The position numbers and the translations under genes are program-made. The notes beneath the pieces are model-generated. The model was not told where the DNA came from. It worked only from the letters and a program-made list of their open reading frames with translations, and made no database searches. Below, piece after piece: positions 1 to 64,000 of a stretch of DNA of 64,000 nucleotides (its first letter is position 1; each line of letters starts with the position of its first letter). Source of the DNA: Clostridioides difficile ATCC 9689 = DSM 1296 (GTDB lineage Bacteria > Bacillota > Clostridia > Peptostreptococcales > Peptostreptococcaceae); NCBI RefSeq assembly GCF_001077535.1, contig NZ_CP011968.1, positions 3,348,001 through 3,412,000 of the forward strand, given 5' to 3'.

Positions 1-575
1 ACAGGCCATGGTCCAAATGTAGTTTCATTTTGACTTGTTACAAAAACTGCTGTTCTTAATCCATACTTATTAAATCTTTCTGTACATTTTATAAAGTGTT
101 TTAAATTTAATCCACTATATCTATGTGGATAAAAGTTATGACATCCTATCAAATTTTCTTTATTTGGTTGGTAGTCCATTATTGTATCTATATAATTAGT
201 ATTATTACTCATATTGATTTCTATTTTAAGATTTTGAGGATTAAAAGTCATTAATGCCTCTTCAGAACCTGTAAATCCCATATCAAGCCTTATTCCGTCT
301 GCCTTCGTCTTTTTAAAAAAAGTCAAATCTTTGTAGCTTATTTCTAATTCACCAAATACTCTGGGATTTACATCAAGTATTACCTCAAAACCTTTAAACT
401 TAGCGTATTCATTTATACGTTTAAATTTTTTAATTATATTTTCTTTAGTATCTTTAACTGATAATAAACATGAAAATATACGTGTAAATCCATTTTCAGC
501 AGCTTTATCTATATAATCATATATTTCCTTAGATGTTGTTTTTTCTGGATAAATTGATATTCCTAATCTTCCCAT
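1..575 (-). CDS. mupG: MupG-family 6-phospho-N-acetylmuramidase (DUF871), 3' end outside the window
   Basis: The first 191 residues of a TIM-barrel protein that runs off the left edge; the family is about 360 aa. The N-terminus reads MGRLGISIYPEKTTSKEI and later shows IFSCLLSVKD and ILDVNPRVFGELEIS, typical of the DUF871/MupG family. Known MupG enzymes hydrolyse MurNAc-6P-GlcNAc in the cytoplasm after PTS uptake. I chose the ATG at 575 because AAGGAG sits 9 nt upstream; another ATG at 584 directly abuts the ribosome site. A PTS and anmK upstream fit peptidoglycan-sugar recycling. The family call is good; the exact substrate is inferred. Confidence 0.8.
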   Translation of the reverse strand, partial: MGRLGISIYPEKTTSKEIYDYIDKAAENGFTRIFSCLLSVKDTKENIIKKFKRINEYAKFKGFEVILDVNPRVFGELEISYKDLTFFKKTKADGIRLDMGFTGSEEALMTFNPQNLKIEINMSNNTNYIDTIMDYQPNKENLIGCHNFYPHRYSGLNLKHFIKCTERFNKYGLRTAVFVTSQNETTFGPWP

Positions 576-627
576 CTGTGTCATCTCCTTATATCCTATA
601 TGTGTTTAAATTTATTTCGAATTACAC

Positions 628-662
628 GAAACTTTTTTAAAAATTTGGTGAAAAAAAGTTTC
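628..662. promoter_or_regulatory. Inverted repeat upstream of mupG, candidate operator
   Basis: Arms GAAACTTTTTT (628-638) and AAAAAAGTTTC (652-662) form an 11-bp perfect inverted repeat 44-78 nt before the mupG start. No U-tract follows on either strand, so it resembles an operator more than a terminator. Regulators of the RpiR/MurR type bind GAAA/TTTC-like palindromes, but none is encoded beside it. Confidence 0.4.
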
Positions 663-672
663 ATATATATTT

Positions 673-707
673 ATAAAAAAAGAAAAGTTTACCTTTTCTT
701 TTTTTAT
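673..707 (-). terminator. AT-rich hairpin between the PTS IIC gene and mupG
   Basis: A perfect 15-bp stem (673-687 with 693-707) of A/T plus two G-C pairs, 5-nt loop, whose 3' arm is itself T-rich on the minus strand. It probably terminates or attenuates the PTS transcript before mupG. Confidence 0.5.
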
Positions 708-807
708 AAACAATCAACAAAATATCTTCGTTACTTATTTCATAACTGTTATACTTTGAAATTTATACTAATCTAATATAGTTTTTAATTTCCAATATAG
801 TTTCTAA

Positions 808-2154
808 TTAATAAGCTTCTTGCTCTTCAACTTTTTCTTCATGAAGCAATCTCTTATCGTACATCTTGACAAATGGATAGTAAATTATTATTGATATAGC
901 TATACATAATAAGTTAAGAACTGAAGCTCTCCAATCTCCACCAGTGGCTAAATATGCCCCTACTGGTCCTGGTAATGTCCAAGGAGCAGTAACTACTACT
1001 CTGGATACTAAATTAGCACTCATAGCAAACCATGAAACTGTTGCCATTACTATTGGTGCTACAACAAATGGTATTATTAATATTGGGTTTAATACTATTG
1101 GTGCTCCAAATATTATTGGTTCATTTATATTGAATATTGCTGGTATTACAGTTGCTTTTCCTAAAGACTTTCCATAAGCTGATTTTGCTCTAAATGCAAG
1201 AAGTAAAGCTAAGCCTATTGTAGCTCCAGAACCTCCAATCCATATAAACCATTGAAAAAAGGGTTCAGCAGCAATACCTGGAACTGCTTGACCCGCAGCA
1301 TATGAAGCTGTATTAGCATCTAATAATTGTATCCATAAAGGTCTTGCCAATGAACCTATTATTGATACACCATGTATTCCAAATGACCAAAAAAACGTTA
1401 TTAAAAATATTAGTATAATTACTGATGGTAATGTGTCAGTGGCTGAAACTAATGGAGTTACTAATTTAGCTATGAAGCCATGCCAATCAAACCCTAGGAA
1501 ATAAGTAACAATAGCCATTAAAATTATTATTAATGCGGCTGGTGTCAGAGCTTCAAAAGACCTTGTGACTGATGCTGGAACTGCTTCTGGCATGGTTATC
1601 TTGAATTTAGATTTGTCAGTAAATCTATAAATCTCAACACCTATTATAGATGTTACAATAGCAACAAACATTGAACCTCCACCAAGATTAGCCATTGGCA
1701 TTTGCCATCCTTGAGGAATTGAATTATACCAAGCTAAAAGTTCTGGACTCTTTTCAACTATCTTTAATAAATCAGGGGTAAGACCCTCTATTGCAGTAGG
1801 AACTATTGTCAAAAGGAATGTAGCTGTAGCTAATAAACCTCCTGTCAATCCATCTAACTTATATGACTTTGCCAAACTATAACCTATGCCAAATGTAGAA
1901 TATACTGATATAATAAAAAATGTCATTCTATATGGTAGTAATATTGTAACTGCATTTTCCTTTAGATACTGAGTTACCCCCCATGAATCTGGTAATGGAG
2001 GAAATGCTAATATCAAGAAAAATGACCCAACTATTATAAGTGGTAATGAAGCTACGATTCCATCTCTTACAGCTCTTAAGTGACGTTGTTCTGCCAATCT
2101 GGCCATAGAAGTTGATAATTTAGTGTCTAAAAATTCTGTAAATTTATCTAGCAT
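808..2154 (-). CDS. PTS lactose/cellobiose-family EIIC permease
   Basis: Membrane permease of 448 aa with about 10 hydrophobic segments. It translocates a sugar that is phosphorylated through the cognate IIB. The NINEPIIFGAPIVLNPILIIP segment (about residue 343) is the conserved EIIC sugar-site loop of the cellobiose/lactose family, and the length matches CelB-type permeases (about 430-450). AAGGAG precedes the ATG. It follows the IIB gene by 88 nt and precedes mupG, so a muropeptide-derived disaccharide is a plausible substrate; this is inferred from context. No IIA gene lies nearby, so a IIA from elsewhere must supply phosphate. Confidence 0.88.
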   Translation of the reverse strand: MLDKFTEFLDTKLSTSMARLAEQRHLRAVRDGIVASLPLIIVGSFFLILAFPPLPDSWGVTQYLKENAVTILLPYRMTFFIISVYSTFGIGYSLAKSYKLDGLTGGLLATATFLLTIVPTAIEGLTPDLLKIVEKSPELLAWYNSIPQGWQMPMANLGGGSMFVAIVTSIIGVEIYRFTDKSKFKITMPEAVPASVTRSFEALTPAALIIILMAIVTYFLGFDWHGFIAKLVTPLVSATDTLPSVIILIFLITFFWSFGIHGVSIIGSLARPLWIQLLDANTASYAAGQAVPGIAAEPFFQWFIWIGGSGATIGLALLLAFRAKSAYGKSLGKATVIPAIFNINEPIIFGAPIVLNPILIIPFVVAPIVMATVSWFAMSANLVSRVVVTAPWTLPGPVGAYLATGGDWRASVLNLLCIAISIIIYYPFVKMYDKRLLHEEKVEEQEAY

Positions 2155-2242
2155 CTTTTCTCTCCTTAATTAATATTTATTTTTATTATCATTAAAATTT
2201 TTATAAAATCAACTTTCTTCTAATCTAACAACACTGCAACTA

Positions 2243-2551
2243 CTATTTACTCAACAGTTCTTGAACTTGTTTTAATAACTTTGGTCCTCCTAATGGACTA
2301 TAAGCTTGTGCTTGTATTAATGCACATGGTACACTAACCTCATCAGCAAAAGCTTTTAAATAGTCAAATCTATGTCTGACTTGTGGAGCTACCATAGCAA
2401 TATCCCATCCATTTTTAACTTCATCCTCAAACTCTTGAGTACCAACAGCCAAAACATCTATATCTATTCCATTTTTTGCTCCTTCTTTTTGTAATGCATT
2501 AACTGCTATAGCACTTGACATCCCTGATGAACAAACAAATAATACTCTCAT
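2243..2551 (-). CDS. PTS lactose/cellobiose-family EIIB
   Basis: Cytoplasmic phosphocarrier of 102 aa. MRVLFVCSSGMSSAIA carries the active-site Cys7 in the CSSGMSS P-loop typical of this family. I chose the ATG at 2551 because GGGGG lies 7 nt upstream; an in-frame start 11 codons earlier (2584) has no ribosome site. It passes phosphate to the adjacent EIIC (808-2154). A TATAAT with extended TG lies at 2587-2595 upstream. Confidence 0.88.
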   Translation of the reverse strand: MRVLFVCSSGMSSAIAVNALQKEGAKNGIDIDVLAVGTQEFEDEVKNGWDIAMVAPQVRHRFDYLKAFADEVSVPCALIQAQAYSPLGGPKLLKQVQELLSK

Positions 2552-2586
2552 ATTGATTCCCCCTGTTTTTTTATTTCTTTTCAATC

Positions 2587-2595
2587 ATTATAGCA
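2587..2595 (-). promoter_or_regulatory. Extended -10 promoter element for the PTS IIB-IIC-mupG genes
   Basis: TGCTATAAT on the minus strand, an extended -10, 36 nt upstream of the IIB start. The -35 region (TTCCTG-like) is weak, as is common with extended -10 promoters. The preceding terminator at 2761-2802 supports a separate transcription unit starting here. Confidence 0.5.
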
Positions 2596-2760
2596 TGTAT
2601 TTTTGATTACAGGAATACGTTTGTATATATTTTTTCATATTTTACATTTTTATTTGTAATTTTATTTCATGAATTTATATCTTGCTTTAATTGCTTTATT
2701 TATCTAATCATTCTTTTGTCTAAAATTACACACTACTTAAAATACTCATATCTTTTCTTA

Positions 2761-2802
2761 AAAAAGAAAAAAGACTATCTTATTATTAACATAAAATAGT
2801 CT
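2761..2802 (-). terminator. Intrinsic terminator of the anmK operon
   Basis: Arms AGACTAT (2772-2778) and ATAGTCT (2796-2802) form a stem followed on the minus strand by TTTTTTCTTTTT. It closes the anmK/membrane-protein operon before the PTS IIB gene. Confidence 0.8.
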
Positions 2803-2812
2803 CAATACTTTT

Positions 2813-3211
2813 TTAAATATGTATTCCTTTATATATCCAGAAGTAACCTATTATTGCAAATGATAAAGCAAATAAAATATACAGTCTAAAAAATCCCAAA
2901 GAAAAACCTCTCTTAGTTTCAACAAAGTATCTTGTATATGCAACTGCAAAAGATGTAATTAATGAATTTCCTATAACAACTCCAAATCTATTATCTATTC
3001 CAAATATAGATAATAACAAAGGAAAAACTACAGTACTTACAAGAGATGAAACTATTAGTATTAATCCACTTTTAAAACTTATAGTTGGAATATTATAATC
3101 TGTTCTTTGATTTTTCTCCATTTCTTTCTTAGTATTTTTATTACTTTTTGTACTTTTTGCATTTTTATAATTATTATTTTTCTTTCTTTTCTTTTTTTTA
3201 TTATTAGACAT
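2813..3211 (-). CDS. Small membrane protein with Lys/Asn-rich N-terminus, unknown function
   Basis: A 132-aa protein: about 38 very basic residues (MSNNKKKKRKKNN...), then about three hydrophobic segments (SGLILIVSSLVSTVVFPLLLS; a middle segment around FGVVIGNSLITSFAVAY; LYILFALSFAIIGYFWIY). The ATG at 3211 has GGAGG 8 nt upstream and starts 2 nt after the anmK stop, so the two genes are tightly coupled. I do not recognise a family. The basic tail would face the cytoplasm by the positive-inside rule. Coupling to anmK hints at a cell-wall role, nothing more. Confidence 0.65.
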   Translation of the reverse strand: MSNNKKKKRKKNNNYKNAKSTKSNKNTKKEMEKNQRTDYNIPTISFKSGLILIVSSLVSTVVFPLLLSIFGIDNRFGVVIGNSLITSFAVAYTRYFVETKRGFSLGFFRLYILFALSFAIIGYFWIYKGIHI

Positions 3212-3212
3212 G

Positions 3213-4364
3213 TCATTTACCTCCAAAAGGTTTAGGTGTTATATTCCCTAAAATAACTTTATTTTTAGCCCCTGTTGCAGATATTACATTAGAAAAAGAA
3301 TTATTTAATGTTTCATTGCCCAAGATTACAAATGCCAAAGCCTCCTTTGCATCAGAAGAATACCCATATTCATCTTGAGTTAATACTTCAACCTCTAATA
3401 ATAACTCTTTTATATATCCTATTAAAGTTAGATTATGAGCTCCTCCACCTCCAATTAATAAAGTATCTACATTAACCTTTGGAAGTATGAAGTTTTTATA
3501 ATTATAATATATAGCTTTTGCCGTAAACATAGTTACTGTTGCTATCAAATCATATTTATCTACATGTTTATATTTGTTAAGCATGTTATCCAAATAGACT
3601 TGTCCAAATATCTCTCTTCCAGTGCTTTTAGGTGGCGCTTGACTAAGATACTTATGACTCATCAAATCTTTTAACATTTCTTCATTAATTTTACCTTTTG
3701 ATGCAAAGTATCCATTTTTATCATACTTTCTATTAAATAATCTTTGACATACTCCATCTATTATCATATTTCCTGGTCCTGTATCAAATGCAAATACATC
3801 ATCTATGTTACATGATTTAGGTATTATAGTAATATTTCCTATTCCACCAATATTTTGAAGTGCTAAATTTTTATTGTTATCACTATATAATAAAAATTCA
3901 CTATATGGTACTAATGGAGCACCTTCTCCACCTGCTGCTATATCCATTACTCTAAAATTAGATATTACCTTTGTATTTGTTTCATATGCTATAACTGCTG
4001 GTTCACCTATTTGAAGCGTTGAAGATACAAAATTATTATAACTTCTTGGTATATGAAAGATTGTTTGACCATGAGATGCGATAAAATCCAAATTTGCTAT
4101 ATGAAAGTTTGCTTTATGACACACTGATTTTACAGCTTTACTAAATAAATATCCAAGCTTAAAATTTAAGCTACAGATTAAATCAACACTCGATTCCTCT
4201 TCTATACAGCACTTTCTTATTTCGTCTTTTATATCTTTAGGAATTTCTAGAGTTATAAATTCTATTTGCTTAACTTTAGTATTTCTACCATTCCCACTAA
4301 TTTCAGCTAGTACTGCATCAACTCCATCTAAGGAAGTTCCTGACATTAAACCTACACTATACAT
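3213..4364 (-). CDS. anmK: Anhydro-N-acetylmuramic acid kinase
   Basis: Phosphorylates and opens 1,6-anhydroMurNAc to MurNAc-6-phosphate in cell-wall recycling. MYSVGLMSGTSLDGVDAV at the N-terminus is the diagnostic AnmK nucleotide loop; QNIGGIGN and FDTGPGNMIIDG are further ATPase-fold motifs, and LLIGGGGAHN is the C-terminal adenosine motif. From the ATG at 4364 (AAAAGG about 9 nt upstream) the protein is 383 aa, close to the usual 370-390; a TTG 13 codons earlier overlaps the ribosome-site region. Its product could feed the MurNAc-6P pool shared with MupG downstream. Confidence 0.93.
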   Translation of the reverse strand: MYSVGLMSGTSLDGVDAVLAEISGNGRNTKVKQIEFITLEIPKDIKDEIRKCCIEEESSVDLICSLNFKLGYLFSKAVKSVCHKANFHIANLDFIASHGQTIFHIPRSYNNFVSSTLQIGEPAVIAYETNTKVISNFRVMDIAAGGEGAPLVPYSEFLLYSDNNKNLALQNIGGIGNITIIPKSCNIDDVFAFDTGPGNMIIDGVCQRLFNRKYDKNGYFASKGKINEEMLKDLMSHKYLSQAPPKSTGREIFGQVYLDNMLNKYKHVDKYDLIATVTMFTAKAIYYNYKNFILPKVNVDTLLIGGGGAHNLTLIGYIKELLLEVEVLTQDEYGYSSDAKEALAFVILGNETLNNSFSNVISATGAKNKVILGNITPKPFGGK

Positions 4365-4403
4365 AGTTATCATCCTTTTAAGTTTATAGTTATTCCTCCC
4401 CAA

Positions 4404-4803
4404 ATCAAGGTATTAAGTTTAATAATTTTAGAATTAATCTTATTTCATCTTTAATTACGATAATTTACTCTTATGAAATTAATTGAGTTAATCTTATACA
4501 CGTTTTTTACCTTAGCTAAATCTTACATTAATTTATTTTCAGTGTCAATGTAATACCATGTAATTTTTTTTCACAAACAAAACATATTCTCTCTCCAAAA
4601 ACCATATTAAAATAGTTACTACAAATAAAAAACATACCAGGTACATATCTGATATGTTTTTCATATATAATAATTATTATTTTATAATATAGATAGAGCA
4701 TCATTTAAGGCACTAATTAAATCTTCACTATTTTCAAGAACTAAATTTATTCTTATTGTATATGTCGATTTGTATATGATGATAGATTTTATAGTCTAAT
4801 AAC
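4404..4803. other. 400-bp intergenic region between the sensor kinase and anmK
   Basis: Contains a terminator (4622-4660) and, next to the kinase stop, a 35-codon open stretch on the minus strand (about 4690-4795) ending with residues LENSEDLISALNDALSIL. That stretch has no ATG and a stop just upstream, so it is not a gene; it could be a decayed tail. Nothing else recognisable. Confidence 0.4.
4622..4660 (-). terminator. Terminator after the BceRS-type two-component genes
   Basis: Arms AACATACCAG (4631-4640) and CTGATATGTT (4649-4658) pair with one mismatch; on the minus strand TTTTTTATTTG follows. Confidence 0.7.
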
Positions 4804-5823
4804 CTAACTATCTAGGCTTAAATAATCTGATATATCATAAAAATAGATATTAAAAATTGTATATGAACCATTTTCCGAACATACCTCAATCTCATGCCCT
4901 AAACTATCTATCATTTTCTTTACAAAATACATCCCCATTCCAGTAGACTTATACAATTGATTTCTTCCATTTTTCCCCGTAAATCCCTTGTCAAAAACCC
5001 TAGATATATCTTCCTCATTTATACCTATACCAAAATCTTTTATAGATAATACCACTCCATTTTCTAACTTTTTTGAATTAAATTCAATCTTACCAACTTC
5101 CTTTGAATACTTTATAGCATTATTAATAATTTGGTCTAAAACATATGACATGCATTTAGAATCTGTGTAAACATCATTTTCTAATTCATTCAAACTAACT
5201 TCTATATTATTTTTTATAAGCAAAAATGAATTATTTTTTATAGACATTTTTACCAATTTTTCTAAATTAAATTTATTTATAAATACATCTTCAAACATAG
5301 TGTTGCTTCTACTACTATACAAAATAGAGTTTACTAAAAAATTTATCTTTGCAACCTGATTCTTAATATCCAAACTATCTTCTATGCTACTTAACCTATC
5401 TGTAATTATACTTAAAGAAGATATTGGAATTTTTATTTCATGAACCCATTTAGCTATGTACTCATCCAATTCTTTTAATGATTGTTTATAAGTCTCTATG
5501 TCACTATTATTTTTTATTTTTAAGTTTTCTATAATATCTTTTATTAGATTTTCTTCAAAAGATTGTCCATCAACTAAATAACTGTCTATTTCACCACTAT
5601 TTTCTATACAATTATATAAATTTGTGTAACTATTTCTAAAATTTATATAATCTATAACAAAAAATACCATTATTATAAACAGCACTAAAAAATCTAAATA
5701 TATTAACTCTGAATATTTATTTTTAAAAATATCTATAGCAAATAAGTAGATATTTATTATACTAACTACAACTAAAGGTAGAGCAATATACTTAGACCTA
5801 CCTTTCAAATATTTTACTAGCAT
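4804..5823 (-). CDS. BceS-type intramembrane-sensing histidine kinase
   Basis: A 339-aa sensor kinase with two N-terminal membrane segments (about 13-30 and 41-60) and almost no extracellular loop, as in BceS/VraG-coupled kinases that sense antimicrobial peptides through an ABC transporter. The phospho-acceptor is His128 in the HEIKIPISSL box; the N-box is DQIINNAIKYSKE, and G-boxes are DFGIGI and TGMGMYFVKKM. Its start overlaps the end of the regulator gene by 7 nt. The neighbouring BceAB genes make peptide-antibiotic (bacitracin-like or lantibiotic) detoxification likely; the ligand is unknown. Confidence 0.9.
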   Translation of the reverse strand: MLVKYLKGRSKYIALPLVVVSIINIYLFAIDIFKNKYSELIYLDFLVLFIIMVFFVIDYINFRNSYTNLYNCIENSGEIDSYLVDGQSFEENLIKDIIENLKIKNNSDIETYKQSLKELDEYIAKWVHEIKIPISSLSIITDRLSSIEDSLDIKNQVAKINFLVNSILYSSRSNTMFEDVFINKFNLEKLVKMSIKNNSFLLIKNNIEVSLNELENDVYTDSKCMSYVLDQIINNAIKYSKEVGKIEFNSKKLENGVVLSIKDFGIGINEEDISRVFDKGFTGKNGRNQLYKSTGMGMYFVKKMIDSLGHEIEVCSENGSYTIFNIYFYDISDYLSLDS

Positions 5824-6497
5824 TGTATTATATATCCTATCCCCTTCTTAGTTTTTATAAAATCATCAAAACCTAGTTCTTTAACTTTACTTCTCAATCT
5901 ATTCATATTTACAGTAAGTGCATTGTCTGTCACAAACTCATCATTATCCCATAGAGTCATCATAAGACTTTCCCTTGATACAACCCTATTCTTATTTTTT
6001 AATAATAATGTTAAAATTTTTATTTCGTTTTTAGTCAACTCTATACTTTTATCCTTATACTTATGTTTTATAATCCCTTTCCCCACATCAAACATCAAAT
6101 CTTCACAATACAAAATACTATTAGAATCACTATAATTATAGACTCTTCTTATTATACCATTTATTTTGGTAACCAATATTTCTATAGAAAATGGTTTGGT
6201 AATGTAATCATCTGCTCCATTATTTATACCCATTATTAAATCCATATCAGAATCTCTTGATGATAAAAATATTAATGGTACATTTGAAATAGCTCTTATT
6301 TTTTCGCACCAGTAAAATCCATTATATAATGGTAAATTTACATCTAAAAGTACTACATCTGGTTTTTTATCTATAAATTCATCTAATACTACCTCAAAAT
6401 CATCAATTAATTCTACTTTAAATCCCCATTTTTCAAATGCTAATGCAATCTCTTTTGATAAATCAATATCGTCCTCTACTAATAAAATTCTATACAT
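5817..6497 (-). CDS. OmpR-family response regulator, BceR type
   Basis: A 226-aa regulator: receiver domain (residues about 1-115) with phospho-acceptor Asp in VVLLDVNLP (residue 52 from the chosen start) and Lys in TKPF, then a winged-helix DNA-binding domain (ELTKNEIKILTLLL ... DNALTVNMNRLRSKV ... TKKGIGYII). I chose the ATG at 6497 because GGAG lies 9 nt upstream; another ATG 5 codons earlier is weaker. It should be activated by the adjacent kinase and bind the TTACA-N4-TGTAA box upstream of bceA (9408-9421). Confidence 0.92.
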   Translation of the reverse strand: MYRILLVEDDIDLSKEIALAFEKWGFKVELIDDFEVVLDEFIDKKPDVVLLDVNLPLYNGFYWCEKIRAISNVPLIFLSSRDSDMDLIMGINNGADDYITKPFSIEILVTKINGIIRRVYNYSDSNSILYCEDLMFDVGKGIIKHKYKDKSIELTKNEIKILTLLLKNKNRVVSRESLMMTLWDNDEFVTDNALTVNMNRLRSKVKELGFDDFIKTKKGIGYIIQC

Positions 6498-6599
6498 TTG
6501 TATATTCTCCATTATCCTAATATTTCACTATGCTATGAATTATTAATATCATAACATATTTTATATGAATTTATTACCCAAATTATTTAGTTAATCAAC

Positions 6600-6628
6600 A
6601 AGGAGACTCTTATTACAAGAATCTCCTT
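6600..6628. terminator. Hairpin between the bceB-type permease and the regulator gene
   Basis: AGGAGACTCTT (6600-6610) pairs with AAGAATCTCCT (6616-6626) with one mismatch and a 5-nt loop. The U-tract is poor on the minus strand, so it may be a leaky terminator that partly separates bceAB from the two-component genes. Confidence 0.5.
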
Positions 6629-6648
6629 TCTCTTTATTAATATATCAA

Positions 6649-8556
6649 CTAATTTTTATACACTACACTCTTAAACTTATTAACAGATACTGCTCCATAT
6701 ATTATGAATATTATCAAACATATCACTAAACTTAGTATATATATACCAAATAAATCGGTCATCAATAAATCTCCTGCTAATCTCAATGCAAAATAACTAG
6801 ATATAGTTGCACTTAACATTGGCAAAGTATAAAAAATAGCTACTTCTTTAAGTACAGCTCTATTTATATCTTTTTCTGTAGTACCTATTTTTAACAAAAT
6901 CTTATATTTCTCTTTATCTTCATATGCATCACTATATATTTTCATATATATTATACTTCCAGCTACAATTGCAAAGACTAAGAATAAAAACACAAGCACT
7001 ACATATGCAAACTTCATCCATTGACTCTCACCTTGAGCTTTATATCCATTTTGAATATACACATTTTTTAAACTTAAATTCTTTTCAATATTGTTGAACA
7101 TTACTTGACTATTTTCTTCTTGAAATACCTTTGCACCATAAAAATACACTTGTTGACCCTTATCTCTTAGTTTAAAATATGTATCATCATTTACCACTAT
7201 AATACTTTGATTAAGTCCTGTCCCTAGTACTGGAACTTTTACTTCTCCCCTTGAAATATTATATAACTGACCATCAAGTTTTATCTTGGCTTCTTTTGTA
7301 GCTATTGATGCTATCGTTTGAGGGCTTTTTAACTCTATTACATTATTTCCACTAACTAATCTTTCACCATACTCTTTTAATTCTTTATCATTGCCATTCA
7401 CTTTAAGAGTATTACAAAAATCACTATATTTCATTATAGTATCTGTTGTATCATAAGCTTCTTTTATATCTGTTTTCTTTAAAATTGTTAGTTCTGGATT
7501 TACTGAGTACTTTATCTTATTAGTATCTTTTATTATATTCTCTATTTGTTTTTTATTCACTTCATCTTTATCCATTGAAACTATGCTAATAGTGTACACA
7601 TTTCTTTGTTCTTGGGCATTCTTATGTATACGCTTCATCGCAACTGAAGCACCAAGAGTTGATATTGTTGTAGTTATAATTATAGCTATTATAGCATAAG
7701 TTTTATAGTTTTTATTTAATCGGTAGTTTATATTGTTTATTGCAATTATATTATTTCCATTAAATAATATTTTTTTATTTTTGATTATAATATCAAATAT
7801 AACAGGCATAACTGATTTGAATAATCCATAAGTACCTACTATTATTATACCTATAACAGGTAGTACACTAGTTATATCTCCAGTTCTTATATTGGTAGAA
7901 AGATAGTAGCCATATCCTATTACTATAATTGATACTATAGCTAATATATATATACCTATTCCTACCTTTGGTATTTTTTCTTGTTTTTTAGATATATTGA
8001 TTAGATTTATTACACTACTTCTACATATTGTTATAAAACCTTTTACAGCCATTATTATAAATATAGAAATAAAGATTAAAGTAGCATATAGTATAGCTTC
8101 TATACTAAGTCCATTAGATACCTTTATATTAAATCCAGATAACTTTATTATCACTACTTGAAAAAATCTAGATGTTATTATCCCTATAATTATTCCTGTT
8201 ATACAAGAACTTATTCCTATAAGCATATTTTCTACAAAATATATTTTTCCTATAGTATATAAATCTAATCCCATAAAAGACAATATTCCAATTTCTTTAG
8301 ACCTATTCTTAAAAAATATATTTGTTGCATACCATATAAAGAAAAATAAAAATACTGATAGTATCATTATTACAGCTACTAACACTGATAGTGTAAATTT
8401 TTTATTTTCATCTTGTAACACATTTATAGCATCACCATATCTTAATAATTCAAAATTAGTTAGCACAACTACTGAAAAAACCATAGATATAAAAAATGCT
8501 AGATAAGTTCTTATGTTACTCTTAAAATTATTATAAGCAATTCCAAGTATACTCAC
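6649..8556 (-). CDS. BceB-type ABC transporter permease (FtsX family)
   Basis: A 635-aa membrane protein with the BceB layout: paired membrane segments at the N-terminus (about 17-37 and 55-77), more helices to about 310, a large extracellular domain (about 310-525) that binds peptide antibiotics in this family, and three C-terminal helices (about 527-550, 575-600, 605-628). It starts one base after the ATPase stop. With that ATPase it would remove or release peptide antibiotics from lipid targets and signal flux to the kinase. Substrate unknown. Confidence 0.9.
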   Translation of the reverse strand: MSILGIAYNNFKSNIRTYLAFFISMVFSVVVLTNFELLRYGDAINVLQDENKKFTLSVLVAVIMILSVFLFFFIWYATNIFFKNRSKEIGILSFMGLDLYTIGKIYFVENMLIGISSCITGIIIGIITSRFFQVVIIKLSGFNIKVSNGLSIEAILYATLIFISIFIIMAVKGFITICRSSVINLINISKKQEKIPKVGIGIYILAIVSIIVIGYGYYLSTNIRTGDITSVLPVIGIIIVGTYGLFKSVMPVIFDIIIKNKKILFNGNNIIAINNINYRLNKNYKTYAIIAIIITTTISTLGASVAMKRIHKNAQEQRNVYTISIVSMDKDEVNKKQIENIIKDTNKIKYSVNPELTILKKTDIKEAYDTTDTIMKYSDFCNTLKVNGNDKELKEYGERLVSGNNVIELKSPQTIASIATKEAKIKLDGQLYNISRGEVKVPVLGTGLNQSIIVVNDDTYFKLRDKGQQVYFYGAKVFQEENSQVMFNNIEKNLSLKNVYIQNGYKAQGESQWMKFAYVVLVFLFLVFAIVAGSIIYMKIYSDAYEDKEKYKILLKIGTTEKDINRAVLKEVAIFYTLPMLSATISSYFALRLAGDLLMTDLFGIYILSLVICLIIFIIYGAVSVNKFKSVVYKN

Positions 8557-9309
8557 TTACATCTCACCTCCCATAGAGGCTAGCATATCCATAATTTTTC
8601 CATAAAATTCTTTTCTACTATTTCCTTTGTTTAATTTACACTTTATATTTCCATCATTTATCATATATACTTCATTTGAATAACTTGCTGTTAGAGGGTC
8701 ATGTGTAATCATTATAATAGTAGCGTTATTTTCTCTGTTTATTTTTTCTAATGATTCTAAAAGTTCATATGCTGATTTAGAGTCTAAAGCACCAGTTGGC
8801 TCATCAGCAAATATGACTGTTGGATTTGTAATTAATGACCTAGCTGCTGCGCCTCTTTGTTTTTGTCCTCCTGATAACTGATATGGATATTTATCTAAAT
8901 GATTTTCTAATCCAAATTTTTTAGCTATAGAAAATACCTTAGCTTCTATCTCCTTACTTTTCTTTTTTCCTAATGCTAGAGGAAGTGCTATATTGTCCAT
9001 TAGTTTCATATTGTCTAATAGATTATAGTCTTGAAATATAAACCCTATTTTTTCTCTTCTTAATTTTGATAGTTCATTATTTTTTACTTTTGATATATTA
9101 ATTCCATCTAGTATTATTTCTCCTGAAGTTTGTTTGTCAAGTGTAGACATTAAATTTAGCAATGTTGTCTTTCCTGCACCAGATGGACCCATTATTGATA
9201 TAAAATCACCTTCATTGACTGTAAGAGATATATTTTTTAATACATTTGTTTTAAATCCTTTTATTCCATAATCTTTTGATATATTTTTTATTTTTAATAT
9301 TTCTTTCAT
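8557..9309 (-). CDS. BceA-type ABC transporter ATPase
   Basis: A 250-aa ATPase of the MacB/BceA group. Walker A is GPSGAGKTTLLN (about 42-53), the signature LSGGQKQRGAAARSL, Walker B VIFADEPTGALD, and the switch His lies in IMITHDP. GGAGG lies 8 nt before the ATG. First gene of the unit ATPase-permease-(hairpin)-regulator-kinase on the minus strand. A BceR-like binding box lies about 100 bp upstream. Confidence 0.93.
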   Translation of the reverse strand: MKEILKIKNISKDYGIKGFKTNVLKNISLTVNEGDFISIMGPSGAGKTTLLNLMSTLDKQTSGEIILDGINISKVKNNELSKLRREKIGFIFQDYNLLDNMKLMDNIALPLALGKKKSKEIEAKVFSIAKKFGLENHLDKYPYQLSGGQKQRGAAARSLITNPTVIFADEPTGALDSKSAYELLESLEKINRENNATIIMITHDPLTASYSNEVYMINDGNIKCKLNKGNSRKEFYGKIMDMLASMGGEM

Positions 9310-9407
9310 AATAATAGCCTCCAGTTGCTAATTTTTTAATATATATTTATTTTAAAGGTTTTATATAAATAAATCCTTAAGTAAATATTACATTTTAACT
9401 GTTAGCA

Positions 9408-9421
9408 TTACACTTTTGTAA
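9408..9421. promoter_or_regulatory. Candidate BceR-type operator TTACA-N4-TGTAA
   Basis: TTACA (9408-9412), CTTT, TGTAA (9417-9421) is a perfect match to the published BceR-like consensus TNACA-N4-TGTAA. It lies 99 bp upstream of the ATPase start in the promoter region, where the response regulator would bind to induce the transporter. Confidence 0.7.
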
Positions 9422-9489
9422 CATATGGAAGACTATTATAATTATAATGGAAATATCTTAAAATAAAAGCATGATTTACTTCTTTGTAT

Positions 9490-9521
9490 AAACAAAGAAA
9501 AGAAGCTCCTAAGAAGCCTCT
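9490..9521 (-). terminator. Terminator of the alpha-glucoside operon
   Basis: On the minus strand GAGGCTTC-TTA-GGAGCTTC forms an 8-bp stem with two G-U pairs (9502-9520), followed by TTTTCTTTGTTT. It ends the operon whose last gene is the MFS permease. Confidence 0.65.
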
Positions 9522-9624
9522 AATCTATACAATTATTCTTCTCTATAAAAAACCAAAATACACATTGATTGTGGCAAATACAGATACTATAAACAAGTGA
9601 TATTACTACTATATATTAAAACAA

Positions 9625-10779
9625 TTATTCCTGAAGATAATTCAATAAGACTATCAAGCAATAAGCTAAGCATCCAAAAAGACTTAATACCATTAATGTA
9701 TAATTATACCCAATATTAATGCTTAAAAAACCAGCAACAGTTGGAATAATCAGAGATGAACCTCCCATAAATATACTTAAAGCTATTAATTGGCTACTAC
9801 TTCTAAGTTTTTTAGGAGAAACTTCAAATATTAATCTTTTTGAGGTAATTAAAATTAAAGGAGTAGAAAACACTTGAAAAACACACAGTATAATAATGAT
9901 ATTTGAATCATTTGTTAAAGCAAATAGTAGAAACTGAACTGTTATCATAATAGCACTTAATTTTAATAAGTTTAAACTGCTATATTTTTTTAATAAATAA
10001 GAACCAGCCAGATATGTTGGTATCTCTAACACTGACTGTAAAGACCACTTTAAAGATATCTGAGAATTTGTAGCATTTAAAGCTATCATTTTATCTATTA
10101 CAGTACAGTTATTTGCTACCACCATTGAGTATAATAAGAATAAAATACATACTAGTAAGATATATTTTTTATCTTTTAATAATTCAATAATATCTTTATT
10201 AGTTACATTTATTTTCTTATTAATCTTTTCAATATCAGGTAATAATAGTATATTTATAATAAGTAATACTACAATTAAACCAATCGCTACAGATAATCCA
10301 AAATATGAGAATCTAAGAATCAAGTAAGATGCTACCATACTTCCAATAGCCCATCCAATCGACCCAAAAGTCTTAATAAATGACAAATAATTATTAATAT
10401 TATCTCCACAACCTATTATCCATGTATCATATAAACTACAGCAAGTATTTAATAATCCTCCTGATAAAGCAACAAGTAATAAGTATATTATAAAAGTTGC
10501 AGATTCAGTAGAAAACATAATAACTGATGCAATTCCATAAACTGATAAACTAATTAAAACAATTTTTTTCATTGTTTGATACTTATCAGCTAATACTCCA
10601 AATAATAATTGAAACAATATATTGGTTATTGCATAGCTCGATAATATAATTCCTCTTTCAAACGCTGAGTAACCTAATTTTGATAAGAAAGGTGTGAATT
10701 TTGTTGAAGCAAAGGCAAAAATAATATATGAGAAAAAATAGAATATGATAAATTTAAATTTAATCGCTTTATTAATCAT
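9625..10779 (-). CDS. MFS sugar permease-like protein
   Basis: A 384-aa 12-helix major facilitator protein. The loop GVLADKYQTMKKIV between helices 2 and 3 (about 60-75) is the MFS A-motif, and the layout resembles the LacY/nucleoside-H+ symporter group. The ATG at 10779 lies right after the EIIA stop (an in-frame TTG two codons earlier overlaps it), so the genes are coupled. Last gene of the glv operon; it may import or export an unphosphorylated alpha-glucoside or glucose beside the PTS route. Substrate is inferred from context only. Confidence 0.75.
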   Translation of the reverse strand: MINKAIKFKFIIFYFFSYIIFAFASTKFTPFLSKLGYSAFERGIILSSYAITNILFQLLFGVLADKYQTMKKIVLISLSVYGIASVIMFSTESATFIIYLLLVALSGGLLNTCCSLYDTWIIGCGDNINNYLSFIKTFGSIGWAIGSMVASYLILRFSYFGLSVAIGLIVVLLIINILLLPDIEKINKKINVTNKDIIELLKDKKYILLVCILFLLYSMVVANNCTVIDKMIALNATNSQISLKWSLQSVLEIPTYLAGSYLLKKYSSLNLLKLSAIMITVQFLLFALTNDSNIIIILCVFQVFSTPLILITSKRLIFEVSPKKLRSSSQLIALSIFMGGSSLIIPTVAGFLSINIGYNYTLMVLSLFGCLAYCLIVLLNYLQE

Positions 10780-10781
10780 AA

Positions 10782-11249
10782 TCAATCAAAATTGATAACT
10801 TTAATACCACTATTTCCTTCCTGATTTAAGTTTGAAAGATGATATTTTACCGTATTAGGATTCTCTACAATAACTAAAGGAATATATAAAGTATTTTCAA
10901 GTAACTTATTATCAATTTCTACTAACTTTTCCCCCATATTAACTTCTTGACCTTGTTTAACTTCTAATTTAAAGTTTTCTTTTTTTGTTGTTGCACTATC
11001 CAATCCAATATGAATAAGAATTTGAACATCATTTTGCAATTTAATTCCTATAGCATGGTTAGTTTGAGCAATAAAACTTATTACTCCTTTAGTCGGTGAT
11101 TTAAGAATATTGTCCTTTGCTATCATAGCAAATCCATCTCCCATTACCTTAGTTGAAAATACTTTATCAGGAATTTCTCCAAGATTAATTATTTTTCCAT
11201 CAATGTAGGAATTAATTGTAATTGCTTCTTTTTTTCTTTTAAAGAACAT
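10782..11249 (-). CDS. PTS EIIA, glucose (Crr) type
   Basis: A 155-aa soluble phosphocarrier. GDGFAMIAKD, SPTKGVISFI and ILIHIGLDSATT are the EIIA(Glc) motifs; the His in LIHIG is the phosphorylated residue. The ATG at 11249 has GGAG 8 nt upstream; a GTG three codons earlier overlaps that site. It probably serves GlvC (13110-14675), which has IIC and IIB domains but no IIA. Confidence 0.88.
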   Translation of the reverse strand: MFFKRKKEAITINSYIDGKIINLGEIPDKVFSTKVMGDGFAMIAKDNILKSPTKGVISFIAQTNHAIGIKLQNDVQILIHIGLDSATTKKENFKLEVKQGQEVNMGEKLVEIDNKLLENTLYIPLVIVENPNTVKYHLSNLNQEGNSGIKVINFD

Positions 11250-11262
11250 TATAGACACTCCT

Positions 11263-11751
11263 CTACATAATTAACTTTATTCTAATTATCATTACAAATA
11301 ACGATATTAAGCATACTGCAATTGAGGAAAAAAGAGCCTTATAGCTCTTTCCCCATTGTAGTTCTTTAATACTGCTTATGATTTGTTTAATTCCAACAAA
11401 TTTATAAATATAGGTAAACATGATAACAATAGTTATTGTGTAAATTTGGAATATCTGCCCTAATAAGACTAAATAGAAAGCAATCATGTTTTCTTTTATC
11501 TCTTTATTCTTTTTTATATTGTAAATAACATATGCACTGTATACTGCACTAAAGTTAGAGATTAAATTTAAACTTGCATTAACATCATTGTTTAAAAGTT
11601 GTGAAAATGAAATATTTGTAAATAATGATGTCAATTCTAAATACACTATATATAAAACAGGTAATATTAGAAAACAAACCATAACCACTGAAAGAAATAT
11701 ATTTTCATCTTTTAATACTGCTGTGATATTTTTTATTTTATTTGTTATCAT
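11263..11751 (-). CDS. Four-helix membrane protein of the glv operon, unknown function
   Basis: A 162-aa protein with about four hydrophobic segments (about 22-42, 66-80, 90-118 and 138-158). The ATG at 11751 has AAGGAG 9 nt upstream; an earlier in-frame start would lie inside glvA. It begins 14 nt after the glvA stop and ends 14 nt before the EIIA gene, so it is co-transcribed. I do not recognise a family; it is not a known part of glv operons in Bacillus. Confidence 0.6.
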   Translation of the reverse strand: MITNKIKNITAVLKDENIFLSVVMVCFLILPVLYIVYLELTSLFTNISFSQLLNNDVNASLNLISNFSAVYSAYVIYNIKKNKEIKENMIAFYLVLLGQIFQIYTITIVIMFTYIYKFVGIKQIISSIKELQWGKSYKALFSSIAVCLISLFVMIIRIKLIM

Positions 11752-11764
11752 GTTTTTGTTCTCC

Positions 11765-14675
<2,911 letters not shown>

Positions 14676-14829
14676 ATAAATTACTCCCCTCCTCATATTT
14701 TTAGTTTATCTTTGGCCTTAGATATCTATTATTTTAACAGGTTAATAAATATATACAATCTTTAGGGTATATTCGGAGCTTATTCACAGTCAAATAAGTT
14801 TTTGCACATTTTTATGTTCAAATTCTCAT

Positions 14830-14879
14830 AAAAAAAAGAATGACTACAATTTGCAATCAATCCCTTCTGTAATCATTCT
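14830..14879 (-). terminator. Terminator overlapping the 3' end of glvR
   Basis: Arms 14837-14848 and 14868-14879 (AGAATGAYTACA/TGTARTCATTCT) form a 12-bp stem with one G-U pair; on the minus strand a run of seven T follows. The glvR stop codon (14844-14846) is inside the 3' arm. Confidence 0.8.
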
Positions 14880-15629
14880 ATGCCTTTTATAAATACTATA
14901 TTTAATAAATAATAACTCAATCAATATAAAATATAACATTGTCAATTTATAACTAGGGTGCATTTGTAAAAATGAGATATTAGTCGCTGAAATATAAATT
15001 GATTCATCACTTAAATCAGTCAATGTATTATTTTTAAACTCTGTAATTGAAATTATTTTAGTTCCTATTAATTTTAATCTTCTAGCAATATTAAGTGTAT
15101 TCTCATTCTCACCACTTAGGGATATAATAATCATAACATCATTTTTACTGACAATATTGTAAAAAGAATCATCAAATGTTCTTCCCTCAAAATCATATAT
15201 TATTTCTTGACATGATAAGAACATTCTCTTTATCTGTTTTGCAACCACATTTTGAATATCACCTGAACCATAAGCGTATATTGTTCTTGATTCATAAAGA
15301 AGTTTACACAATGCATCATAATCTTTATTTTTTTGATCTTCAACATACTTAATTATTGAATTACATGCAATATCAAATGACTGATTTTCTATGACATGAA
15401 CCTTTTCTGATTCCCAGCTTAATAATACTTTAAACTCACTGAAACCTTTTAAATCTAATTTTTTAACAAATCTTGTAATAGTTGCACGAGACACATTACA
15501 TTTCATAGCAAGTTCATTTATTGACATCTTACTACAATGTTTTTTATTTGCAGTTATATATTTCCATATTAATAAATCTGTATCATTCAATTTATTATAA
15601 TTAAAAAAAATCATTTCTTCTAATCTCAT
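14844..15629 (-). CDS. glvR: RpiR/GlvR-family transcriptional regulator
   Basis: A 261-aa regulator: an N-terminal HTH_6 domain (about 15-85; MSINELAMKCNVSRATITRFV is the recognition helix region) and a C-terminal SIS sugar-phosphate-binding domain (about 105-235; IYAYGSGDIQ and IISLSGENENT). GGGGG lies 9 nt before the ATG. It sits just upstream of glvC in the same direction, with a terminator between, so it likely controls the alpha-glucoside operon in response to a phosphorylated sugar; in Bacillus GlvR is an activator. Confidence 0.87.
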   Translation of the reverse strand: MRLEEMIFFNYNKLNDTDLLIWKYITANKKHCSKMSINELAMKCNVSRATITRFVKKLDLKGFSEFKVLLSWESEKVHVIENQSFDIACNSIIKYVEDQKNKDYDALCKLLYESRTIYAYGSGDIQNVVAKQIKRMFLSCQEIIYDFEGRTFDDSFYNIVSKNDVMIIISLSGENENTLNIARRLKLIGTKIISITEFKNNTLTDLSDESIYISATNISFLQMHPSYKLTMLYFILIELLFIKYSIYKRHRMITEGIDCKL

Positions 15630-15795
15630 AAACTATTACCCCCTTTAATTAAAAATCGTCATAAATATTATACCAATATTCAACATTAAATTACAGCGTA
15701 TTCTTATATTTACTATTTAGCCCATAAAATTGACTATAAAAAATACTGCTATAATTGATGTTTAAAAAAATGTAGTTTTAATTTTATTCTTTTAT

Positions 15796-16995
15796 CTAAT
15801 AATTAATATTTTCAAGTTCTAGTGCTTTTCTTATACAATTATCATCTTTAAAATCAGCAGTCCTTTTACAATCTTTTACTTTAAATTCTGGAATAGTTTT
15901 AAATTCCTCATCACATATTCCATTCTTATTTAAATACATACAACTTGCCATTCTAACTATTAGACCACTATTTTTTAAATTAAACAATACAGGGTCTATA
16001 CACCCTCCATCTCCGCCAGTAGTTTCACCAACTAAAGTCGCAAATTTATTTTCTTTACAAAACATTGCAAACGACTCTGATGATGAATATATTTTTCTAT
16101 CAACAAGTAAGTATATATTACCCTTAAATTTTGAATCATCTGTAGATTTTATAGTATAGGAAGTATCTTCAAAATCATTAAAATCTTTTATAATTTCTTT
16201 AGGTGCATTTTCCTTTACACTTGCTGGTAAATTTTCTACAGGATTTAATTTTATATTTCTTGCATTTGTATATTTTTTTACTATTTCATTATTATTTCTA
16301 TAAATTCTATAACCATTTATTTTGATATCATTTTTTATGAGTTTAGATACGATTCCCTGCCAATACCTATCACTTCCACCTAAATTACCTCTTATATCAA
16401 TAATTAAAGCTTTATGTTTTTCTAAAGTGTTAATATAATCTCCAATTATTTTTAAATCATTATTTATAGAGCCATTCTTTGATGACATTGATGGTAAATA
16501 CATATATCCAATCTGACCCTTAATAACATCCTTTAAAATTAATTCTTTTTTTACAAAAATATCATCTGGCATTTTTATTTTAAGATTCATAGAGTCATAT
16601 CTATCCACAACTTTTTTATCATTAAGAAAATCATACCAATCATTATTAGAGTATGATTTCTTAAAAAGTTCATATCTTTTCTTATTATCTATTACTTCTG
16701 TGTGTTTATTATTTAAATCAGATAATATAGATGACAGTTCTTCTATAAATTCTTCATCATTTTCAGTGTTTTTTATTCGTTTTGTATATTCATCCTTATT
16801 TGCTAACCAATCAATATTATTAAGCCTCTTATTTACACCTAGATATGGATATCCTGTCTTTACAACATTATACACATAATTAAAGTCATCCACCTTTTCC
16901 TCTTCAGACAACTGATTCTTTTGAGAATAAGTAGAATTACCTAATAAGATTATAAATGCTAAAATAATTACTAAAAATAATACTTTCTTTTTCAT
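15796..16995 (-). CDS. Exported S41-family peptidase-like protein
   Basis: From the ATG at 16995 a signal peptide follows (MKKKVLFLVIILAFIILLGN). The rest is a tail-specific protease fold: a helical N-terminal region, no clear PDZ domain, ALIIDIRGNLGGSD and SSSESFAMFCKENKFATLVGETTGG, in which the Ser of SSES is the expected nucleophile. Known S41 members cut C-terminal tails or act as TRI-like peptidases; the substrate here is unknown. It is a lone gene between glvR and xylA with no obvious link to either. Confidence 0.8.
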   Translation of the reverse strand: MKKKVLFLVIILAFIILLGNSTYSQKNQLSEEEKVDDFNYVYNVVKTGYPYLGVNKRLNNIDWLANKDEYTKRIKNTENDEEFIEELSSILSDLNNKHTEVIDNKKRYELFKKSYSNNDWYDFLNDKKVVDRYDSMNLKIKMPDDIFVKKELILKDVIKGQIGYMYLPSMSSKNGSINNDLKIIGDYINTLEKHKALIIDIRGNLGGSDRYWQGIVSKLIKNDIKINGYRIYRNNNEIVKKYTNARNIKLNPVENLPASVKENAPKEIIKDFNDFEDTSYTIKSTDDSKFKGNIYLLVDRKIYSSSESFAMFCKENKFATLVGETTGGDGGCIDPVLFNLKNSGLIVRMASCMYLNKNGICDEEFKTIPEFKVKDCKRTADFKDDNCIRKALELENINY

Positions 16996-17010
16996 GTAAT
17001 TCTCATCCAC

Positions 17011-17517
17011 TTTCAGATTTTATATTTTAATACATTGTATCATTATTTTATTATCACCTAAACAGTTAAAAGAAATTCTTGAAGATATATTCCACTATTA
17101 TTCTATTTAAAAATTTTTATTTGTATTTTCAAAATTATTTCATGAAAGTTATAAAATAACAATTATATTCAAATATCTATTTTACTGCTATATCCTGAAA
17201 GTAAATTCTTATCAGTGATATACTAAAAAAGATATGCTAAAAAATTTATCCATTATAATGACTTAAATTTAGATACTTTACTGATTTTTATTTATTAGTT
17301 GAGAAAGATATTGATAATTAAAAATATTGATAACTATAGAAATGATTATTTTTTATAGAAATTTTAAGGATATAAACTAATTATACTTAAGTCTATATCC
17401 TTAATTTATCATGATTATGAGAATTTTTACAAATACTTATCTTTGTCCGTTTTAGAATAAAAACAAGAACATATCCTACTTATTTTATTCAAAAATCCAA
17501 GTTTAATTACTACACAA
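17011..17517. other. 507-bp intergenic region between xylA and the S41 gene
   Basis: Very AT-rich. The only structure I see is an inverted repeat at 17364-17404 (TTAAGGATATA with TATATCCTTAA), a probable weak terminator after xylA. No open frame of interest. Confidence 0.5.
17364..17404 (-). terminator. Hairpin downstream of xylA
   Basis: Perfect 11-bp arms TTAAGGATATA (17364-17374) and TATATCCTTAA (17394-17404), 19-nt loop. The U-tract on the minus strand is short (AATTTC), so termination strength is uncertain. Confidence 0.45.
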
Positions 17518-18855
17518 TTACTTATTAGAAATTGTATCTACTTCATATATATATCTGTTAAGTATAGCTTCTAGCATTTCTTGTCTTCCAGACTTATTCT
17601 TTATAACTGGCATTTGCAGTGCATAAGATTCTAACTCTTTAAATCCAACCTTACCTTCTACTATATCCTTACCTATACCTTCACTAAAACTTGCATATCT
17701 TTCTTTAGTAAAGTTTTCAAATACCTCATCTTCTAATAATTTATGAGCTATTAATAATCCCTTTGCAAATGTATCCATTCCTGCAATATAAGCTAGGAAT
17801 AAGTCTTCTACCTCAAAAGATGCTCTTCTTACTTTAGAGTCAAAGTTAAATCCTCCTGGTGCTATTCCACCTTGCTTTAACACTTCATACATAGCAAGTG
17901 TTGCATCATATATATTTGTTGGAAATTGGTCTGTATCCCAACCTAATAATAGGTCTCCTTGATTTGCATCTATACTACCTAAAACATTGTTTATTCTTGC
18001 TATATTTAATTCATGTTGGAAAGTATGTCCTGCAAGTGTTGCATGGTTTGCTTCTATATTCATTTTGAAGTATTTATCCAGATTATACTTTCTTAAAAAT
18101 CCTAAAACAGTAGCAGTATCAAAATCGTATTGATGTTTAGTAGGCTCTTTTGGCTTAGGCTCTATTAAGAATTGGCCAGTGAATCCTATTTCCTTAGCAT
18201 AATCTACAGCCATTTGTAAGAATCTTGCAAAGTTATCCATTTCAAGTTCTGTATTAGTGTTAAGTAAAGTTTCATAACCTTCTCTTCCACCCCAGAATAC
18301 AAAATTTTCTCCTCCTAAGTACTTAGTTATTTCCATAGCTTTTTTAACCTGAGCTGCTGCATATGCATATACATCTGCATTACATGTTGTAGATGCACCA
18401 TGAACAAATCTTGGATTTCCAAACATATTGGCAGTTCCCCATAATAACTTTATACCTGTCTTTTCCATATTAACTTTTATATACTCAACTATTTCATCTA
18501 ATATCTTATTTGTCTCTTCTAAATCTCTTCCTTCTGGTGCTATATCTCTGTCATGAAAACAGAAATACTCAATTCCCATCTTAGACATAAATTCAAATCC
18601 TGCATCAACTTTAATCTTTGCTATCTCAATTGGGTCTGTTATATTATTCCAAGGTCTCTCTACTGTCCCTACTCCAAATGGGTCATTACCCTCTCCACAT
18701 AAAGTATGCCAATAGCTCATTGCAAATCTTAAGTGTTCTTTCATAGTCTTATTACCTACCACTTGTTCAGGATTGTAGTATCTAAATGCTAATTCATTGT
18801 CAGATTTTACTCCTTCAAATTTTATCTGTCCTATTCCTTTAAATATTTCACTCAT
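17518..18855 (-). CDS. xylA: Xylose isomerase
   Basis: Converts D-xylose to D-xylulose with two divalent metals. 445 aa from the ATG at 18855 (AGGAGG 7 nt upstream), the usual length of the long (class II) XylA group. Metal and active-site motifs: [13 protein letters not shown] with the catalytic His, [30 protein letters not shown] and [11 protein letters not shown]. Downstream of xylB on the same strand. Confidence 0.96.
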
Positions 18856-18950
18856 TTCATGTCCTCCTAATATTTTACACATATAATATATGTAGTATGT
18901 TTTCTTAATTTAAAACTATTTTCTATCTTTATTTTTCTTTTTAAGCTAAT

Positions 18951-20495
18951 TTAATTATTTATTTTTGCATTAACTACTTCATCTAATAACTTAAAGTCAT
19001 CTTTCAAAGATTTGTATATTCTTTTATACAATCTATGATATATATTGTATGTATCTACATTTTCACTTATTGGTTCTAATTTAGTTGAAGTTTTTATTAT
19101 AGCATCACATGCTTTTTGTATATTTTCATATATTCCAGCTCCTACTAATGCAAGAATTGCAACTCCAAGTGCTGGTCCTTCACTTGAATTTATAGTATAT
19201 ACATCTTGATTAAACATATCTGCTTGCATCTGTCTCCATACTTTACTTTTTCCACCTCCACCTGAGGCTCTTACTTCATTAACGTCTATATTAAGATTCT
19301 CTATTATATCCATACAGTCTTTAAGACTATATGAAACACCTTCCATTATTGACCTTGCGATTTCTTTTTTAGAATGGATTGGAGATAATCCAAAGAACAC
19401 ACCTCTTGCATAAGGGTCAAGATGAGGGGTTCTTTCTCCCATCATATATGGTAAGTAAAGCAATCCATTACATCCTGTTGGTACTTGACTTACTTGATTA
19501 TTTATAATCTCATATACATCTTCACCTAAAGAATTTGAAACTTCCACTTCACTTTGACAGAAATTATCTTTAAACCATTTTAATGACAATCCAGCTCCTT
19601 GAGTAACTCCCATAACATGCCATGTATTTGGTATTGCATGACAGAAAGTATGAACTCTACCTTCTTTATCAATTTTTGGCTCTTTTGTATAAGCAAATAC
19701 TACACCTGATGTACCTATAGTAGATGAAACTACTCCATCTTTAACTATTCCATTTCCTATAGCTCCTGCTGCTTGGTCTCCAGCTCCTCCTACCACTATT
19801 GTTCCTTCTTTAAGCCCTGTCAAACTTGCTACATCTCTAGTCACATAACCTGTAATCTCTTGTGATTCATAAACTTTACCTAAAAGATTTTTATCTATAT
19901 TTAACTTTTCTAGTACTTCATCGCTCCAATCTCTTTTTCTTATATCGAGCAACTGCATACCACTTGCATCTGATACCTCTGTAGCATATTCACCTGTCAA
20001 TTTGTATCTTATATAATCTTTTGGAAGAAGTATTTTATTAGTATTTTTATATATATCTGGTTCATTGTTTCTAACCCATAATATCTTTGATGCTGTAAAT
20101 CCTGTAAGTGCTGGATTAGCAGTTATTTCAATCAGTCTTTCTTCACCTACTAAATCAGTTATCTCCTCACACTCTTTTACTGTTCGTTGGTCACACCATA
20201 TTATAGAGTTTCTCAATGTTTTACCTTCATTGTCCAGCATAACTAGACCATGCATCTGTCCTGATAATCCAATTCCTTTTATACATTCACTGCTTATATT
20301 TGAACTTTGAACTACTTCTCTTATAGATTCGACTACAGCTTTCCACCAATCATTTGCATCCTGCTCTGCCCAACCTGATTTCTCTTGTATAAGAGGATAT
20401 TCATATGTACAACTTTTTATAGTATTTCCTAGTTTATCAAATAAAACTGTTTTAGTACCTGATGTACCAATATCCACACCTAATACATACTCCAA
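18951..20495 (-). CDS. xylB: Xylulokinase
   Basis: Phosphorylates D-xylulose to xylulose-5-phosphate. FGGY-kinase motifs: LGVDIGTSGTKTVLF (phosphate 1), GIGLSGQMHGLVML (catalytic loop), GGAGDQAAGAIGNG, YLPYMMGERTPHLDP and ASGGGGKSKVW. I chose the TTG at 20495, which has AAGGAGG 7 nt upstream; an ATG two codons earlier (20501) is only 1 nt from the ribosome site. 514 aa. First gene of xylBA, divergent from xylR. Confidence 0.94.
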   Translation of the reverse strand: MEYVLGVDIGTSGTKTVLFDKLGNTIKSCTYEYPLIQEKSGWAEQDANDWWKAVVESIREVVQSSNISSECIKGIGLSGQMHGLVMLDNEGKTLRNSIIWCDQRTVKECEEITDLVGEERLIEITANPALTGFTASKILWVRNNEPDIYKNTNKILLPKDYIRYKLTGEYATEVSDASGMQLLDIRKRDWSDEVLEKLNIDKNLLGKVYESQEITGYVTRDVASLTGLKEGTIVVGGAGDQAAGAIGNGIVKDGVVSSTIGTSGVVFAYTKEPKIDKEGRVHTFCHAIPNTWHVMGVTQGAGLSLKWFKDNFCQSEVEVSNSLGEDVYEIINNQVSQVPTGCNGLLYLPYMMGERTPHLDPYARGVFFGLSPIHSKKEIARSIMEGVSYSLKDCMDIIENLNIDVNEVRASGGGGKSKVWRQMQADMFNQDVYTINSSEGPALGVAILALVGAGIYENIQKACDAIIKTSTKLEPISENVDTYNIYHRLYKRIYKSLKDDFKLLDEVVNAKINN

Positions 20496-20585
20496 CTTCA
20501 TCCCTCCTTGAATGCCACTTCATAACTATCGTTTTCCTATCCTAATTTTTTTATATTTTAGGTATATTTTACTTGCTTTATTTTT

Positions 20586-20604
20586 GTTAGTATATTAAAC
20601 TAAC
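20586..20604. promoter_or_regulatory. Probable XylR operator between xylB and xylR
   Basis: GTTAGTATATTAAACTAAC is an imperfect palindrome with perfect 6-bp arms, in the divergent xylB-xylR gap. The stretch ATTAAACTAACTTA (20594-20607) recurs exactly at 26724-26737 upstream of the GH31-PTS operon, which supports a common regulator. Confidence 0.65.
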
Positions 20605-20708
20605 TTATGAACTAATAATAAAATATTTAATTATCTTTGTCAATGCAAAATAACCTTTTATTTTTGTGTAAAAAGTATTACAATATTATTTTAAGGAGGA
20701 ATATCAAA

Positions 20709-21869
20709 TTGGTTACTGATAAATACACTATTCGAGAAATGAATGAAAGATTGGTACTTGAACAAATTATAAAAAATGGTCCTATTTCTAGGGCAAGTAT
20801 AGCTTCTACTATAGGATTGAATAAAGCAACTATATCCGCTATTACCAAAAAACTTATTGATGAATCTCTAGTTCATGAAATAGGAATTGGAAATAGTACT
20901 CATAGTGGCGGAAGAAAACCCATATTATTAGTATTTAATAAATGTGCAGGGATTTCTTTAAGTATGGACGTTGGATACGACTATATATTTTCTTCTCTAT
21001 CTTACTTAGATGGAACTATTATAAATTCTAAGAAATTAACAGATATACAAGTAAGTAAAGACAATGTTATACAATTGATAGATGAAATTATAAATAGTTA
21101 TAACATATCCAAAATAGACACTCCTTATAAGGTAATTGGTCTTACTTTGGCTATACATGGGATTACTTGTGAAAATAAAGTATTGTTTACTCCATATTAC
21201 AATCTTAATGAGATTGACTTATATAGCATCCTTAGCAAAAAGTATGACTTTCCTATTCATATAGAAAATGAAGCAAACTTAACAGCTTTAGCTGAGAATA
21301 CTTTTTCAACTGTACATAACTCACTACTTAGTCTCAGTATTCACAGTGGATTTGGTTCAGGCATTATAATAAATAATAAATTATATAGTGGCAGAAATGG
21401 TATGAGTGGAGAAATTGGTCACACTATCATCATGCCTAATGGTAAACTATGTCCTTGTGGAAATCGTGGCTGTTTAGAACAGTATTGTTCAGAAAAAAAG
21501 GTATTTGAACAGCTTTCTTCTTTAGAAAATATTCCTAAAATAGATTCTGATATAGTAAAGCAACTATATTATGAAGATAACCAGAATGCCAAAAAAGTTA
21601 TTCATGAGTTTTGTAGTTACTTAACAATAGCTATAAATAATGCTATTACAACTTATGCTCCTGAAATAATATATTTAAATAGCCAAATAATTAGTGATAT
21701 CCCTGAGATATTACAGATTACAAAAGATATGTTAGTTAGCTCTTTTAACAAAGGAATAAATATAGAAATTTCATCATTAGGGTCTGAGGCATCTCTATAT
21801 GGTGGCTCTGCCGTAAATATCAAGAGCTTTTTGAATATACAAAATTTAACTTTAATTAATGAAATATAA
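20709..21869 (+). CDS. xylR: ROK-family xylose repressor
   Basis: A 386-aa ROK repressor: N-terminal winged HTH (about 8-70; GPISRASIASTIGLNKATISAI), then a sugar-kinase-like domain with SLSIHSGFGSGIIINNKLYSG and GRNGMSGEIGHTIIMPNG, and the ROK zinc motif CPCGNRGCLEQYCS. I chose the TTG at 20709, with AAGGAGG 9 nt upstream; an ATG at 20637 lacks a ribosome site and adds 24 odd residues. Divergent from xylB; likely represses xylBA and the PTS-GH31 operon until xylose binds. Confidence 0.9.
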   Translation: MVTDKYTIREMNERLVLEQIIKNGPISRASIASTIGLNKATISAITKKLIDESLVHEIGIGNSTHSGGRKPILLVFNKCAGISLSMDVGYDYIFSSLSYLDGTIINSKKLTDIQVSKDNVIQLIDEIINSYNISKIDTPYKVIGLTLAIHGITCENKVLFTPYYNLNEIDLYSILSKKYDFPIHIENEANLTALAENTFSTVHNSLLSLSIHSGFGSGIIINNKLYSGRNGMSGEIGHTIIMPNGKLCPCGNRGCLEQYCSEKKVFEQLSSLENIPKIDSDIVKQLYYEDNQNAKKVIHEFCSYLTIAINNAITTYAPEIIYLNSQIISDIPEILQITKDMLVSSFNKGINIEISSLGSEASLYGGSAVNIKSFLNIQNLTLINEI

Positions 21870-21900
21870 GGGTTATGACTATATACAGCCATAACCCTTT
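21868..21900. terminator. Bidirectional terminator between xylR and the PTS genes
   Basis: AAGGGTTATG (21868-21877) pairs with CATAACCCTT (21890-21899). The convergent genes xylR (+) and PTS IIA (-) both end near it; flanking T/A runs are short but usable in both directions. Confidence 0.65.
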
Positions 21901-22024
21901 AAATTATACATTCTAAAATTAGATTTATTATATAGTTTATGCAAGATTAGCTATATTTTTTAAAAATTGTATATCAATTAAATATTAACATAAGTATTTC
22001 GTTTTAAATATTAATATAATCTTC

Positions 22025-22429
22025 CTACTCATCATCAGATAATAAACTTGCATTTTGTTCAACCATAGAAATATTATCTTTACCTATTTTCTCTAATTTT
22101 GCTGCCAATTCCTTTGTATCTAAAAAAGCTGATTCAATAACCATACCTAAATTTAGCCCTGAAATAATTTTAATTCGACTGTCATTATTGGCTACTAATA
22201 AAGCAGCATTACATGGAGTTCCACCTAGTAAATCTGCCATTATAATTATTTCTGAACTTTCCTTGTACACTTCTAAAGCTTTTTTTAATTTTTCTATTGT
22301 TCCTTCTATTCCATCATCTTGTTTCATATTTACAGTAGGATAATCTATAGAATCCCCTATTATCATTTTTGCAGAATTTAAGACTTCTTCAGCCATATTG
22401 CCATGACTCATCAAAATAATACTATTCAA
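22025..22429 (-). CDS. PTS mannose/sorbose-family EIIA
   Basis: A 134-aa soluble EIIA. IILMSHGNMAEEVLNSAKMIIG holds the phosphorylated His9, and IIIMADLLGGTPCNAA is the second conserved segment. Starts with TTG, with AGAGGTG 7 nt upstream. Last gene of the GH31-IIC-IID-IIB-IIA operon. Receives phosphate from HPr and passes it to the IIB just upstream. Confidence 0.9.
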   Translation of the reverse strand: MNSIILMSHGNMAEEVLNSAKMIIGDSIDYPTVNMKQDDGIEGTIEKLKKALEVYKESSEIIIMADLLGGTPCNAALLVANNDSRIKIISGLNLGMVIESAFLDTKELAAKLEKIGKDNISMVEQNASLLSDDE

Positions 22430-22449
22430 TTTAATACACCTCTTTAAAT

Positions 22450-22944
22450 CTATAAGATGTCTACAAGATAAGTTTTCTTATCATCAGGCGTCATTATAGT
22501 TGTAATTTCAATTCCTTCATCTAAAAGTCTTTTAAATGCTTCTTTCTCTTCTTCAGTAACACTGATATTAGGTCTTAGAACTGTTGTATCTTTTCTACTT
22601 GACATATTTCCTACATTTATATTATGTATTTTAAATCCTGCCTCTACAAATGGAATAAGGTCCACAGGAGACTTAACAATTAATAATACATTTTGTCCTT
22701 CATACTTTCCTGCAGTAATATTTTTTATAGCAGTCTCTTCTGTAATTATAGATGACGCTATACCTGCAGGTGTAGCCATTCTTAAAACTTGTTTTTGAAC
22801 AGAATTGTTAGCTACTGCATCATTTACTACCATTAATCTTGTAACACCCAATTTATTACTCCACATAGTTGCAACTTGACCATGGATTAAACGGTCATCT
22901 ATACGAATATTTTTAATACCTTTCATTTCCATATCTAATATCAT
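22450..22944 (-). CDS. PTS mannose/sorbose-family EIIB
   Basis: A 164-aa EIIB. IRIDDRLIHGQVATMW contains the phosphorylated His, the mark of this family. Two starts are possible: the ATG at 22944 (AAGGAAAGG just upstream) or the ATG four codons later (AAAGG about 12 nt upstream). Lies 7 nt after the IID gene. Confidence 0.9.
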   Translation of the reverse strand: MILDMEMKGIKNIRIDDRLIHGQVATMWSNKLGVTRLMVVNDAVANNSVQKQVLRMATPAGIASSIITEETAIKNITAGKYEGQNVLLIVKSPVDLIPFVEAGFKIHNINVGNMSSRKDTTVLRPNISVTEEEKEAFKRLLDEGIEITTIMTPDDKKTYLVDIL

Positions 22945-22951
22945 CCTTTCC

Positions 22952-23761
22952 TTATTTTAAAATACCTAATGCATATAAAATTATTGAAACAACCATTACT
23001 CCTAAAATTAAGTATATAGGTTTTATATTCTTTTTAAGAGCCCAATAAACAATCACAACTAGAATTGCAGGAACTAACCCAGGCATAATTTGGTCTAATA
23101 TTTCTTGACCTTTCATTGTAAAATCACCTTGTTGAAAGTTCAAAGCAACATTAGCTTTTACAACTGAAGGTATTAATGCACCTACAACCATTAAACCTAA
23201 AATAGATGTACTCTCAGTTAAAATCTTTAAACTTTTTTCAATTGAAGATATTAGCTTAGTACCTGATGTATAACCAGCATTAAATAGTGGTATACTTAAT
23301 AATTTCAATGCTACACTCACTACAATCCACAGTAAGATTCCAAACGGACTTCCATCTATCGCCATATTAGCTGCTATAGCTCCAAAAATTGTCCACGGAA
23401 TAACGACAAATAAACTATCTCCTAAACCTGCTACTGGTCCCATCAAGCCTGTTTTAATTGAAGCAACAGCCTCTTCAGTCTCTTCACTTGATAACTCCTC
23501 CATTGCTACATTAATACCCAAAATATAAGGGGCAACCCAAGGATTAGTGTTAAAAAATTGTAAATGATTTAATACAGCACTTTGTAACTTTTCTGGATTA
23601 TCTTTGTATACTACTTTTAAAAAAGGTAGTACTGCATAACAGTATGCCAAGGCCTGCATCTTCTCATAATTTGAAGAAACAGAACTAGTAAAAAACCAGC
23701 GCCATAAGACACTTTTTTTCACCTTTTCATTTGATTTATTTAATGATACCTTATCACTCAT
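22952..23761 (-). CDS. PTS mannose-family EIID
   Basis: A 269-aa membrane component. The LMGPVAGLGDSLFVVIPWTIFG segment and the SSNYEKMQALAYCYAVLPFL N-terminus are typical of ManZ-like IID proteins; the C-terminus anchors with one or two helices. Overlaps the IIC gene by 8 nt, so the two are translationally coupled and form the membrane channel together. Confidence 0.9.
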   Translation of the reverse strand: MSDKVSLNKSNEKVKKSVLWRWFFTSSVSSNYEKMQALAYCYAVLPFLKVVYKDNPEKLQSAVLNHLQFFNTNPWVAPYILGINVAMEELSSEETEEAVASIKTGLMGPVAGLGDSLFVVIPWTIFGAIAANMAIDGSPFGILLWIVVSVALKLLSIPLFNAGYTSGTKLISSIEKSLKILTESTSILGLMVVGALIPSVVKANVALNFQQGDFTMKGQEILDQIMPGLVPAILVVIVYWALKKNIKPIYLILGVMVVSIILYALGILK

Positions 23762-24533
23762 CTTCGTCCATACCTCCTACTACAGTATATTGTTGTTCTT
23801 GATTTTCCAAATTCTTTTTGTAAATTATAAGTGCAATTGCTCCACCAATTAAAGCTACACCTAATAATGGTACTTTCATATATACTGCTAAAACAAAACC
23901 AATTACTAAGTAACTAAAATACTCCTTAGCAGGAAGATATCTAAGTAATAATCCTATCCCTACTGCTGGAAGTAGTCCTCCAGCTACTGTTAAACCACCT
24001 GTTAACCATTCAGGTGTATATTTCAAAATGGTATTAATTAAAGAAGGTCCAAATATTACAGATAGAGCAACTGGAATACCTGTTGTAGCTGCTGTTAATA
24101 GTACTCCTAACATTTGCATATAGGTTATATTTTTATAATTTCCTTTTTTAGCTCCATCTTCTGCTTTATGAACTAGCCATATACCAATAGTATTTCTAAG
24201 AACATCTAATTGTACCATCAATAAAGCAACTGGAATACCTATAGAGATTCCTACAGATGCTTCTTGCTTAGTCGTAATAGTTATAAATGTGGCTACTATA
24301 CTTGCTGTTTGATAATCAGGTATTGATGCTCCACCAAAGTTACTAATACCTAATGATAATAGCTGTAATGTACCTCCAATATATAATCCTGTATTTATAT
24401 CTCCTAAGATAAGACCAGTAATAAAACCTGCTGTTACTGGTTGATATGTTCCAAACATTGTTGAATTTTTTTCATAGTTTATAAAAAATCCATATAGTAC
24501 GATTAATAATAATTGCCATAATTGTGGCTCCAT
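23754..24533 (-). CDS. PTS mannose/sorbose-family EIIC
   Basis: A 259-aa permease with about seven hydrophobic segments. YQPVTAGFITGLILGDINTGL and GGTLQLLSLGISNFGGASIPD are conserved in ManY/SorC-type IIC. The ATG overlaps the GH31 stop as TAATG. The sugar is probably an alpha-xyloside such as isoprimeverose, judged from the linked GH31 enzyme and shared xyl operator; this is inference. Confidence 0.9.
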   Translation of the reverse strand: MEPQLWQLLLIVLYGFFINYEKNSTMFGTYQPVTAGFITGLILGDINTGLYIGGTLQLLSLGISNFGGASIPDYQTASIVATFITITTKQEASVGISIGIPVALLMVQLDVLRNTIGIWLVHKAEDGAKKGNYKNITYMQMLGVLLTAATTGIPVALSVIFGPSLINTILKYTPEWLTGGLTVAGGLLPAVGIGLLLRYLPAKEYFSYLVIGFVLAVYMKVPLLGVALIGGAIALIIYKKNLENQEQQYTVVGGMDEDE

Positions 24534-26611
24534 TATGATTTCACCTCTCCCAAAATATTTTTTAGTTCTTTAAAATTATAACTGGAATCTTGCTTTAGGA
24601 AAATAGGAATTTCTTCCAGTGGGCATTCAACTTCATAAGTTTTCCCACCTTCATAACTAACTCCACTAAATATATTTTCCCATGTATGTCCTTTTGGTAA
24701 ATATACTTTTCTACTTCTATCTTTATAATTCATTATTGGAGCTACTAAAATTTCATCTCCAAGCATATATGTATTATCCACCTCCCAAGTTTTATCATCT
24801 TCAGGAAATTCATAAAATAAAGTTCTCATAACTGGTGTTCCATCTTCATGTGCTTCTTTCATCAGTTTTTTTAAATAAGTTTTTAAGCTCTCTCTAATTT
24901 TTATGAATTTTGTAAGAATTACTTCAACTTCTTCACCATAAGACCATATTTCATTAGGAGCTCCAGTTACCATTGAGCCTCCACCTTTATTTGATAATGG
25001 TTTACTATGAGGCAATCTATCTCCATGCATTCTCAAAATTGGTGAAAAAGTAGCATATTGGAACCATCTTACCATAAGTTCTCTAAATTCTGGGTCTTTA
25101 GGATTTCCTCCATGGAAACCTCCAATATCAGTAGTCCACCATGGTATACCTGCCAGTCCCATATTTAACCCTGTATTTACTTGATTATTAAAAGCTTCAA
25201 AACTAGAATCAATGTCACCAGACCATACTAAAGCTCCATACTTTTGAGCTCCTGCCCAAGCTCCTCTTACAAGAGTTACAACAGACTCTATGTCATTATG
25301 TAAACCATCATAAATCATTTTTAAATAATCAATAGGATAAATATTACCACAACTTAAAACATTTCCTTTTTTATATCTATAGTTATCAAAATCATACACA
25401 GAATAGCCAGGTTCAGCTACATCTAACCAATAATAGTCAATCCCAAGTTGTTTATAATTTTTATCTATTCTATCCCAAACATATTCTCTTGCATTTTCAT
25501 TTGTCATATCTACAAAGACTGTATTTCCTTGAATTTGCATTGTCATTCTAACACCACGATTAACATTGACTAAATAGCCATTTTCTAAATAATCATTGTA
25601 GTTTTCTGCATCACTTTGAACTGTAGGCCATACAGATACTATTGGTTCTACTGAATACTCTTCTTTCAATTTTTTAACTAATTCTTTAGGATTTTTCCAA
25701 TAATCTAAGTCAAATTTATATTCACCTTGCTTAGGCCAATGAAAATAGTCAATTGCAATTGATGAAAGCTTAATTCCTCTTTTAGAATATTCCTTCACAA
25801 CATCTAAAACTTCTTCTGAAGTTCTATATCTTAGTTTACTTTGCCATAGTCCTAAAAGGTTTTCAGGCATCATAGGAACAGTTCCAGTAACTTGAGAGTA
25901 ATTTTTATTTAACTCTTTTGGGCTTTCTCCACAAGTAATCCAATAATCTATAAAATTTGTAGAAAACATCTTCCATTCTGTCATATTTTTAGCAAAAGAT
26001 ACTTTTCCAATTCCCGGATTATTCCATAAAAGTCCATAACCTAGACTAGAAATATAAAAAGGAACTGATATTTGAGAATTTCTTTGGGCTAACTCCAAAA
26101 CAGTATTCTTTAAATCTAAAAATTTATGTTGATATTGTCCCATTCCAAAAATCTTTTCAGAAGGCTCAGATTCAAATCTAGTAGTTACTTCAAATTCTCC
26201 ACTATAGCTTGGTCGATATTCTCTTGATTTTAACTTTAGAGTAGAGTTAAAGTCTTTGGTAATCTCAATTGTCCCTACATCTTCTCCACCATCATCATGT
26301 TTTACAGCTCTTAATCGAATATATTCTTTCAATAATATTTCATTTTTATCATTATAAAAAGTAATTCTATCTCTATGGTCTAAGACAGCTTTTATCTTTC
26401 CATTTTTAATGATTGCACTTCCATCTTCATTTTTATTAATTGTAATATCATCTTTATTTAACTTAGGTTTTTCGTTAAGAGCATAGTTTTCATCAACAAA
26501 ATTTTGGTCTACAAACGACCTAATACGTAAAGAGTTTTTTCCCCATGCTTCTATTCGCAATAGTTCATTGTCAAATCTTTTTTCAATATAGTCTTCAGAT
26601 ATTTTTATCAC
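24533..26611 (-). CDS. GH31 glycosidase, probable alpha-xylosidase
   Basis: A 692-aa cytoplasmic GH31 enzyme without a signal peptide. Order: N-terminal beta-sandwich (about 1-245), TIM barrel (about 246-590) with nucleophile Asp in YYWLDVAEPGYS and the acid/base Asp in LVWSGDIDSSFEAF, then C-terminal beta domains. Starts with GTG, AGGAGG 5 nt upstream. First gene of a mannose-family PTS operon that shares a putative XylR operator with xylBA, so release of xylose from an imported alpha-xyloside is the likely job (as XylQ in lactobacilli). A plain alpha-glucosidase is the alternative. Confidence 0.82.
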   Translation of the reverse strand: MIKISEDYIEKRFDNELLRIEAWGKNSLRIRSFVDQNFVDENYALNEKPKLNKDDITINKNEDGSAIIKNGKIKAVLDHRDRITFYNDKNEILLKEYIRLRAVKHDDGGEDVGTIEITKDFNSTLKLKSREYRPSYSGEFEVTTRFESEPSEKIFGMGQYQHKFLDLKNTVLELAQRNSQISVPFYISSLGYGLLWNNPGIGKVSFAKNMTEWKMFSTNFIDYWITCGESPKELNKNYSQVTGTVPMMPENLLGLWQSKLRYRTSEEVLDVVKEYSKRGIKLSSIAIDYFHWPKQGEYKFDLDYWKNPKELVKKLKEEYSVEPIVSVWPTVQSDAENYNDYLENGYLVNVNRGVRMTMQIQGNTVFVDMTNENAREYVWDRIDKNYKQLGIDYYWLDVAEPGYSVYDFDNYRYKKGNVLSCGNIYPIDYLKMIYDGLHNDIESVVTLVRGAWAGAQKYGALVWSGDIDSSFEAFNNQVNTGLNMGLAGIPWWTTDIGGFHGGNPKDPEFRELMVRWFQYATFSPILRMHGDRLPHSKPLSNKGGGSMVTGAPNEIWSYGEEVEVILTKFIKIRESLKTYLKKLMKEAHEDGTPVMRTLFYEFPEDDKTWEVDNTYMLGDEILVAPIMNYKDRSRKVYLPKGHTWENIFSGVSYEGGKTYEVECPLEEIPIFLKQDSSYNFKELKNILGEVKS

Positions 26612-26715
26612 GGCTACCTCCTAAATCAATGGTATAATATTCTATCTTTGTGTAGCTTAAGTTAAATAATGTCGTTTAGTATCGTTATTTATAAATTAGG
26701 TTTTATATATAATTC

Positions 26716-26734
26716 ATTTGTACATTAAACTAAC
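26716..26734. promoter_or_regulatory. Second probable XylR operator, upstream of the GH31-PTS operon
   Basis: ATTTGTACATTAAACTAAC shares its spacer and right half exactly with the site at 20586-20604 (ATTAAACTAACTTA identical, 14 nt); the left half differs at two arm positions. It lies about 105 bp upstream of the GTG start, close to TATATA, a possible -10 on the minus strand. Confidence 0.6.
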
Positions 26735-26766
26735 TTACCAATAATATACTTTATTTGACTTTGTTT

Positions 26767-26780
26767 GTCAATCGCTTTCC
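26767..26780. promoter_or_regulatory. Candidate CcpA cre site
   Basis: GTCAATCGCTTTCC keeps the AANCGNTT core of the cre consensus TGNAANCGNTTNCA but misses both outer TG/A bases. It lies 33 bp upstream of the putative XylR site, a typical place for catabolite control. Confidence 0.35.
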
Positions 26781-26861
26781 GGATTTTAGTAAAATTTTCT
26801 AATATATTGCTGGAAAGTCGTTCTTAATATCTTTTATTTATACTTTTAATATCTGTGATGA

Positions 26862-27020
26862 TACCTATATACATCTAGTTTTTTTAAAACACATACAGGA
26901 ATAAAGTTTGCCTATTATGTAGATAATATCGGACTTGAAAATATGTATAGTGACCTTATAAATACAGATAATAATATATTAGATATTGTTCAAAACAATG
27001 GATTTTATAATTATAAATAA
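26862..27020 (+). pseudogene. Remnant of an AraC-family regulator
   Basis: A 52-codon open stretch after two tandem TGA codons and ending in TAA. Its translation (SSFFKTHTGIKFAYYVDN ... SDLINTDNNILDIVQNNGFYNYK) follows the AraC C-terminal double HTH: FKxxTGxxF, an LLxxTxxxIxDIxxxxGFxNYxYF pattern cut off at YK. It has no start codon, no ribosome site and lacks the rest of the protein, so it is a decayed fragment. Confidence 0.6.
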
Positions 27021-27100
27021 TTTATGAAATTATTTAATAAAATATATAATTGTATACCAAGTCAAAAACGACAACAAATAAATAAAACTAAAAAAGATGT

Positions 27101-27223
27101 TGTCTCAAAATATAGATAAATTTATTTTTCATTGCTAAAATGATTAAAATATATTTGATTTAATATACTTGATTTAATATAAAAAAAGAGTGTCTCATAA
27201 ACTAAAAAGTTCACTTTTAGACA
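27101..27223 (+). mobile_element. MITE-like repeat, copy 1
   Basis: Begins TGTCTCAAAAT (27101-27111) and ends ACTTTTAGACA (27213-27223), imperfect terminal inverted repeats. Inside, AGTGTCTCATAAACTAAAAAG starts a strong hairpin with the right end. Similar in sequence and order to 38895-39002 and, inverted, to 51007-51113. No coding capacity. Confidence 0.7.
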
Positions 27224-27409
27224 CTCCTTTATATATATTATCTACTTCTTAATTCATTTATTACCTCTCTACATTTTCTTTCAACTAGTGGATACATCTT
27301 TATAAGTACTAATTACTCCACTTAAAAATGGTTCCTGTACTGTCCATCAGTCATATTTTTCTGCCAAATATAATGGTGTTTCATAATGAGACAATAAATA
27401 TTTATATCT

Positions 27410-27931
27410 CTACTTATCTTCTCTAAGCTCGTCAAATCCAACTATAGGTATATTTAAATTATATTCTTTAAGTAGCTTTTCTAGCTCTTCTATAAAAATA
27501 CCTTTCCCATCCACCATTTGTATATCATTTATTTTATCCATCAATTCATTGCAACCACTTAACTCACCAAACCAACGTTTAGAACTACATGTCTTATTAT
27601 AACCACAACTTGGACTGCCATCTATTGCAATGATACTTTTTATATCATAATCATTTTTTAAATATTCATCAAACTGCCTTACATGATGTATTAACATTTG
27701 CCTACATTGTTCTCTAAAAAACAAATTGTCAAACTGTTCTTTTACATGTCCCCACCTATTTATTCCATACATAATCATTTCTGGGCATGGTAGTTGAATT
27801 ATTCCATACCCTTTATTTATTAAATCTATCGCTATATTTTGTGCTCCCTTAAATTCTGACAATCCCTCCACTTTAGAATTACAATTTAATATACAATGAC
27901 ATACTACTACAATCTCTCTATTTCTTTTCAT
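27410..27931 (-). CDS. DUF523-like Cys-rich protein
   Basis: A 173-aa soluble protein with VVVCHCILNCNSKVEG at the N-terminus, QLPCPEM in the middle and IDGSPSCGYNKTCS later. These three Cys sites match the DUF523 layout; one DUF523 member, TudS, uses such cysteines to hold an iron-sulfur cluster for thiouracil desulfuration. Function here is not known. Divergent from the ECF S-component gene, with which it shares a 165-bp promoter region. Confidence 0.65.
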   Translation of the reverse strand: MKRNREIVVVCHCILNCNSKVEGLSEFKGAQNIAIDLINKGYGIIQLPCPEMIMYGINRWGHVKEQFDNLFFREQCRQMLIHHVRQFDEYLKNDYDIKSIIAIDGSPSCGYNKTCSSKRWFGELSGCNELMDKINDIQMVDGKGIFIEELEKLLKEYNLNIPIVGFDELREDK

Positions 27932-28096
27932 AATAATCTCCTTAGTTATTCTTAATTTTAATGATACTACATATTTTGATAATTATATTATTTATTTGTT
28001 CTATATTTCCAATATTCTATATAGAAATATACAATTAGTAATCTTTTATAATCTATACTATGATAAATGTATATATTTTTTTAGGAGGTATTATAA

Positions 28097-28663
28097 TTGG
28101 ATACTAAAAAAGTCACATTTTCTTCAATGTGCATAGTTATTAATATTGTCTTAGGTATGGTTATATCTATGATAAATATACCATTATTATTTTTAGATAC
28201 AGTTGGTACTGTACTTGGGGCTGTCGTATTAGGTCCTTTTTGGGGTGCTCTTATTGGTGGATGTACAAACTTAGTTTTAGGTGTTATATCAGGTCCTACA
28301 AATATACCTTTTGCCCTTGTAAATATTGTTCTTGGTCTTATTGTTGGATATATTTCTAAGAAAAAAGGTTTTGGTTATAAAGAAGCTATTATTACAGGAG
28401 TAATTTTATCTATTGTTTGTCCTTTAATTGGTACTCCTATTTCAGTTTTATTGTTTGGTGGTTTAAGTGGAAGTGGTGCTGATTTATTGGTTGGTTTTTT
28501 AGTTCAGTCTGGTCAGAAGATATTTACTGCTGCGTTCTTTCCAAGGATTCTTAGTAATATAGTAGACAAACCTTTGTCTTGTATTATGGTGGTATATTTT
28601 ATAAGTAAAATGCCTAAAGGTTTTATAAAACAATATAGTAAAAATACTTCTAGTTCATATTAA
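28097..28663 (+). CDS. ECF-transporter substrate-binding (S) component
   Basis: A 188-aa membrane protein with about five or six helices. FLDTVGTVLGAVVLGPFWGALIGG and FALVNIVLGLIVGYISKKKG are S-component-like segments; proteins of this size bind a vitamin, cofactor or precursor and use a shared EcfAA'T module, which is not encoded here. Starts with TTG; AGGAGG lies 8 nt upstream. The ligand cannot be read from sequence; the divergent DUF523-like gene may hint at a sulfur- or nucleobase-related compound. Confidence 0.78.
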   Translation: MDTKKVTFSSMCIVINIVLGMVISMINIPLLFLDTVGTVLGAVVLGPFWGALIGGCTNLVLGVISGPTNIPFALVNIVLGLIVGYISKKKGFGYKEAIITGVILSIVCPLIGTPISVLLFGGLSGSGADLLVGFLVQSGQKIFTAAFFPRILSNIVDKPLSCIMVVYFISKMPKGFIKQYSKNTSSSY

Positions 28664-28780
28664 TAAATCATTTATTATGTAAGGTTTATTACTCTTTAAA
28701 ATGCTATATACTCATTTTTATATAACATTTTTATTAATAATTTAATTAGATAGTATTTGTATTACTTTAATTAAACGTAA

Positions 28781-28821
28781 CCTCTTGATATAAATTTGAG
28801 CTATAAATCTATATCAAGAGG
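28781..28821. terminator. Terminator between the ECF S gene and the GmrSD-like gene
   Basis: CCTCTTGATATA (28781-28792) pairs perfectly with TATATCAAGAGG (28810-28821). TGCTATTTTATTTTT follows on the plus strand; on the minus strand the U-tract is weaker. It lies between convergent genes. Confidence 0.75.
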
Positions 28822-28879
28822 TGCTATTTTATTTTTAATATAATTAATATTCTATTACGCAAAAAATGCATATATTTCA

Positions 28880-30943
28880 TTATTTTATGGAAAATATTAC
28901 TTCATTTAACTCTATATCAAACTCATTAAGTAAAAATCTAATTATATTTAATTTAGCCTCTGTATTTAAATTTGTTTCTAAATATATATTTTCTGATATT
29001 TTAATACCTTTTCTTAATTTATATGCATCTCTAGACTTAATATTATCTATAAAATCTCTTTTATAAGTTTTGTCTACAATACTGTTAAACCTTACAGAAT
29101 CCAAATCATATAAAGTAAGAGCAACTTGTTCATAAAATTCTGTCCAATTTTTAGCCTTATATGACTCTCCTAATATACTAAATGATACTATACTTTCATT
29201 TGTAAAATTAACATCATCATCCTCTAACGTAAATATATTTTCACTGTTACTTGGAGGTTCATATGTAACACTTGGATATTTCCAAATTTCTACAGCTCTA
29301 TCTAGTAATATCTTAGTTCTATTTTTTATTTCTTCTTCATTCCATTTATCTATAGATGAAATATATTTATTTAGATAAAGCCTACTATCTTTAAATCCAT
29401 CTTCCATTTCTTTCTTTTCTTCAAATGTTTTATTACTTAGTTTTGAATTATATCCTGTCAAAGTTAAATTTCCAATTGTATGTAAATATTTATCATGTAT
29501 CTCCTTATAGTTATCTCCTAGTGATTCCTTCCATTTATTTGTTAATGTTTGTGGCATTATATGCTCTATATTTAGCATATTATTATTGATTAAATTTTCT
29601 AAATCAACAATTTCTTTATTATTATAATTCTCTAACCTCTCAAGTATATATAACTTATTCTTTGACTTAGTATTATATATATCTTTAGTTTCAAAAGCAT
29701 TTGAAAATTCACTGTCAGTAGGAAATCTTTGAGATGATTTCTTATTTATAAAAATATATCTTAATATATTAGAATAGTTTTCTTTATAATCACTAAATTT
29801 TTTAATTTCCCTTCCTAAGTTCATAAATACTTTATTCAGTGCATTCGGAGGTACATCACATACTATTCTTCTTAATATAAAACATTCTACTAAATTAAGG
29901 GATTCTACAAGTACTTTTTTATTTATTATACCTTCATTATAATCATCAAATAATTCTAATATAAACGGATATGATACAAATATTTCAAGTTTGTTTATCC
30001 TTTTCAAAACTTTGTTTACATCATTATCATCAGTACATGAATAAGATATCTCTCTATAATAGTTAGAAAATTTAAGTAAATCTTTTAATAAAATTTCTAT
30101 ATCTATACCATTATCTGATACATACCTTTTAAAACTAAAATATACTTTATTTTTATTCGGTATACTTCTCTCCTTTATAGTCAAATAGTCTCTTATAAAA
30201 CTACTTACGTTGCTACTTGTATTTTTTTCAATTTTATACCAATAATTATTATAAAATTCCTCTTGTAACTTAGAGCTTCTACCCATTAACACAAAGTTTC
30301 TTACTCTATCAGCTTCACTTAAATCTAAGCCAGTTGAATTTAGACTTTCAAAGATTAATTGAGGGTCATCTTCACCATTTTTTAACTCTATTTCTACTAT
30401 AGTTAATTTCTGTATAGCATCAAACAAATCATCTATTGATATATTATCTTCTTTTATTCTATTATAAAAATATAAATAATTTGAAACTATATTAGAATTT
30501 CTATCTGTATTCATTTCTTCTTCAAATAGTTCATAGTACGCTTTTCTATCTTCTGCTATTGGTTTTAACTTTATTTTTCCATCTTTATCTCTTGAGTGCT
30601 TGTTTATAAGATAACACTCCTTAATCTGTTCTTCTGTTGTAATAATTCCTTTTGATTCCCCAAACTCTTTTATTATTTGACACATGGCAATCAATAATAT
30701 TGACACAGTAGTCACTCTTTGTTGTCCATCTATTATTAAATATTCTTTTCCCATACTATATATAGATACAACTGACCCTAAGAAATGAGTTCTAAATCCA
30801 GAATCTATTATATCCTCTAAATCATCAAACAATCTTTTACATTGTTCTTTCTTCCAGTTATAATTTCTTTGATATACAGGTACTACAAAACTTTTGTTTG
30901 ACCCCTCTAAATAACTAAGAAATTCAATTTCTCCTGCTTTCAT
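28880..30943 (-). CDS. GmrSD-like DUF262/DUF1524 nuclease (type IV restriction-like)
   Basis: A 687-aa fused protein. The N-terminal DUF262 (about 8-240) has FVVPVYQRNYNW and IIDGQQRVTTVS, the ParB-like NTPase core of GmrS. The C-terminal DUF1524 (about 470-560) has the HNH-type IEHIMPQTLTNKW with HTIGNLTLTGYNSKLSN, the GmrD nuclease. About 125 further residues follow. Such proteins restrict phage DNA with modified bases. Ribosome site GGGGGAG before the ATG. Lies downstream of hsdR with a terminator between, so this is a defence cluster. Confidence 0.82.
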   Translation of the reverse strand: MKAGEIEFLSYLEGSNKSFVVPVYQRNYNWKKEQCKRLFDDLEDIIDSGFRTHFLGSVVSIYSMGKEYLIIDGQQRVTTVSILLIAMCQIIKEFGESKGIITTEEQIKECYLINKHSRDKDGKIKLKPIAEDRKAYYELFEEEMNTDRNSNIVSNYLYFYNRIKEDNISIDDLFDAIQKLTIVEIELKNGEDDPQLIFESLNSTGLDLSEADRVRNFVLMGRSSKLQEEFYNNYWYKIEKNTSSNVSSFIRDYLTIKERSIPNKNKVYFSFKRYVSDNGIDIEILLKDLLKFSNYYREISYSCTDDNDVNKVLKRINKLEIFVSYPFILELFDDYNEGIINKKVLVESLNLVECFILRRIVCDVPPNALNKVFMNLGREIKKFSDYKENYSNILRYIFINKKSSQRFPTDSEFSNAFETKDIYNTKSKNKLYILERLENYNNKEIVDLENLINNNMLNIEHIMPQTLTNKWKESLGDNYKEIHDKYLHTIGNLTLTGYNSKLSNKTFEEKKEMEDGFKDSRLYLNKYISSIDKWNEEEIKNRTKILLDRAVEIWKYPSVTYEPPSNSENIFTLEDDDVNFTNESIVSFSILGESYKAKNWTEFYEQVALTLYDLDSVRFNSIVDKTYKRDFIDNIKSRDAYKLRKGIKISENIYLETNLNTEAKLNIIRFLLNEFDIELNEVIFSIK

Positions 30944-31323
30944 ATTAACTCCCCCTATAAGTTAAATAAATTCCATTCATAACTCCATGTATCTATATAT
31001 TATATCAAAATTTTGACTCATAAATGTATATGAAAGCCTTATTATATACCTTTTTATACCTGTTTTTATTTTATTAAAGTAAATACATGATTATTCTATA
31101 AAATATACAAATACTTAATTTTAAAAATTATTATTTAATCTTCTTCATGAGTAATTCATAGTTATTTATCAATTAAAAAGAGATATTGCATAATTATTCA
31201 ATACCTCTCTTTGTATATTTACATTATCCATATCTAGTTATCTATTTCAACCCAATATTAGACTACCTACTAATAAATTTATTCTCTACATCATTAACAA
31301 TAATTTTGCACTAAATAACATCA
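30944..31323. other. 380-bp gap between hsdR and the GmrSD-like gene
   Basis: Holds the hsdR terminator (31175-31212) and presumably the promoter of the GmrSD-like gene in the AT-rich 30950-31140 segment. No gene seen. Confidence 0.45.
31175..31212 (-). terminator. Terminator of the type I restriction operon
   Basis: AGAGATATTG (31179-31188) pairs with CAATACCTCT (31199-31208) with one mismatch; on the minus strand TTTTTAATT follows. Confidence 0.65.
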
Positions 31324-34300
31324 TTAGCCTATCTCTGATGCATTTTCTTTAATTTTATTTATAGTTTTAATCAATTTATTTCTCTCTTCAATATGATTTT
31401 CAAATAAATCAATTATACTTCCAACAGTTCTAAATGGGTCTTCCATCAACACTTTGTTATCCTCTATAAATCCATTCTTGACTACATAATCGACTATAAG
31501 TTTAACAAAATGTATTTGCTTAGTATTAAAGCTCTTATTATTTAAAAACTCTGAAAAAGCTTCATTTGCAGCTTCTCTATCCAATCCCACTAGTCTTCTC
31601 ACTAATTGGCTTACTGGAGTATCTCCAAACTCCTTCTTATAATCATCACAATTACCTAACTGTTTTAAGAGTATTTCCTCCAACGTTTCAACATCTTGCT
31701 TTGTTATCTTTTTATTATTTCTTAATTTAAATATTGCTAATTCATCTTTATGGCTATTTAAATAATACTCTACCTTCTTTTTATAATTCTTAAGATTGTT
31801 TGCATTATATACAGAATCATTTCTATATTCTGCTACAATCATATCTTCAAAACTTGTATAATATATCTTTTGACTAGACTTTTCAAGATACTTAATAAGC
31901 TCTCTTAATGATATACGTACTTCTTCTACCTCAAATATATCTGAATCTTCCCAAAAATCCTCTGTCATTGCTTTTTCAATAGTATATTTTTGTTGCTGAA
32001 TCTGTGGTATAGTCCCAAGTTTTGAAAGTTTTTCTGCTGTAGCCATTACATGCCTTATACCTTTACTTGCATTATTATTTTGTAAGTATGCAAGTTGTAT
32101 ATTATACATAACTACATCAAATCTTTTAGCCAATTCATCATCACTATATGAAGTTATGAGTGGTGATATATATTCTCTTATCTCATTTTGTGCTACTGCT
32201 CCAATATTGCTCCAAACATTTTCATTTTTATACTTATGTACATAACTTAAATTCATCCTAACTATATAACTATCCTCATTTAAAGCTTTTACAGAAGTTA
32301 TAAGTTCTTCTAACAATTCTTTTCTAAGTTCTGCATACTCACCTTCTATATATTTAATATCTTGAAGTTCTTTAACCATACTTACCTTTATATTAAATAA
32401 TTTTTCAGTAAGTGTTTCTGCTTTATTTCCCTCAAATCCTTTAGGATTAAATTTAAAAAATTCAAAATTATTACAAAAATCAAATATTAAGAATCTCTCC
32501 TTATCCATATCAACACCTAATAAATCTGGACATAATCTAGTTCCTCTACCTATCATTTGCCAAAACTTAGTCTTACTTCTCACTTTCTTGAAAAAAACAA
32601 GATTTAGTATTTCAGGTATGTCAATTCCTGTATCAAGCATGTCTACTGAAACTGCTATTTGAGGTAATTTATTCTTATCAGAAAAATCATCTATTATAGA
32701 ATCTACATAATTTATACTATAGTCAACTGCTTTTACAAAGTTCCCACCATACTTTGGATACAGCTTATTAAATCTTTCAACTATTGCCCTAGCATGCTTT
32801 GTATTCTTTGCAAAAATTATAGTCTTACCAATCTTTTCTTCTCCTTCTATTTTCAACCCCTCTGTCATTAGCTTATTTAAAACTAAATCTATTGTGTCAG
32901 AATTAAATAGCCACTCATTTACTGCATTATTCCCTATTTCGTCTCCAATACTCTCATCATCATTAAATGTATTTTCATATTCTTCCTTCTCTTCATCAGA
33001 AAGCTCATCATACTTAATTCCATCTTCCATAATCTTAGTCTTAAACTCAATACTAGTATAATCTACTAAATATCCATCCTCGACTGCCTTATTATACTCA
33101 TAAGCATATGTAGGTACTCCATTTTCCATGTCAAAAACTGAATAAGTATTTTTATCTATCTCATCCTTTGGTGTAGCAGTAAGACCCATTAAGTAAGAAT
33201 CAAAATAATCAAAGATTGACTTATATTTTTTATAAATACTTCTATGCGATTCATCTATTATAATTAAATCAAAATGGCCAGGTGTAAACAATCTCTTTCC
33301 ATCCTTAGACTTCGTATCATCAATTGCATTCATCATTGTTGGATATGTAGAAAATATCATCCTAGCATCTTCTGGGCTGTCTTTGCTATCCAATAAATTA
33401 CATAACGCCAAGTTAGGTAATAGCTTAGTAAAACTTTTTTTAGCTTGCTTTACCAATGCTTTTCTATCTGCTAGAAATAATATATTTTTAATCCAATTAT
33501 GTCTTGAAAGTACATCAACTATAGATATAGCAATTCTTGTTTTTCCTGTACCAGTAGCACATACCAAAAGAGTTTTGCGTTGCTTATTTTCAAGAGCCTC
33601 ACATACAGCCCTAATAGCTTCTTTTTGATAATATCTATTGGATATTTCATCATTTATTGTTACAGAACTTAAAGACTTCTTACTCTTTCTTCTATCTATC
33701 ATAAGTTGTAATTCTGATTTTTTATAAAATCCATAAACTTTTCTATCTGAATAGTCATCCCAAATATACATATCAAAACCATTAGTCAAAAATATTACTG
33801 GTCTTTGACTATATCTCTTTTCCAAACAATCTGCATATAATTTAGCTTGTTGTTGACCAATTTTTGGATCTTTACTCGTTCTTTTCGCCTCAACTACTGC
33901 TAATGGCTTACCATTTTCACCATAAAGAACATAATCTACATATCCTACACCACTTTCATTAGGCATACCTTGTACTTCTATTTCCTCCCCTATATCTTTT
34001 CCAAATTCCCAACCTGCAAGCTTTAATTCTATATTTATATATCTTTTTCTTGTCTCAAATTCGCTTACTTCGTCTATCTTGAAATCATAGTTTACAGTAT
34101 TAACTTTTCTCTTTTCAGTTAGTGACTTTCTTAATTCCTCATTTTCTTTTATTACTTCTTCAAGCTTTTTATCTTTTGAACTTAATCTCTCATAAAGATT
34201 TTTAAGTTCGTCCGGTCTCGTCCTTTTCTCTTCCCCATAAAGTAATAAATCTTCATTAAAGTCTTCTGCTGTATATTCATCTGAATAACAATAGTCTATC

Positions 34301-34659
34301 CAACTAACAAATTGATGCAAATTGTTAAGTGAAAGTATTGCTTCTCCTCTCTCTATGTTCGCACTAGTATGTACAGATAAATTACCTAATTTAACTATAT
34401 ATTTTAATAAAGGTAACATATCATAGTCTATAAGTTCTATAAAACTATTATTATGAATCAACGTACTGAGATTATCTTGATAAGGCAATACTAAATCACT
34501 ATCATTAGCATATAGCCATTTTACTGCAAGCTCTAAAGCTCTTCTTGTTATAGTTGCACAAGTAGATGGACTAACTAGTATACTTTTTTCTGCTTCTAAG
34601 CAAGCAGTATTAAAACTATTGAAATTTTTCTTCTTTTGTAAAAAATCAAAATTACCCAA
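31324..34659 (-). CDS. hsdR: Type I restriction enzyme R subunit
   Basis: A 1111-aa motor-nuclease. The N-terminus (about 1-140) resembles a DUF4145 domain, then the HsdR nuclease with YVDYVLYGENGKPLAVVEAKR (D...ExK), SF2 helicase Walker A LVCATGTGKTRIA, DEAH-like IIDESHRS, LTATPKDE and the RGTRLCPDLLG motif VI region. It cuts unmethylated DNA after translocation, with HsdM2S. Starts with TTG; AAAGGGGG lies 8 nt upstream. Separated from hsdS by three small genes. Confidence 0.93.
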   Translation of the reverse strand: MGNFDFLQKKKNFNSFNTACLEAEKSILVSPSTCATITRRALELAVKWLYANDSDLVLPYQDNLSTLIHNNSFIELIDYDMLPLLKYIVKLGNLSVHTSANIERGEAILSLNNLHQFVSWIDYCYSDEYTAEDFNEDLLLYGEEKRTRPDELKNLYERLSSKDKKLEEVIKENEELRKSLTEKRKVNTVNYDFKIDEVSEFETRKRYINIELKLAGWEFGKDIGEEIEVQGMPNESGVGYVDYVLYGENGKPLAVVEAKRTSKDPKIGQQQAKLYADCLEKRYSQRPVIFLTNGFDMYIWDDYSDRKVYGFYKKSELQLMIDRRKSKKSLSSVTINDEISNRYYQKEAIRAVCEALENKQRKTLLVCATGTGKTRIAISIVDVLSRHNWIKNILFLADRKALVKQAKKSFTKLLPNLALCNLLDSKDSPEDARMIFSTYPTMMNAIDDTKSKDGKRLFTPGHFDLIIIDESHRSIYKKYKSIFDYFDSYLMGLTATPKDEIDKNTYSVFDMENGVPTYAYEYNKAVEDGYLVDYTSIEFKTKIMEDGIKYDELSDEEKEEYENTFNDDESIGDEIGNNAVNEWLFNSDTIDLVLNKLMTEGLKIEGEEKIGKTIIFAKNTKHARAIVERFNKLYPKYGGNFVKAVDYSINYVDSIIDDFSDKNKLPQIAVSVDMLDTGIDIPEILNLVFFKKVRSKTKFWQMIGRGTRLCPDLLGVDMDKERFLIFDFCNNFEFFKFNPKGFEGNKAETLTEKLFNIKVSMVKELQDIKYIEGEYAELRKELLEELITSVKALNEDSYIVRMNLSYVHKYKNENVWSNIGAVAQNEIREYISPLITSYSDDELAKRFDVVMYNIQLAYLQNNNASKGIRHVMATAEKLSKLGTIPQIQQQKYTIEKAMTEDFWEDSDIFEVEEVRISLRELIKYLEKSSQKIYYTSFEDMIVAEYRNDSVYNANNLKNYKKKVEYYLNSHKDELAIFKLRNNKKITKQDVETLEEILLKQLGNCDDYKKEFGDTPVSQLVRRLVGLDREAANEAFSEFLNNKSFNTKQIHFVKLIVDYVVKNGFIEDNKVLMEDPFRTVGSIIDLFENHIEERNKLIKTINKIKENASEIG

Positions 34660-34707
34660 GCTTTTATCCCCCTTTTGTCCCTTAGTTAAAATAAATCTCT
34701 CTAAAAA

Positions 34708-35136
34708 CTATTTCTTACAGCTGTTTCTTATACTAACAAATACTTCTTCATTTTCTGTAAACAATTCGTACATATCTTCAAACTGTGGTATATCATATCC
34801 ATGAGAATCATCATTTCTCAATTTTCTAAGTGTTTCTATAACTATAGAAGAATTTTTAGGTAATAAATTGTGATACTCACAAGCTAAAAGGTAGTCATAA
34901 AAGTTTTTAGATTTTATGTTTAAATCAATTGATTTATAATACAACATTGCTTTTGTTAATTCTAGAAATGATACCATATAGCTTTTAAAGCCTTCTTTTA
35001 TGTATCTAGCCCATAACTCAGGCATTTCTTCCTTATCATATAAGATTTTGAAGTTTTGCAGGTCATACAAGCAAGAACCAAAATCCCTATTTACTTCTTC
35101 TATTGAGTTCCAAGATAATTTGTTTCTAATTACCAT
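34708..35136 (-). CDS. hepT: HEPN-domain toxin (HepT-like)
   Basis: A 142-aa helical protein of the HI0074/HepT group. R107-N-D-D-S-H112-G-Y114 matches the RX4HXY RNase motif of HepT toxins, with the Tyr that MntA partners modify with AMP. Its start lies inside the end of the MNT gene (11-nt overlap), the usual order in HEPN/MNT toxin-antitoxin pairs. A non-toxic nucleotidyltransferase substrate-binding role is the older annotation for this family. Confidence 0.78.
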   Translation of the reverse strand: MVIRNKLSWNSIEEVNRDFGSCLYDLQNFKILYDKEEMPELWARYIKEGFKSYMVSFLELTKAMLYYKSIDLNIKSKNFYDYLLACEYHNLLPKNSSIVIETLRKLRNDDSHGYDIPQFEDMYELFTENEEVFVSIRNSCKK

Positions 35137-35506
35137 ACATGTCCCTCCAATCTAAGATATCTATTACATCACTGTTTTCAAAATAGAATTTATTTATATA
35201 ATCCTTAAAATCTTTAGATTCATAAATAACTTCACCTTCTAAAATAGCTTTTTTAAGTGCTATTGTATAATTATCTGTAACAATTTTTAGGTCTACATCA
35301 ATGTCTAATATATTTCTTAGAGCTTCTGTCTTAGTTGCAAGTTCTGTAATTGGTACTTTTTTGATAGGAATCCAAGCTATGTCTATATCACTTTCTGATG
35401 TATGTTTATCTGTTCCATAACTACCAAATATTATGATTGCTAGAGTATTTTCTTTTGGAAATACATTTATTATTGAGTTTTTAATCTCATTTGGTATATT
35501 TCTCAT
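35126..35506 (-). CDS. mntA: MNT-domain nucleotidyltransferase (MntA-like antitoxin)
   Basis: A 126-aa minimal nucleotidyltransferase. IIFGSYGTDKHTSESDIDIAW holds the GSX10DXD motif (Gly28, Ser29, Asp40, Asp42), with the third Asp in DIDVDLK. In MntA/HepT pairs this enzyme adds AMP to the toxin's Tyr and neutralises it. AAGAGGTG lies upstream of the ATG. Embedded between hsdS and hsdR. Confidence 0.82.
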   Translation of the reverse strand: MRNIPNEIKNSIINVFPKENTLAIIIFGSYGTDKHTSESDIDIAWIPIKKVPITELATKTEALRNILDIDVDLKIVTDNYTIALKKAILEGEVIYESKDFKDYINKFYFENSDVIDILDWRDMYGN

Positions 35507-35538
35507 TTAATCACCTCTTGTTTATTAGGTAATATTAC

Positions 35539-35847
35539 TTAATTAAATTTATATCCATAATCTTTTAATCTATTTATACATATTTCTCTTTCTTCATCAG
35601 TAAACAACTCTTTATACTTTTCTTTTAATACTAATACTTCTAATGATAAATCTAATCTCTTACACTCCCATAGTCTTGTAAATCCTTCAGTAGCTCCTTC
35701 TTTATTGATTAATTCTTTAGCAGCTAATAAGGCTCCTTTGTTATTTATCAGTTGTAAAAATCTTGTTGGCTTATAGTTACATTGTAAATCAGCTTCTTTA
35801 TAGATATTTACCATGTTATGGTATAAATCTAGCTCTATTTGATTCAT
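35539..35847 (-). CDS. Small conserved protein in the hsd operon, function unknown
   Basis: A 102-aa soluble, mainly helical protein. The segment GFTRLWECKRLDLSLEVLVL and the end TDEEREICINRLKDYGYKFN recall short proteins often found next to restriction or toxin-antitoxin genes; I cannot name the family with certainty. GGGGG lies about 12 nt before the ATG. It lies 32 nt from both hsdS and mntA. Confidence 0.65.
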   Translation of the reverse strand: MNQIELDLYHNMVNIYKEADLQCNYKPTRFLQLINNKGALLAAKELINKEGATEGFTRLWECKRLDLSLEVLVLKEKYKELFTDEEREICINRLKDYGYKFN

Positions 35848-35879
35848 AGATTTTATTCCCCCATTTTAATAATTGTATT

Positions 35880-37064
35880 TTAGTTGAATAACTCTCCTTT
35901 AAAAGCTTTTTGCATTAATGAGTTAAAGTTGTCTTCTAGTTCTTTTAAGCTAGTTTCCATTTCAAACTTCAAAGAGTTTACTTGTTTAACGAAGTTGGCA
36001 AATTGATTTTGAAGTCTAATAGGAGGTACAATAATATTTATTTTTCTAACAGCATCTTTAGTTATCGTTTTTGTTACAGCTCCTCTTACTTTCTCTTTTA
36101 TTTTACTTTCCATATAGGATGTTAGTAAAAGGTTATATAAGAATATATGATTCACTTTATCTTCATTAAATCTAAGCATAAATTGATTCATAGCTAAAGA
36201 TACTGGTTTATTTAAAAATGGCATTAAATAAACTTTACCTGCACTACCTATCTTATTTATTATAACCTCACCACCAAACACCTTTGATTTTTCAAGATAA
36301 TTATATGCATGTTCATCGATATACTTAACACCTTTTTCAAAGTTATTATTTTCTAAATCTGTAGTTCTTACCATTAAGGCATAACCTTTTGTATCTAAAA
36401 GAGTTACATTATCTCTTAAGGTTTCATAACTACCATTTGAATGATAATCAGTTAAAACATCTAAATATTTCCCTATTTCTGAAATTTCCCAGTTTTTTTC
36501 ATTCTTTGATGGAGTACCAAACATCTCAATAAATCTTGATTTAACTAATTCATCCAATACTTCTATTTGCTCTTTTCTTTTATCTATTAACTCTTGAGCC
36601 TTGTCTAAAACACGCACTACCTTTTCTTGCACTTTTAAATTATACATGCGTATTTTTATATTAGCTAATCCTTCATTATTTAAAGCTGATTGTGTAGCAC
36701 CTTTACTTAACCTATTTTTTTGATTTAGAAAATAACTACTATTTAAGTAATGGTATAAATATTGAGGCAATATTTCTTTTGATGGTTTTAAAACATAAAA
36801 TCCAGTCGATACTATTATATTTTTATTAGTTTTATTAATAACTAATGTTTTCTTTGTGTCCTTCATTTTTGCAAATATAACTTCTCCTATATTTACAGTT
36901 TGATTTGCTCTAGAAGGTTTATTTTCATAAGTAACTATTTCTAGATTGCTTATCTTGTTAAAATCTAAGTTTCCAGTACTAAGATATGAGCGTTCTCCAT
37001 CAAACTTTTTTACATTTTCCCCGCTTATACTAACAACATCTAAAATTTTTGCTTCATCAACCAT
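35880..37064 (-). CDS. hsdS: Type I restriction enzyme specificity (S) subunit
   Basis: A 394-aa HsdS with two target-recognition domains (about 1-145 and 185-345), each followed by a helical spacer (VQEKVVRVLDKAQELIDKRK and LQNQFANFVKQVNSLKFEME). TRD ends carry GATQSALNNEGLANIKI and GAVTKTITKDAVRKINI, a repeated pattern that shows both halves are present. Ends 4 nt after hsdM. Determines the methylated bipartite DNA site, which cannot be predicted from this sequence. Confidence 0.93.
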   Translation of the reverse strand: MVDEAKILDVVSISGENVKKFDGERSYLSTGNLDFNKISNLEIVTYENKPSRANQTVNIGEVIFAKMKDTKKTLVINKTNKNIIVSTGFYVLKPSKEILPQYLYHYLNSSYFLNQKNRLSKGATQSALNNEGLANIKIRMYNLKVQEKVVRVLDKAQELIDKRKEQIEVLDELVKSRFIEMFGTPSKNEKNWEISEIGKYLDVLTDYHSNGSYETLRDNVTLLDTKGYALMVRTTDLENNNFEKGVKYIDEHAYNYLEKSKVFGGEVIINKIGSAGKVYLMPFLNKPVSLAMNQFMLRFNEDKVNHIFLYNLLLTSYMESKIKEKVRGAVTKTITKDAVRKINIIVPPIRLQNQFANFVKQVNSLKFEMETSLKELEDNFNSLMQKAFKGELFN

Positions 37065-37067
37065 ACT

Positions 37068-38531
37068 CTACACCTCTAACATTCTTTCTAGTTCCTCTAA
37101 TCCATCCACTATCTCTTTCTCTAACGCCTTAACCCTACCCATAATAACACTAGGAGCATCATAAACTACTTCTTCATACACTACCTCTTTATACTTATTA
37201 ATAGATAAATCATACCCATTCTCTCTTATCTCTTCCACATCAACAAAAAAACTTTGCTCTGTTCTTTTTCTATCTACTTCACCATCAAGATTATCAAATC
37301 TCTTAATAATATCCTCTATATCACTATCCTTTATCTCATTTCTCTTATCATCCAAAGAATAACCATCAGCTTTCATATCATAGAACCATACCTTATCAGT
37401 TCCACCTGTTCCTGTTTTAGTAAATATCATTATAGCTGTAGATACTCCTGCATAAGGCTTAAACACTCCACTTGGCATTGATATTATAGCTTCCAATTTA
37501 TGATTATCAACTATTTCTTTTCTTATCGATTTATGTCCACCTGTTGAACCAAACAATACTCCATCTGGCACTATACATGCGCATCTTCCACCAATTTTTA
37601 AAACTCTTAAAAAAAGTGCCAAGAATAATAACTCTGTTTTCTTTGTCTTAGTCACTTTTAATAAATCTGCTGACACTGCTTCATAATCTAAACTTCCCTT
37701 AAAAGGAGGATTTGCTAACACCAATGTAAACTTATCTTTATCTGTATTAACCTCCGATAAAGAATCCTTATACTCTATATTAGGATTGTCAACGCCATGC
37801 AACATCATATTCATAGCACCTATTCTAAGCATAGTTCTATCCATATCAAATCCATAGAACATACCATTATTAAAATGCTCCTTCAGCCCTTGCACTAAGA
37901 AAAGACTTGAATGATTATCCCTTAAGTATTGTTGTGATGATACTAAAAAACCTGCTGAACCTGCTGCCGGGTCTACTATAATATCTTCTGGTGTTGGTTT
38001 AATAAGTCTTACTATCATATCTATTATGTGTCTTGGAGTCCTAAATTGACCATTAGTACCTGCTGTAGCCACTTTGGATAATAAATACTCATACAAATCT
38101 CCCTTTGTATCTCTATCCTTACTTAATTCTAAATTACTAATACCATCAACTATTTTAGATAACATAAGAGGCGTAGGAATTTTAAATATTGCATCTCCCA
38201 TGTACTTTGCATAAGCTGAGTCTTTATTTCCATGTAATTTTTTTATGAAAGGAAACACTTCATTTTGTACTATTTCATACATTTTTTCTGAATTTCCTTC
38301 ATTAGAAAACTTACTCCATCTTAAATGTTGATGTTCATCATTAAATATCCTTTCAAAAGAAACTCCCAAAAGAGTTGCTTCTGCTTCATTTTTTGTTTCT
38401 ACTTCATCCAATCCTTTAATAAATAAAAGATATGTAAATTGTTCTATAACTTCTAATGGATTAGTTAATCCACCAGTCCAAAATGTCTCCCAAATCTTGT
38501 CTACTTTGCTCCTTAATTCTCCTGTAATCAT
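37068..38531 (-). CDS. hsdM: Type I restriction enzyme methylase (M) subunit
   Basis: A 487-aa N6-adenine methyltransferase. N-terminal HsdM helical domain (about 5-125), SAM motif DPAAGSAGFLVSSQ, catalytic LVLANPPFKG (NPPF), then ACIVPDGVLFGSTGG. GGAGGG lies upstream of the ATG. First gene of the hsdM-hsdS-102 aa-mntA-hepT-hsdR unit. Confidence 0.95.
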   Translation of the reverse strand: MITGELRSKVDKIWETFWTGGLTNPLEVIEQFTYLLFIKGLDEVETKNEAEATLLGVSFERIFNDEHQHLRWSKFSNEGNSEKMYEIVQNEVFPFIKKLHGNKDSAYAKYMGDAIFKIPTPLMLSKIVDGISNLELSKDRDTKGDLYEYLLSKVATAGTNGQFRTPRHIIDMIVRLIKPTPEDIIVDPAAGSAGFLVSSQQYLRDNHSSLFLVQGLKEHFNNGMFYGFDMDRTMLRIGAMNMMLHGVDNPNIEYKDSLSEVNTDKDKFTLVLANPPFKGSLDYEAVSADLLKVTKTKKTELLFLALFLRVLKIGGRCACIVPDGVLFGSTGGHKSIRKEIVDNHKLEAIISMPSGVFKPYAGVSTAIMIFTKTGTGGTDKVWFYDMKADGYSLDDKRNEIKDSDIEDIIKRFDNLDGEVDRKRTEQSFFVDVEEIRENGYDLSINKYKEVVYEEVVYDAPSVIMGRVKALEKEIVDGLEELERMLEV

Positions 38532-39040
38532 ATATGACTTTCCCTCCAGTGTTCATAAAATAATTTAAATATATATTTTAGTCGTACGCCTTAATAGTTA
38601 GTGTCTTATGTTAAATCCAAGTTTTTACTACACAGTTATTAAATTATTTTTCCTATTTACATGTTTTAGTTAAAAAACTAATGCAATACTCTTATTTTAT
38701 GATTATTATATATACCATACAAAATTATTTTATCATATATCCATCATAGAAGTCATCTACCTGGATAATTCTTACCATATTATAACTTTTTAATATTAAT
38801 TTAAACTTAGAAAGAACTTTTTTATTTAATTATATCATCTTCCTTATTTCAAATTTCTCAATTACAATATTAATCAAAAAATAAAATAAGATGCTGTCTC
38901 AAAATAGATATAATCTTCTTTTTTATTGTCAGAATGATGAAAATATATTTAATTTCATACAAAAAAGAGTGCCTCATGAACTAAAAAGTTCATTTTGAGA
39001 CACCCCTTAATTTAATCTTACTTATTCTTTCCCTTTATTA
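38532..39040. other. 509-bp intergenic region with hsdM promoter and MITE-like repeat
   Basis: AT-rich sequence upstream of hsdM (38532-38890) in which I find no gene and no clear promoter, then MITE-like copy 2 (38895-39002), which abuts the aldolase stop codon and probably also terminates the fructose operon. Confidence 0.5.
38895..39002 (+). mobile_element. MITE-like repeat, copy 2
   Basis: Terminal inverted repeats TGTCTCAAAAT (38895-38905) and ATTTTGAGACA (38992-39002) are perfect. The right third folds as a long hairpin (GTGCCTCATGAACT with AGTTCATTTTGAGACAC). 108 bp, no coding capacity. Same orientation as copy 1. Confidence 0.75.
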
Positions 39041-39910
39041 TTAACACTTCACTGTCTCTATTGCTTTTCCTACACATCCACAAACTTCCATCCTACTCTT
39101 AACAAAATCTTTAACTGACTCTAAACCTTTTTTACCATATTTCTTAGGGTCAATTACCTCTGGGTCAGAATTAAGCACATTCTTAACTCCATTGCTATAA
39201 GCAATCCTTAATTCAGTTGCATAATTAACCTTGCAAATCCCTCTTTTTATAGATTCCTTAATAACTTCATCTGGTATTCCAGACCCACCATGTAATACTA
39301 ATGGAACTGATACAACATCTCTAATTTCAGATAATCTATCTAAATCAAGCTTTGGCTCTCCCTTATATAATCCATGTGCCGTACCTATTGCTACTGCTAA
39401 AGATGATACCCCTGTTCTCTCTACAAACTCTTTTGCTTCTAATGGGTCTGTATATGCTCCCCCATCACCACCATCTAAATCGTCTTCCTTACCTCCAACT
39501 TTACCTAATTCAGCTTCAACAGGTATATCTGAAGGCATACATGCATCTACAACAGATTTAGATATTGAAATATTATCTTCATAACTTTCATGAGAACCAT
39601 CAATCATAATAGAAGTATATCCAACTCTAAGTGCCTGCATAGCTAGTCCAAAGCTTGAACCATGGTCTAAGTGCATTGCCACAGGAACACTTGCCTTCTC
39701 TGATGCTACCTTTACATTCGCTAAATAATAATCTAGTCCTGCATACTTTATTGTTGAAGGTGTTGTTTGCAATATTACTGGTGATTTAAGTTCTTCAGCA
39801 GCCTCTATTACTGCCATAACCATCTCCATATTTTCAACATTAAATGCACCTACTGCATAATGCCCTTCTTGTGCATCTAATAATATTTGTTTAGTTGTCA
39901 CTAATGCCAT
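39041..39910 (-). CDS. fba: Class II fructose-bisphosphate aldolase
   Basis: A 289-aa zinc aldolase that splits fructose-1,6-bisphosphate (or tagatose-1,6-bisphosphate; the two cannot be told apart here). Zinc and catalytic motifs: AMHLDHG, IMIDGSHE, VEAELGKVGGKEDD and VLHGGSGIPDE. AGGAGGAG precedes the ATG. Last gene of the fruK-EIIBCA-fba operon, so it uses the product of the adjacent sugar-phosphate kinase. Confidence 0.92.
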   Translation of the reverse strand: MALVTTKQILLDAQEGHYAVGAFNVENMEMVMAVIEAAEELKSPVILQTTPSTIKYAGLDYYLANVKVASEKASVPVAMHLDHGSSFGLAMQALRVGYTSIMIDGSHESYEDNISISKSVVDACMPSDIPVEAELGKVGGKEDDLDGGDGGAYTDPLEAKEFVERTGVSSLAVAIGTAHGLYKGEPKLDLDRLSEIRDVVSVPLVLHGGSGIPDEVIKESIKRGICKVNYATELRIAYSNGVKNVLNSDPEVIDPKKYGKKGLESVKDFVKSRMEVCGCVGKAIETVKC

Positions 39911-39929
39911 AATTTCTCCTCCTATATGT

Positions 39930-41846
39930 TTATACTGATTTAATTTCTTCGTTATTTAATTTTGATACTATTTCTCTACTTGTTTTGCTATTTAATAACT
40001 CATTTAAAAATTCTTCATTCATTAATTTTGAAGATAGTTGAGATAATGTTTTTAAGTGTAAATTATCACCATTATCTGTAGCTGCTATCATAAATATAAT
40101 ATGTGCCAAGCTTCCATCTTCTGATTCAAAGTCAAACCCTTCTTTTGATACACCTACTGCTACACGTGGTACCTTTACTGCATCTGTTTTTGCATGTGGT
40201 ATCGCTATCCCCATACCAAAACCTGTAGATGATATTTCTTCTCTTTTAAGGATTTCTTCTTTAAACTTCTTTTTATCTAAAAGAACACCAGATTTATCAA
40301 GTATTCCAATCATTTCATCAATTACATCTGTTTTATTTTTTCCCTTAACATCTAAAATTACTGTTTCTTCGCTATATAAAGAGATATTATTAGATACGTT
40401 TTCCGATTCTGCACTTTCATTTTTATGTTCATCTTTTGTTGCATTTGTATTTTCTATAGTATTTTTCTCATTTACTACTTTAGGTGTAACCATCATATAA
40501 AGTACAGCACCTACTAATGAACCTACAAATATACACCCTACCCATAAAAGTGGCTTATTGACTAATCCTAGAACCAAAAACCCTCCATGTGGAGCTGGTA
40601 CTTCTATTTTCATTATATAAGTTAAAATTGATGATATTGATGATGCAATCATAAGTACTGGCAACACTTTTAATGGATTTTTTGCTGCAAAAGGTATTGC
40701 CCCCTCTGTTATATGAGTACTACCTAGTATATAATTGATTAATCCTGCTGCTCTATCTTCTTCTGTAAATCTATTTTTAAATAAAGTAGATGCTATTGCT
40801 ATTACCAATGGTGGTGTTATACAAGCTGCAGATACACCTGCCATAAATAAATAATTTCCCTGTCCTAGAAGCATAGTTCCAGTTACATATGCTGCTTTAT
40901 TTACTGGACCTCCCATATCAAATGCTGACATACATCCTATTACTATTCCCAAAATTATAGGGCTTGAATTTTGTAACCCCGATAGAAAGTTCATCATAGC
41001 ATTGTTAAGTGCTGAACATGGCCCACCAAGTAACAACATTGCTACACCCACAAGACCTACGCTGACAATAGGAATTATAAAAATCGATTTAAGACCTTCT
41101 AATTGTCGTGGTAATTTTCTTAACAAATGTACAAATAGTTTAACTAAGTAACCTGCTAAAAATCCTGATATGATTCCACCTAAAAACCCCGAACCTGTAT
41201 CAAATGATATCATTCCTCCAACAAGTCCTGCCAACATACCAGCTCTTCCCGATATAGATTGAGCTATAAATGCTGCCAATACAGGAACCATCAAGTTCAT
41301 AGAATATCCACCAACAGATTTTAATGTAGCTGCTATTTGATTATATTGTTCTGAATTTGGGTCAAATGAATAAATCCCCCATAAAAATGATATAGCAGTA
41401 AGTACTCCACCTGCTACTACTAAAGGTAACATGTGAGATACACCATTCATTAAGTCTTTATACAACTTTTGACCAAACGATAAGTTTCCTTCTTCTGCAA
41501 TTTTACTGCTTGATAAGTTTCCTTTTCTAATAGCTACTTTTCCATCAATACATCTTTGTATAAGTTCATTAGCTTTATGTATACCTTCTTTGACAGGTAC
41601 TTCTATTACTGGCTTTCCATTGAATCTGTCCATATCAACATTTTTATCACAAGCAACTATTATTGCATCTGCCATTTCGATATCTTTTGCTGTTAACTTA
41701 TTTTCTACACCTATAGCTCCATTCGTTTCAACTTTTATGTCACACCCTAATTCCCTGGCTGAATTTTTTAATGCTTCTTCTGCCATAAAAGTATGAGCTA
41801 TTCCAGTTGGACAACCTGTTACCCCTAGAATCATTTTCTTTCCCAT
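39930..41846 (-). CDS. fruABC: PTS fructose-family EIIBCA
   Basis: A 638-aa three-domain PTS protein, order IIB (about 1-100; LGVTGCPTGIAHTFMAEEAL with the phospho-Cys12), IIC (about 130-475, about eight helices; CMSAFDMGGPVNKAAY), linker rich in Asn/Glu, IIA (about 490-635; phospho-His in GMGIAIPHAKTD). Imports fructose as fructose-1-phosphate. Starts 2 nt after the fruK stop. Confidence 0.92.
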   Translation of the reverse strand: MGKKMILGVTGCPTGIAHTFMAEEALKNSARELGCDIKVETNGAIGVENKLTAKDIEMADAIIVACDKNVDMDRFNGKPVIEVPVKEGIHKANELIQRCIDGKVAIRKGNLSSSKIAEEGNLSFGQKLYKDLMNGVSHMLPLVVAGGVLTAISFLWGIYSFDPNSEQYNQIAATLKSVGGYSMNLMVPVLAAFIAQSISGRAGMLAGLVGGMISFDTGSGFLGGIISGFLAGYLVKLFVHLLRKLPRQLEGLKSIFIIPIVSVGLVGVAMLLLGGPCSALNNAMMNFLSGLQNSSPIILGIVIGCMSAFDMGGPVNKAAYVTGTMLLGQGNYLFMAGVSAACITPPLVIAIASTLFKNRFTEEDRAAGLINYILGSTHITEGAIPFAAKNPLKVLPVLMIASSISSILTYIMKIEVPAPHGGFLVLGLVNKPLLWVGCIFVGSLVGAVLYMMVTPKVVNEKNTIENTNATKDEHKNESAESENVSNNISLYSEETVILDVKGKNKTDVIDEMIGILDKSGVLLDKKKFKEEILKREEISSTGFGMGIAIPHAKTDAVKVPRVAVGVSKEGFDFESEDGSLAHIIFMIAATDNGDNLHLKTLSQLSSKLMNEEFLNELLNSKTSREIVSKLNNEEIKSV

Positions 41847-41848
41847 TT

Positions 41849-42769
41849 TTATACCACCTTTCTGACTCTTATATTTTTTATATAATCTTCCACATTCTCC
41901 AAATTACCTATACCATTACTTTCAGCCACACTTGCTCCTGTTGCTGCTGACCTTTTTAATGCTTCTTCAATATGTTCTGGATTTTCCAACCATATACTTA
42001 AAAAAGCAGCTAATGCAGAATCACCAGCACATGCAGAGCTGACTACTGTAACTGGTTGAGCACTAGCATAATAAATTGATTTTCCATTATAAAAATAAGA
42101 ACCTTTTTCTCCTAAAGTTAGCAATATATTTTGAGCACCTTTTAAATGTAGTAATTTAAGTACATCCTTAATATCTTCTTCATCTCTTACAATAATTCCA
42201 AATATATCTTTGATTTCTTCATCATTTGGTTTTATCAAATATGGATTATACTGTAGTAACTCCTTTAATTTTGGTGAACTTATATCGAGTATTGTCTTTA
42301 TACTTTTATTTTTACAAATTTTAAATATATCCTCATAGTAATTATCATCAATACCAGGAGGTAGACTTCCACTTATTGATAAGTAACTTATATCTGCTAA
42401 TGACTGTATCTTATCTAGCATATCTAGTTTTTGTTTTTCATTTACATATGACCCAGAGTTTACAAATTTAAATTCATCACTTCCATCATTTAAAAATATA
42501 TTTATACGAGTTGTATCTTCTACCCAAGTAGGCAATACGTCAAATCCTCTCTTTTCGCTTTCTTCAACTATATATTTTCCTGAAAATCCTCCAAAAAATC
42601 CTAATATCTTAGATTCTATACCATAATGACCTAGTACAAAAGTTACATTTAATCCCTTTCCATTAGGAGAATATACAGCATTTGATGTACGATTTACTAA
42701 TTTTCTCTTTATCCCATTAGTAGATATATTCATATCTATTGCAGGATTTGTAGTTAATGTATATATCAT
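41849..42769 (-). CDS. fruK: 1-phosphofructokinase (PfkB family)
   Basis: A 306-aa PfkB sugar kinase. Start at the ATG at 42769, AAGGGGG upstream (an upstream in-frame ATG lacks a site). MIYTLTTNPAIDM is the N-terminal FruK motif; the C-terminal anion-hole motif, normally GAGDS, reads ACAGDS, with Asp as the catalytic base. Makes fructose-1,6-bisphosphate for the aldolase. Tagatose-6-phosphate kinase is the alternative. Confidence 0.88.
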   Translation of the reverse strand: MIYTLTTNPAIDMNISTNGIKRKLVNRTSNAVYSPNGKGLNVTFVLGHYGIESKILGFFGGFSGKYIVEESEKRGFDVLPTWVEDTTRINIFLNDGSDEFKFVNSGSYVNEKQKLDMLDKIQSLADISYLSISGSLPPGIDDNYYEDIFKICKNKSIKTILDISSPKLKELLQYNPYLIKPNDEEIKDIFGIIVRDEEDIKDVLKLLHLKGAQNILLTLGEKGSYFYNGKSIYYASAQPVTVVSSACAGDSALAAFLSIWLENPEHIEEALKRSAATGASVAESNGIGNLENVEDYIKNIRVRKVV

Positions 42770-42811
42770 TGTCTTCCCCCTTGCTTGTGCTGTGTATGTT
42801 TTCATTATAAT

Positions 42812-42867
42812 AAAAAAGTCTATGAAAATCTTTTCACAAATAGAAAATCGATTTTCATAGACTTTTC
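42812..42867 (-). promoter_or_regulatory. Terminator-like hairpin with two nested operator-like palindromes
   Basis: AAAAGTCTATGAAAATC and GATTTTCATAGACTTTT pair over 17 bp; on the minus strand TTTTTTATTAT follows, so it can terminate the RpiR gene. Inside lie TGAAAATCTTTTCA (about 42822-42835) and the perfect palindrome GAAAATCGATTTTC (42843-42856), which resemble RpiR operators. They lie just upstream of fruK, so one DNA stretch may serve both jobs. Confidence 0.6.
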
Positions 42868-42870
42868 AAT

Positions 42871-43623
42871 TTAATTTTCAGAATTATTATATCTGACCAT
42901 ATAATCTATAATTATCCTAGATATAATATACAAGGGCAATCTGGAAGATACTTCATATTCAGAAATTGATATATGTTCATGTTTGTATCCTACAATATAT
43001 AAATCCGAATACTTTATAAGTTTTGCACTTTCACTACAACAGCAAGTTATAACCTTAGCTCCAACTAAATTGGCATTCTGTGCTGATTCTACAAGCTCTA
43101 TGGTATTTCCATTCAATGAAAATATAATTATAAGTTCATCTTTTTTTATTGATTTAGATTTTATTTTCATTATGTTGGGGTCATTTATAAAAACAACATT
43201 AAAATCAAGTAATTGCAATTTAAGACTAAACTCTTTTGCTACATATTCAGTAAGCCCTCTTGCTAAAATATATATCTTACTAGATTTATTTATAGTTTTT
43301 ATTATATTGATTAGTGTAGTTAAAGATATTTGTTCTATAACTCTCTGTGCTTCTATAAAGGATTTATTTATTATATCCCCCATATTTTGTATATCATCAT
43401 TTTCATCTTTTACTGTTAATCTATACCTAAGTTCATTGAATCCATTTAAACCGCATTTTCTAATTGCTCTTGAAACGGTTGCTGGAGATGAATATGTTTC
43501 ATGAGCAATCTCTACTATAGATAATTCTGGTAATATTGATTCATTTTCATTTATAAATTTAATTATTTCAAGTTCCGTCTTCGTTAGATTTTCAGAATTA
43601 CTTTTGTTTAGCTCAATTATCAT
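42871..43623 (-). CDS. RpiR-family regulator of the fructose operon
   Basis: A 250-aa regulator: HTH_6 (about 15-85; LSIVEIAHETYSSPATVSRAIRKCG) and SIS domain (about 105-230; IYILARGLTEYV and IIFSLNGNTIELV). GGGGAG precedes the ATG. First in direction of transcription before fruK, separated by a terminator/operator region. Likely senses fructose-1-phosphate or fructose-6-phosphate; fru operons usually use DeoR-type FruR, so an RpiR here is less usual. Confidence 0.85.
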   Translation of the reverse strand: MIIELNKSNSENLTKTELEIIKFINENESILPELSIVEIAHETYSSPATVSRAIRKCGLNGFNELRYRLTVKDENDDIQNMGDIINKSFIEAQRVIEQISLTTLINIIKTINKSSKIYILARGLTEYVAKEFSLKLQLLDFNVVFINDPNIMKIKSKSIKKDELIIIFSLNGNTIELVESAQNANLVGAKVITCCCSESAKLIKYSDLYIVGYKHEHISISEYEVSSRLPLYIISRIIIDYMVRYNNSEN

Positions 43624-43811
43624 ATGTTATCTCCCCTTATATAAGTTTTATTTGTCTAAATTTATCGAGTAATATAATATATTACCTCTTAACTACTTAT
43701 TTTTATATACAATTAAGATTTAGTCAATGTCTATATATGTAAATTTATAATATAATAATTTTTTGCTTAAAGTTTATTATGTTATCTTATAGCATTTTAA
43801 AATAAAAAAGA

Positions 43812-43846
43812 ATTGTACCTCTACCAAAATTTGGATGAAGTACAAT
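43812..43846 (-). terminator. Terminator after the GH1 operon
   Basis: ATTGTAC (43812-43818) pairs with GTACAAT (43840-43846) and the inner CCAAA/TTTGG extends the stem; TTCTTTTTTATT follows on the minus strand. Confidence 0.65.
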
Positions 43847-43941
43847 AGATATTCCTCATACTGATATGTTTATGATTAAAAGTATAAATATAAATTTCGC
43901 TATGAATCATATAATTAATAAATCATTTTATTTACAATTAT

Positions 43942-43995
43942 AACCCCCCTTATAAAACTATATTAATAATATATACAGTATTTATAAGGGGGGTT
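43942..43995. terminator. Strong GC hairpin just after the GH1 gene
   Basis: AACCCCCCTTATAAA (43942-43956) pairs perfectly over 15 bp with TTTATAAGGGGGGTT (43981-43995). The U-tract is poor on the minus strand, so it may stabilise the mRNA 3' end rather than terminate. Confidence 0.5.
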
Positions 43996-44014
43996 GTTTA
44001 TATTTAAAAACTAT

Positions 44015-45463
<1,449 letters not shown>

Positions 45464-45481
45464 TTATTTTATTTATTTAAA

Positions 45482-45835
45482 TCATTTACTATTATTTACC
45501 TTATATTCTATAGACTTTACTATTCCTACTAAAGACATAGTTATATTTAACTCGCTGAATATGGTCATAAGAGTATCTTGAGCATGTGCAAATAACAGCG
45601 AATGTGCTCTTTTCTCTCCATCAGCTTCCCCTTGTATAATCTTGGTTTGAGCTCTATGTGCTTCTGTCATAAACCCTTTTGCTTTAGCTAGTTTTAAATC
45701 AGCATTTCTATAATCAAACTTTTCCAAATCATTAAGAGCATGTTTAATTTCTGTTCTAGCCTCACCTGCACGAAGTATTATTTGCATTGCCACCTCTACT
45801 AATTCTTCATCTATTATATGTTCTTCAATTGTCAT
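45482..45835 (-). CDS. PTS lactose/cellobiose-family EIIA
   Basis: A 117-aa helical-bundle EIIA. AHSLLFAHAQDTLMTIFSE holds the phosphorylated His of the HAQD motif. Lies 28 nt after the IIC gene and 30 nt before the GH1 gene. Confidence 0.92.
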   Translation of the reverse strand: MTIEEHIIDEELVEVAMQIILRAGEARTEIKHALNDLEKFDYRNADLKLAKAKGFMTEAHRAQTKIIQGEADGEKRAHSLLFAHAQDTLMTIFSELNITMSLVGIVKSIEYKVNNSK

Positions 45836-45863
45836 ATTTATAATTTCCTTTCAATTTCTAAAT

Positions 45864-47096
45864 TTAAACCTCTTGGCTCTCTAATTTTATCTCTTCTTTC
45901 TCATAAGCTTTAAAAAATGGATACCATATCATAAATAGCAATACTATATTTATTGCTAAAACAATAAGACCTCTAACATCTTGATTTACCATAAAAGTAG
46001 ATATACCAAAAGGAACATACCATAAATTAAACACCTTACTTGGAATTGTAACAAATCCCATACTCATTGATAAATAAGTAGTTATTGATATTACTATTGT
46101 ACCTATCCACATAGGTAACATTAAAAATGGGTTCCATGCCACTGGAGCTCCAAATATTACTGGTTCATTTATATTCATTATAGAAGGGACAATACATGCT
46201 CTTCCTATTGCTTTTATTCTTCCAACTCTGGATAAACACATCATTATAACTAATGGTAATGTAGCACCCAACCCTCCTAAAGTTATCCAACCTGTTTGAA
46301 TAACTTCGTAAACATATATATTAGTTGCTACTCCTCCTGATGCTACTGCTGCTGCATTAGCTGCAATTGCACCAAGTTGAATTGAATAAGTTATAGGGGA
46401 TAGTACCCACCCACTTATTCCTAAAGAATATATAAATACTACTAAAAAGTTTAAGAGTACAAATCCAGGTAATGTCTGTGCTATATCTGATACTGGTTTA
46501 AATACTCTAACTATTATTTCAAACATGTCAAAGTTGAGTCCATAAATTAATCCCCAGCCTACAAACATTATCACTGTTATAGGTAACATATTATCAAACC
46601 ACTTGCTTACAAAATCCGGAAGTGCTGAATCTTCTCCGAAAAATGAAAAAGAACCAAATAAGGACATTATTAATCCAGAGAATAATCCTGCAACTAGCGA
46701 TACAAGCATTCCTTCTCCTCCAAACCTGTTGAAGTTAAATATAGCTCCTTCATTCGTAATCTCTGGACGAATCATCATTAACATTAATCCAGCACCTGCA
46801 AGACCAGCGACTACACTCATACTTTCAAATTTCTTATTCTTCATTATTTCCATAGGCAATAAAAATGCTATAAATAATCCTAAAAGTCCAAATGTATATT
46901 GATTTATTGGACTTAAATCAGGTAAAAAGCTTATGTAATTCTTCAAGACAGAAACTATAGTTACTAATGAGCCTACAAATACCATTGGCAAAACTTTCAT
47001 TATAGTTGATTGAACTGATTGTACCCATATATTCTTAGTCATATTATTTACAACAGGAGTAAATTTTTCACTTAAAAAATCTATAAATTTATTCAT
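45864..47096 (-). CDS. PTS cellobiose-family EIIC
   Basis: A 410-aa membrane permease with about ten helices. NINEPVIFGAPVAWNPFLMLP is the conserved sugar-site loop. The ATG at 47096 has GGGGAG 7 nt upstream. Together with the IIA and IIB beside it, it forms a complete lactose-family transporter for a beta-glycoside; the substrate is set by the unusual GH1 enzyme downstream. Confidence 0.9.
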   Translation of the reverse strand: MNKFIDFLSEKFTPVVNNMTKNIWVQSVQSTIMKVLPMVFVGSLVTIVSVLKNYISFLPDLSPINQYTFGLLGLFIAFLLPMEIMKNKKFESMSVVAGLAGAGLMLMMIRPEITNEGAIFNFNRFGGEGMLVSLVAGLFSGLIMSLFGSFSFFGEDSALPDFVSKWFDNMLPITVIMFVGWGLIYGLNFDMFEIIVRVFKPVSDIAQTLPGFVLLNFLVVFIYSLGISGWVLSPITYSIQLGAIAANAAAVASGGVATNIYVYEVIQTGWITLGGLGATLPLVIMMCLSRVGRIKAIGRACIVPSIMNINEPVIFGAPVAWNPFLMLPMWIGTIVISITTYLSMSMGFVTIPSKVFNLWYVPFGISTFMVNQDVRGLIVLAINIVLLFMIWYPFFKAYEKEEIKLESQEV

Positions 47097-47118
47097 AAAC
47101 ACTCTCCCCATAAATATT

Positions 47119-47436
47119 TTATTTGTTTGATATTAGTTCTAGTGCTTCTTCCAAAGCCTTTGCACCATCTAGTCTTCCATATGCAGTTTTAGATATACAT
47201 GCTACTGGAACGTTATATTCATTAGCCTTTTGTTGAATTTCTTCCTTCATATAATCTAAATGTGGTCCTAGTAATAAACAATCTATTTCTGATAAATACT
47301 TATCTATCTCTGACTCACTTCTCGCTTTTATATCTGCTTCTATACCTTTTTTCTTTGCACTCTTTCTCATACTAGTTGCCATAAAACCTGTACTTGCTCC
47401 TGAACCACACGCCAAAAGCACTCTTATATTTTTCAT
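47119..47436 (-). CDS. PTS lactose/cellobiose-family EIIB
   Basis: A 105-aa EIIB. NIRVLLACGSGASTGFMATS carries the phospho-Cys in the CGSGAST P-loop. The ATG at 47436 has GGAGG 7 nt upstream. First gene of the IIB-IIC-IIA-GH1 operon, divergent from the PRD regulator. Confidence 0.9.
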   Translation of the reverse strand: MKNIRVLLACGSGASTGFMATSMRKSAKKKGIEADIKARSESEIDKYLSEIDCLLLGPHLDYMKEEIQQKANEYNVPVACISKTAYGRLDGAKALEEALELISNK

Positions 47437-47542
47437 AATAATACCTCCAATATTTTTATCCATTAATTTATTTCTTAATGAACTTTTTATTTTATTATGT
47501 TTATATTGTACTTACCAAATAAGTTCATTTCACATAAATATA

Positions 47543-47560
47543 TTTCCTAATAATAGGAAA
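47543..47560. promoter_or_regulatory. Palindrome between the PTS IIB gene and its regulator
   Basis: TTTCCTA-ATAA-TAGGAAA, perfect 7-bp arms, in the middle of the divergent gap. It is the best operator candidate for the PRD regulator at 47678-49591. Confidence 0.5.
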
Positions 47561-47677
47561 TCAGTTACTCTTAATTAAACATATTAATATAGTATAATGT
47601 ATCTTATAATACGTACATTCAATTATATAATTATCATATCATCCAGATTTTATTTTAAAACTATGCGAGGGAATCTA

Positions 47678-49591
47678 ATGAAAACATCTAAAAAAGAACT
47701 ATTTTTAAATTTCATAAAAACACAACATGATTGGATAGATTCATCTACATTGGCTAATTATCTTAATGTCTCAACGCGTTCAATTAGAAAATATGTAAAC
47801 GAAATTAATTCCAATGGTGAATTTATATTATCCTCTAAAAAAGGATATAAAGTAAATCTCAATAATAATTGTCAAACCAAGGTTGATAGTTCAGAAAATA
47901 TATCACCTGATAACAGGTTAAATTTAATTTTAAAAGAACTTATAGTTAATAGTAATGGAATTAATATATTTGATTTAAGTGAAGAATTGTTTGTTAGCCC
48001 AGCTACTATTGAAGGGGATATAGTCAAAGCTAATAAATTTATAGGAAGTTATAATTTAAAGATAAAGCAATCGAAATTTTTATTGAAACTAATTGGAAAT
48101 GAGTCTGCAAAGCGCAAATTAATGAGCTCTATAATATTTAAAGAAACGGGAAGTGATTTTTTAAGCTTATTTGATGTACAAAAAATATATCAAGAGTATA
48201 ATTTGACCAAACTGAAAGAAAATATAATATATATATTAAAAAAATACAATTTGTTTATAAATGAGTATGCTATAAATAACATACTTCTTCATTTAATGAT
48301 AACTATAGACAGAATAAAAAAGAATAACTACATAGAATCTGTCGAAGTAGTAAACTACATAGATAATAATAATGATATAAGCATTTCAAGAGATATATCA
48401 AATTTTTTAGAGTCTGAATACAATATAACTTTAACTAGTGCAGAATTATACTACTTAGTATTTCAGTTAACAAACAAAACCACAGTCTTAAATTATCATG
48501 AAATGGATACTAAGTCATTGCCAAATTATATAGATGATCACTTTGTTAAATTAACTAAAAAAATAATTAAAAATGTATATGACTTATATCTTATAGATTT
48601 ATCTGATGAGGAATTTGTTGTAAAATTTACTCTTCATGTAAAAAATTTAATCAGTAGAGCCAAAAATAATCAAGTTTTAAGAAATCAAATACCTCAAAAG
48701 TTAAAAGATTCCTACCCTTTGATATATGATATATCTGTTTATATTTGCAATCAGATTCAAACTTTAGAAAATGTAGATATAGACGAAGATGAAATATCTT
48801 ATATATCTCTTCATGTAGGTTCATTCTTTGATAGACAAAAATTATTAGAAGATAAAGTTCTATGTGCATTAATTACTCCAAATTACTATGATTTACAATT
48901 CAAAATAGTAAGAGACCTCGAGAAGAGATTTAATGAATCCATAGAAATTATTCAGATTTTTTCAGATACTCATAATCTTGATTTTGACAATAAGGTAGAC
49001 ATGGTTATTACTACTTTACCAATTAACGATAGATGCCCTATACCTTTTGTTTATGTAAATCCTTACCTAAATAGAAAGGATTATGATAATATCCAAAGTA
49101 AATTTATTCAGATTAAAGATAAAAAAAATATACTTACTGTACAAAATCATTTAGAAATGTACTTTAGTGAATCTTTGTTTATGAAAAATATATATTTAGA
49201 TAGTGCTAAAGATTATATAAAATTTATGGGAAATATTCTGTACGAAAATAAATATGTCAAACCCAATTATATAGATGATGTTCTTATAAGAGAAAAAATG
49301 TCTTCAACTGCATTTAATAACAATGTAGCAATTCCTCATAGCATGAAAATGGATGCTTTAAAAACTGGAGTATGTTTAATTGTTAACGATAAACCAGTTA
49401 AATGGGGTGAGGAAAAAGTTCAGATTATAGCTATGATACCTATAAATGAAAAAGAAAAAGAAAAATTCAATTACATATTTGAAAGCTTTATTGAAATATT
49501 ATCTGAGTGGAATAATGTTAAAGAACTTACTAAGGCAGATAACTATAGTAGTTTTATGAATAGAATAGCTTATCTTATTCAAAATATCTAA
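47678..49591 (+). CDS. PRD-containing transcriptional activator with EIIA domain (LicR-like)
   Basis: A 637-aa regulator: HTH_11 (about 5-55; STLANYLNVSTRSIRKYVNEIN), a second HTH (about 85-140; DLSEELFVSPATIEGDIVKAN), two PTS-regulation domains (about 180-280 and 300-400, His in ILLHLMI and ISLHVGSFF), a short IIB-like region, and a C-terminal EIIA domain (about 480-637; AIPHSMKMD). Such proteins activate their PTS operon when phosphorylation signals substrate flux. The ATG at 47678 has GAGGGA upstream; an ATG 27 codons earlier has none. Confidence 0.87.
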   Translation: MKTSKKELFLNFIKTQHDWIDSSTLANYLNVSTRSIRKYVNEINSNGEFILSSKKGYKVNLNNNCQTKVDSSENISPDNRLNLILKELIVNSNGINIFDLSEELFVSPATIEGDIVKANKFIGSYNLKIKQSKFLLKLIGNESAKRKLMSSIIFKETGSDFLSLFDVQKIYQEYNLTKLKENIIYILKKYNLFINEYAINNILLHLMITIDRIKKNNYIESVEVVNYIDNNNDISISRDISNFLESEYNITLTSAELYYLVFQLTNKTTVLNYHEMDTKSLPNYIDDHFVKLTKKIIKNVYDLYLIDLSDEEFVVKFTLHVKNLISRAKNNQVLRNQIPQKLKDSYPLIYDISVYICNQIQTLENVDIDEDEISYISLHVGSFFDRQKLLEDKVLCALITPNYYDLQFKIVRDLEKRFNESIEIIQIFSDTHNLDFDNKVDMVITTLPINDRCPIPFVYVNPYLNRKDYDNIQSKFIQIKDKKNILTVQNHLEMYFSESLFMKNIYLDSAKDYIKFMGNILYENKYVKPNYIDDVLIREKMSSTAFNNNVAIPHSMKMDALKTGVCLIVNDKPVKWGEEKVQIIAMIPINEKEKEKFNYIFESFIEILSEWNNVKELTKADNYSSFMNRIAYLIQNI

Positions 49592-49645
49592 ATCCGTTAA
49601 TTTATTTCCAATATATGTTTCTTAAGTTATTAACATAAAATAGAT

Positions 49646-49687
49646 AAGCTGTCACACTAAAAAGTCTAAATTAATATGTGACAGCTT
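49646..49687. terminator. Bidirectional terminator between the PRD regulator and glycerate kinase
   Basis: AAGCTGTCACA (49646-49656) pairs perfectly with TGTGACAGCTT (49677-49687). TTTTTACC follows on the plus strand; both convergent genes end nearby. Confidence 0.8.
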
Positions 49688-49713
49688 TTTACCTAATATA
49701 CCTTGTTTTAATA

Positions 49714-50868
49714 CTACATATTTTTTGACTGTTGTATACTAGTTATAAGATTGAATATTTGTGTTGTTGTAGATGTCATATTCTCACTAGCAGTTGCTTT
49801 ATCCATTGCTTCTTCTATTGTCATAGCTCTATTTACTATAGAAAAATAAGCATCTATACCCTCTTCATTACATTTAACTGCATCTTCTGTTGTGGCTCCA
49901 GCCAAACCTATTACTTTTACCCCATATTTTTTTGCCAGTTTTGCAACTCCTATTGGAGCCTTGCCCATAGCAGTTTGATTGTCCAATCTACCTTCACCAG
50001 TTATGACAAAATCTGCATCTTTTAACTCTTCCTCTAATTTAATTTCTTCTAATATTATTTTTATTCCAGATTCTAATTTTGAATTTAAAAATGCTAAAAA
50101 AGCAAAACCTAATCCTCCTGCTGCTCCTGCTCCTTCTACATTAGCTACATCTTTACTTAAGTAACTTTTAACTACTTTGGAAAAATTTCTAAGCCCATTA
50201 TCTAACTCCTCAATTATTTCTGATGTTGCACCTTTTTGAGACCCGTATATGTATGCAGCTCCATTTTTCCCAAACAGCGGATTATTTACATCACAGGCTA
50301 TTTTAAACTTACATTCATCTAATTCCTTTAATCTATTTTCTATTTTTATATGTCTTATTTCATTTAAAACTTTTCCACCTAATCCTACTAACTTGTTATT
50401 TTCATCATAAAACTCAAACCCTAAGGCTTGAAGCATACCTATCCCAGCATCATTAGTAGCACTTCCACCTATCCCAACTATAAAATTTCTATAGCCTTTA
50501 TTTATTGCTTCTTTTATTATTTCCCCAACACCATAAGTTGTAGTGTATAAAGGATTTCTAAGTTCAGTCGGAACCAATGTTAGTCCTGATGCTTGAGCTA
50601 TTTCTATTATTGCTGTACTTGTATTTTTTAATAATCCATATGTTGCATCCACTTTTTTAGCTATTGGTCCAGTAACTTCTATAGTCTCTTTTTTACCATT
50701 CATCCCTTGAACTAAAGCATCTACTGTCCCTTCACCACCATCAGCAAGTGGCAATATCTTTACTTGCGCATCTTCTTTAACCTTCAATATCCCCTTTTTT
50801 ATTGCATTTCCTGCCTCTATTGAAGATAAGCTTCCTTTCAAAGAATCTATAGAAATTAATATTTTCAT
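49714..50868 (-). CDS. garK: Glycerate kinase (GarK/GlxK family)
   Basis: A 384-aa kinase that phosphorylates D-glycerate, in this family usually at C-2. ILISIDSLKGSLSSIEAGNAI, ILPLADGGEGTVDAL, FIVGIGGSATNDAGIGM and DFVITGEGRLDNQT are family motifs. AAAAGGAG precedes the ATG. Downstream of mngB with MITE copy 3 between them; it would handle the glycerate released by MngB. Confidence 0.92.
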   Translation of the reverse strand: MKILISIDSLKGSLSSIEAGNAIKKGILKVKEDAQVKILPLADGGEGTVDALVQGMNGKKETIEVTGPIAKKVDATYGLLKNTSTAIIEIAQASGLTLVPTELRNPLYTTTYGVGEIIKEAINKGYRNFIVGIGGSATNDAGIGMLQALGFEFYDENNKLVGLGGKVLNEIRHIKIENRLKELDECKFKIACDVNNPLFGKNGAAYIYGSQKGATSEIIEELDNGLRNFSKVVKSYLSKDVANVEGAGAAGGLGFAFLAFLNSKLESGIKIILEEIKLEEELKDADFVITGEGRLDNQTAMGKAPIGVAKLAKKYGVKVIGLAGATTEDAVKCNEEGIDAYFSIVNRAMTIEEAMDKATASENMTSTTTQIFNLITSIQQSKNM

Positions 50869-51006
50869 ACTTATCTACTCCTTTTTATTACTCCTTATTT
50901 TAAACATATAATTTTATAAGCTTAATTTATCTTTTATTTTATACTCTACATCTCTCTTTGTATACAACTTATACCATTAATATTCTTTTATCTTATAAAA
51001 AGGGAG

Positions 51007-51113
51007 TGTCTCAAAATAAATTTCTTAGTTCATGAGACACTCTTTTTGTATAAAATCAAATATATGTTTATTATTTCAACAATGATAAGGAGGATTATCT
51101 CTATTTTAAGACA
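51007..51113 (-). mobile_element. MITE-like repeat, copy 3 (inverted)
   Basis: Terminal inverted repeats TGTCTCAAAAT (51007-51017) and ATTTTAAGACA (51103-51113), one mismatch. Read on the minus strand it follows copies 1 and 2 in sequence and order, including the GTGTCTCATGAACTAAG hairpin. 107 bp. It ends 14 nt before the mngB stop codon. Confidence 0.75.
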
Positions 51114-51127
51114 ATTCCTTTTTAGCA

Positions 51128-53743
51128 CTATTTAACCAATATAGTTTTAACTTGGTTCATTAAGCACTCTACATTTACAAAGTTATTATCTATTGATATA
51201 GATTCTAATTCTTTTTCATTTAGGTTAATCCATTTAGCTGTTTTAATATTTTTGTTAAATACTATGTTAGCTGATTTTGTTTCTTCTTTAGAATTGTAAA
51301 ATCTAACTACTAATGCCTCTTGTTTTTCAGCCTTTTTTACAACACTTAACACAAGGTCCTTATTAGTTTCCTTAAGTAAACTATATGAATAATCTACTTC
51401 TATTTCTGATTGATTCAATTTCATAGCATTATATGGCATTTTATTATAAGTTTGTATTTTTGTTAAATACTCTTTAGCCATATTTGCAACATTTGCTTCT
51501 AGTGTAGATTTTTCATGAGTAACTATTGCTAAGTCTATTTTTATATCTCCTATCATTTGAGAATCTGGAGTAGGCAACTTTATTCCTGATGGACGACCTG
51601 GGCGTCTTGCCATTTCTTCTTTACCTAGGAATCCTACACTTCTAAATAATGTTATAGCTATTGTGTCAAATTTTTCCCCTACTATTTCAAACTCTCTTGT
51701 ACTGTTTGTAAGAACAGCTACTCCATGCTCTTTGTCAGACAATCCAACGAATGTTAGCATTGGATATATAGAATCTGGTCTTTCACTCCATTCTTCCTGT
51801 TGCCAAACTTCCATAGCATCATCATACACACTTCTCTTTATATGTCCAAACTGATTATCAGACACAGAAAACTTTGAAGCTATATTTGTTGGTATATAAG
51901 TTCTAACCCTACAATCTCTTGCTTGGTTATTTATGTTGAATACTACATCTATTATAGCTTTATCATTTGGAACATTTATAACTATATCAAAGTCAATAAA
52001 TGAATCTGCTCTATTATTTTTTCTAGCTTGTATATCTTTTGGTACTTTTAATCTATAATTTATCTTTATCTCATTATTAAATCTATTTTTCTTTATAGTG
52101 GAATTTGCTACTATATTATCGTTAAATATTAATTTCTCATTTGGAAGTGGTGAAAAATCATACTCATCTCCTTCATCTCCTCCATTTTCCATCAATAATA
52201 CATTTTCAAAAGTTTTATTTAATTTTTTATCAAATATCTTTAATGTCCCGTTTTCATTAACTTGAATAGTATAAAAGTCATTATCTACCATGTCACATAC
52301 TTCATAAGCTTTTTCTAACATATGTCCAATTTCTTTTATCATATACGCCTTATACCCCATTGCAGGTATTTTATCTTTAAAGTTTATTGTATATACCATA
52401 AATGAATCATAGTTTCCATAATGAACAATTTGACGGTCTATTAATCCTGCATCTATTACTTCTTTATGTACCACTTCAAAATCCAACTTATTATTATCTT
52501 TATCAAATATTTCAAATGCTTTCATTTTAGTTATAACTTGGGCGTTCACTATTTCATTCCTATCGTAAGGCATTAAGTTAAATGCTACTAACTTATCTAA
52601 AGCCATTTCACAACTCATTGCATCAACTATTCTTCTTTTGTAAAATGTTATTAATTGGTCTACTTTTTCCTCAGCTAAGAAAAATCTATTCATTATTTCA
52701 TGGTGAACTTTATCTGAACAACAACATCCAATGCTGTCATGAGCATGATTTTTCATTATTTCTTTCCAAATTAACTCTATTAATCCATGATGATATTCAA
52801 ATCCTAGAGAATATGCAATAGAAGCTAGTGGCTCCAATATGTTGGTTATCTTTGATTCTATTCTAGCATTTGCTGATTTTATATCCATTCTTGTTGAGAA
52901 TATACTTCTATGAACCCTCATATATTTCCCATCTAAAAATTCCCCTTTTATTGTATCTATATCCTCATTTTTTTCTAGCTCTTTAAATATGTTTTCATAT
53001 CTACTTAAGAAAAATTTTCTCTCTGGATAACATTCTTTTAATTTATATATAACTTCAAATATATTCTTTTGAATTGGCATCTGGTCATGTCCATTTGGAA
53101 GTATTATATGGTCAGTAGTTGCACCCTTATCAAGAACCGGTAAATATTTATCCATTCTTGTTCTTAGCTCATCTTCATTCATTGGTAGATATTTTCCTAT
53201 TGCATAACCTAATGGAAGTATTTGAACCAAAACAGAAGACCCATCATCACTCTTCCAATTAAACTCTGTTTTATTAGTTCCTTTTCTTTCAGAACATCCT
53301 CTCCAAAACATTGAGTATTTTATATCAAACCCATTTAGTATTTGTGGCATTTGAGCACTTTGACCAAATGAATCTGGTAAATATCCTATTTTCATATATT
53401 CTCCAAATTCATCACAATCTTTTATTCCATATAGTAAATTTCTAAGTATGGATTCTCCACCAACTACCATTTCATCAGTTTGAGTATACCAAGGACCTAT
53501 TATTAGCCTTCCTTCTTGAACTAATTTTTTTATTCTCTCCTTACATTCAGGCTTAACTGCTAAATAATCTTCTAATATAGCAGTTTGACCATCCATCACA
53601 TAATATGGATAGTTATGATTATTTTCTAACATATCCATTATTTCTTCCATATTATTTACAAGTAATATTCTAGATTCCTCAGTTGAGAAGTACCATTCTC
53701 TATCCCAATGCATATGAGGAACTATGTGTACATTTTTTTTCAT
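51128..53743 (-). CDS. mngB: Mannosylglycerate hydrolase (GH38 alpha-mannosidase)
   Basis: An 871-aa GH38 enzyme. VHIVPHMHWDREWYFSTEES is the GH38 zinc motif; the nucleophile Asp is in YLPDSFGQSAQMPQIL, and NHAHDSIGCC is a third zinc-site segment. Length and the N-terminal ESRILLVNNMEEIMD match MngB, which splits 2-O-(6-phospho-mannosyl)-D-glycerate into mannose-6-phosphate and glycerate. Flanked by the MngA-type PTS and glycerate kinase, which supports this over a general alpha-mannosidase. GGAGG lies before the ATG. Confidence 0.87.
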   Translation of the reverse strand: MKKNVHIVPHMHWDREWYFSTEESRILLVNNMEEIMDMLENNHNYPYYVMDGQTAILEDYLAVKPECKERIKKLVQEGRLIIGPWYTQTDEMVVGGESILRNLLYGIKDCDEFGEYMKIGYLPDSFGQSAQMPQILNGFDIKYSMFWRGCSERKGTNKTEFNWKSDDGSSVLVQILPLGYAIGKYLPMNEDELRTRMDKYLPVLDKGATTDHIILPNGHDQMPIQKNIFEVIYKLKECYPERKFFLSRYENIFKELEKNEDIDTIKGEFLDGKYMRVHRSIFSTRMDIKSANARIESKITNILEPLASIAYSLGFEYHHGLIELIWKEIMKNHAHDSIGCCCSDKVHHEIMNRFFLAEEKVDQLITFYKRRIVDAMSCEMALDKLVAFNLMPYDRNEIVNAQVITKMKAFEIFDKDNNKLDFEVVHKEVIDAGLIDRQIVHYGNYDSFMVYTINFKDKIPAMGYKAYMIKEIGHMLEKAYEVCDMVDNDFYTIQVNENGTLKIFDKKLNKTFENVLLMENGGDEGDEYDFSPLPNEKLIFNDNIVANSTIKKNRFNNEIKINYRLKVPKDIQARKNNRADSFIDFDIVINVPNDKAIIDVVFNINNQARDCRVRTYIPTNIASKFSVSDNQFGHIKRSVYDDAMEVWQQEEWSERPDSIYPMLTFVGLSDKEHGVAVLTNSTREFEIVGEKFDTIAITLFRSVGFLGKEEMARRPGRPSGIKLPTPDSQMIGDIKIDLAIVTHEKSTLEANVANMAKEYLTKIQTYNKMPYNAMKLNQSEIEVDYSYSLLKETNKDLVLSVVKKAEKQEALVVRFYNSKEETKSANIVFNKNIKTAKWINLNEKELESISIDNNFVNVECLMNQVKTILVK

Positions 53744-53871
53744 TGCTTATCCTCCAAAACTTATCTGATAATATTTTCTGTCTAATTAAAAATCCAATAA
53801 AAATACTACTGAGTTTACAAAATTTTTTAATATTTATTTTATCACTATAATTAAACCTTTGATTTAAATAT

Positions 53872-55812
53872 CTAATAACGTATCTTTTTATGTATCTTTC
53901 TTTGATTTTTTTGTTTCCTAGTTATTATTAATAATATTGCTGATATTATAGCTCCAAGTACTGCCGCAAAGAACCATATTGATGCTATAATAAATCCTGA
54001 CATACTTCCCTCTAAAAGCGCCAATGAGAATATCCCCGCTCCAGGCACTTGAAGACCTATATTGAAGAATGCTACTATAGACCCAGTTATGGCTGAACCA
54101 GCTACCAATGATGGTATAACACGGATTGGGTCCTCTATCATAAATGGTATTGCACCTTCAGTTATTCCAGCCAATCCTAATATCCAAGTTTGCTTTCCTA
54201 TTTCCTTTTCTGATTCTGAAAATAAATCTCTGCCTAAAACAGTAGCTATTGTAACTCCAAAAGCTGAAACCATCTTAACTGATGCAAATATTGCATAAGG
54301 TATAAAATTTCCACTTGCTATTGCTCCTATTGCAAATGTATAGGCTGCTTTATTTATTGGTCCACCTAAGTCAAATGAAACCATAGCTCCTATTATTGCA
54401 CCTAGTAGTATTGCATTTACTCCAGTCATCCCATTTAACCAATTTATAAGACCATTGTTAAGTGCTGCTACAGGCTTTCCTACTACAAATAACATCAATA
54501 AACCTACTACCAAAGAACCAACTACTGGATATACCCAAAAACTTACGAATCCAGCTAATGTGCCTTTGGCTGGTATATTCTTCTTTAAAAATTTTACTAT
54601 ATAACCAGCAAGTAAACCTCCTAACATACCTCCAAGAAATCCACTACCTATTAAATCAGCTGCTAGACCTGCTGCAAATCCTGGTCCAAGACCTGGTTTT
54701 TCAGCTAGTGAGTAAGACATATATGCTGATAATACTGGAACCATCAATGTACCTAACATACCTCCAGAAAGCTTTCTTAATTGCCATAACCAAGAACCTT
54801 CTTGGTTGTATAGTTCTTGTAGACCAAATGCTTGAGATGCTAATACTGCAAATGCAAGTATCATACCTCCTGCCACAATAAGTGGTATTATATGAGATAC
54901 TCCTGTAAGTATTGCTGATTTTACATCTTTTTTCCATGATGATTTTTCACAATATGATATATCAGATGATTTTTCTATATAATCACCTTTACCTTGTTTT
55001 TGTGCTACTTCTAAAGCTTCGTATATTATTTCTTTTGCTCTTTTTAGTGGAGCTGCTACTGACGTTTTTATGTTTGGCAAATGTTCAAATCTTTCTGTAT
55101 TTTTAGGTGCTACATCTGTTGCATATATTATTGCATCTGCCCTTTTTATTATATCTGGTGTATGAGGGTCCACCATACCATTAGCTCCTTGCTTTTCTAC
55201 ATACACATCCACACCGATTTCTTTACCAGCTTTAATTAATGCTTCTGCTGACATATATGTATGTGCTATACCTGCAGGGCATGCTGTTATTGCTAATATA
55301 ATTTTTTTTGATTCATTTTGAATCCTAATCTCTTCTTTTATTTGTTCTTTCTTTTCTTTTATATCTAAGTTATTAAATAACTCTTTCTTAGTTTTTGAAT
55401 TTAACAACATATTCATATAATCTTCATTTGACAGTCTAGTAACTAACTCAGAAAGTATTTGTATGTGTGTATTTCCACCTTCATTTTCTGGTACTGCTAT
55501 TAAAAATATTATCTCTACTTTATTATTTGGGTCTACGCTTTCCCAATTTTCTATTGGTGTCTCTAAGGTCATAGCTGCAAATGCAGCTTCTTTAACTGAC
55601 TTAGATTTTCCATGAGGAATTGCAAGCCCTCTTTCAAAACCTGTTGGAGATAAAGTTTCTCTGTACATTACAGCTTCTAAATATTCCTCATAAGATGTTA
55701 ACTTGCCTTCATCATATAGCTTTCTTGCTAAGAACTTTATTGCGTCTTTCTTTGTTTTTATTTTTTGTTTTAAAAAAACAAGGTTTTCATTTGTGATTTT
55801 CTTAAATTCCAA
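53872..55812 (-). CDS. mngA: PTS EIIABC, mannosylglycerate type
   Basis: A 646-aa PTS protein in the order IIA (about 1-150; phospho-His in GLAIPHGKSKS), IIB (about 168-265; LAITACPAGIAHTYMSAEAL, phospho-Cys), IIC (about 295-635; MVSFDLGGPINKAAYTF). Fructose superfamily; in E. coli MngA imports 2-O-mannosyl-D-glycerate. Starts with TTG, AAGGAGG 8 nt upstream. It precedes mngB by 128 nt on the same strand, and an RpiR regulator lies upstream. Confidence 0.87.
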   Translation of the reverse strand: MEFKKITNENLVFLKQKIKTKKDAIKFLARKLYDEGKLTSYEEYLEAVMYRETLSPTGFERGLAIPHGKSKSVKEAAFAAMTLETPIENWESVDPNNKVEIIFLIAVPENEGGNTHIQILSELVTRLSNEDYMNMLLNSKTKKELFNNLDIKEKKEQIKEEIRIQNESKKIILAITACPAGIAHTYMSAEALIKAGKEIGVDVYVEKQGANGMVDPHTPDIIKRADAIIYATDVAPKNTERFEHLPNIKTSVAAPLKRAKEIIYEALEVAQKQGKGDYIEKSSDISYCEKSSWKKDVKSAILTGVSHIIPLIVAGGMILAFAVLASQAFGLQELYNQEGSWLWQLRKLSGGMLGTLMVPVLSAYMSYSLAEKPGLGPGFAAGLAADLIGSGFLGGMLGGLLAGYIVKFLKKNIPAKGTLAGFVSFWVYPVVGSLVVGLLMLFVVGKPVAALNNGLINWLNGMTGVNAILLGAIIGAMVSFDLGGPINKAAYTFAIGAIASGNFIPYAIFASVKMVSAFGVTIATVLGRDLFSESEKEIGKQTWILGLAGITEGAIPFMIEDPIRVIPSLVAGSAITGSIVAFFNIGLQVPGAGIFSLALLEGSMSGFIIASIWFFAAVLGAIISAILLIITRKQKNQRKIHKKIRY

Positions 55813-55904
55813 AATTACGCCCTCCTTAAATCATTTAATGCTATGAATATAGCATAAAATAAATTATGAAAATGTTTTTTTGAAATTATACACACAATTT
55901 CTTC

Positions 55905-55941
55905 TTAAAAAATAAAGATTTGTGTATTTATACACAAATCT
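55905..55941 (-). terminator. Terminator after the mng RpiR regulator
   Basis: AGATTTGTGTA (55916-55926) pairs perfectly with TACACAAATCT (55931-55941); TTATTTTTT follows on the minus strand. The stem begins right at the regulator's stop codon. Confidence 0.8.
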
Positions 55942-56667
55942 CTATCTTAACCAGTATTGTTCTATTATTGCTCTCATAATCATCATAATTGGAACCTTAT
56001 CTGATATATTGTACCCATTTACTTGTTTAATTGTTGAATAGCAATATAAACTTATATCTGCAATTTGTTGCAATTGATTTTCACATATATGTGTTAGAGC
56101 TACTACCTTACAACCCTTATTAACTGCTGTCTTTGCTGCTTCTATAACTTCTTTCGTTTCTCCACTTAAACTAAGTGCAAAAAACATATCTTGTTCACCT
56201 AATTTTCCTATATCATGAAGTACTTCATGTCTTTGACTATAGTAAGTTATATTATCATGCCCACCTCTAATTTCTTTTACTAATATCTCACATAAAGGAA
56301 TGTTTTGACCTATTCCATAAACTATAATACTCCTAGATTTTTGAATTATATCTGCTACTTTATTTATTTTTTCATAATCTATTAGCTCTAATGTCTTTTT
56401 TATATCTGATTCAAAACCATTTTTTGGCTCTTTATTCTCATTTTTTAACTCTTCTTTTAAATTATTTTTTAGTTGAGAGAAACCATCATACTCCATTTTT
56501 TTACATAGCCTAACTATGGTATTTGGGACAGTAAAAAATTTATCTGCTAAAGATTGTATTGATAATTTTACTATTTCTTCTTTGTTTTTTCTCATATATT
56601 CAATTATCATGTCTTCTGTATCTGTAAATTTATACTCATATTTTTTTGCTCTTTCATAAAATTCCAT
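55942..56667 (-). CDS. RpiR-family regulator of the mannosylglycerate operon
   Basis: A 241-aa regulator: HTH_6 (about 1-80; LSIQSLADKFFTVPNTIVRLCKKM) and SIS domain (about 100-230; IIVYGIGQNIPLCE and FALSLSGETKEVIEAA). The ATG at 56667 has GGAGGAG upstream. Located just before mngA in the same direction, so it likely controls mngAB-garK. The E. coli equivalent (MngR) is a GntR protein, so control differs. Confidence 0.85.
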   Translation of the reverse strand: MEFYERAKKYEYKFTDTEDMIIEYMRKNKEEIVKLSIQSLADKFFTVPNTIVRLCKKMEYDGFSQLKNNLKEELKNENKEPKNGFESDIKKTLELIDYEKINKVADIIQKSRSIIVYGIGQNIPLCEILVKEIRGGHDNITYYSQRHEVLHDIGKLGEQDMFFALSLSGETKEVIEAAKTAVNKGCKVVALTHICENQLQQIADISLYCYSTIKQVNGYNISDKVPIMMIMRAIIEQYWLR

Positions 56668-56812
56668 AGTTTCTCCTCCATCTATTTTATTATTCATAAG
56701 TAAAATTCAAAAATATTAGCTAAAATTTTCGTTAATATAATTATAATTTAATATTTTTAATTTATTAATGCATACTACTCTTTTTATTATACATAAAAAA
56801 TGTGTACTTCCT

Positions 56813-56863
56813 ATATTGATAGAGATGATTCAAGTTTTTATTTTGATACATCTCTATCAATAT
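56813..56863. terminator. Long hairpin between the ChbG-like gene and the RpiR gene
   Basis: ATATTGATAGAGATG (56813-56827) pairs perfectly over 15 bp with CATCTCTATCAATAT (56849-56863). The T-run (TTTTTTTA) is on the plus strand, the A-run on the minus side, so it is odd as a terminator for the minus-strand genes on both sides. Confidence 0.45.
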
Positions 56864-56929
56864 TTTTTTAGAAAATACACATTTTTTTCAAATACTTATT
56901 TTTAATTAAAACTTTAGGTAATCTATTCT

Positions 56930-57700
56930 TTATATATAATTATTAGACTTGAAAATATCTTTAAAATCAACCAATTCAATATTATTTCTTTTTAACCACA
57001 TTTTAACTTCCTTATCACATAGCATTGCATGTTCATATACTCTCTCTTGAATAAGAGAAGATGATTTTATAAGACTATAATCTATAAATCCTGGATGAGT
57101 AACCATCAATGTTATATCTTTATCTAAATTTATATATTTTTCTTCAAATAATTTAACAAAAGATTTATTTAACTTGTAAAAATCATTCTGAGGATATTTA
57201 CTTGGCATGCTAATACACGAATCTAAATAATAGGGACAACTTGGTATACCGTATTCTTTTGCAGCATCACACATTGCTGATATTGATACATCTTCTTCTA
57301 TACCATGTATATCAATATACTCAGGCAATTTACTCATATACAACTTGTAAGTTTCAATTTGAGCACAAACTTCTTCATATACTTCTTCATAATTAAAAAC
57401 CTCTTTACCTGTCAGTAGTTGCGTTCTTCTTATTTTGCTAGAAACAAATTTTCCACCTTCATCTAACAAATTCTTTATCTTAATATGTTCTTTGCAACAA
57501 GGTTCTCCTATTACTAAATTAACATGTAAACCAAAACATACATCATCATTTTTTACCATTTCTATAGCTTGTCTTGAAAAAGGCATATTCACCATGATTC
57601 CAGCACTTGTAACAATACCGTTCTTATAAGAAGATATTATCCCTAGTGTAACACCTTCTGAATATCCTATATCATCTGCCCTAACTACTAATTTCTTCAT
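56930..57700 (-). CDS. ChbG/YdjC-family carbohydrate deacetylase
   Basis: A 256-aa protein. KKLVVRADDIGYSEGVTLGI holds the metal-binding Asp pair (ADDIG), GLHVNLVIGEPCC the metal His, YIDIHGIEE a second His, and MVTHPGF the C-terminal one. The family removes acetyl groups from chitobiose-like di- and oligosaccharides. The ATG (57700, or 57709 inside the PTS gene) overlaps or touches the PTS stop, so it is coupled to that transporter. Why a deacetylase sits with a putatively TreR-controlled PTS is unclear. Confidence 0.82.
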   Translation of the reverse strand: MKKLVVRADDIGYSEGVTLGIISSYKNGIVTSAGIMVNMPFSRQAIEMVKNDDVCFGLHVNLVIGEPCCKEHIKIKNLLDEGGKFVSSKIRRTQLLTGKEVFNYEEVYEEVCAQIETYKLYMSKLPEYIDIHGIEEDVSISAMCDAAKEYGIPSCPYYLDSCISMPSKYPQNDFYKLNKSFVKLFEEKYINLDKDITLMVTHPGFIDYSLIKSSSLIQERVYEHAMLCDKEVKMWLKRNNIELVDFKDIFKSNNYI

Positions 57701-57701
57701 T

Positions 57702-59150
57702 TTATGCATCTGCCTGCTTTCTCAACTCATCAAGTTGCATTTCCATCTCATCCTTTACTTTAACAACATCCGTTCCTATGATGATTTGAACTGATGTATT
57801 ACTCAATTTAATTACCCCTTTGGCTCCTGTTTTTTTAATATTATCATCATTCAAAATAGTAGCATCCTTCACTTCTAAACGTAATCTCGTCATACAATTA
57901 TTAAGAGTCACTATATTTTCATAACCACCACAATTTTTAATTATCTGTTTAGCCATATATGAAAAATTACCATGAGAAAGTTTTAAATTCTTTTCTTTTT
58001 CACTAACTTTATCACCTATCTCTATCTCAACTTCACGTCCTGGTGTTTGCACATTATCTTTTATTATTATATATTTAAATGTTACATAATATAATACAAA
58101 GAATACAACTCCTACAGGTATAACTAACCACGCTTTATCTCCATAACTAAAACTTAAGACATAGTCAATTATACTTGCTCCATTAAATGAACCCAAGCGA
58201 GCACCCAGTAAATATAGTACAACTCCACCTAGACCAGAATAAAAAGAATGAATTATATATAACTTTGGAGATGCAAATAAAAACGAAAATTCTATTGGTT
58301 CAGTTACTGTTGCCATAAAAGAAGTCAATGCTCCAGCGGTCATTGCACCTTTTACTTCTTGCTTCTTTTTATCTTGTGCTGTTTTATATATAGCATAAGA
58401 AATAGCAGGTATTGAAAACATCATAATTATGTAAAATCCTGTCCAGAAGAATCCTGCATTTGGGTCTCCTGCCATAAATCTAGGAATTTCTCCTCTTATA
58501 ACTTCTCCTGTTGATGTTGTATATTCACCCATTTCAAATAATATGTAAGCATTTAAAACTTGATGTAACCCAGTTGGTATTAGTGCACGGTTACAGAATA
58601 AAAACAAGAATATTCCTATTGCACCAGCTCCTCCCAACCAAAAACCAAATTGATTCATTGCAGCTTGTGGATATATCCATAATAAACTAAATATATATGA
58701 TAAAATTAAAGCAACCACTGGTGATAGTGTAATTACACATTTTTCTCCTGCAAAGAAGCTTAAAAATGCTGGAACTTTAACTTTATATGTTTTATTGTAA
58801 GTCCATGCTATACAAGCTCCAACAATTATCCCACCAAATACACCTGCATTTAATGTATCATTCAATGACTCTAAATTTGACTTAAATATCATATATGCAA
58901 CTACGGCTGCAACCATTACACTTGTCTTGTCTTTAGACTTTGAGTAGGCACTAGCTGCTCCTAATAAAAATAAGTAGTCCACATTTGAAAATACTATATT
59001 AGATATATTAGATATAGCTGGCACATTGAGCATATTTGGACCAAATAATAATCCTAATATACCTGCTGCTGGCATTACAGCTATTGGCACCAGCATAGTC
59101 TTTCCTAAAAGTGACAGTTGTTGCATCATTTTGTTTAAGAACCTCTTCAT
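57702..59150 (-). CDS. PTS glucose-family EIICB
   Basis: A 482-aa PTS protein with IIC (about 1-375; AVMPAAGILGLLFG, ALIPTGLHQVLNAYILFEMG, TVTEPIEFSFLF) and IIB (about 400-480; VTLNNCMTRLRLEVKD, phospho-Cys) domains, of the glucose/N-acetylglucosamine/maltose group; no IIA domain. The ATG at 59150 has GGGG 7 nt upstream. Its promoter shares a 19-nt stretch with the treA promoter, so trehalose or a related disaccharide is a candidate; the coupled ChbG-like gene argues for an acetylated sugar. Confidence 0.85.
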   Translation of the reverse strand: MKRFLNKMMQQLSLLGKTMLVPIAVMPAAGILGLLFGPNMLNVPAISNISNIVFSNVDYLFLLGAASAYSKSKDKTSVMVAAVVAYMIFKSNLESLNDTLNAGVFGGIIVGACIAWTYNKTYKVKVPAFLSFFAGEKCVITLSPVVALILSYIFSLLWIYPQAAMNQFGFWLGGAGAIGIFLFLFCNRALIPTGLHQVLNAYILFEMGEYTTSTGEVIRGEIPRFMAGDPNAGFFWTGFYIIMMFSIPAISYAIYKTAQDKKKQEVKGAMTAGALTSFMATVTEPIEFSFLFASPKLYIIHSFYSGLGGVVLYLLGARLGSFNGASIIDYVLSFSYGDKAWLVIPVGVVFFVLYYVTFKYIIIKDNVQTPGREVEIEIGDKVSEKEKNLKLSHGNFSYMAKQIIKNCGGYENIVTLNNCMTRLRLEVKDATILNDDNIKKTGAKGVIKLSNTSVQIIIGTDVVKVKDEMEMQLDELRKQADA

Positions 59151-59185
59151 ATACAATCCCCTTTCTATTTCGGTTTAATTTTTTA

Positions 59186-59199
59186 TGAAAACGATTTAT
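59186..59199. promoter_or_regulatory. Candidate CcpA cre site
   Basis: TGAAAACGATTTAT matches the cre consensus TGNAANCGNTTNCA at all fixed positions but the last two. It lies between the promoter (59220-59246) and the PTS start, where CcpA would block transcription. Confidence 0.45.
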
Positions 59200-59224
59200 T
59201 CACATTTTATATTTTAAATATTAT

Positions 59225-59246
59225 ATTTGTTTAAACAAATTGTCAA
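59225..59246 (-). promoter_or_regulatory. PTS promoter with embedded TreR-like operator
   Basis: On the minus strand TTGACA (59241-59246) is followed directly by the perfect palindrome ATTTGTTTAAACAAAT (59225-59240); TATAAT overlaps its last base (59220-59225). The stretch TTGACAATTTGTTTAAACA is identical to 60382-60400 at treA. The palindrome is the likely operator of the GntR-type TreR. Confidence 0.75.
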
Positions 59247-59434
59247 TATTTTTTATTCATTTTATTTTTATCATTTGGTTTAACATATAAATCCTTTTAA
59301 GTGTATTGCTATATCTAGCCTATTTTTTTAATTCATTTTTTTTATTTTAAAAATATGTTTAACCATGTATTTGAAACAACCCACAAAATAATTCTATTTT
59401 GTCCTTTTTATGGTTGATATGATTCTATTTTCAC

Positions 59435-59463
59435 TATACATGTCTAAACACATTTGATATAAT
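59435..59463 (+). promoter_or_regulatory. treR promoter with operator-like core
   Basis: TATACA (59435-59440), 17 nt, then TGATATAAT (extended -10, TATAAT 59458-59463). TGTCTAAACA (59441-59450) in the spacer differs by one base from TGTTTAAACA, which suggests TreR autoregulation. Confidence 0.55.
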
Positions 59464-59519
59464 TTGTTCATATCAGTTCAATAAGATTACTAAAGACCTT
59501 TAAGGAGGGATAGGGGTAT

Positions 59520-60242
59520 ATGGCTAAAAATAAATTTTCATAGATATATGAAGTATTGAAAGAGGAAATACTTGATGGTAAATATACAAGTAATATGATG
59601 CTGCCTACTGAACTTCAACTTATTGAAAGGTTTTCATGTAGCAGAAACACTGTACGTAGAGCAATTTCTCAATTAAACACAGAAGGATATGTTCAAAGTA
59701 TAAAAGGCAAAGGTGTTGTAGTGTTAGAAAATAGTTGTTCTAATGATTTTTTTCTAAATATGCACAATTTCAAAGGTGTAGAATCGATTGTAGAAGATAA
59801 AAAGGTTAATACTGCTACTAGTGTTCTCCACTTCAGCAAAATCTTAATTGATAATAAGTTATCTAAAAAGACAGGTTTTAAAGTTGGTAGTGAAGTATAT
59901 TACCTTCACAGACTAAGATATATTGATAACATACCTAAAATTCTCGACATTAACTATTTTCTATGTAGTATAGTTAAAGACCTTGATGTTTCTATAGCAC
60001 AAGGCTCTATTTATAAATATATAGAAGAGTGTCTAGGTACAAAAATTGTTTCATCCAGAAAGATATTTAAAATTGAAAAAGCTACAGAGCTTGAGTTAAA
60101 AACGCTACCTCTAAATGATTATAATTGTGTTGGTGTTATTAAAAATAGTGTATATACTGATGATGGAAAGCTTTTTGAATATACTGAATCAAAGCATACA
60201 CCTGAAACATTTGTATTCATGGATGTTACTCAAAGATATTAA
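59520..60242 (+). pseudogene. treR: Trehalose operon repressor, interrupted by an amber codon at codon 8
   Basis: GntR/TreR-type repressor. From the ATG at 59520 (AAGGAGG upstream) the frame reads MAKNKFS, then TAG (59541-59543), then IYEVLKEEILDGKY and on to 60242, 240 codons in all. The first helix of the winged HTH follows the stop; MLPTELQLIERFSCSRNTVRRAI is the recognition region and the UTRA ligand domain begins at about residue 85. Counted from this ATG, residue 172 is Leu (IEECLGTK), the ancestral state of the site changed to Ile in ribotype 027. Restart at TTG 59556 has no ribosome site. The stop could be real, suppressed or a sequence error. Confidence 0.75.
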
Positions 60243-60381
60243 AAAAATTATGTTTAATTAAACATAATTTTTTTACGTTTAGACACTTTATCCCATACTA
60301 ACCTCACTATTCTATATACAATTATATGTTTATACAAATAATTATTTATTGTATATTTTAGCTTTAATATCAGTTTAATAC

Positions 60382-60409
60382 TTGACAATTTGTTTAAACA
60401 TATTATAAT
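60382..60409 (+). promoter_or_regulatory. treA promoter with embedded TreR operator
   Basis: TTGACA (60382-60387), 16-nt spacer ATTTGTTTAAACATAT, TATAAT (60404-60409): both hexamers perfect. The operator-like TGTTTAAACA lies in the spacer, so repressor binding would block RNA polymerase directly. AGGAGG and the treA start follow about 30 nt downstream. Confidence 0.8.
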
Positions 60410-60438
60410 TAACTTATAAATTACAGGAGGTATCAAGT

Positions 60439-62106
60439 ATGAAAAATTGGTGGAAAAAAGCAACTGTCTATCAAATATATCCAAAAAGTTTCAAAGATAG
60501 CAACAATGATGGTATAGGTGATATAAATGGTATTATAGAAAAATTAGATTATCTGTATTCTTTAGGTGTTGATTTATTATGGTTGACTCCTATGTACGTT
60601 TCTCCTCAAAGAGATAATGGATATGATATAGAAGATTATTATAATATAGACCCAAAATATGGGACAATGAATGACTTTGAAAAACTCTTAAAAGAAGCTC
60701 ATAAAAGAGACATAAAAATAATGATGGATATGGTCCTAAACCATACATCTACTGAACATAAATGGTTTAAAGAATCTAAAAAAAGCAAAGACAATCCATA
60801 TCGTGATTATTATTTCTGGAAAGATGCTAAACCTGATGGTTCTGTTCCTAATAACTGGATATCCAGATTTAGTGGAACTGCTTGGAAATATGATGAAACC
60901 ACTAACCAATATTATTTACATTTATTTGAAGAAACTCAAGCTGATTTAAATTGGGAAAATGAAAAGGTTCGTGAAGAATGTTACAAAATACTAGAATTTT
61001 GGGCTGATAAAGGTATTGATGGTTTTCGTTTAGATGTAGTCAACCTACTCTCCAAAACACCTGGATTACCTGATGACCCTATAACAGGACCAAAAGGAGA
61101 TGGAAGAACTCACTACGCTGATGGTCCTCGTATACACGAATATTTACATAATATGAATCAAAAAGTTTTCAAACCTAAAAATATAGTTACTGTAGGTGAA
61201 ATGTCATCTACTACACCTGAAGAGTGTATCAACTATACTAGAGAAAATCGAGAAGAACTATCTATGGTTTTTAGCTTCCATCATATGAAAACAGATTATA
61301 AAGGAGGCGCAAAATGGACTAATGAAATGTTCTCTCTGGATAAATTAAAAAAAGCACAATCTGACTTTCAATATAAAATGTATGAAGGAAAGGGATGGAA
61401 TGCTCTATTTTACTCTAATCACGACCAACCTAGAGCTTTATCTCGATTTGGAGATGATAGATTTTTTCGTCAAGAAAGTGCTAAGATGTTAGCCATAACA
61501 CTATTTGGTCTACAAGGTACTACATACATATATCAAGGTGAAGAAATAGGTATGACAAATGCCTACTTTACTAAAATAGATGAATATGATGATGCTGAAA
61601 GTAAGAATTCATACTATCATATGATTAAATCTGGTATTGATGAAAAGGAGGCATTGCTTATACTTCAACAAAAATCCAGAGATAATGCCCGTACTCCTAT
61701 GCAATGGGATAATACTATTTATAAGGGGTTTTCTAATCATAAACCGTGGTTAAAAGTTAATAATGACAATATTAGTGTAGAAAATGAGCTTAATGATTCT
61801 CGTTCAGTCTTTTATACTTATCAAAGATTAATCAAATATCGTAAACAATATGATATTTTTACAGAAGGTACTTATAGATTGTTAGATGAAAATCATAAAA
61901 ATCTATTTGTTTATGAAAGAGAGTATAAAAACCAAAATCTTCTTGTTATAAGTAATTTTACTCATGATAATGTAGTATATAAATTACCTGAAACTTATTT
62001 GAATAAATTAAACTACACAATACTTGAAACCAATTACACTAGAGATATAATTGAAAATAAAATGGAAATAAAACCTTACGAAAGTATAATGATATATTAT
62101 AAATAA
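60439..62106 (+). CDS. treA: Trehalose-6-phosphate hydrolase (phosphotrehalase, GH13)
   Basis: A 555-aa GH13 enzyme that splits trehalose-6-phosphate into glucose and glucose-6-phosphate. VYQIYPKSFKDSNNDGIGD is the N-terminal GH13 motif; nucleophile Asp is in DGFRLDVVNLLS, acid/base Glu in TVGEMSST, and the stabiliser in YSNHDQPRALSRF. AGGAGG lies 9 nt before the ATG. Single-gene unit ending in a strong terminator. An oligo-1,6-glucosidase is the nearest alternative, but the treR context favours TreA. Confidence 0.92.
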   Translation: MKNWWKKATVYQIYPKSFKDSNNDGIGDINGIIEKLDYLYSLGVDLLWLTPMYVSPQRDNGYDIEDYYNIDPKYGTMNDFEKLLKEAHKRDIKIMMDMVLNHTSTEHKWFKESKKSKDNPYRDYYFWKDAKPDGSVPNNWISRFSGTAWKYDETTNQYYLHLFEETQADLNWENEKVREECYKILEFWADKGIDGFRLDVVNLLSKTPGLPDDPITGPKGDGRTHYADGPRIHEYLHNMNQKVFKPKNIVTVGEMSSTTPEECINYTRENREELSMVFSFHHMKTDYKGGAKWTNEMFSLDKLKKAQSDFQYKMYEGKGWNALFYSNHDQPRALSRFGDDRFFRQESAKMLAITLFGLQGTTYIYQGEEIGMTNAYFTKIDEYDDAESKNSYYHMIKSGIDEKEALLILQQKSRDNARTPMQWDNTIYKGFSNHKPWLKVNNDNISVENELNDSRSVFYTYQRLIKYRKQYDIFTEGTYRLLDENHKNLFVYEREYKNQNLLVISNFTHDNVVYKLPETYLNKLNYTILETNYTRDIIENKMEIKPYESIMIYYK

Positions 62107-62118
62107 AGTTATTTATGT

Positions 62119-62173
62119 AAAAATGGTAGGAGCTGTAGCACTATTTTCTAGCACGACAGCTCCTACCATTTTT
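62119..62173. terminator. Strong bidirectional terminator between treA and the RiPP genes
   Basis: AAAAATGGTAGGAGCTGT (62119-62136) pairs perfectly with ACAGCTCCTACCATTTTT (62156-62173), 18 bp, with A- and T-runs on both sides, so it works for treA (+) and for the peptide operon (-). Confidence 0.88.
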
Positions 62174-62309
62174 AATTAACATATATAAAACAAGGTATTT
62201 TAAAGTTGCTTTTATAGATATAATAAACAATTGTAATTAGATTCTATTAATTTTAATAAAGTTAATTATGTTAATTGATAAAGCTAAAACTAATTATATT
62301 TAACTCTTT

Positions 62310-62528
62310 TTATTTTTTTTGTCCAGGTATTTCTCCTGGTGATCTAAATTGTTGACCATTATTTATTTTAGAACCTTTCACTTGATTTGTGTGATAGAAT
62401 GACCATGTTCCCCCAGAACAACTACAAGAGCATAGATTTGCACACAGAGCACCACAATTACATCCTCCTTTAGGATCTATTTCTCCATTTGCAGAATCAT
62501 ATAAATTTCTTTTTCCAAAATTAGACAT
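62310..62528 (-). CDS. Cys-rich RiPP precursor peptide (CLI_3235-type bacteriocin precursor)
   Basis: A 72-aa peptide. Leader about residues 1-22 (MSNFGKRNLYDSANGEIDPK), then six cysteines in 15 residues, CNCGALCANLCSCSC (Cys23, 25, 29, 33, 35, 37), then GGTWSF and a polar tail of about 30 residues. AGGGG lies 9 nt before the ATG. The layout and the two genes upstream match the clostridial CLI_3235-type cassette, whose Cys are probably cross-linked by a radical SAM enzyme to form sactipeptide/ranthipeptide bonds. The product and its activity are unknown. Confidence 0.7.
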   Translation of the reverse strand: MSNFGKRNLYDSANGEIDPKGGCNCGALCANLCSCSCSGGTWSFYHTNQVKGSKINNGQQFRSPGEIPGQKK

Positions 62529-62569
62529 ATCATTTTTCCCCTCTCATTTGTTATATTATTATATTTTAA

Positions 62570-62860
62570 TTAATTAAAATTAATAGAATTCTCAAGTTTT
62601 TTAACAATATCATAAATATTGTTAAAAGAATTAAATCTTCCTGATAAAATTACATCCTCTGGAATAGATATAGAAAAATAGTCTTCTATATCATACAATG
62701 TTAATACTAGTTCACGAGCAGGCATCATTATCTTAGATTCAAATAAATTTTCATTTTTTAAATAACAATTTTCATCAAAATTTATTTTTGATCTTTTCTC
62801 AAATATATTTACTAAAACTGTATAGATATCTAGTTTATTCATAACTTCTGTGTTTACCAT
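62570..62860 (-). CDS. Acyl-carrier-related protein of the peptide maturation system
   Basis: A 96-aa helical protein. ARELVLTLYDIEDYFSISIPEDV follows helices II-III of acyl carrier proteins (LxLVxxxxxxEExFxIxIP). The site where ACP has the pantetheinylated Ser in a DSL motif reads MMPAREL, so there is no Ser for a prosthetic group. Short ACP-related proteins of this kind belong to the CLI_3235 cassette. It lies 41 nt upstream of the precursor and 33 nt downstream of the next gene. Confidence 0.62.
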   Translation of the reverse strand: MVNTEVMNKLDIYTVLVNIFEKRSKINFDENCYLKNENLFESKIMMPARELVLTLYDIEDYFSISIPEDVILSGRFNSFNNIYDIVKKLENSINFN

Positions 62861-62893
62861 ATCAGTATTTCACCATCCTTTATGTAAAATATT

Positions 62894-63970
62894 TTATATA
62901 GATGCTACAGTACCATATTTTATAAATTCTTTGATCATTAATTCTATTAATCTGTCTATTTCAGATTTGTTAGATAAACAAAATACATTTTTATTCTGTA
63001 ATGTGGCTATTTTTTTCTCGACTAATGATTTTCCTAATGTTAAATAAAATGGTTTTCCCATAGTCTCTGTTGGGTGAGATAATATTGATTTCGCAGCAAT
63101 ATTGTAATAATCTACCTCTATATTAAACTTACTTTTTGTAATTTTACCAAAATAAGAAATTTCTTCATCACTATATTTACCATATGGAATAGATAGTATT
63201 GTACAGTCTGGAGTTACTGCTTGAAGTACTTTGTACATTGTAATTCCAAAATCACCAAATGCTTTCGAAGAAAATGGAAGTATACCACCTGGAATTCCGA
63301 TAATTATAAGGTCAGGTTTTTTTTCTAATTCTAATTTTTTTAGAGTATTATTAAGCATTAGTACCTTGTCTTGTTCTTCTATATTATTTGAGTACATAAA
63401 CTCAGGGAATGAGTAGAAATCAAATAATTCGCAAACTTGACGTGTTCCAATTTGAAGAACCTTATATCCATCAATTAGTAACTTATTTCTTAATGCTAAT
63501 TGAATATCAAATTTTTCTAAGCCTTCAAATATGCTACATACAAAAATAACAGGTGTATCAATATTGTATATTCTTCCTTGAAAATCTTTTACCATATTTT
63601 TTGAACTATTAATTTCAAACTGTTGTTCTTTAGGTATAATCATTTTTAAATTATCAATATTACTATTTGAATTACTAAAAAAGATTATTTTTTTACCATG
63701 ATTTACAGCTTTTTTTATATTTTCTAAAATAATATTTTCGCTTTCATCACTATAAAAATTATTAAGTAAGATATATGTACATTTTTCTAATTCCTTATCA
63801 AAATTTTCAGAAACTTCTAAAGACTTACCATTAAATTTATATTTATCTCCTAAGATTCCATTCCCCTTTAAACTTACAATTGATGTTATATCTATATCTT
63901 TTAGTAAATTCTCTTGTTTAACAAATGGAGCCATTTCCTCTGTGAATGGATAAATTAATACTTTTTTCAT
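62894..63970 (-). CDS. Peptide maturation system protein, TIGR04066-like
   Basis: A 358-aa soluble protein. The N-terminal part (about 1-115) is an alpha/beta fold (MKKVLIYPFTEEMAPFV); the central part starts TPVIFVCSIFEGLEKFDIQLAL and has a P-loop-like or dehydrogenase-like region, then IIIGIPGGILPFS and KPFYLTLGKS. I recognise it from its place between an ACP-like protein and a Cys-rich precursor; biochemical role unknown. GGAGG lies 6 nt before the ATG. The operon probably continues past the window with the radical SAM maturase. Confidence 0.6.
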   Translation of the reverse strand: MKKVLIYPFTEEMAPFVKQENLLKDIDITSIVSLKGNGILGDKYKFNGKSLEVSENFDKELEKCTYILLNNFYSDESENIILENIKKAVNHGKKIIFFSNSNSNIDNLKMIIPKEQQFEINSSKNMVKDFQGRIYNIDTPVIFVCSIFEGLEKFDIQLALRNKLLIDGYKVLQIGTRQVCELFDFYSFPEFMYSNNIEEQDKVLMLNNTLKKLELEKKPDLIIIGIPGGILPFSSKAFGDFGITMYKVLQAVTPDCTILSIPYGKYSDEEISYFGKITKSKFNIEVDYYNIAAKSILSHPTETMGKPFYLTLGKSLVEKKIATLQNKNVFCLSNKSEIDRLIELMIKEFIKYGTVASI

Positions 63971-64000
63971 TTTAATCCTCCAATAGATTCTAATTAGTTT

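What the first reader, a model, noticed from the sequence alone, without database searches (positions are those of the whole stretch)
62310..63970. Edge of a RiPP cassette with a six-Cys core peptide
Three co-directional, closely spaced genes (precursor, ACP-like, TIGR04066-like) match the clostridial CLI_3235-type maturation cassette. The core CNCGALCANLCSCSC has six Cys in 15 residues with CxC spacings, which suits several Cys-to-backbone thioether bonds made by a radical SAM enzyme. The cassette has almost no described product. The radical SAM and export genes should lie just beyond 64000.
Basis: partly seen in the sequence, partly recalled or inferred. Interest (0 to 1): 0.85.

Follow-up and report, generated by a model that had tools for sequence, protein, structure and literature searches.

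The report
Divergent cysteine-rich peptide maturation cassette
The window's edge holds part of an intact gene cassette, apparently inserted there, that makes a small cysteine-rich peptide and most likely ties its cysteines into rings with a radical enzyme; the cassette type is known, but this branch has its own kind of peptide and exporter, and two helper proteins look like worn-down versions of ordinary proteins.

Summary
Confirmed. The three genes are at the stated coordinates and the predicted neighbours lie just past the window: a radical SAM/SPASM maturase (TIGR04068/CcpM, 572 bits, cut-off 500) from 33 bases beyond the edge, then an ABC exporter. The ACP-like and 358-aa proteins pass TIGR04069 and TIGR04066. 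Corrections: the precursor does not match TIGR04065; no C39 domain was found in the exporter or genome; one product of this cassette type, SacP23, has been reported.

Most likely: CcpM makes Cys thioethers on the core, the helper pair assists without carrier or P-loop chemistry, the ABC protein exports. Bonds, protease and activity are unknown. New variant of a known kind.

The parts
62310..62528 (-). precursor peptide, 72 aa; variant leader with a GKR motif, six-Cys core, 35-residue tail
   Evidence: ORF; homologue in L100 at the same operon position, 41% identity, E 1e-13; six-member alignment A5
62418..62462 (-). Cys-rich core, residues 23-37 CNCGALCANLCSCSC; C25, C35 and C37 invariant in the six aligned sub-branch precursors
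   Evidence: sequence; alignment; C23 is Val in L100
62570..62860 (-). ACP-like protein (TIGR04069), Ala48 where carriers have the phosphopantetheine Ser
   Evidence: TIGR04069 99.7 bits; profile matches solved carrier proteins, best E 1.2e-7, with its Ala opposite their Ser; site counts
62894..63970 (-). TIGR04066 protein, DUF1611/DgcN-like fold with eroded P-loop (residues 146-155)
62134..62151 (+). left copy of the 18-base direct repeat TGTAGCACTATTTTCTAG; right copy at genome C1:3417630-3417647
   Evidence: only these two copies in the own genome at up to 1 mismatch
62118..62174 (.). hairpin between the amylase gene and the precursor gene, followed by T; it lies at the left edge of the insertion and contains the repeat
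   Evidence: fold -30.7 kcal/mol; the simple terminator scan did not list it; homology to the empty site of congener G002 ends at 62131

Best explanation
This is an intact RiPP cassette of the CcpM kind: ABC exporter, radical SAM/SPASM maturase, TIGR04066 protein, ACP-like protein and precursor, in that order on one strand. Inferred working: the precursor's leader is bound by the N-terminal part of CcpM, which aligns with the same part of CteB; CcpM, with one radical SAM cluster and a seven-Cys SPASM region, joins some or all of the six core Cys through thioethers to other residues of the peptide; the TIGR04066 and ACP-like proteins assist as partners that no longer do P-loop or carrier chemistry; the ABC protein exports the product and a protease encoded elsewhere trims it. 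The product is probably a secreted antimicrobial or a signal. Shown: genes, families, motifs, predicted fold of TIGR04066, loss of the Ser and P-loop motifs, sub-branch, insertion. Inferred: bonds, roles of the two helpers, export, trimming, activity.
For: Families over cut-off. CxxxCxxC and C356, C374, C412, C415, C421, C424, C441 conserved in 44 of 44 aligned maturases (rows chosen at over 30% identity to the window's and 400-560 aa). Best solved relative 5wgg, E 1.2e-29, aligned from residue 6; that 5wgg is the thioether-forming CteB is recalled. Among 101 unique cassettes, defined by a maturase with TIGR04066 next to it, the ACP-like gene was found downstream in 73 of the 93 with at least 3 kb there. 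Sub-branch: 7 of 7 cassettes with this exporter type are one side of a branch (SH-aLRT 88, inside a 10-row group at 99) in a tree of 103 maturases. ACP-like Ser site: Ala 21, Pro 18, Ser 4, others 4 of 47. DUF1611 fold. SacP23 precedent: an eight-gene cluster with the same families gave antimicrobial activity in B. subtilis.
Against: No cross-link has been determined for any member that I found. SacP23 was called a sactipeptide by prediction; its mass (m/z 3404, predicted 4.46 kDa) and blocked N-terminus do not prove thioethers, and what looks like the same precursor was not detected in active fractions of P. polymyxa Kp10 (PMC7343975). No CX3D spacing is seen in the window core. No protease gene is in the operon. 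The ACP-like gene was not found downstream in 20 of 93. Ser is present at the site in 4 of 47. The exporter threshold for the sub-branch was set after the fact: L100 is at 34%, and L131, outside the branch, at 32%.
Confidence: 0.78

Rival explanations
1. The helper pair is enzymatic: the TIGR04066 protein is a DgcN-like N-acyltransferase that caps the peptide or its N-terminus, with the ACP-like protein presenting or positioning a substrate without a phosphopantetheine arm.
Against: P-loop residues are not kept (no Walker A motif in the window protein); ACP-like Ser lost in 43 of 47; a fold shows no function; a blocked end has other causes.
Confidence: 0.15
2. The product is a signal or metal-binding peptide of the producer, not a bacteriocin.
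For: Dense CxC and CxxxC spacing would also bind metal; I recognised no immunity gene; signalling roles have been claimed for some ranthipeptides (recalled).
Against: The one expressed relative, SacP23, is reported antimicrobial (abstract and passages); patchy distribution and an insertion suit a competition trait.
Confidence: 0.3
3. The cassette is a silent or decaying insertion.
For: IS1182 pieces at its edge; found in 1 of 8 held genomes of the genus, the own one.
Against: All five genes are open; the CxxxCxxC motif and the exporter's Walker A and LSxGQ motifs are present, as are the SPASM Cys.
Confidence: 0.1

Closest known systems
CcpM/CLI_3235 cassettes (TIGR04065, TIGR04066, TIGR04068, TIGR04069)
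   Same: Maturase, TIGR04066 and ACP-like families over curated cut-offs, same order maturase-TIGR04066-ACP
   Different: Precursor not recognised by TIGR04065; precursor after the ACP-like gene, as in 9 of 44 hand-picked others, 34 of 44 having it upstream of the maturase; own exporter type; no S8 protease near the operon
SacP23 of Paenibacillus polymyxa #23 (PMC10731318)
   Same: Cluster with TIGR04068, TIGR04066 and TIGR04069 proteins and an ABC transporter
   Different: SacP23 cluster has a subtilase and a CLI_3235 precursor of 61 aa; its bonds are not determined
Other radical SAM/SPASM maturases: lachnocin maturase, PapB, RumMC, SCIFF maturase (CteB)
   Same: Same enzyme class; lachnocin model 217.8 bits, PapB 193.7, RumMC 189.6, SCIFF 127.3; CteB 5wgg is the best solved relative
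   Different: All below their cut-offs (550, 340, 720, 425); no such helper pair is known to me in those systems (recalled)
DUF1611 / DgcN proteins
   Different: 9-14% identity; P-loop eroded; sits in a RiPP operon

Membership tests
CcpM/CLI_3235 maturation cassette | Maturase over TIGR04068 cut-off | tested here: met
   572 bits, cut-off 500
CcpM/CLI_3235 maturation cassette | TIGR04066 protein and TIGR04069 ACP-like protein adjacent | tested here: met
   408.6 and 99.7 bits
CcpM/CLI_3235 maturation cassette | Precursor matching TIGR04065 | tested here: not met
   no match for the window precursor to E 10; none in the genome; so the precursor is not filed as a TIGR04065 member
Ranthipeptide or sactipeptide | Cys thioether to a side-chain or alpha carbon | not testable with these tools
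   needs mass spectrometry or NMR
Ranthipeptide or sactipeptide | Radical SAM/SPASM maturase with CxxxCxxC and SPASM Cys | tested here: met
   44 of 44 aligned maturases keep them; PF04055 over cut-off, PF13186 SPASM 17.8 bits, below its 21.5 cut-off
PapB family | NF047865 over cut-off | tested here: not met
   193.7 bits, cut-off 340
Functional acyl carrier protein | Ser at the phosphopantetheine site | tested here: not met
   Ala48 in the window protein
DUF1611 family | Two-domain fold | tested here: met
DUF1611 family | P-loop as in 2g0t (GTDCVVGKRTT) | tested here: not met
   aligned residues of the window protein lack it
C39-type peptidase exporter | Peptidase C39 domain | tested here: not met
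   none among the exporter's Pfam matches; no C39 match in the genome

The most novel reading that the evidence does not exclude
A RiPP pathway has recruited a DUF1611/DgcN-like protein and an acyl carrier protein and turned both into something new: a carrier that carries nothing paired with a P-loop protein without its P-loop. Together they could form a maturation scaffold, or cap the peptide by an unknown chemistry, in a step that no described radical SAM RiPP pathway known to me has.
Probability: 0.25. Interest if true: 0.75.

Novelty: new variant of a known kind. Interest (0 to 1): 0.5.

Why it matters
The CcpM cassette is widespread: 59 of the 80 named loci kept hold a TIGR04066-like ORF by my profile (in seven of them the only match is under 100 bits), mostly Bacillota, with a spirochaete and a sulfate reducer among the strong ones. 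Yet I found no bond of any product in the open-access papers that my searches reached. The sub-branch shows that tools built on TIGR04065 miss some precursors, and the fold and site findings turn two unexplained helper families into testable hypotheses.

Tried and rejected
Close relatives by single-protein scan of genome contigs: none. TIGR04066 alignment was too diverse to scan with. Precursor in viral contigs: none. TIGR04066 on plasmids: none; in phage records three short unannotated gut records at 29-31% identity, not followed. A maturase relative on an Enterococcus raffinosus plasmid is a single radical SAM gene next to an IS6 transposase with no cassette annotated; not pursued. S8 absence as a mark of the sub-branch was given up as too weak: 0 of the 5 full sub-branch rows have one within reach, only two of them with 5 kb on both sides, and only 33 of 68 other cassettes with 5 kb on both sides have one. 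Precursor position is not unique to the branch either (L020 and L107, next to the branch in the tree, also have it downstream). An enzyme role for TIGR04066 is kept only as a rival. Promoter and terminator scans of L005 gave counts at the shuffled level (75 against 75.3; 1 against 1.0), so no promoter is claimed. One relative's short precursor had sub-cut-off matches to toxin-subunit models; taken as noise, not followed. A search for DgcN papers gave nothing on the enzyme, and one for DUF1611 two passing mentions (listings only).

Selections: the 44 precursors of A7 were picked by hand from the list, all from named loci and with a KK/KR-type leader, so 41 of 44 TIGR04065 matches at E up to 1 is not an unbiased rate; rows that looked unlike precursors were dropped. 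The tree used 103 rows: 101 unique cassettes plus two partial maturases (L021, L128); four duplicates were dropped. The Ser-site sets of 47 and 41 rows share four genomes.

Full report
What is there. The window is C1:3348001-3412000 of a 4.15-Mb genome. Reading past its end (L005) gives the rest of what looks like one operon on the minus strand: ABC exporter (622 aa), radical SAM maturase (475 aa), TIGR04066 protein (358 aa), ACP-like protein (96 aa) and precursor (72 aa), with gaps of 28, 62, 33 and 41 bases. The maturase gene lies from 33 bases beyond the window.

Families. TIGR04068 572 bits against a cut-off of 500; TIGR04066 408.6 against 200; TIGR04069 99.7 against 70. The precursor has no match in NCBIfam (to E 10) or Pfam (to E 1) and one PHROG of unknown function at E 0.066; TIGR04065 finds nothing in the genome. 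The exporter's only Pfam family above cut-off is the ABC ATPase, with no C39 match; the genome has none. It has S8 proteases, none near the cassette; the one at C1:3641697, about 224 kb away, aligns at E 1e-3 or better with 49 of 51 subtilases taken from relatives' loci, best hit 34% over 178 residues. It could act in trans; that is a guess.

Relatives. TIGR04066 at E 1e-20 or better: 1 of 8 genomes of the genus and 4 of 71 of the family, 9 of 393 in the order, 16 of 391 in the class, 5 of 398 in the phylum, each count including the window's own genome. Both sets together, without duplicates, give 101 cassettes in which a maturase has TIGR04066 next to it, which is how I chose them; the ACP-like gene was found downstream in 73 of the 93 with at least 3 kb there. 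The 20 misses may be true absences or weak matches; in L147 one lies upstream instead.

The sub-branch. Seven cassettes carry an exporter 34% or more identical to the window's: L005, L016, L018, L021, L023, L100, L128. In a tree of 103 maturases they are one side of a branch (SH-aLRT 88), inside a group of ten at 99 with L020, L107 and L114 (quick method, no bootstrap; two of the seven rows are partial). The 34% line was drawn after the fact; L131, at 32%, lies elsewhere in the tree. The window's nearest neighbour is L100, Lachnospiraceae RUI588 (support 95). In six of the seven the precursor is seen (the L021 contig ends too early), and it lies downstream of the ACP-like gene. Of 44 hand-picked precursors of other named cassettes 34 lie upstream of the maturase, 1 between TIGR04066 and ACP, and 9 downstream, so the position is not unique. 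Only 1 of the 6 sub-branch precursors touches TIGR04065 (E 0.02), against 41 of those 44 at E up to 1. M1, K6, C25, C35, C37 and P68 are invariant in the six. The window and L100 share NCGALCA..C.CSC, five of the six Cys.

The ACP-like protein. A profile of 47 sequences matches solved carrier proteins, best E 1.2e-7, and in the four alignments shown the phosphopantetheine Ser of those carriers stands opposite the Ala of this family (that this Ser is the attachment site is recalled). At that column: Ala 21, Pro 18, Ser 4, and Thr, Asp, Gly and Glu one each of 47; in the other set of 41 rows: Pro 23, Ala 12, Thr 2, Gly 2, Ser 1, Phe 1, of which one row looks spurious. So most of these, the window's included, are unlikely to be ordinary carriers.

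The maturase. C97, C101, C104 and seven C-terminal Cys (C356, C374, C412, C415, C421, C424, C441) are conserved in 44 of 44 rows, chosen at over 30% identity to the window's and 400-560 aa. Best solved relative: 5wgg, E 1.2e-29, aligned over residues 6-244 with a weaker C-terminal stretch. That 5wgg is CteB, which makes thioethers, is recalled.

An insertion. In two congeners (G002, G007) the amylase gene next to the precursor and an amino-acid permease gene lie 101 and 162 bases apart, measured between matched codons; in the window's genome 7610 bases with the cassette lie between them. Homology to G002 stops at window 62131 and resumes at L005 7658. An 18-base direct repeat, TGTAGCACTATTTTCTAG, stands at both edges, 7496 bases apart, and nowhere else in the own genome at up to one mismatch; 6 of the 7 congeners have it at 8 places in all, at up to one mismatch. 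Next to the right copy are broken IS1182 transposase pieces (E 3.9e-12 and 0.0038, fragments far below the cut-off). Of the 8 congener places, 6 were fetched: all 6 share the element's end, and 3 (L209, L210, L213) share further stretches at 83-95% identity. The left edge has only about 30 bases of that end. Arrival with the help of an IS is the simplest reading; loss in the others is not excluded.

How it most likely works. Leader binding by CcpM, thioether formation at the core, help from the two altered partners, export and trimming. The families and motifs are shown; the bonds, the order of steps, the helper roles, the protease and the activity are inferred. The core's spacing, C25-x3-C29-x3-C33-x-C35-x-C37 with C23 before it, has no acidic residue, so rings of the PapB kind (Cys/Asp or Cys/Glu; PMC9413430, start of abstract seen in listings) are not expected within it.

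Literature. Searches of the held open-access library: CLI_3235 gave two papers; the TIGR numbers, CcpM and Clo7bot gave 357, nearly all listed ones using CCPM in other senses, of which 25 were listed and two hold TIGR numbers; family phrases and SacP23 gave four. SacP23 (PMC10731318; abstract and passages): an eight-gene cluster with these families expressed in B. [quoted passage not shown] I saw no bond assignment. PMC7343975 (passages): a CLI_3235 precursor of P. polymyxa Kp10 with the same predicted mass and pI as SacP23, predicted a sactipeptide, was not detected in active fractions; it cites Haft and Basu 2011 for the family, which I have not seen. PMC4573289 (passages): a Roseburia intestinalis cluster of these families in which no precursor was recognised, which fits the point that precursors can be missed. 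PMC11594732 only cites SacP23. Most subscription papers are not in this library.

Noticed in passing
window 62131 to L005:7658 (genome C1:3410130-3417657): The cassette is an insertion with 18-base direct repeats and IS1182 pieces, absent at that site from two congeners.
   Followed up: yes
L024:5585-7393, L087:6821-8647: Single proteins of 602 and 608 aa that look, by eye, like an S8 subtilase fused to a TIGR04066-like part (E 5.7e-21 and 2.7e-24 to TIGR04066), beside divergent radical SAM genes; a fusion would link TIGR04066 with leader cleavage.
   Followed up: partly
L005:5813-6055 (+): 80-aa ORF, by eye largely hydrophobic, divergent from the exporter gene; a possible immunity protein, no family match above cut-off.
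   Followed up: no
L180 (Enterococcus raffinosus plasmid NZ_CP104394.1): A maturase relative (42.5% identity) stands before an IS6 transposase gene without the rest of a cassette annotated.
   Followed up: no
L025:6204-7583 (genome C1:3052203-3053582): A second radical SAM gene of this genome, 144 bits to TIGR04068, probably the SCIFF maturase common in clostridia (recalled).
   Followed up: no
   Followed up: no
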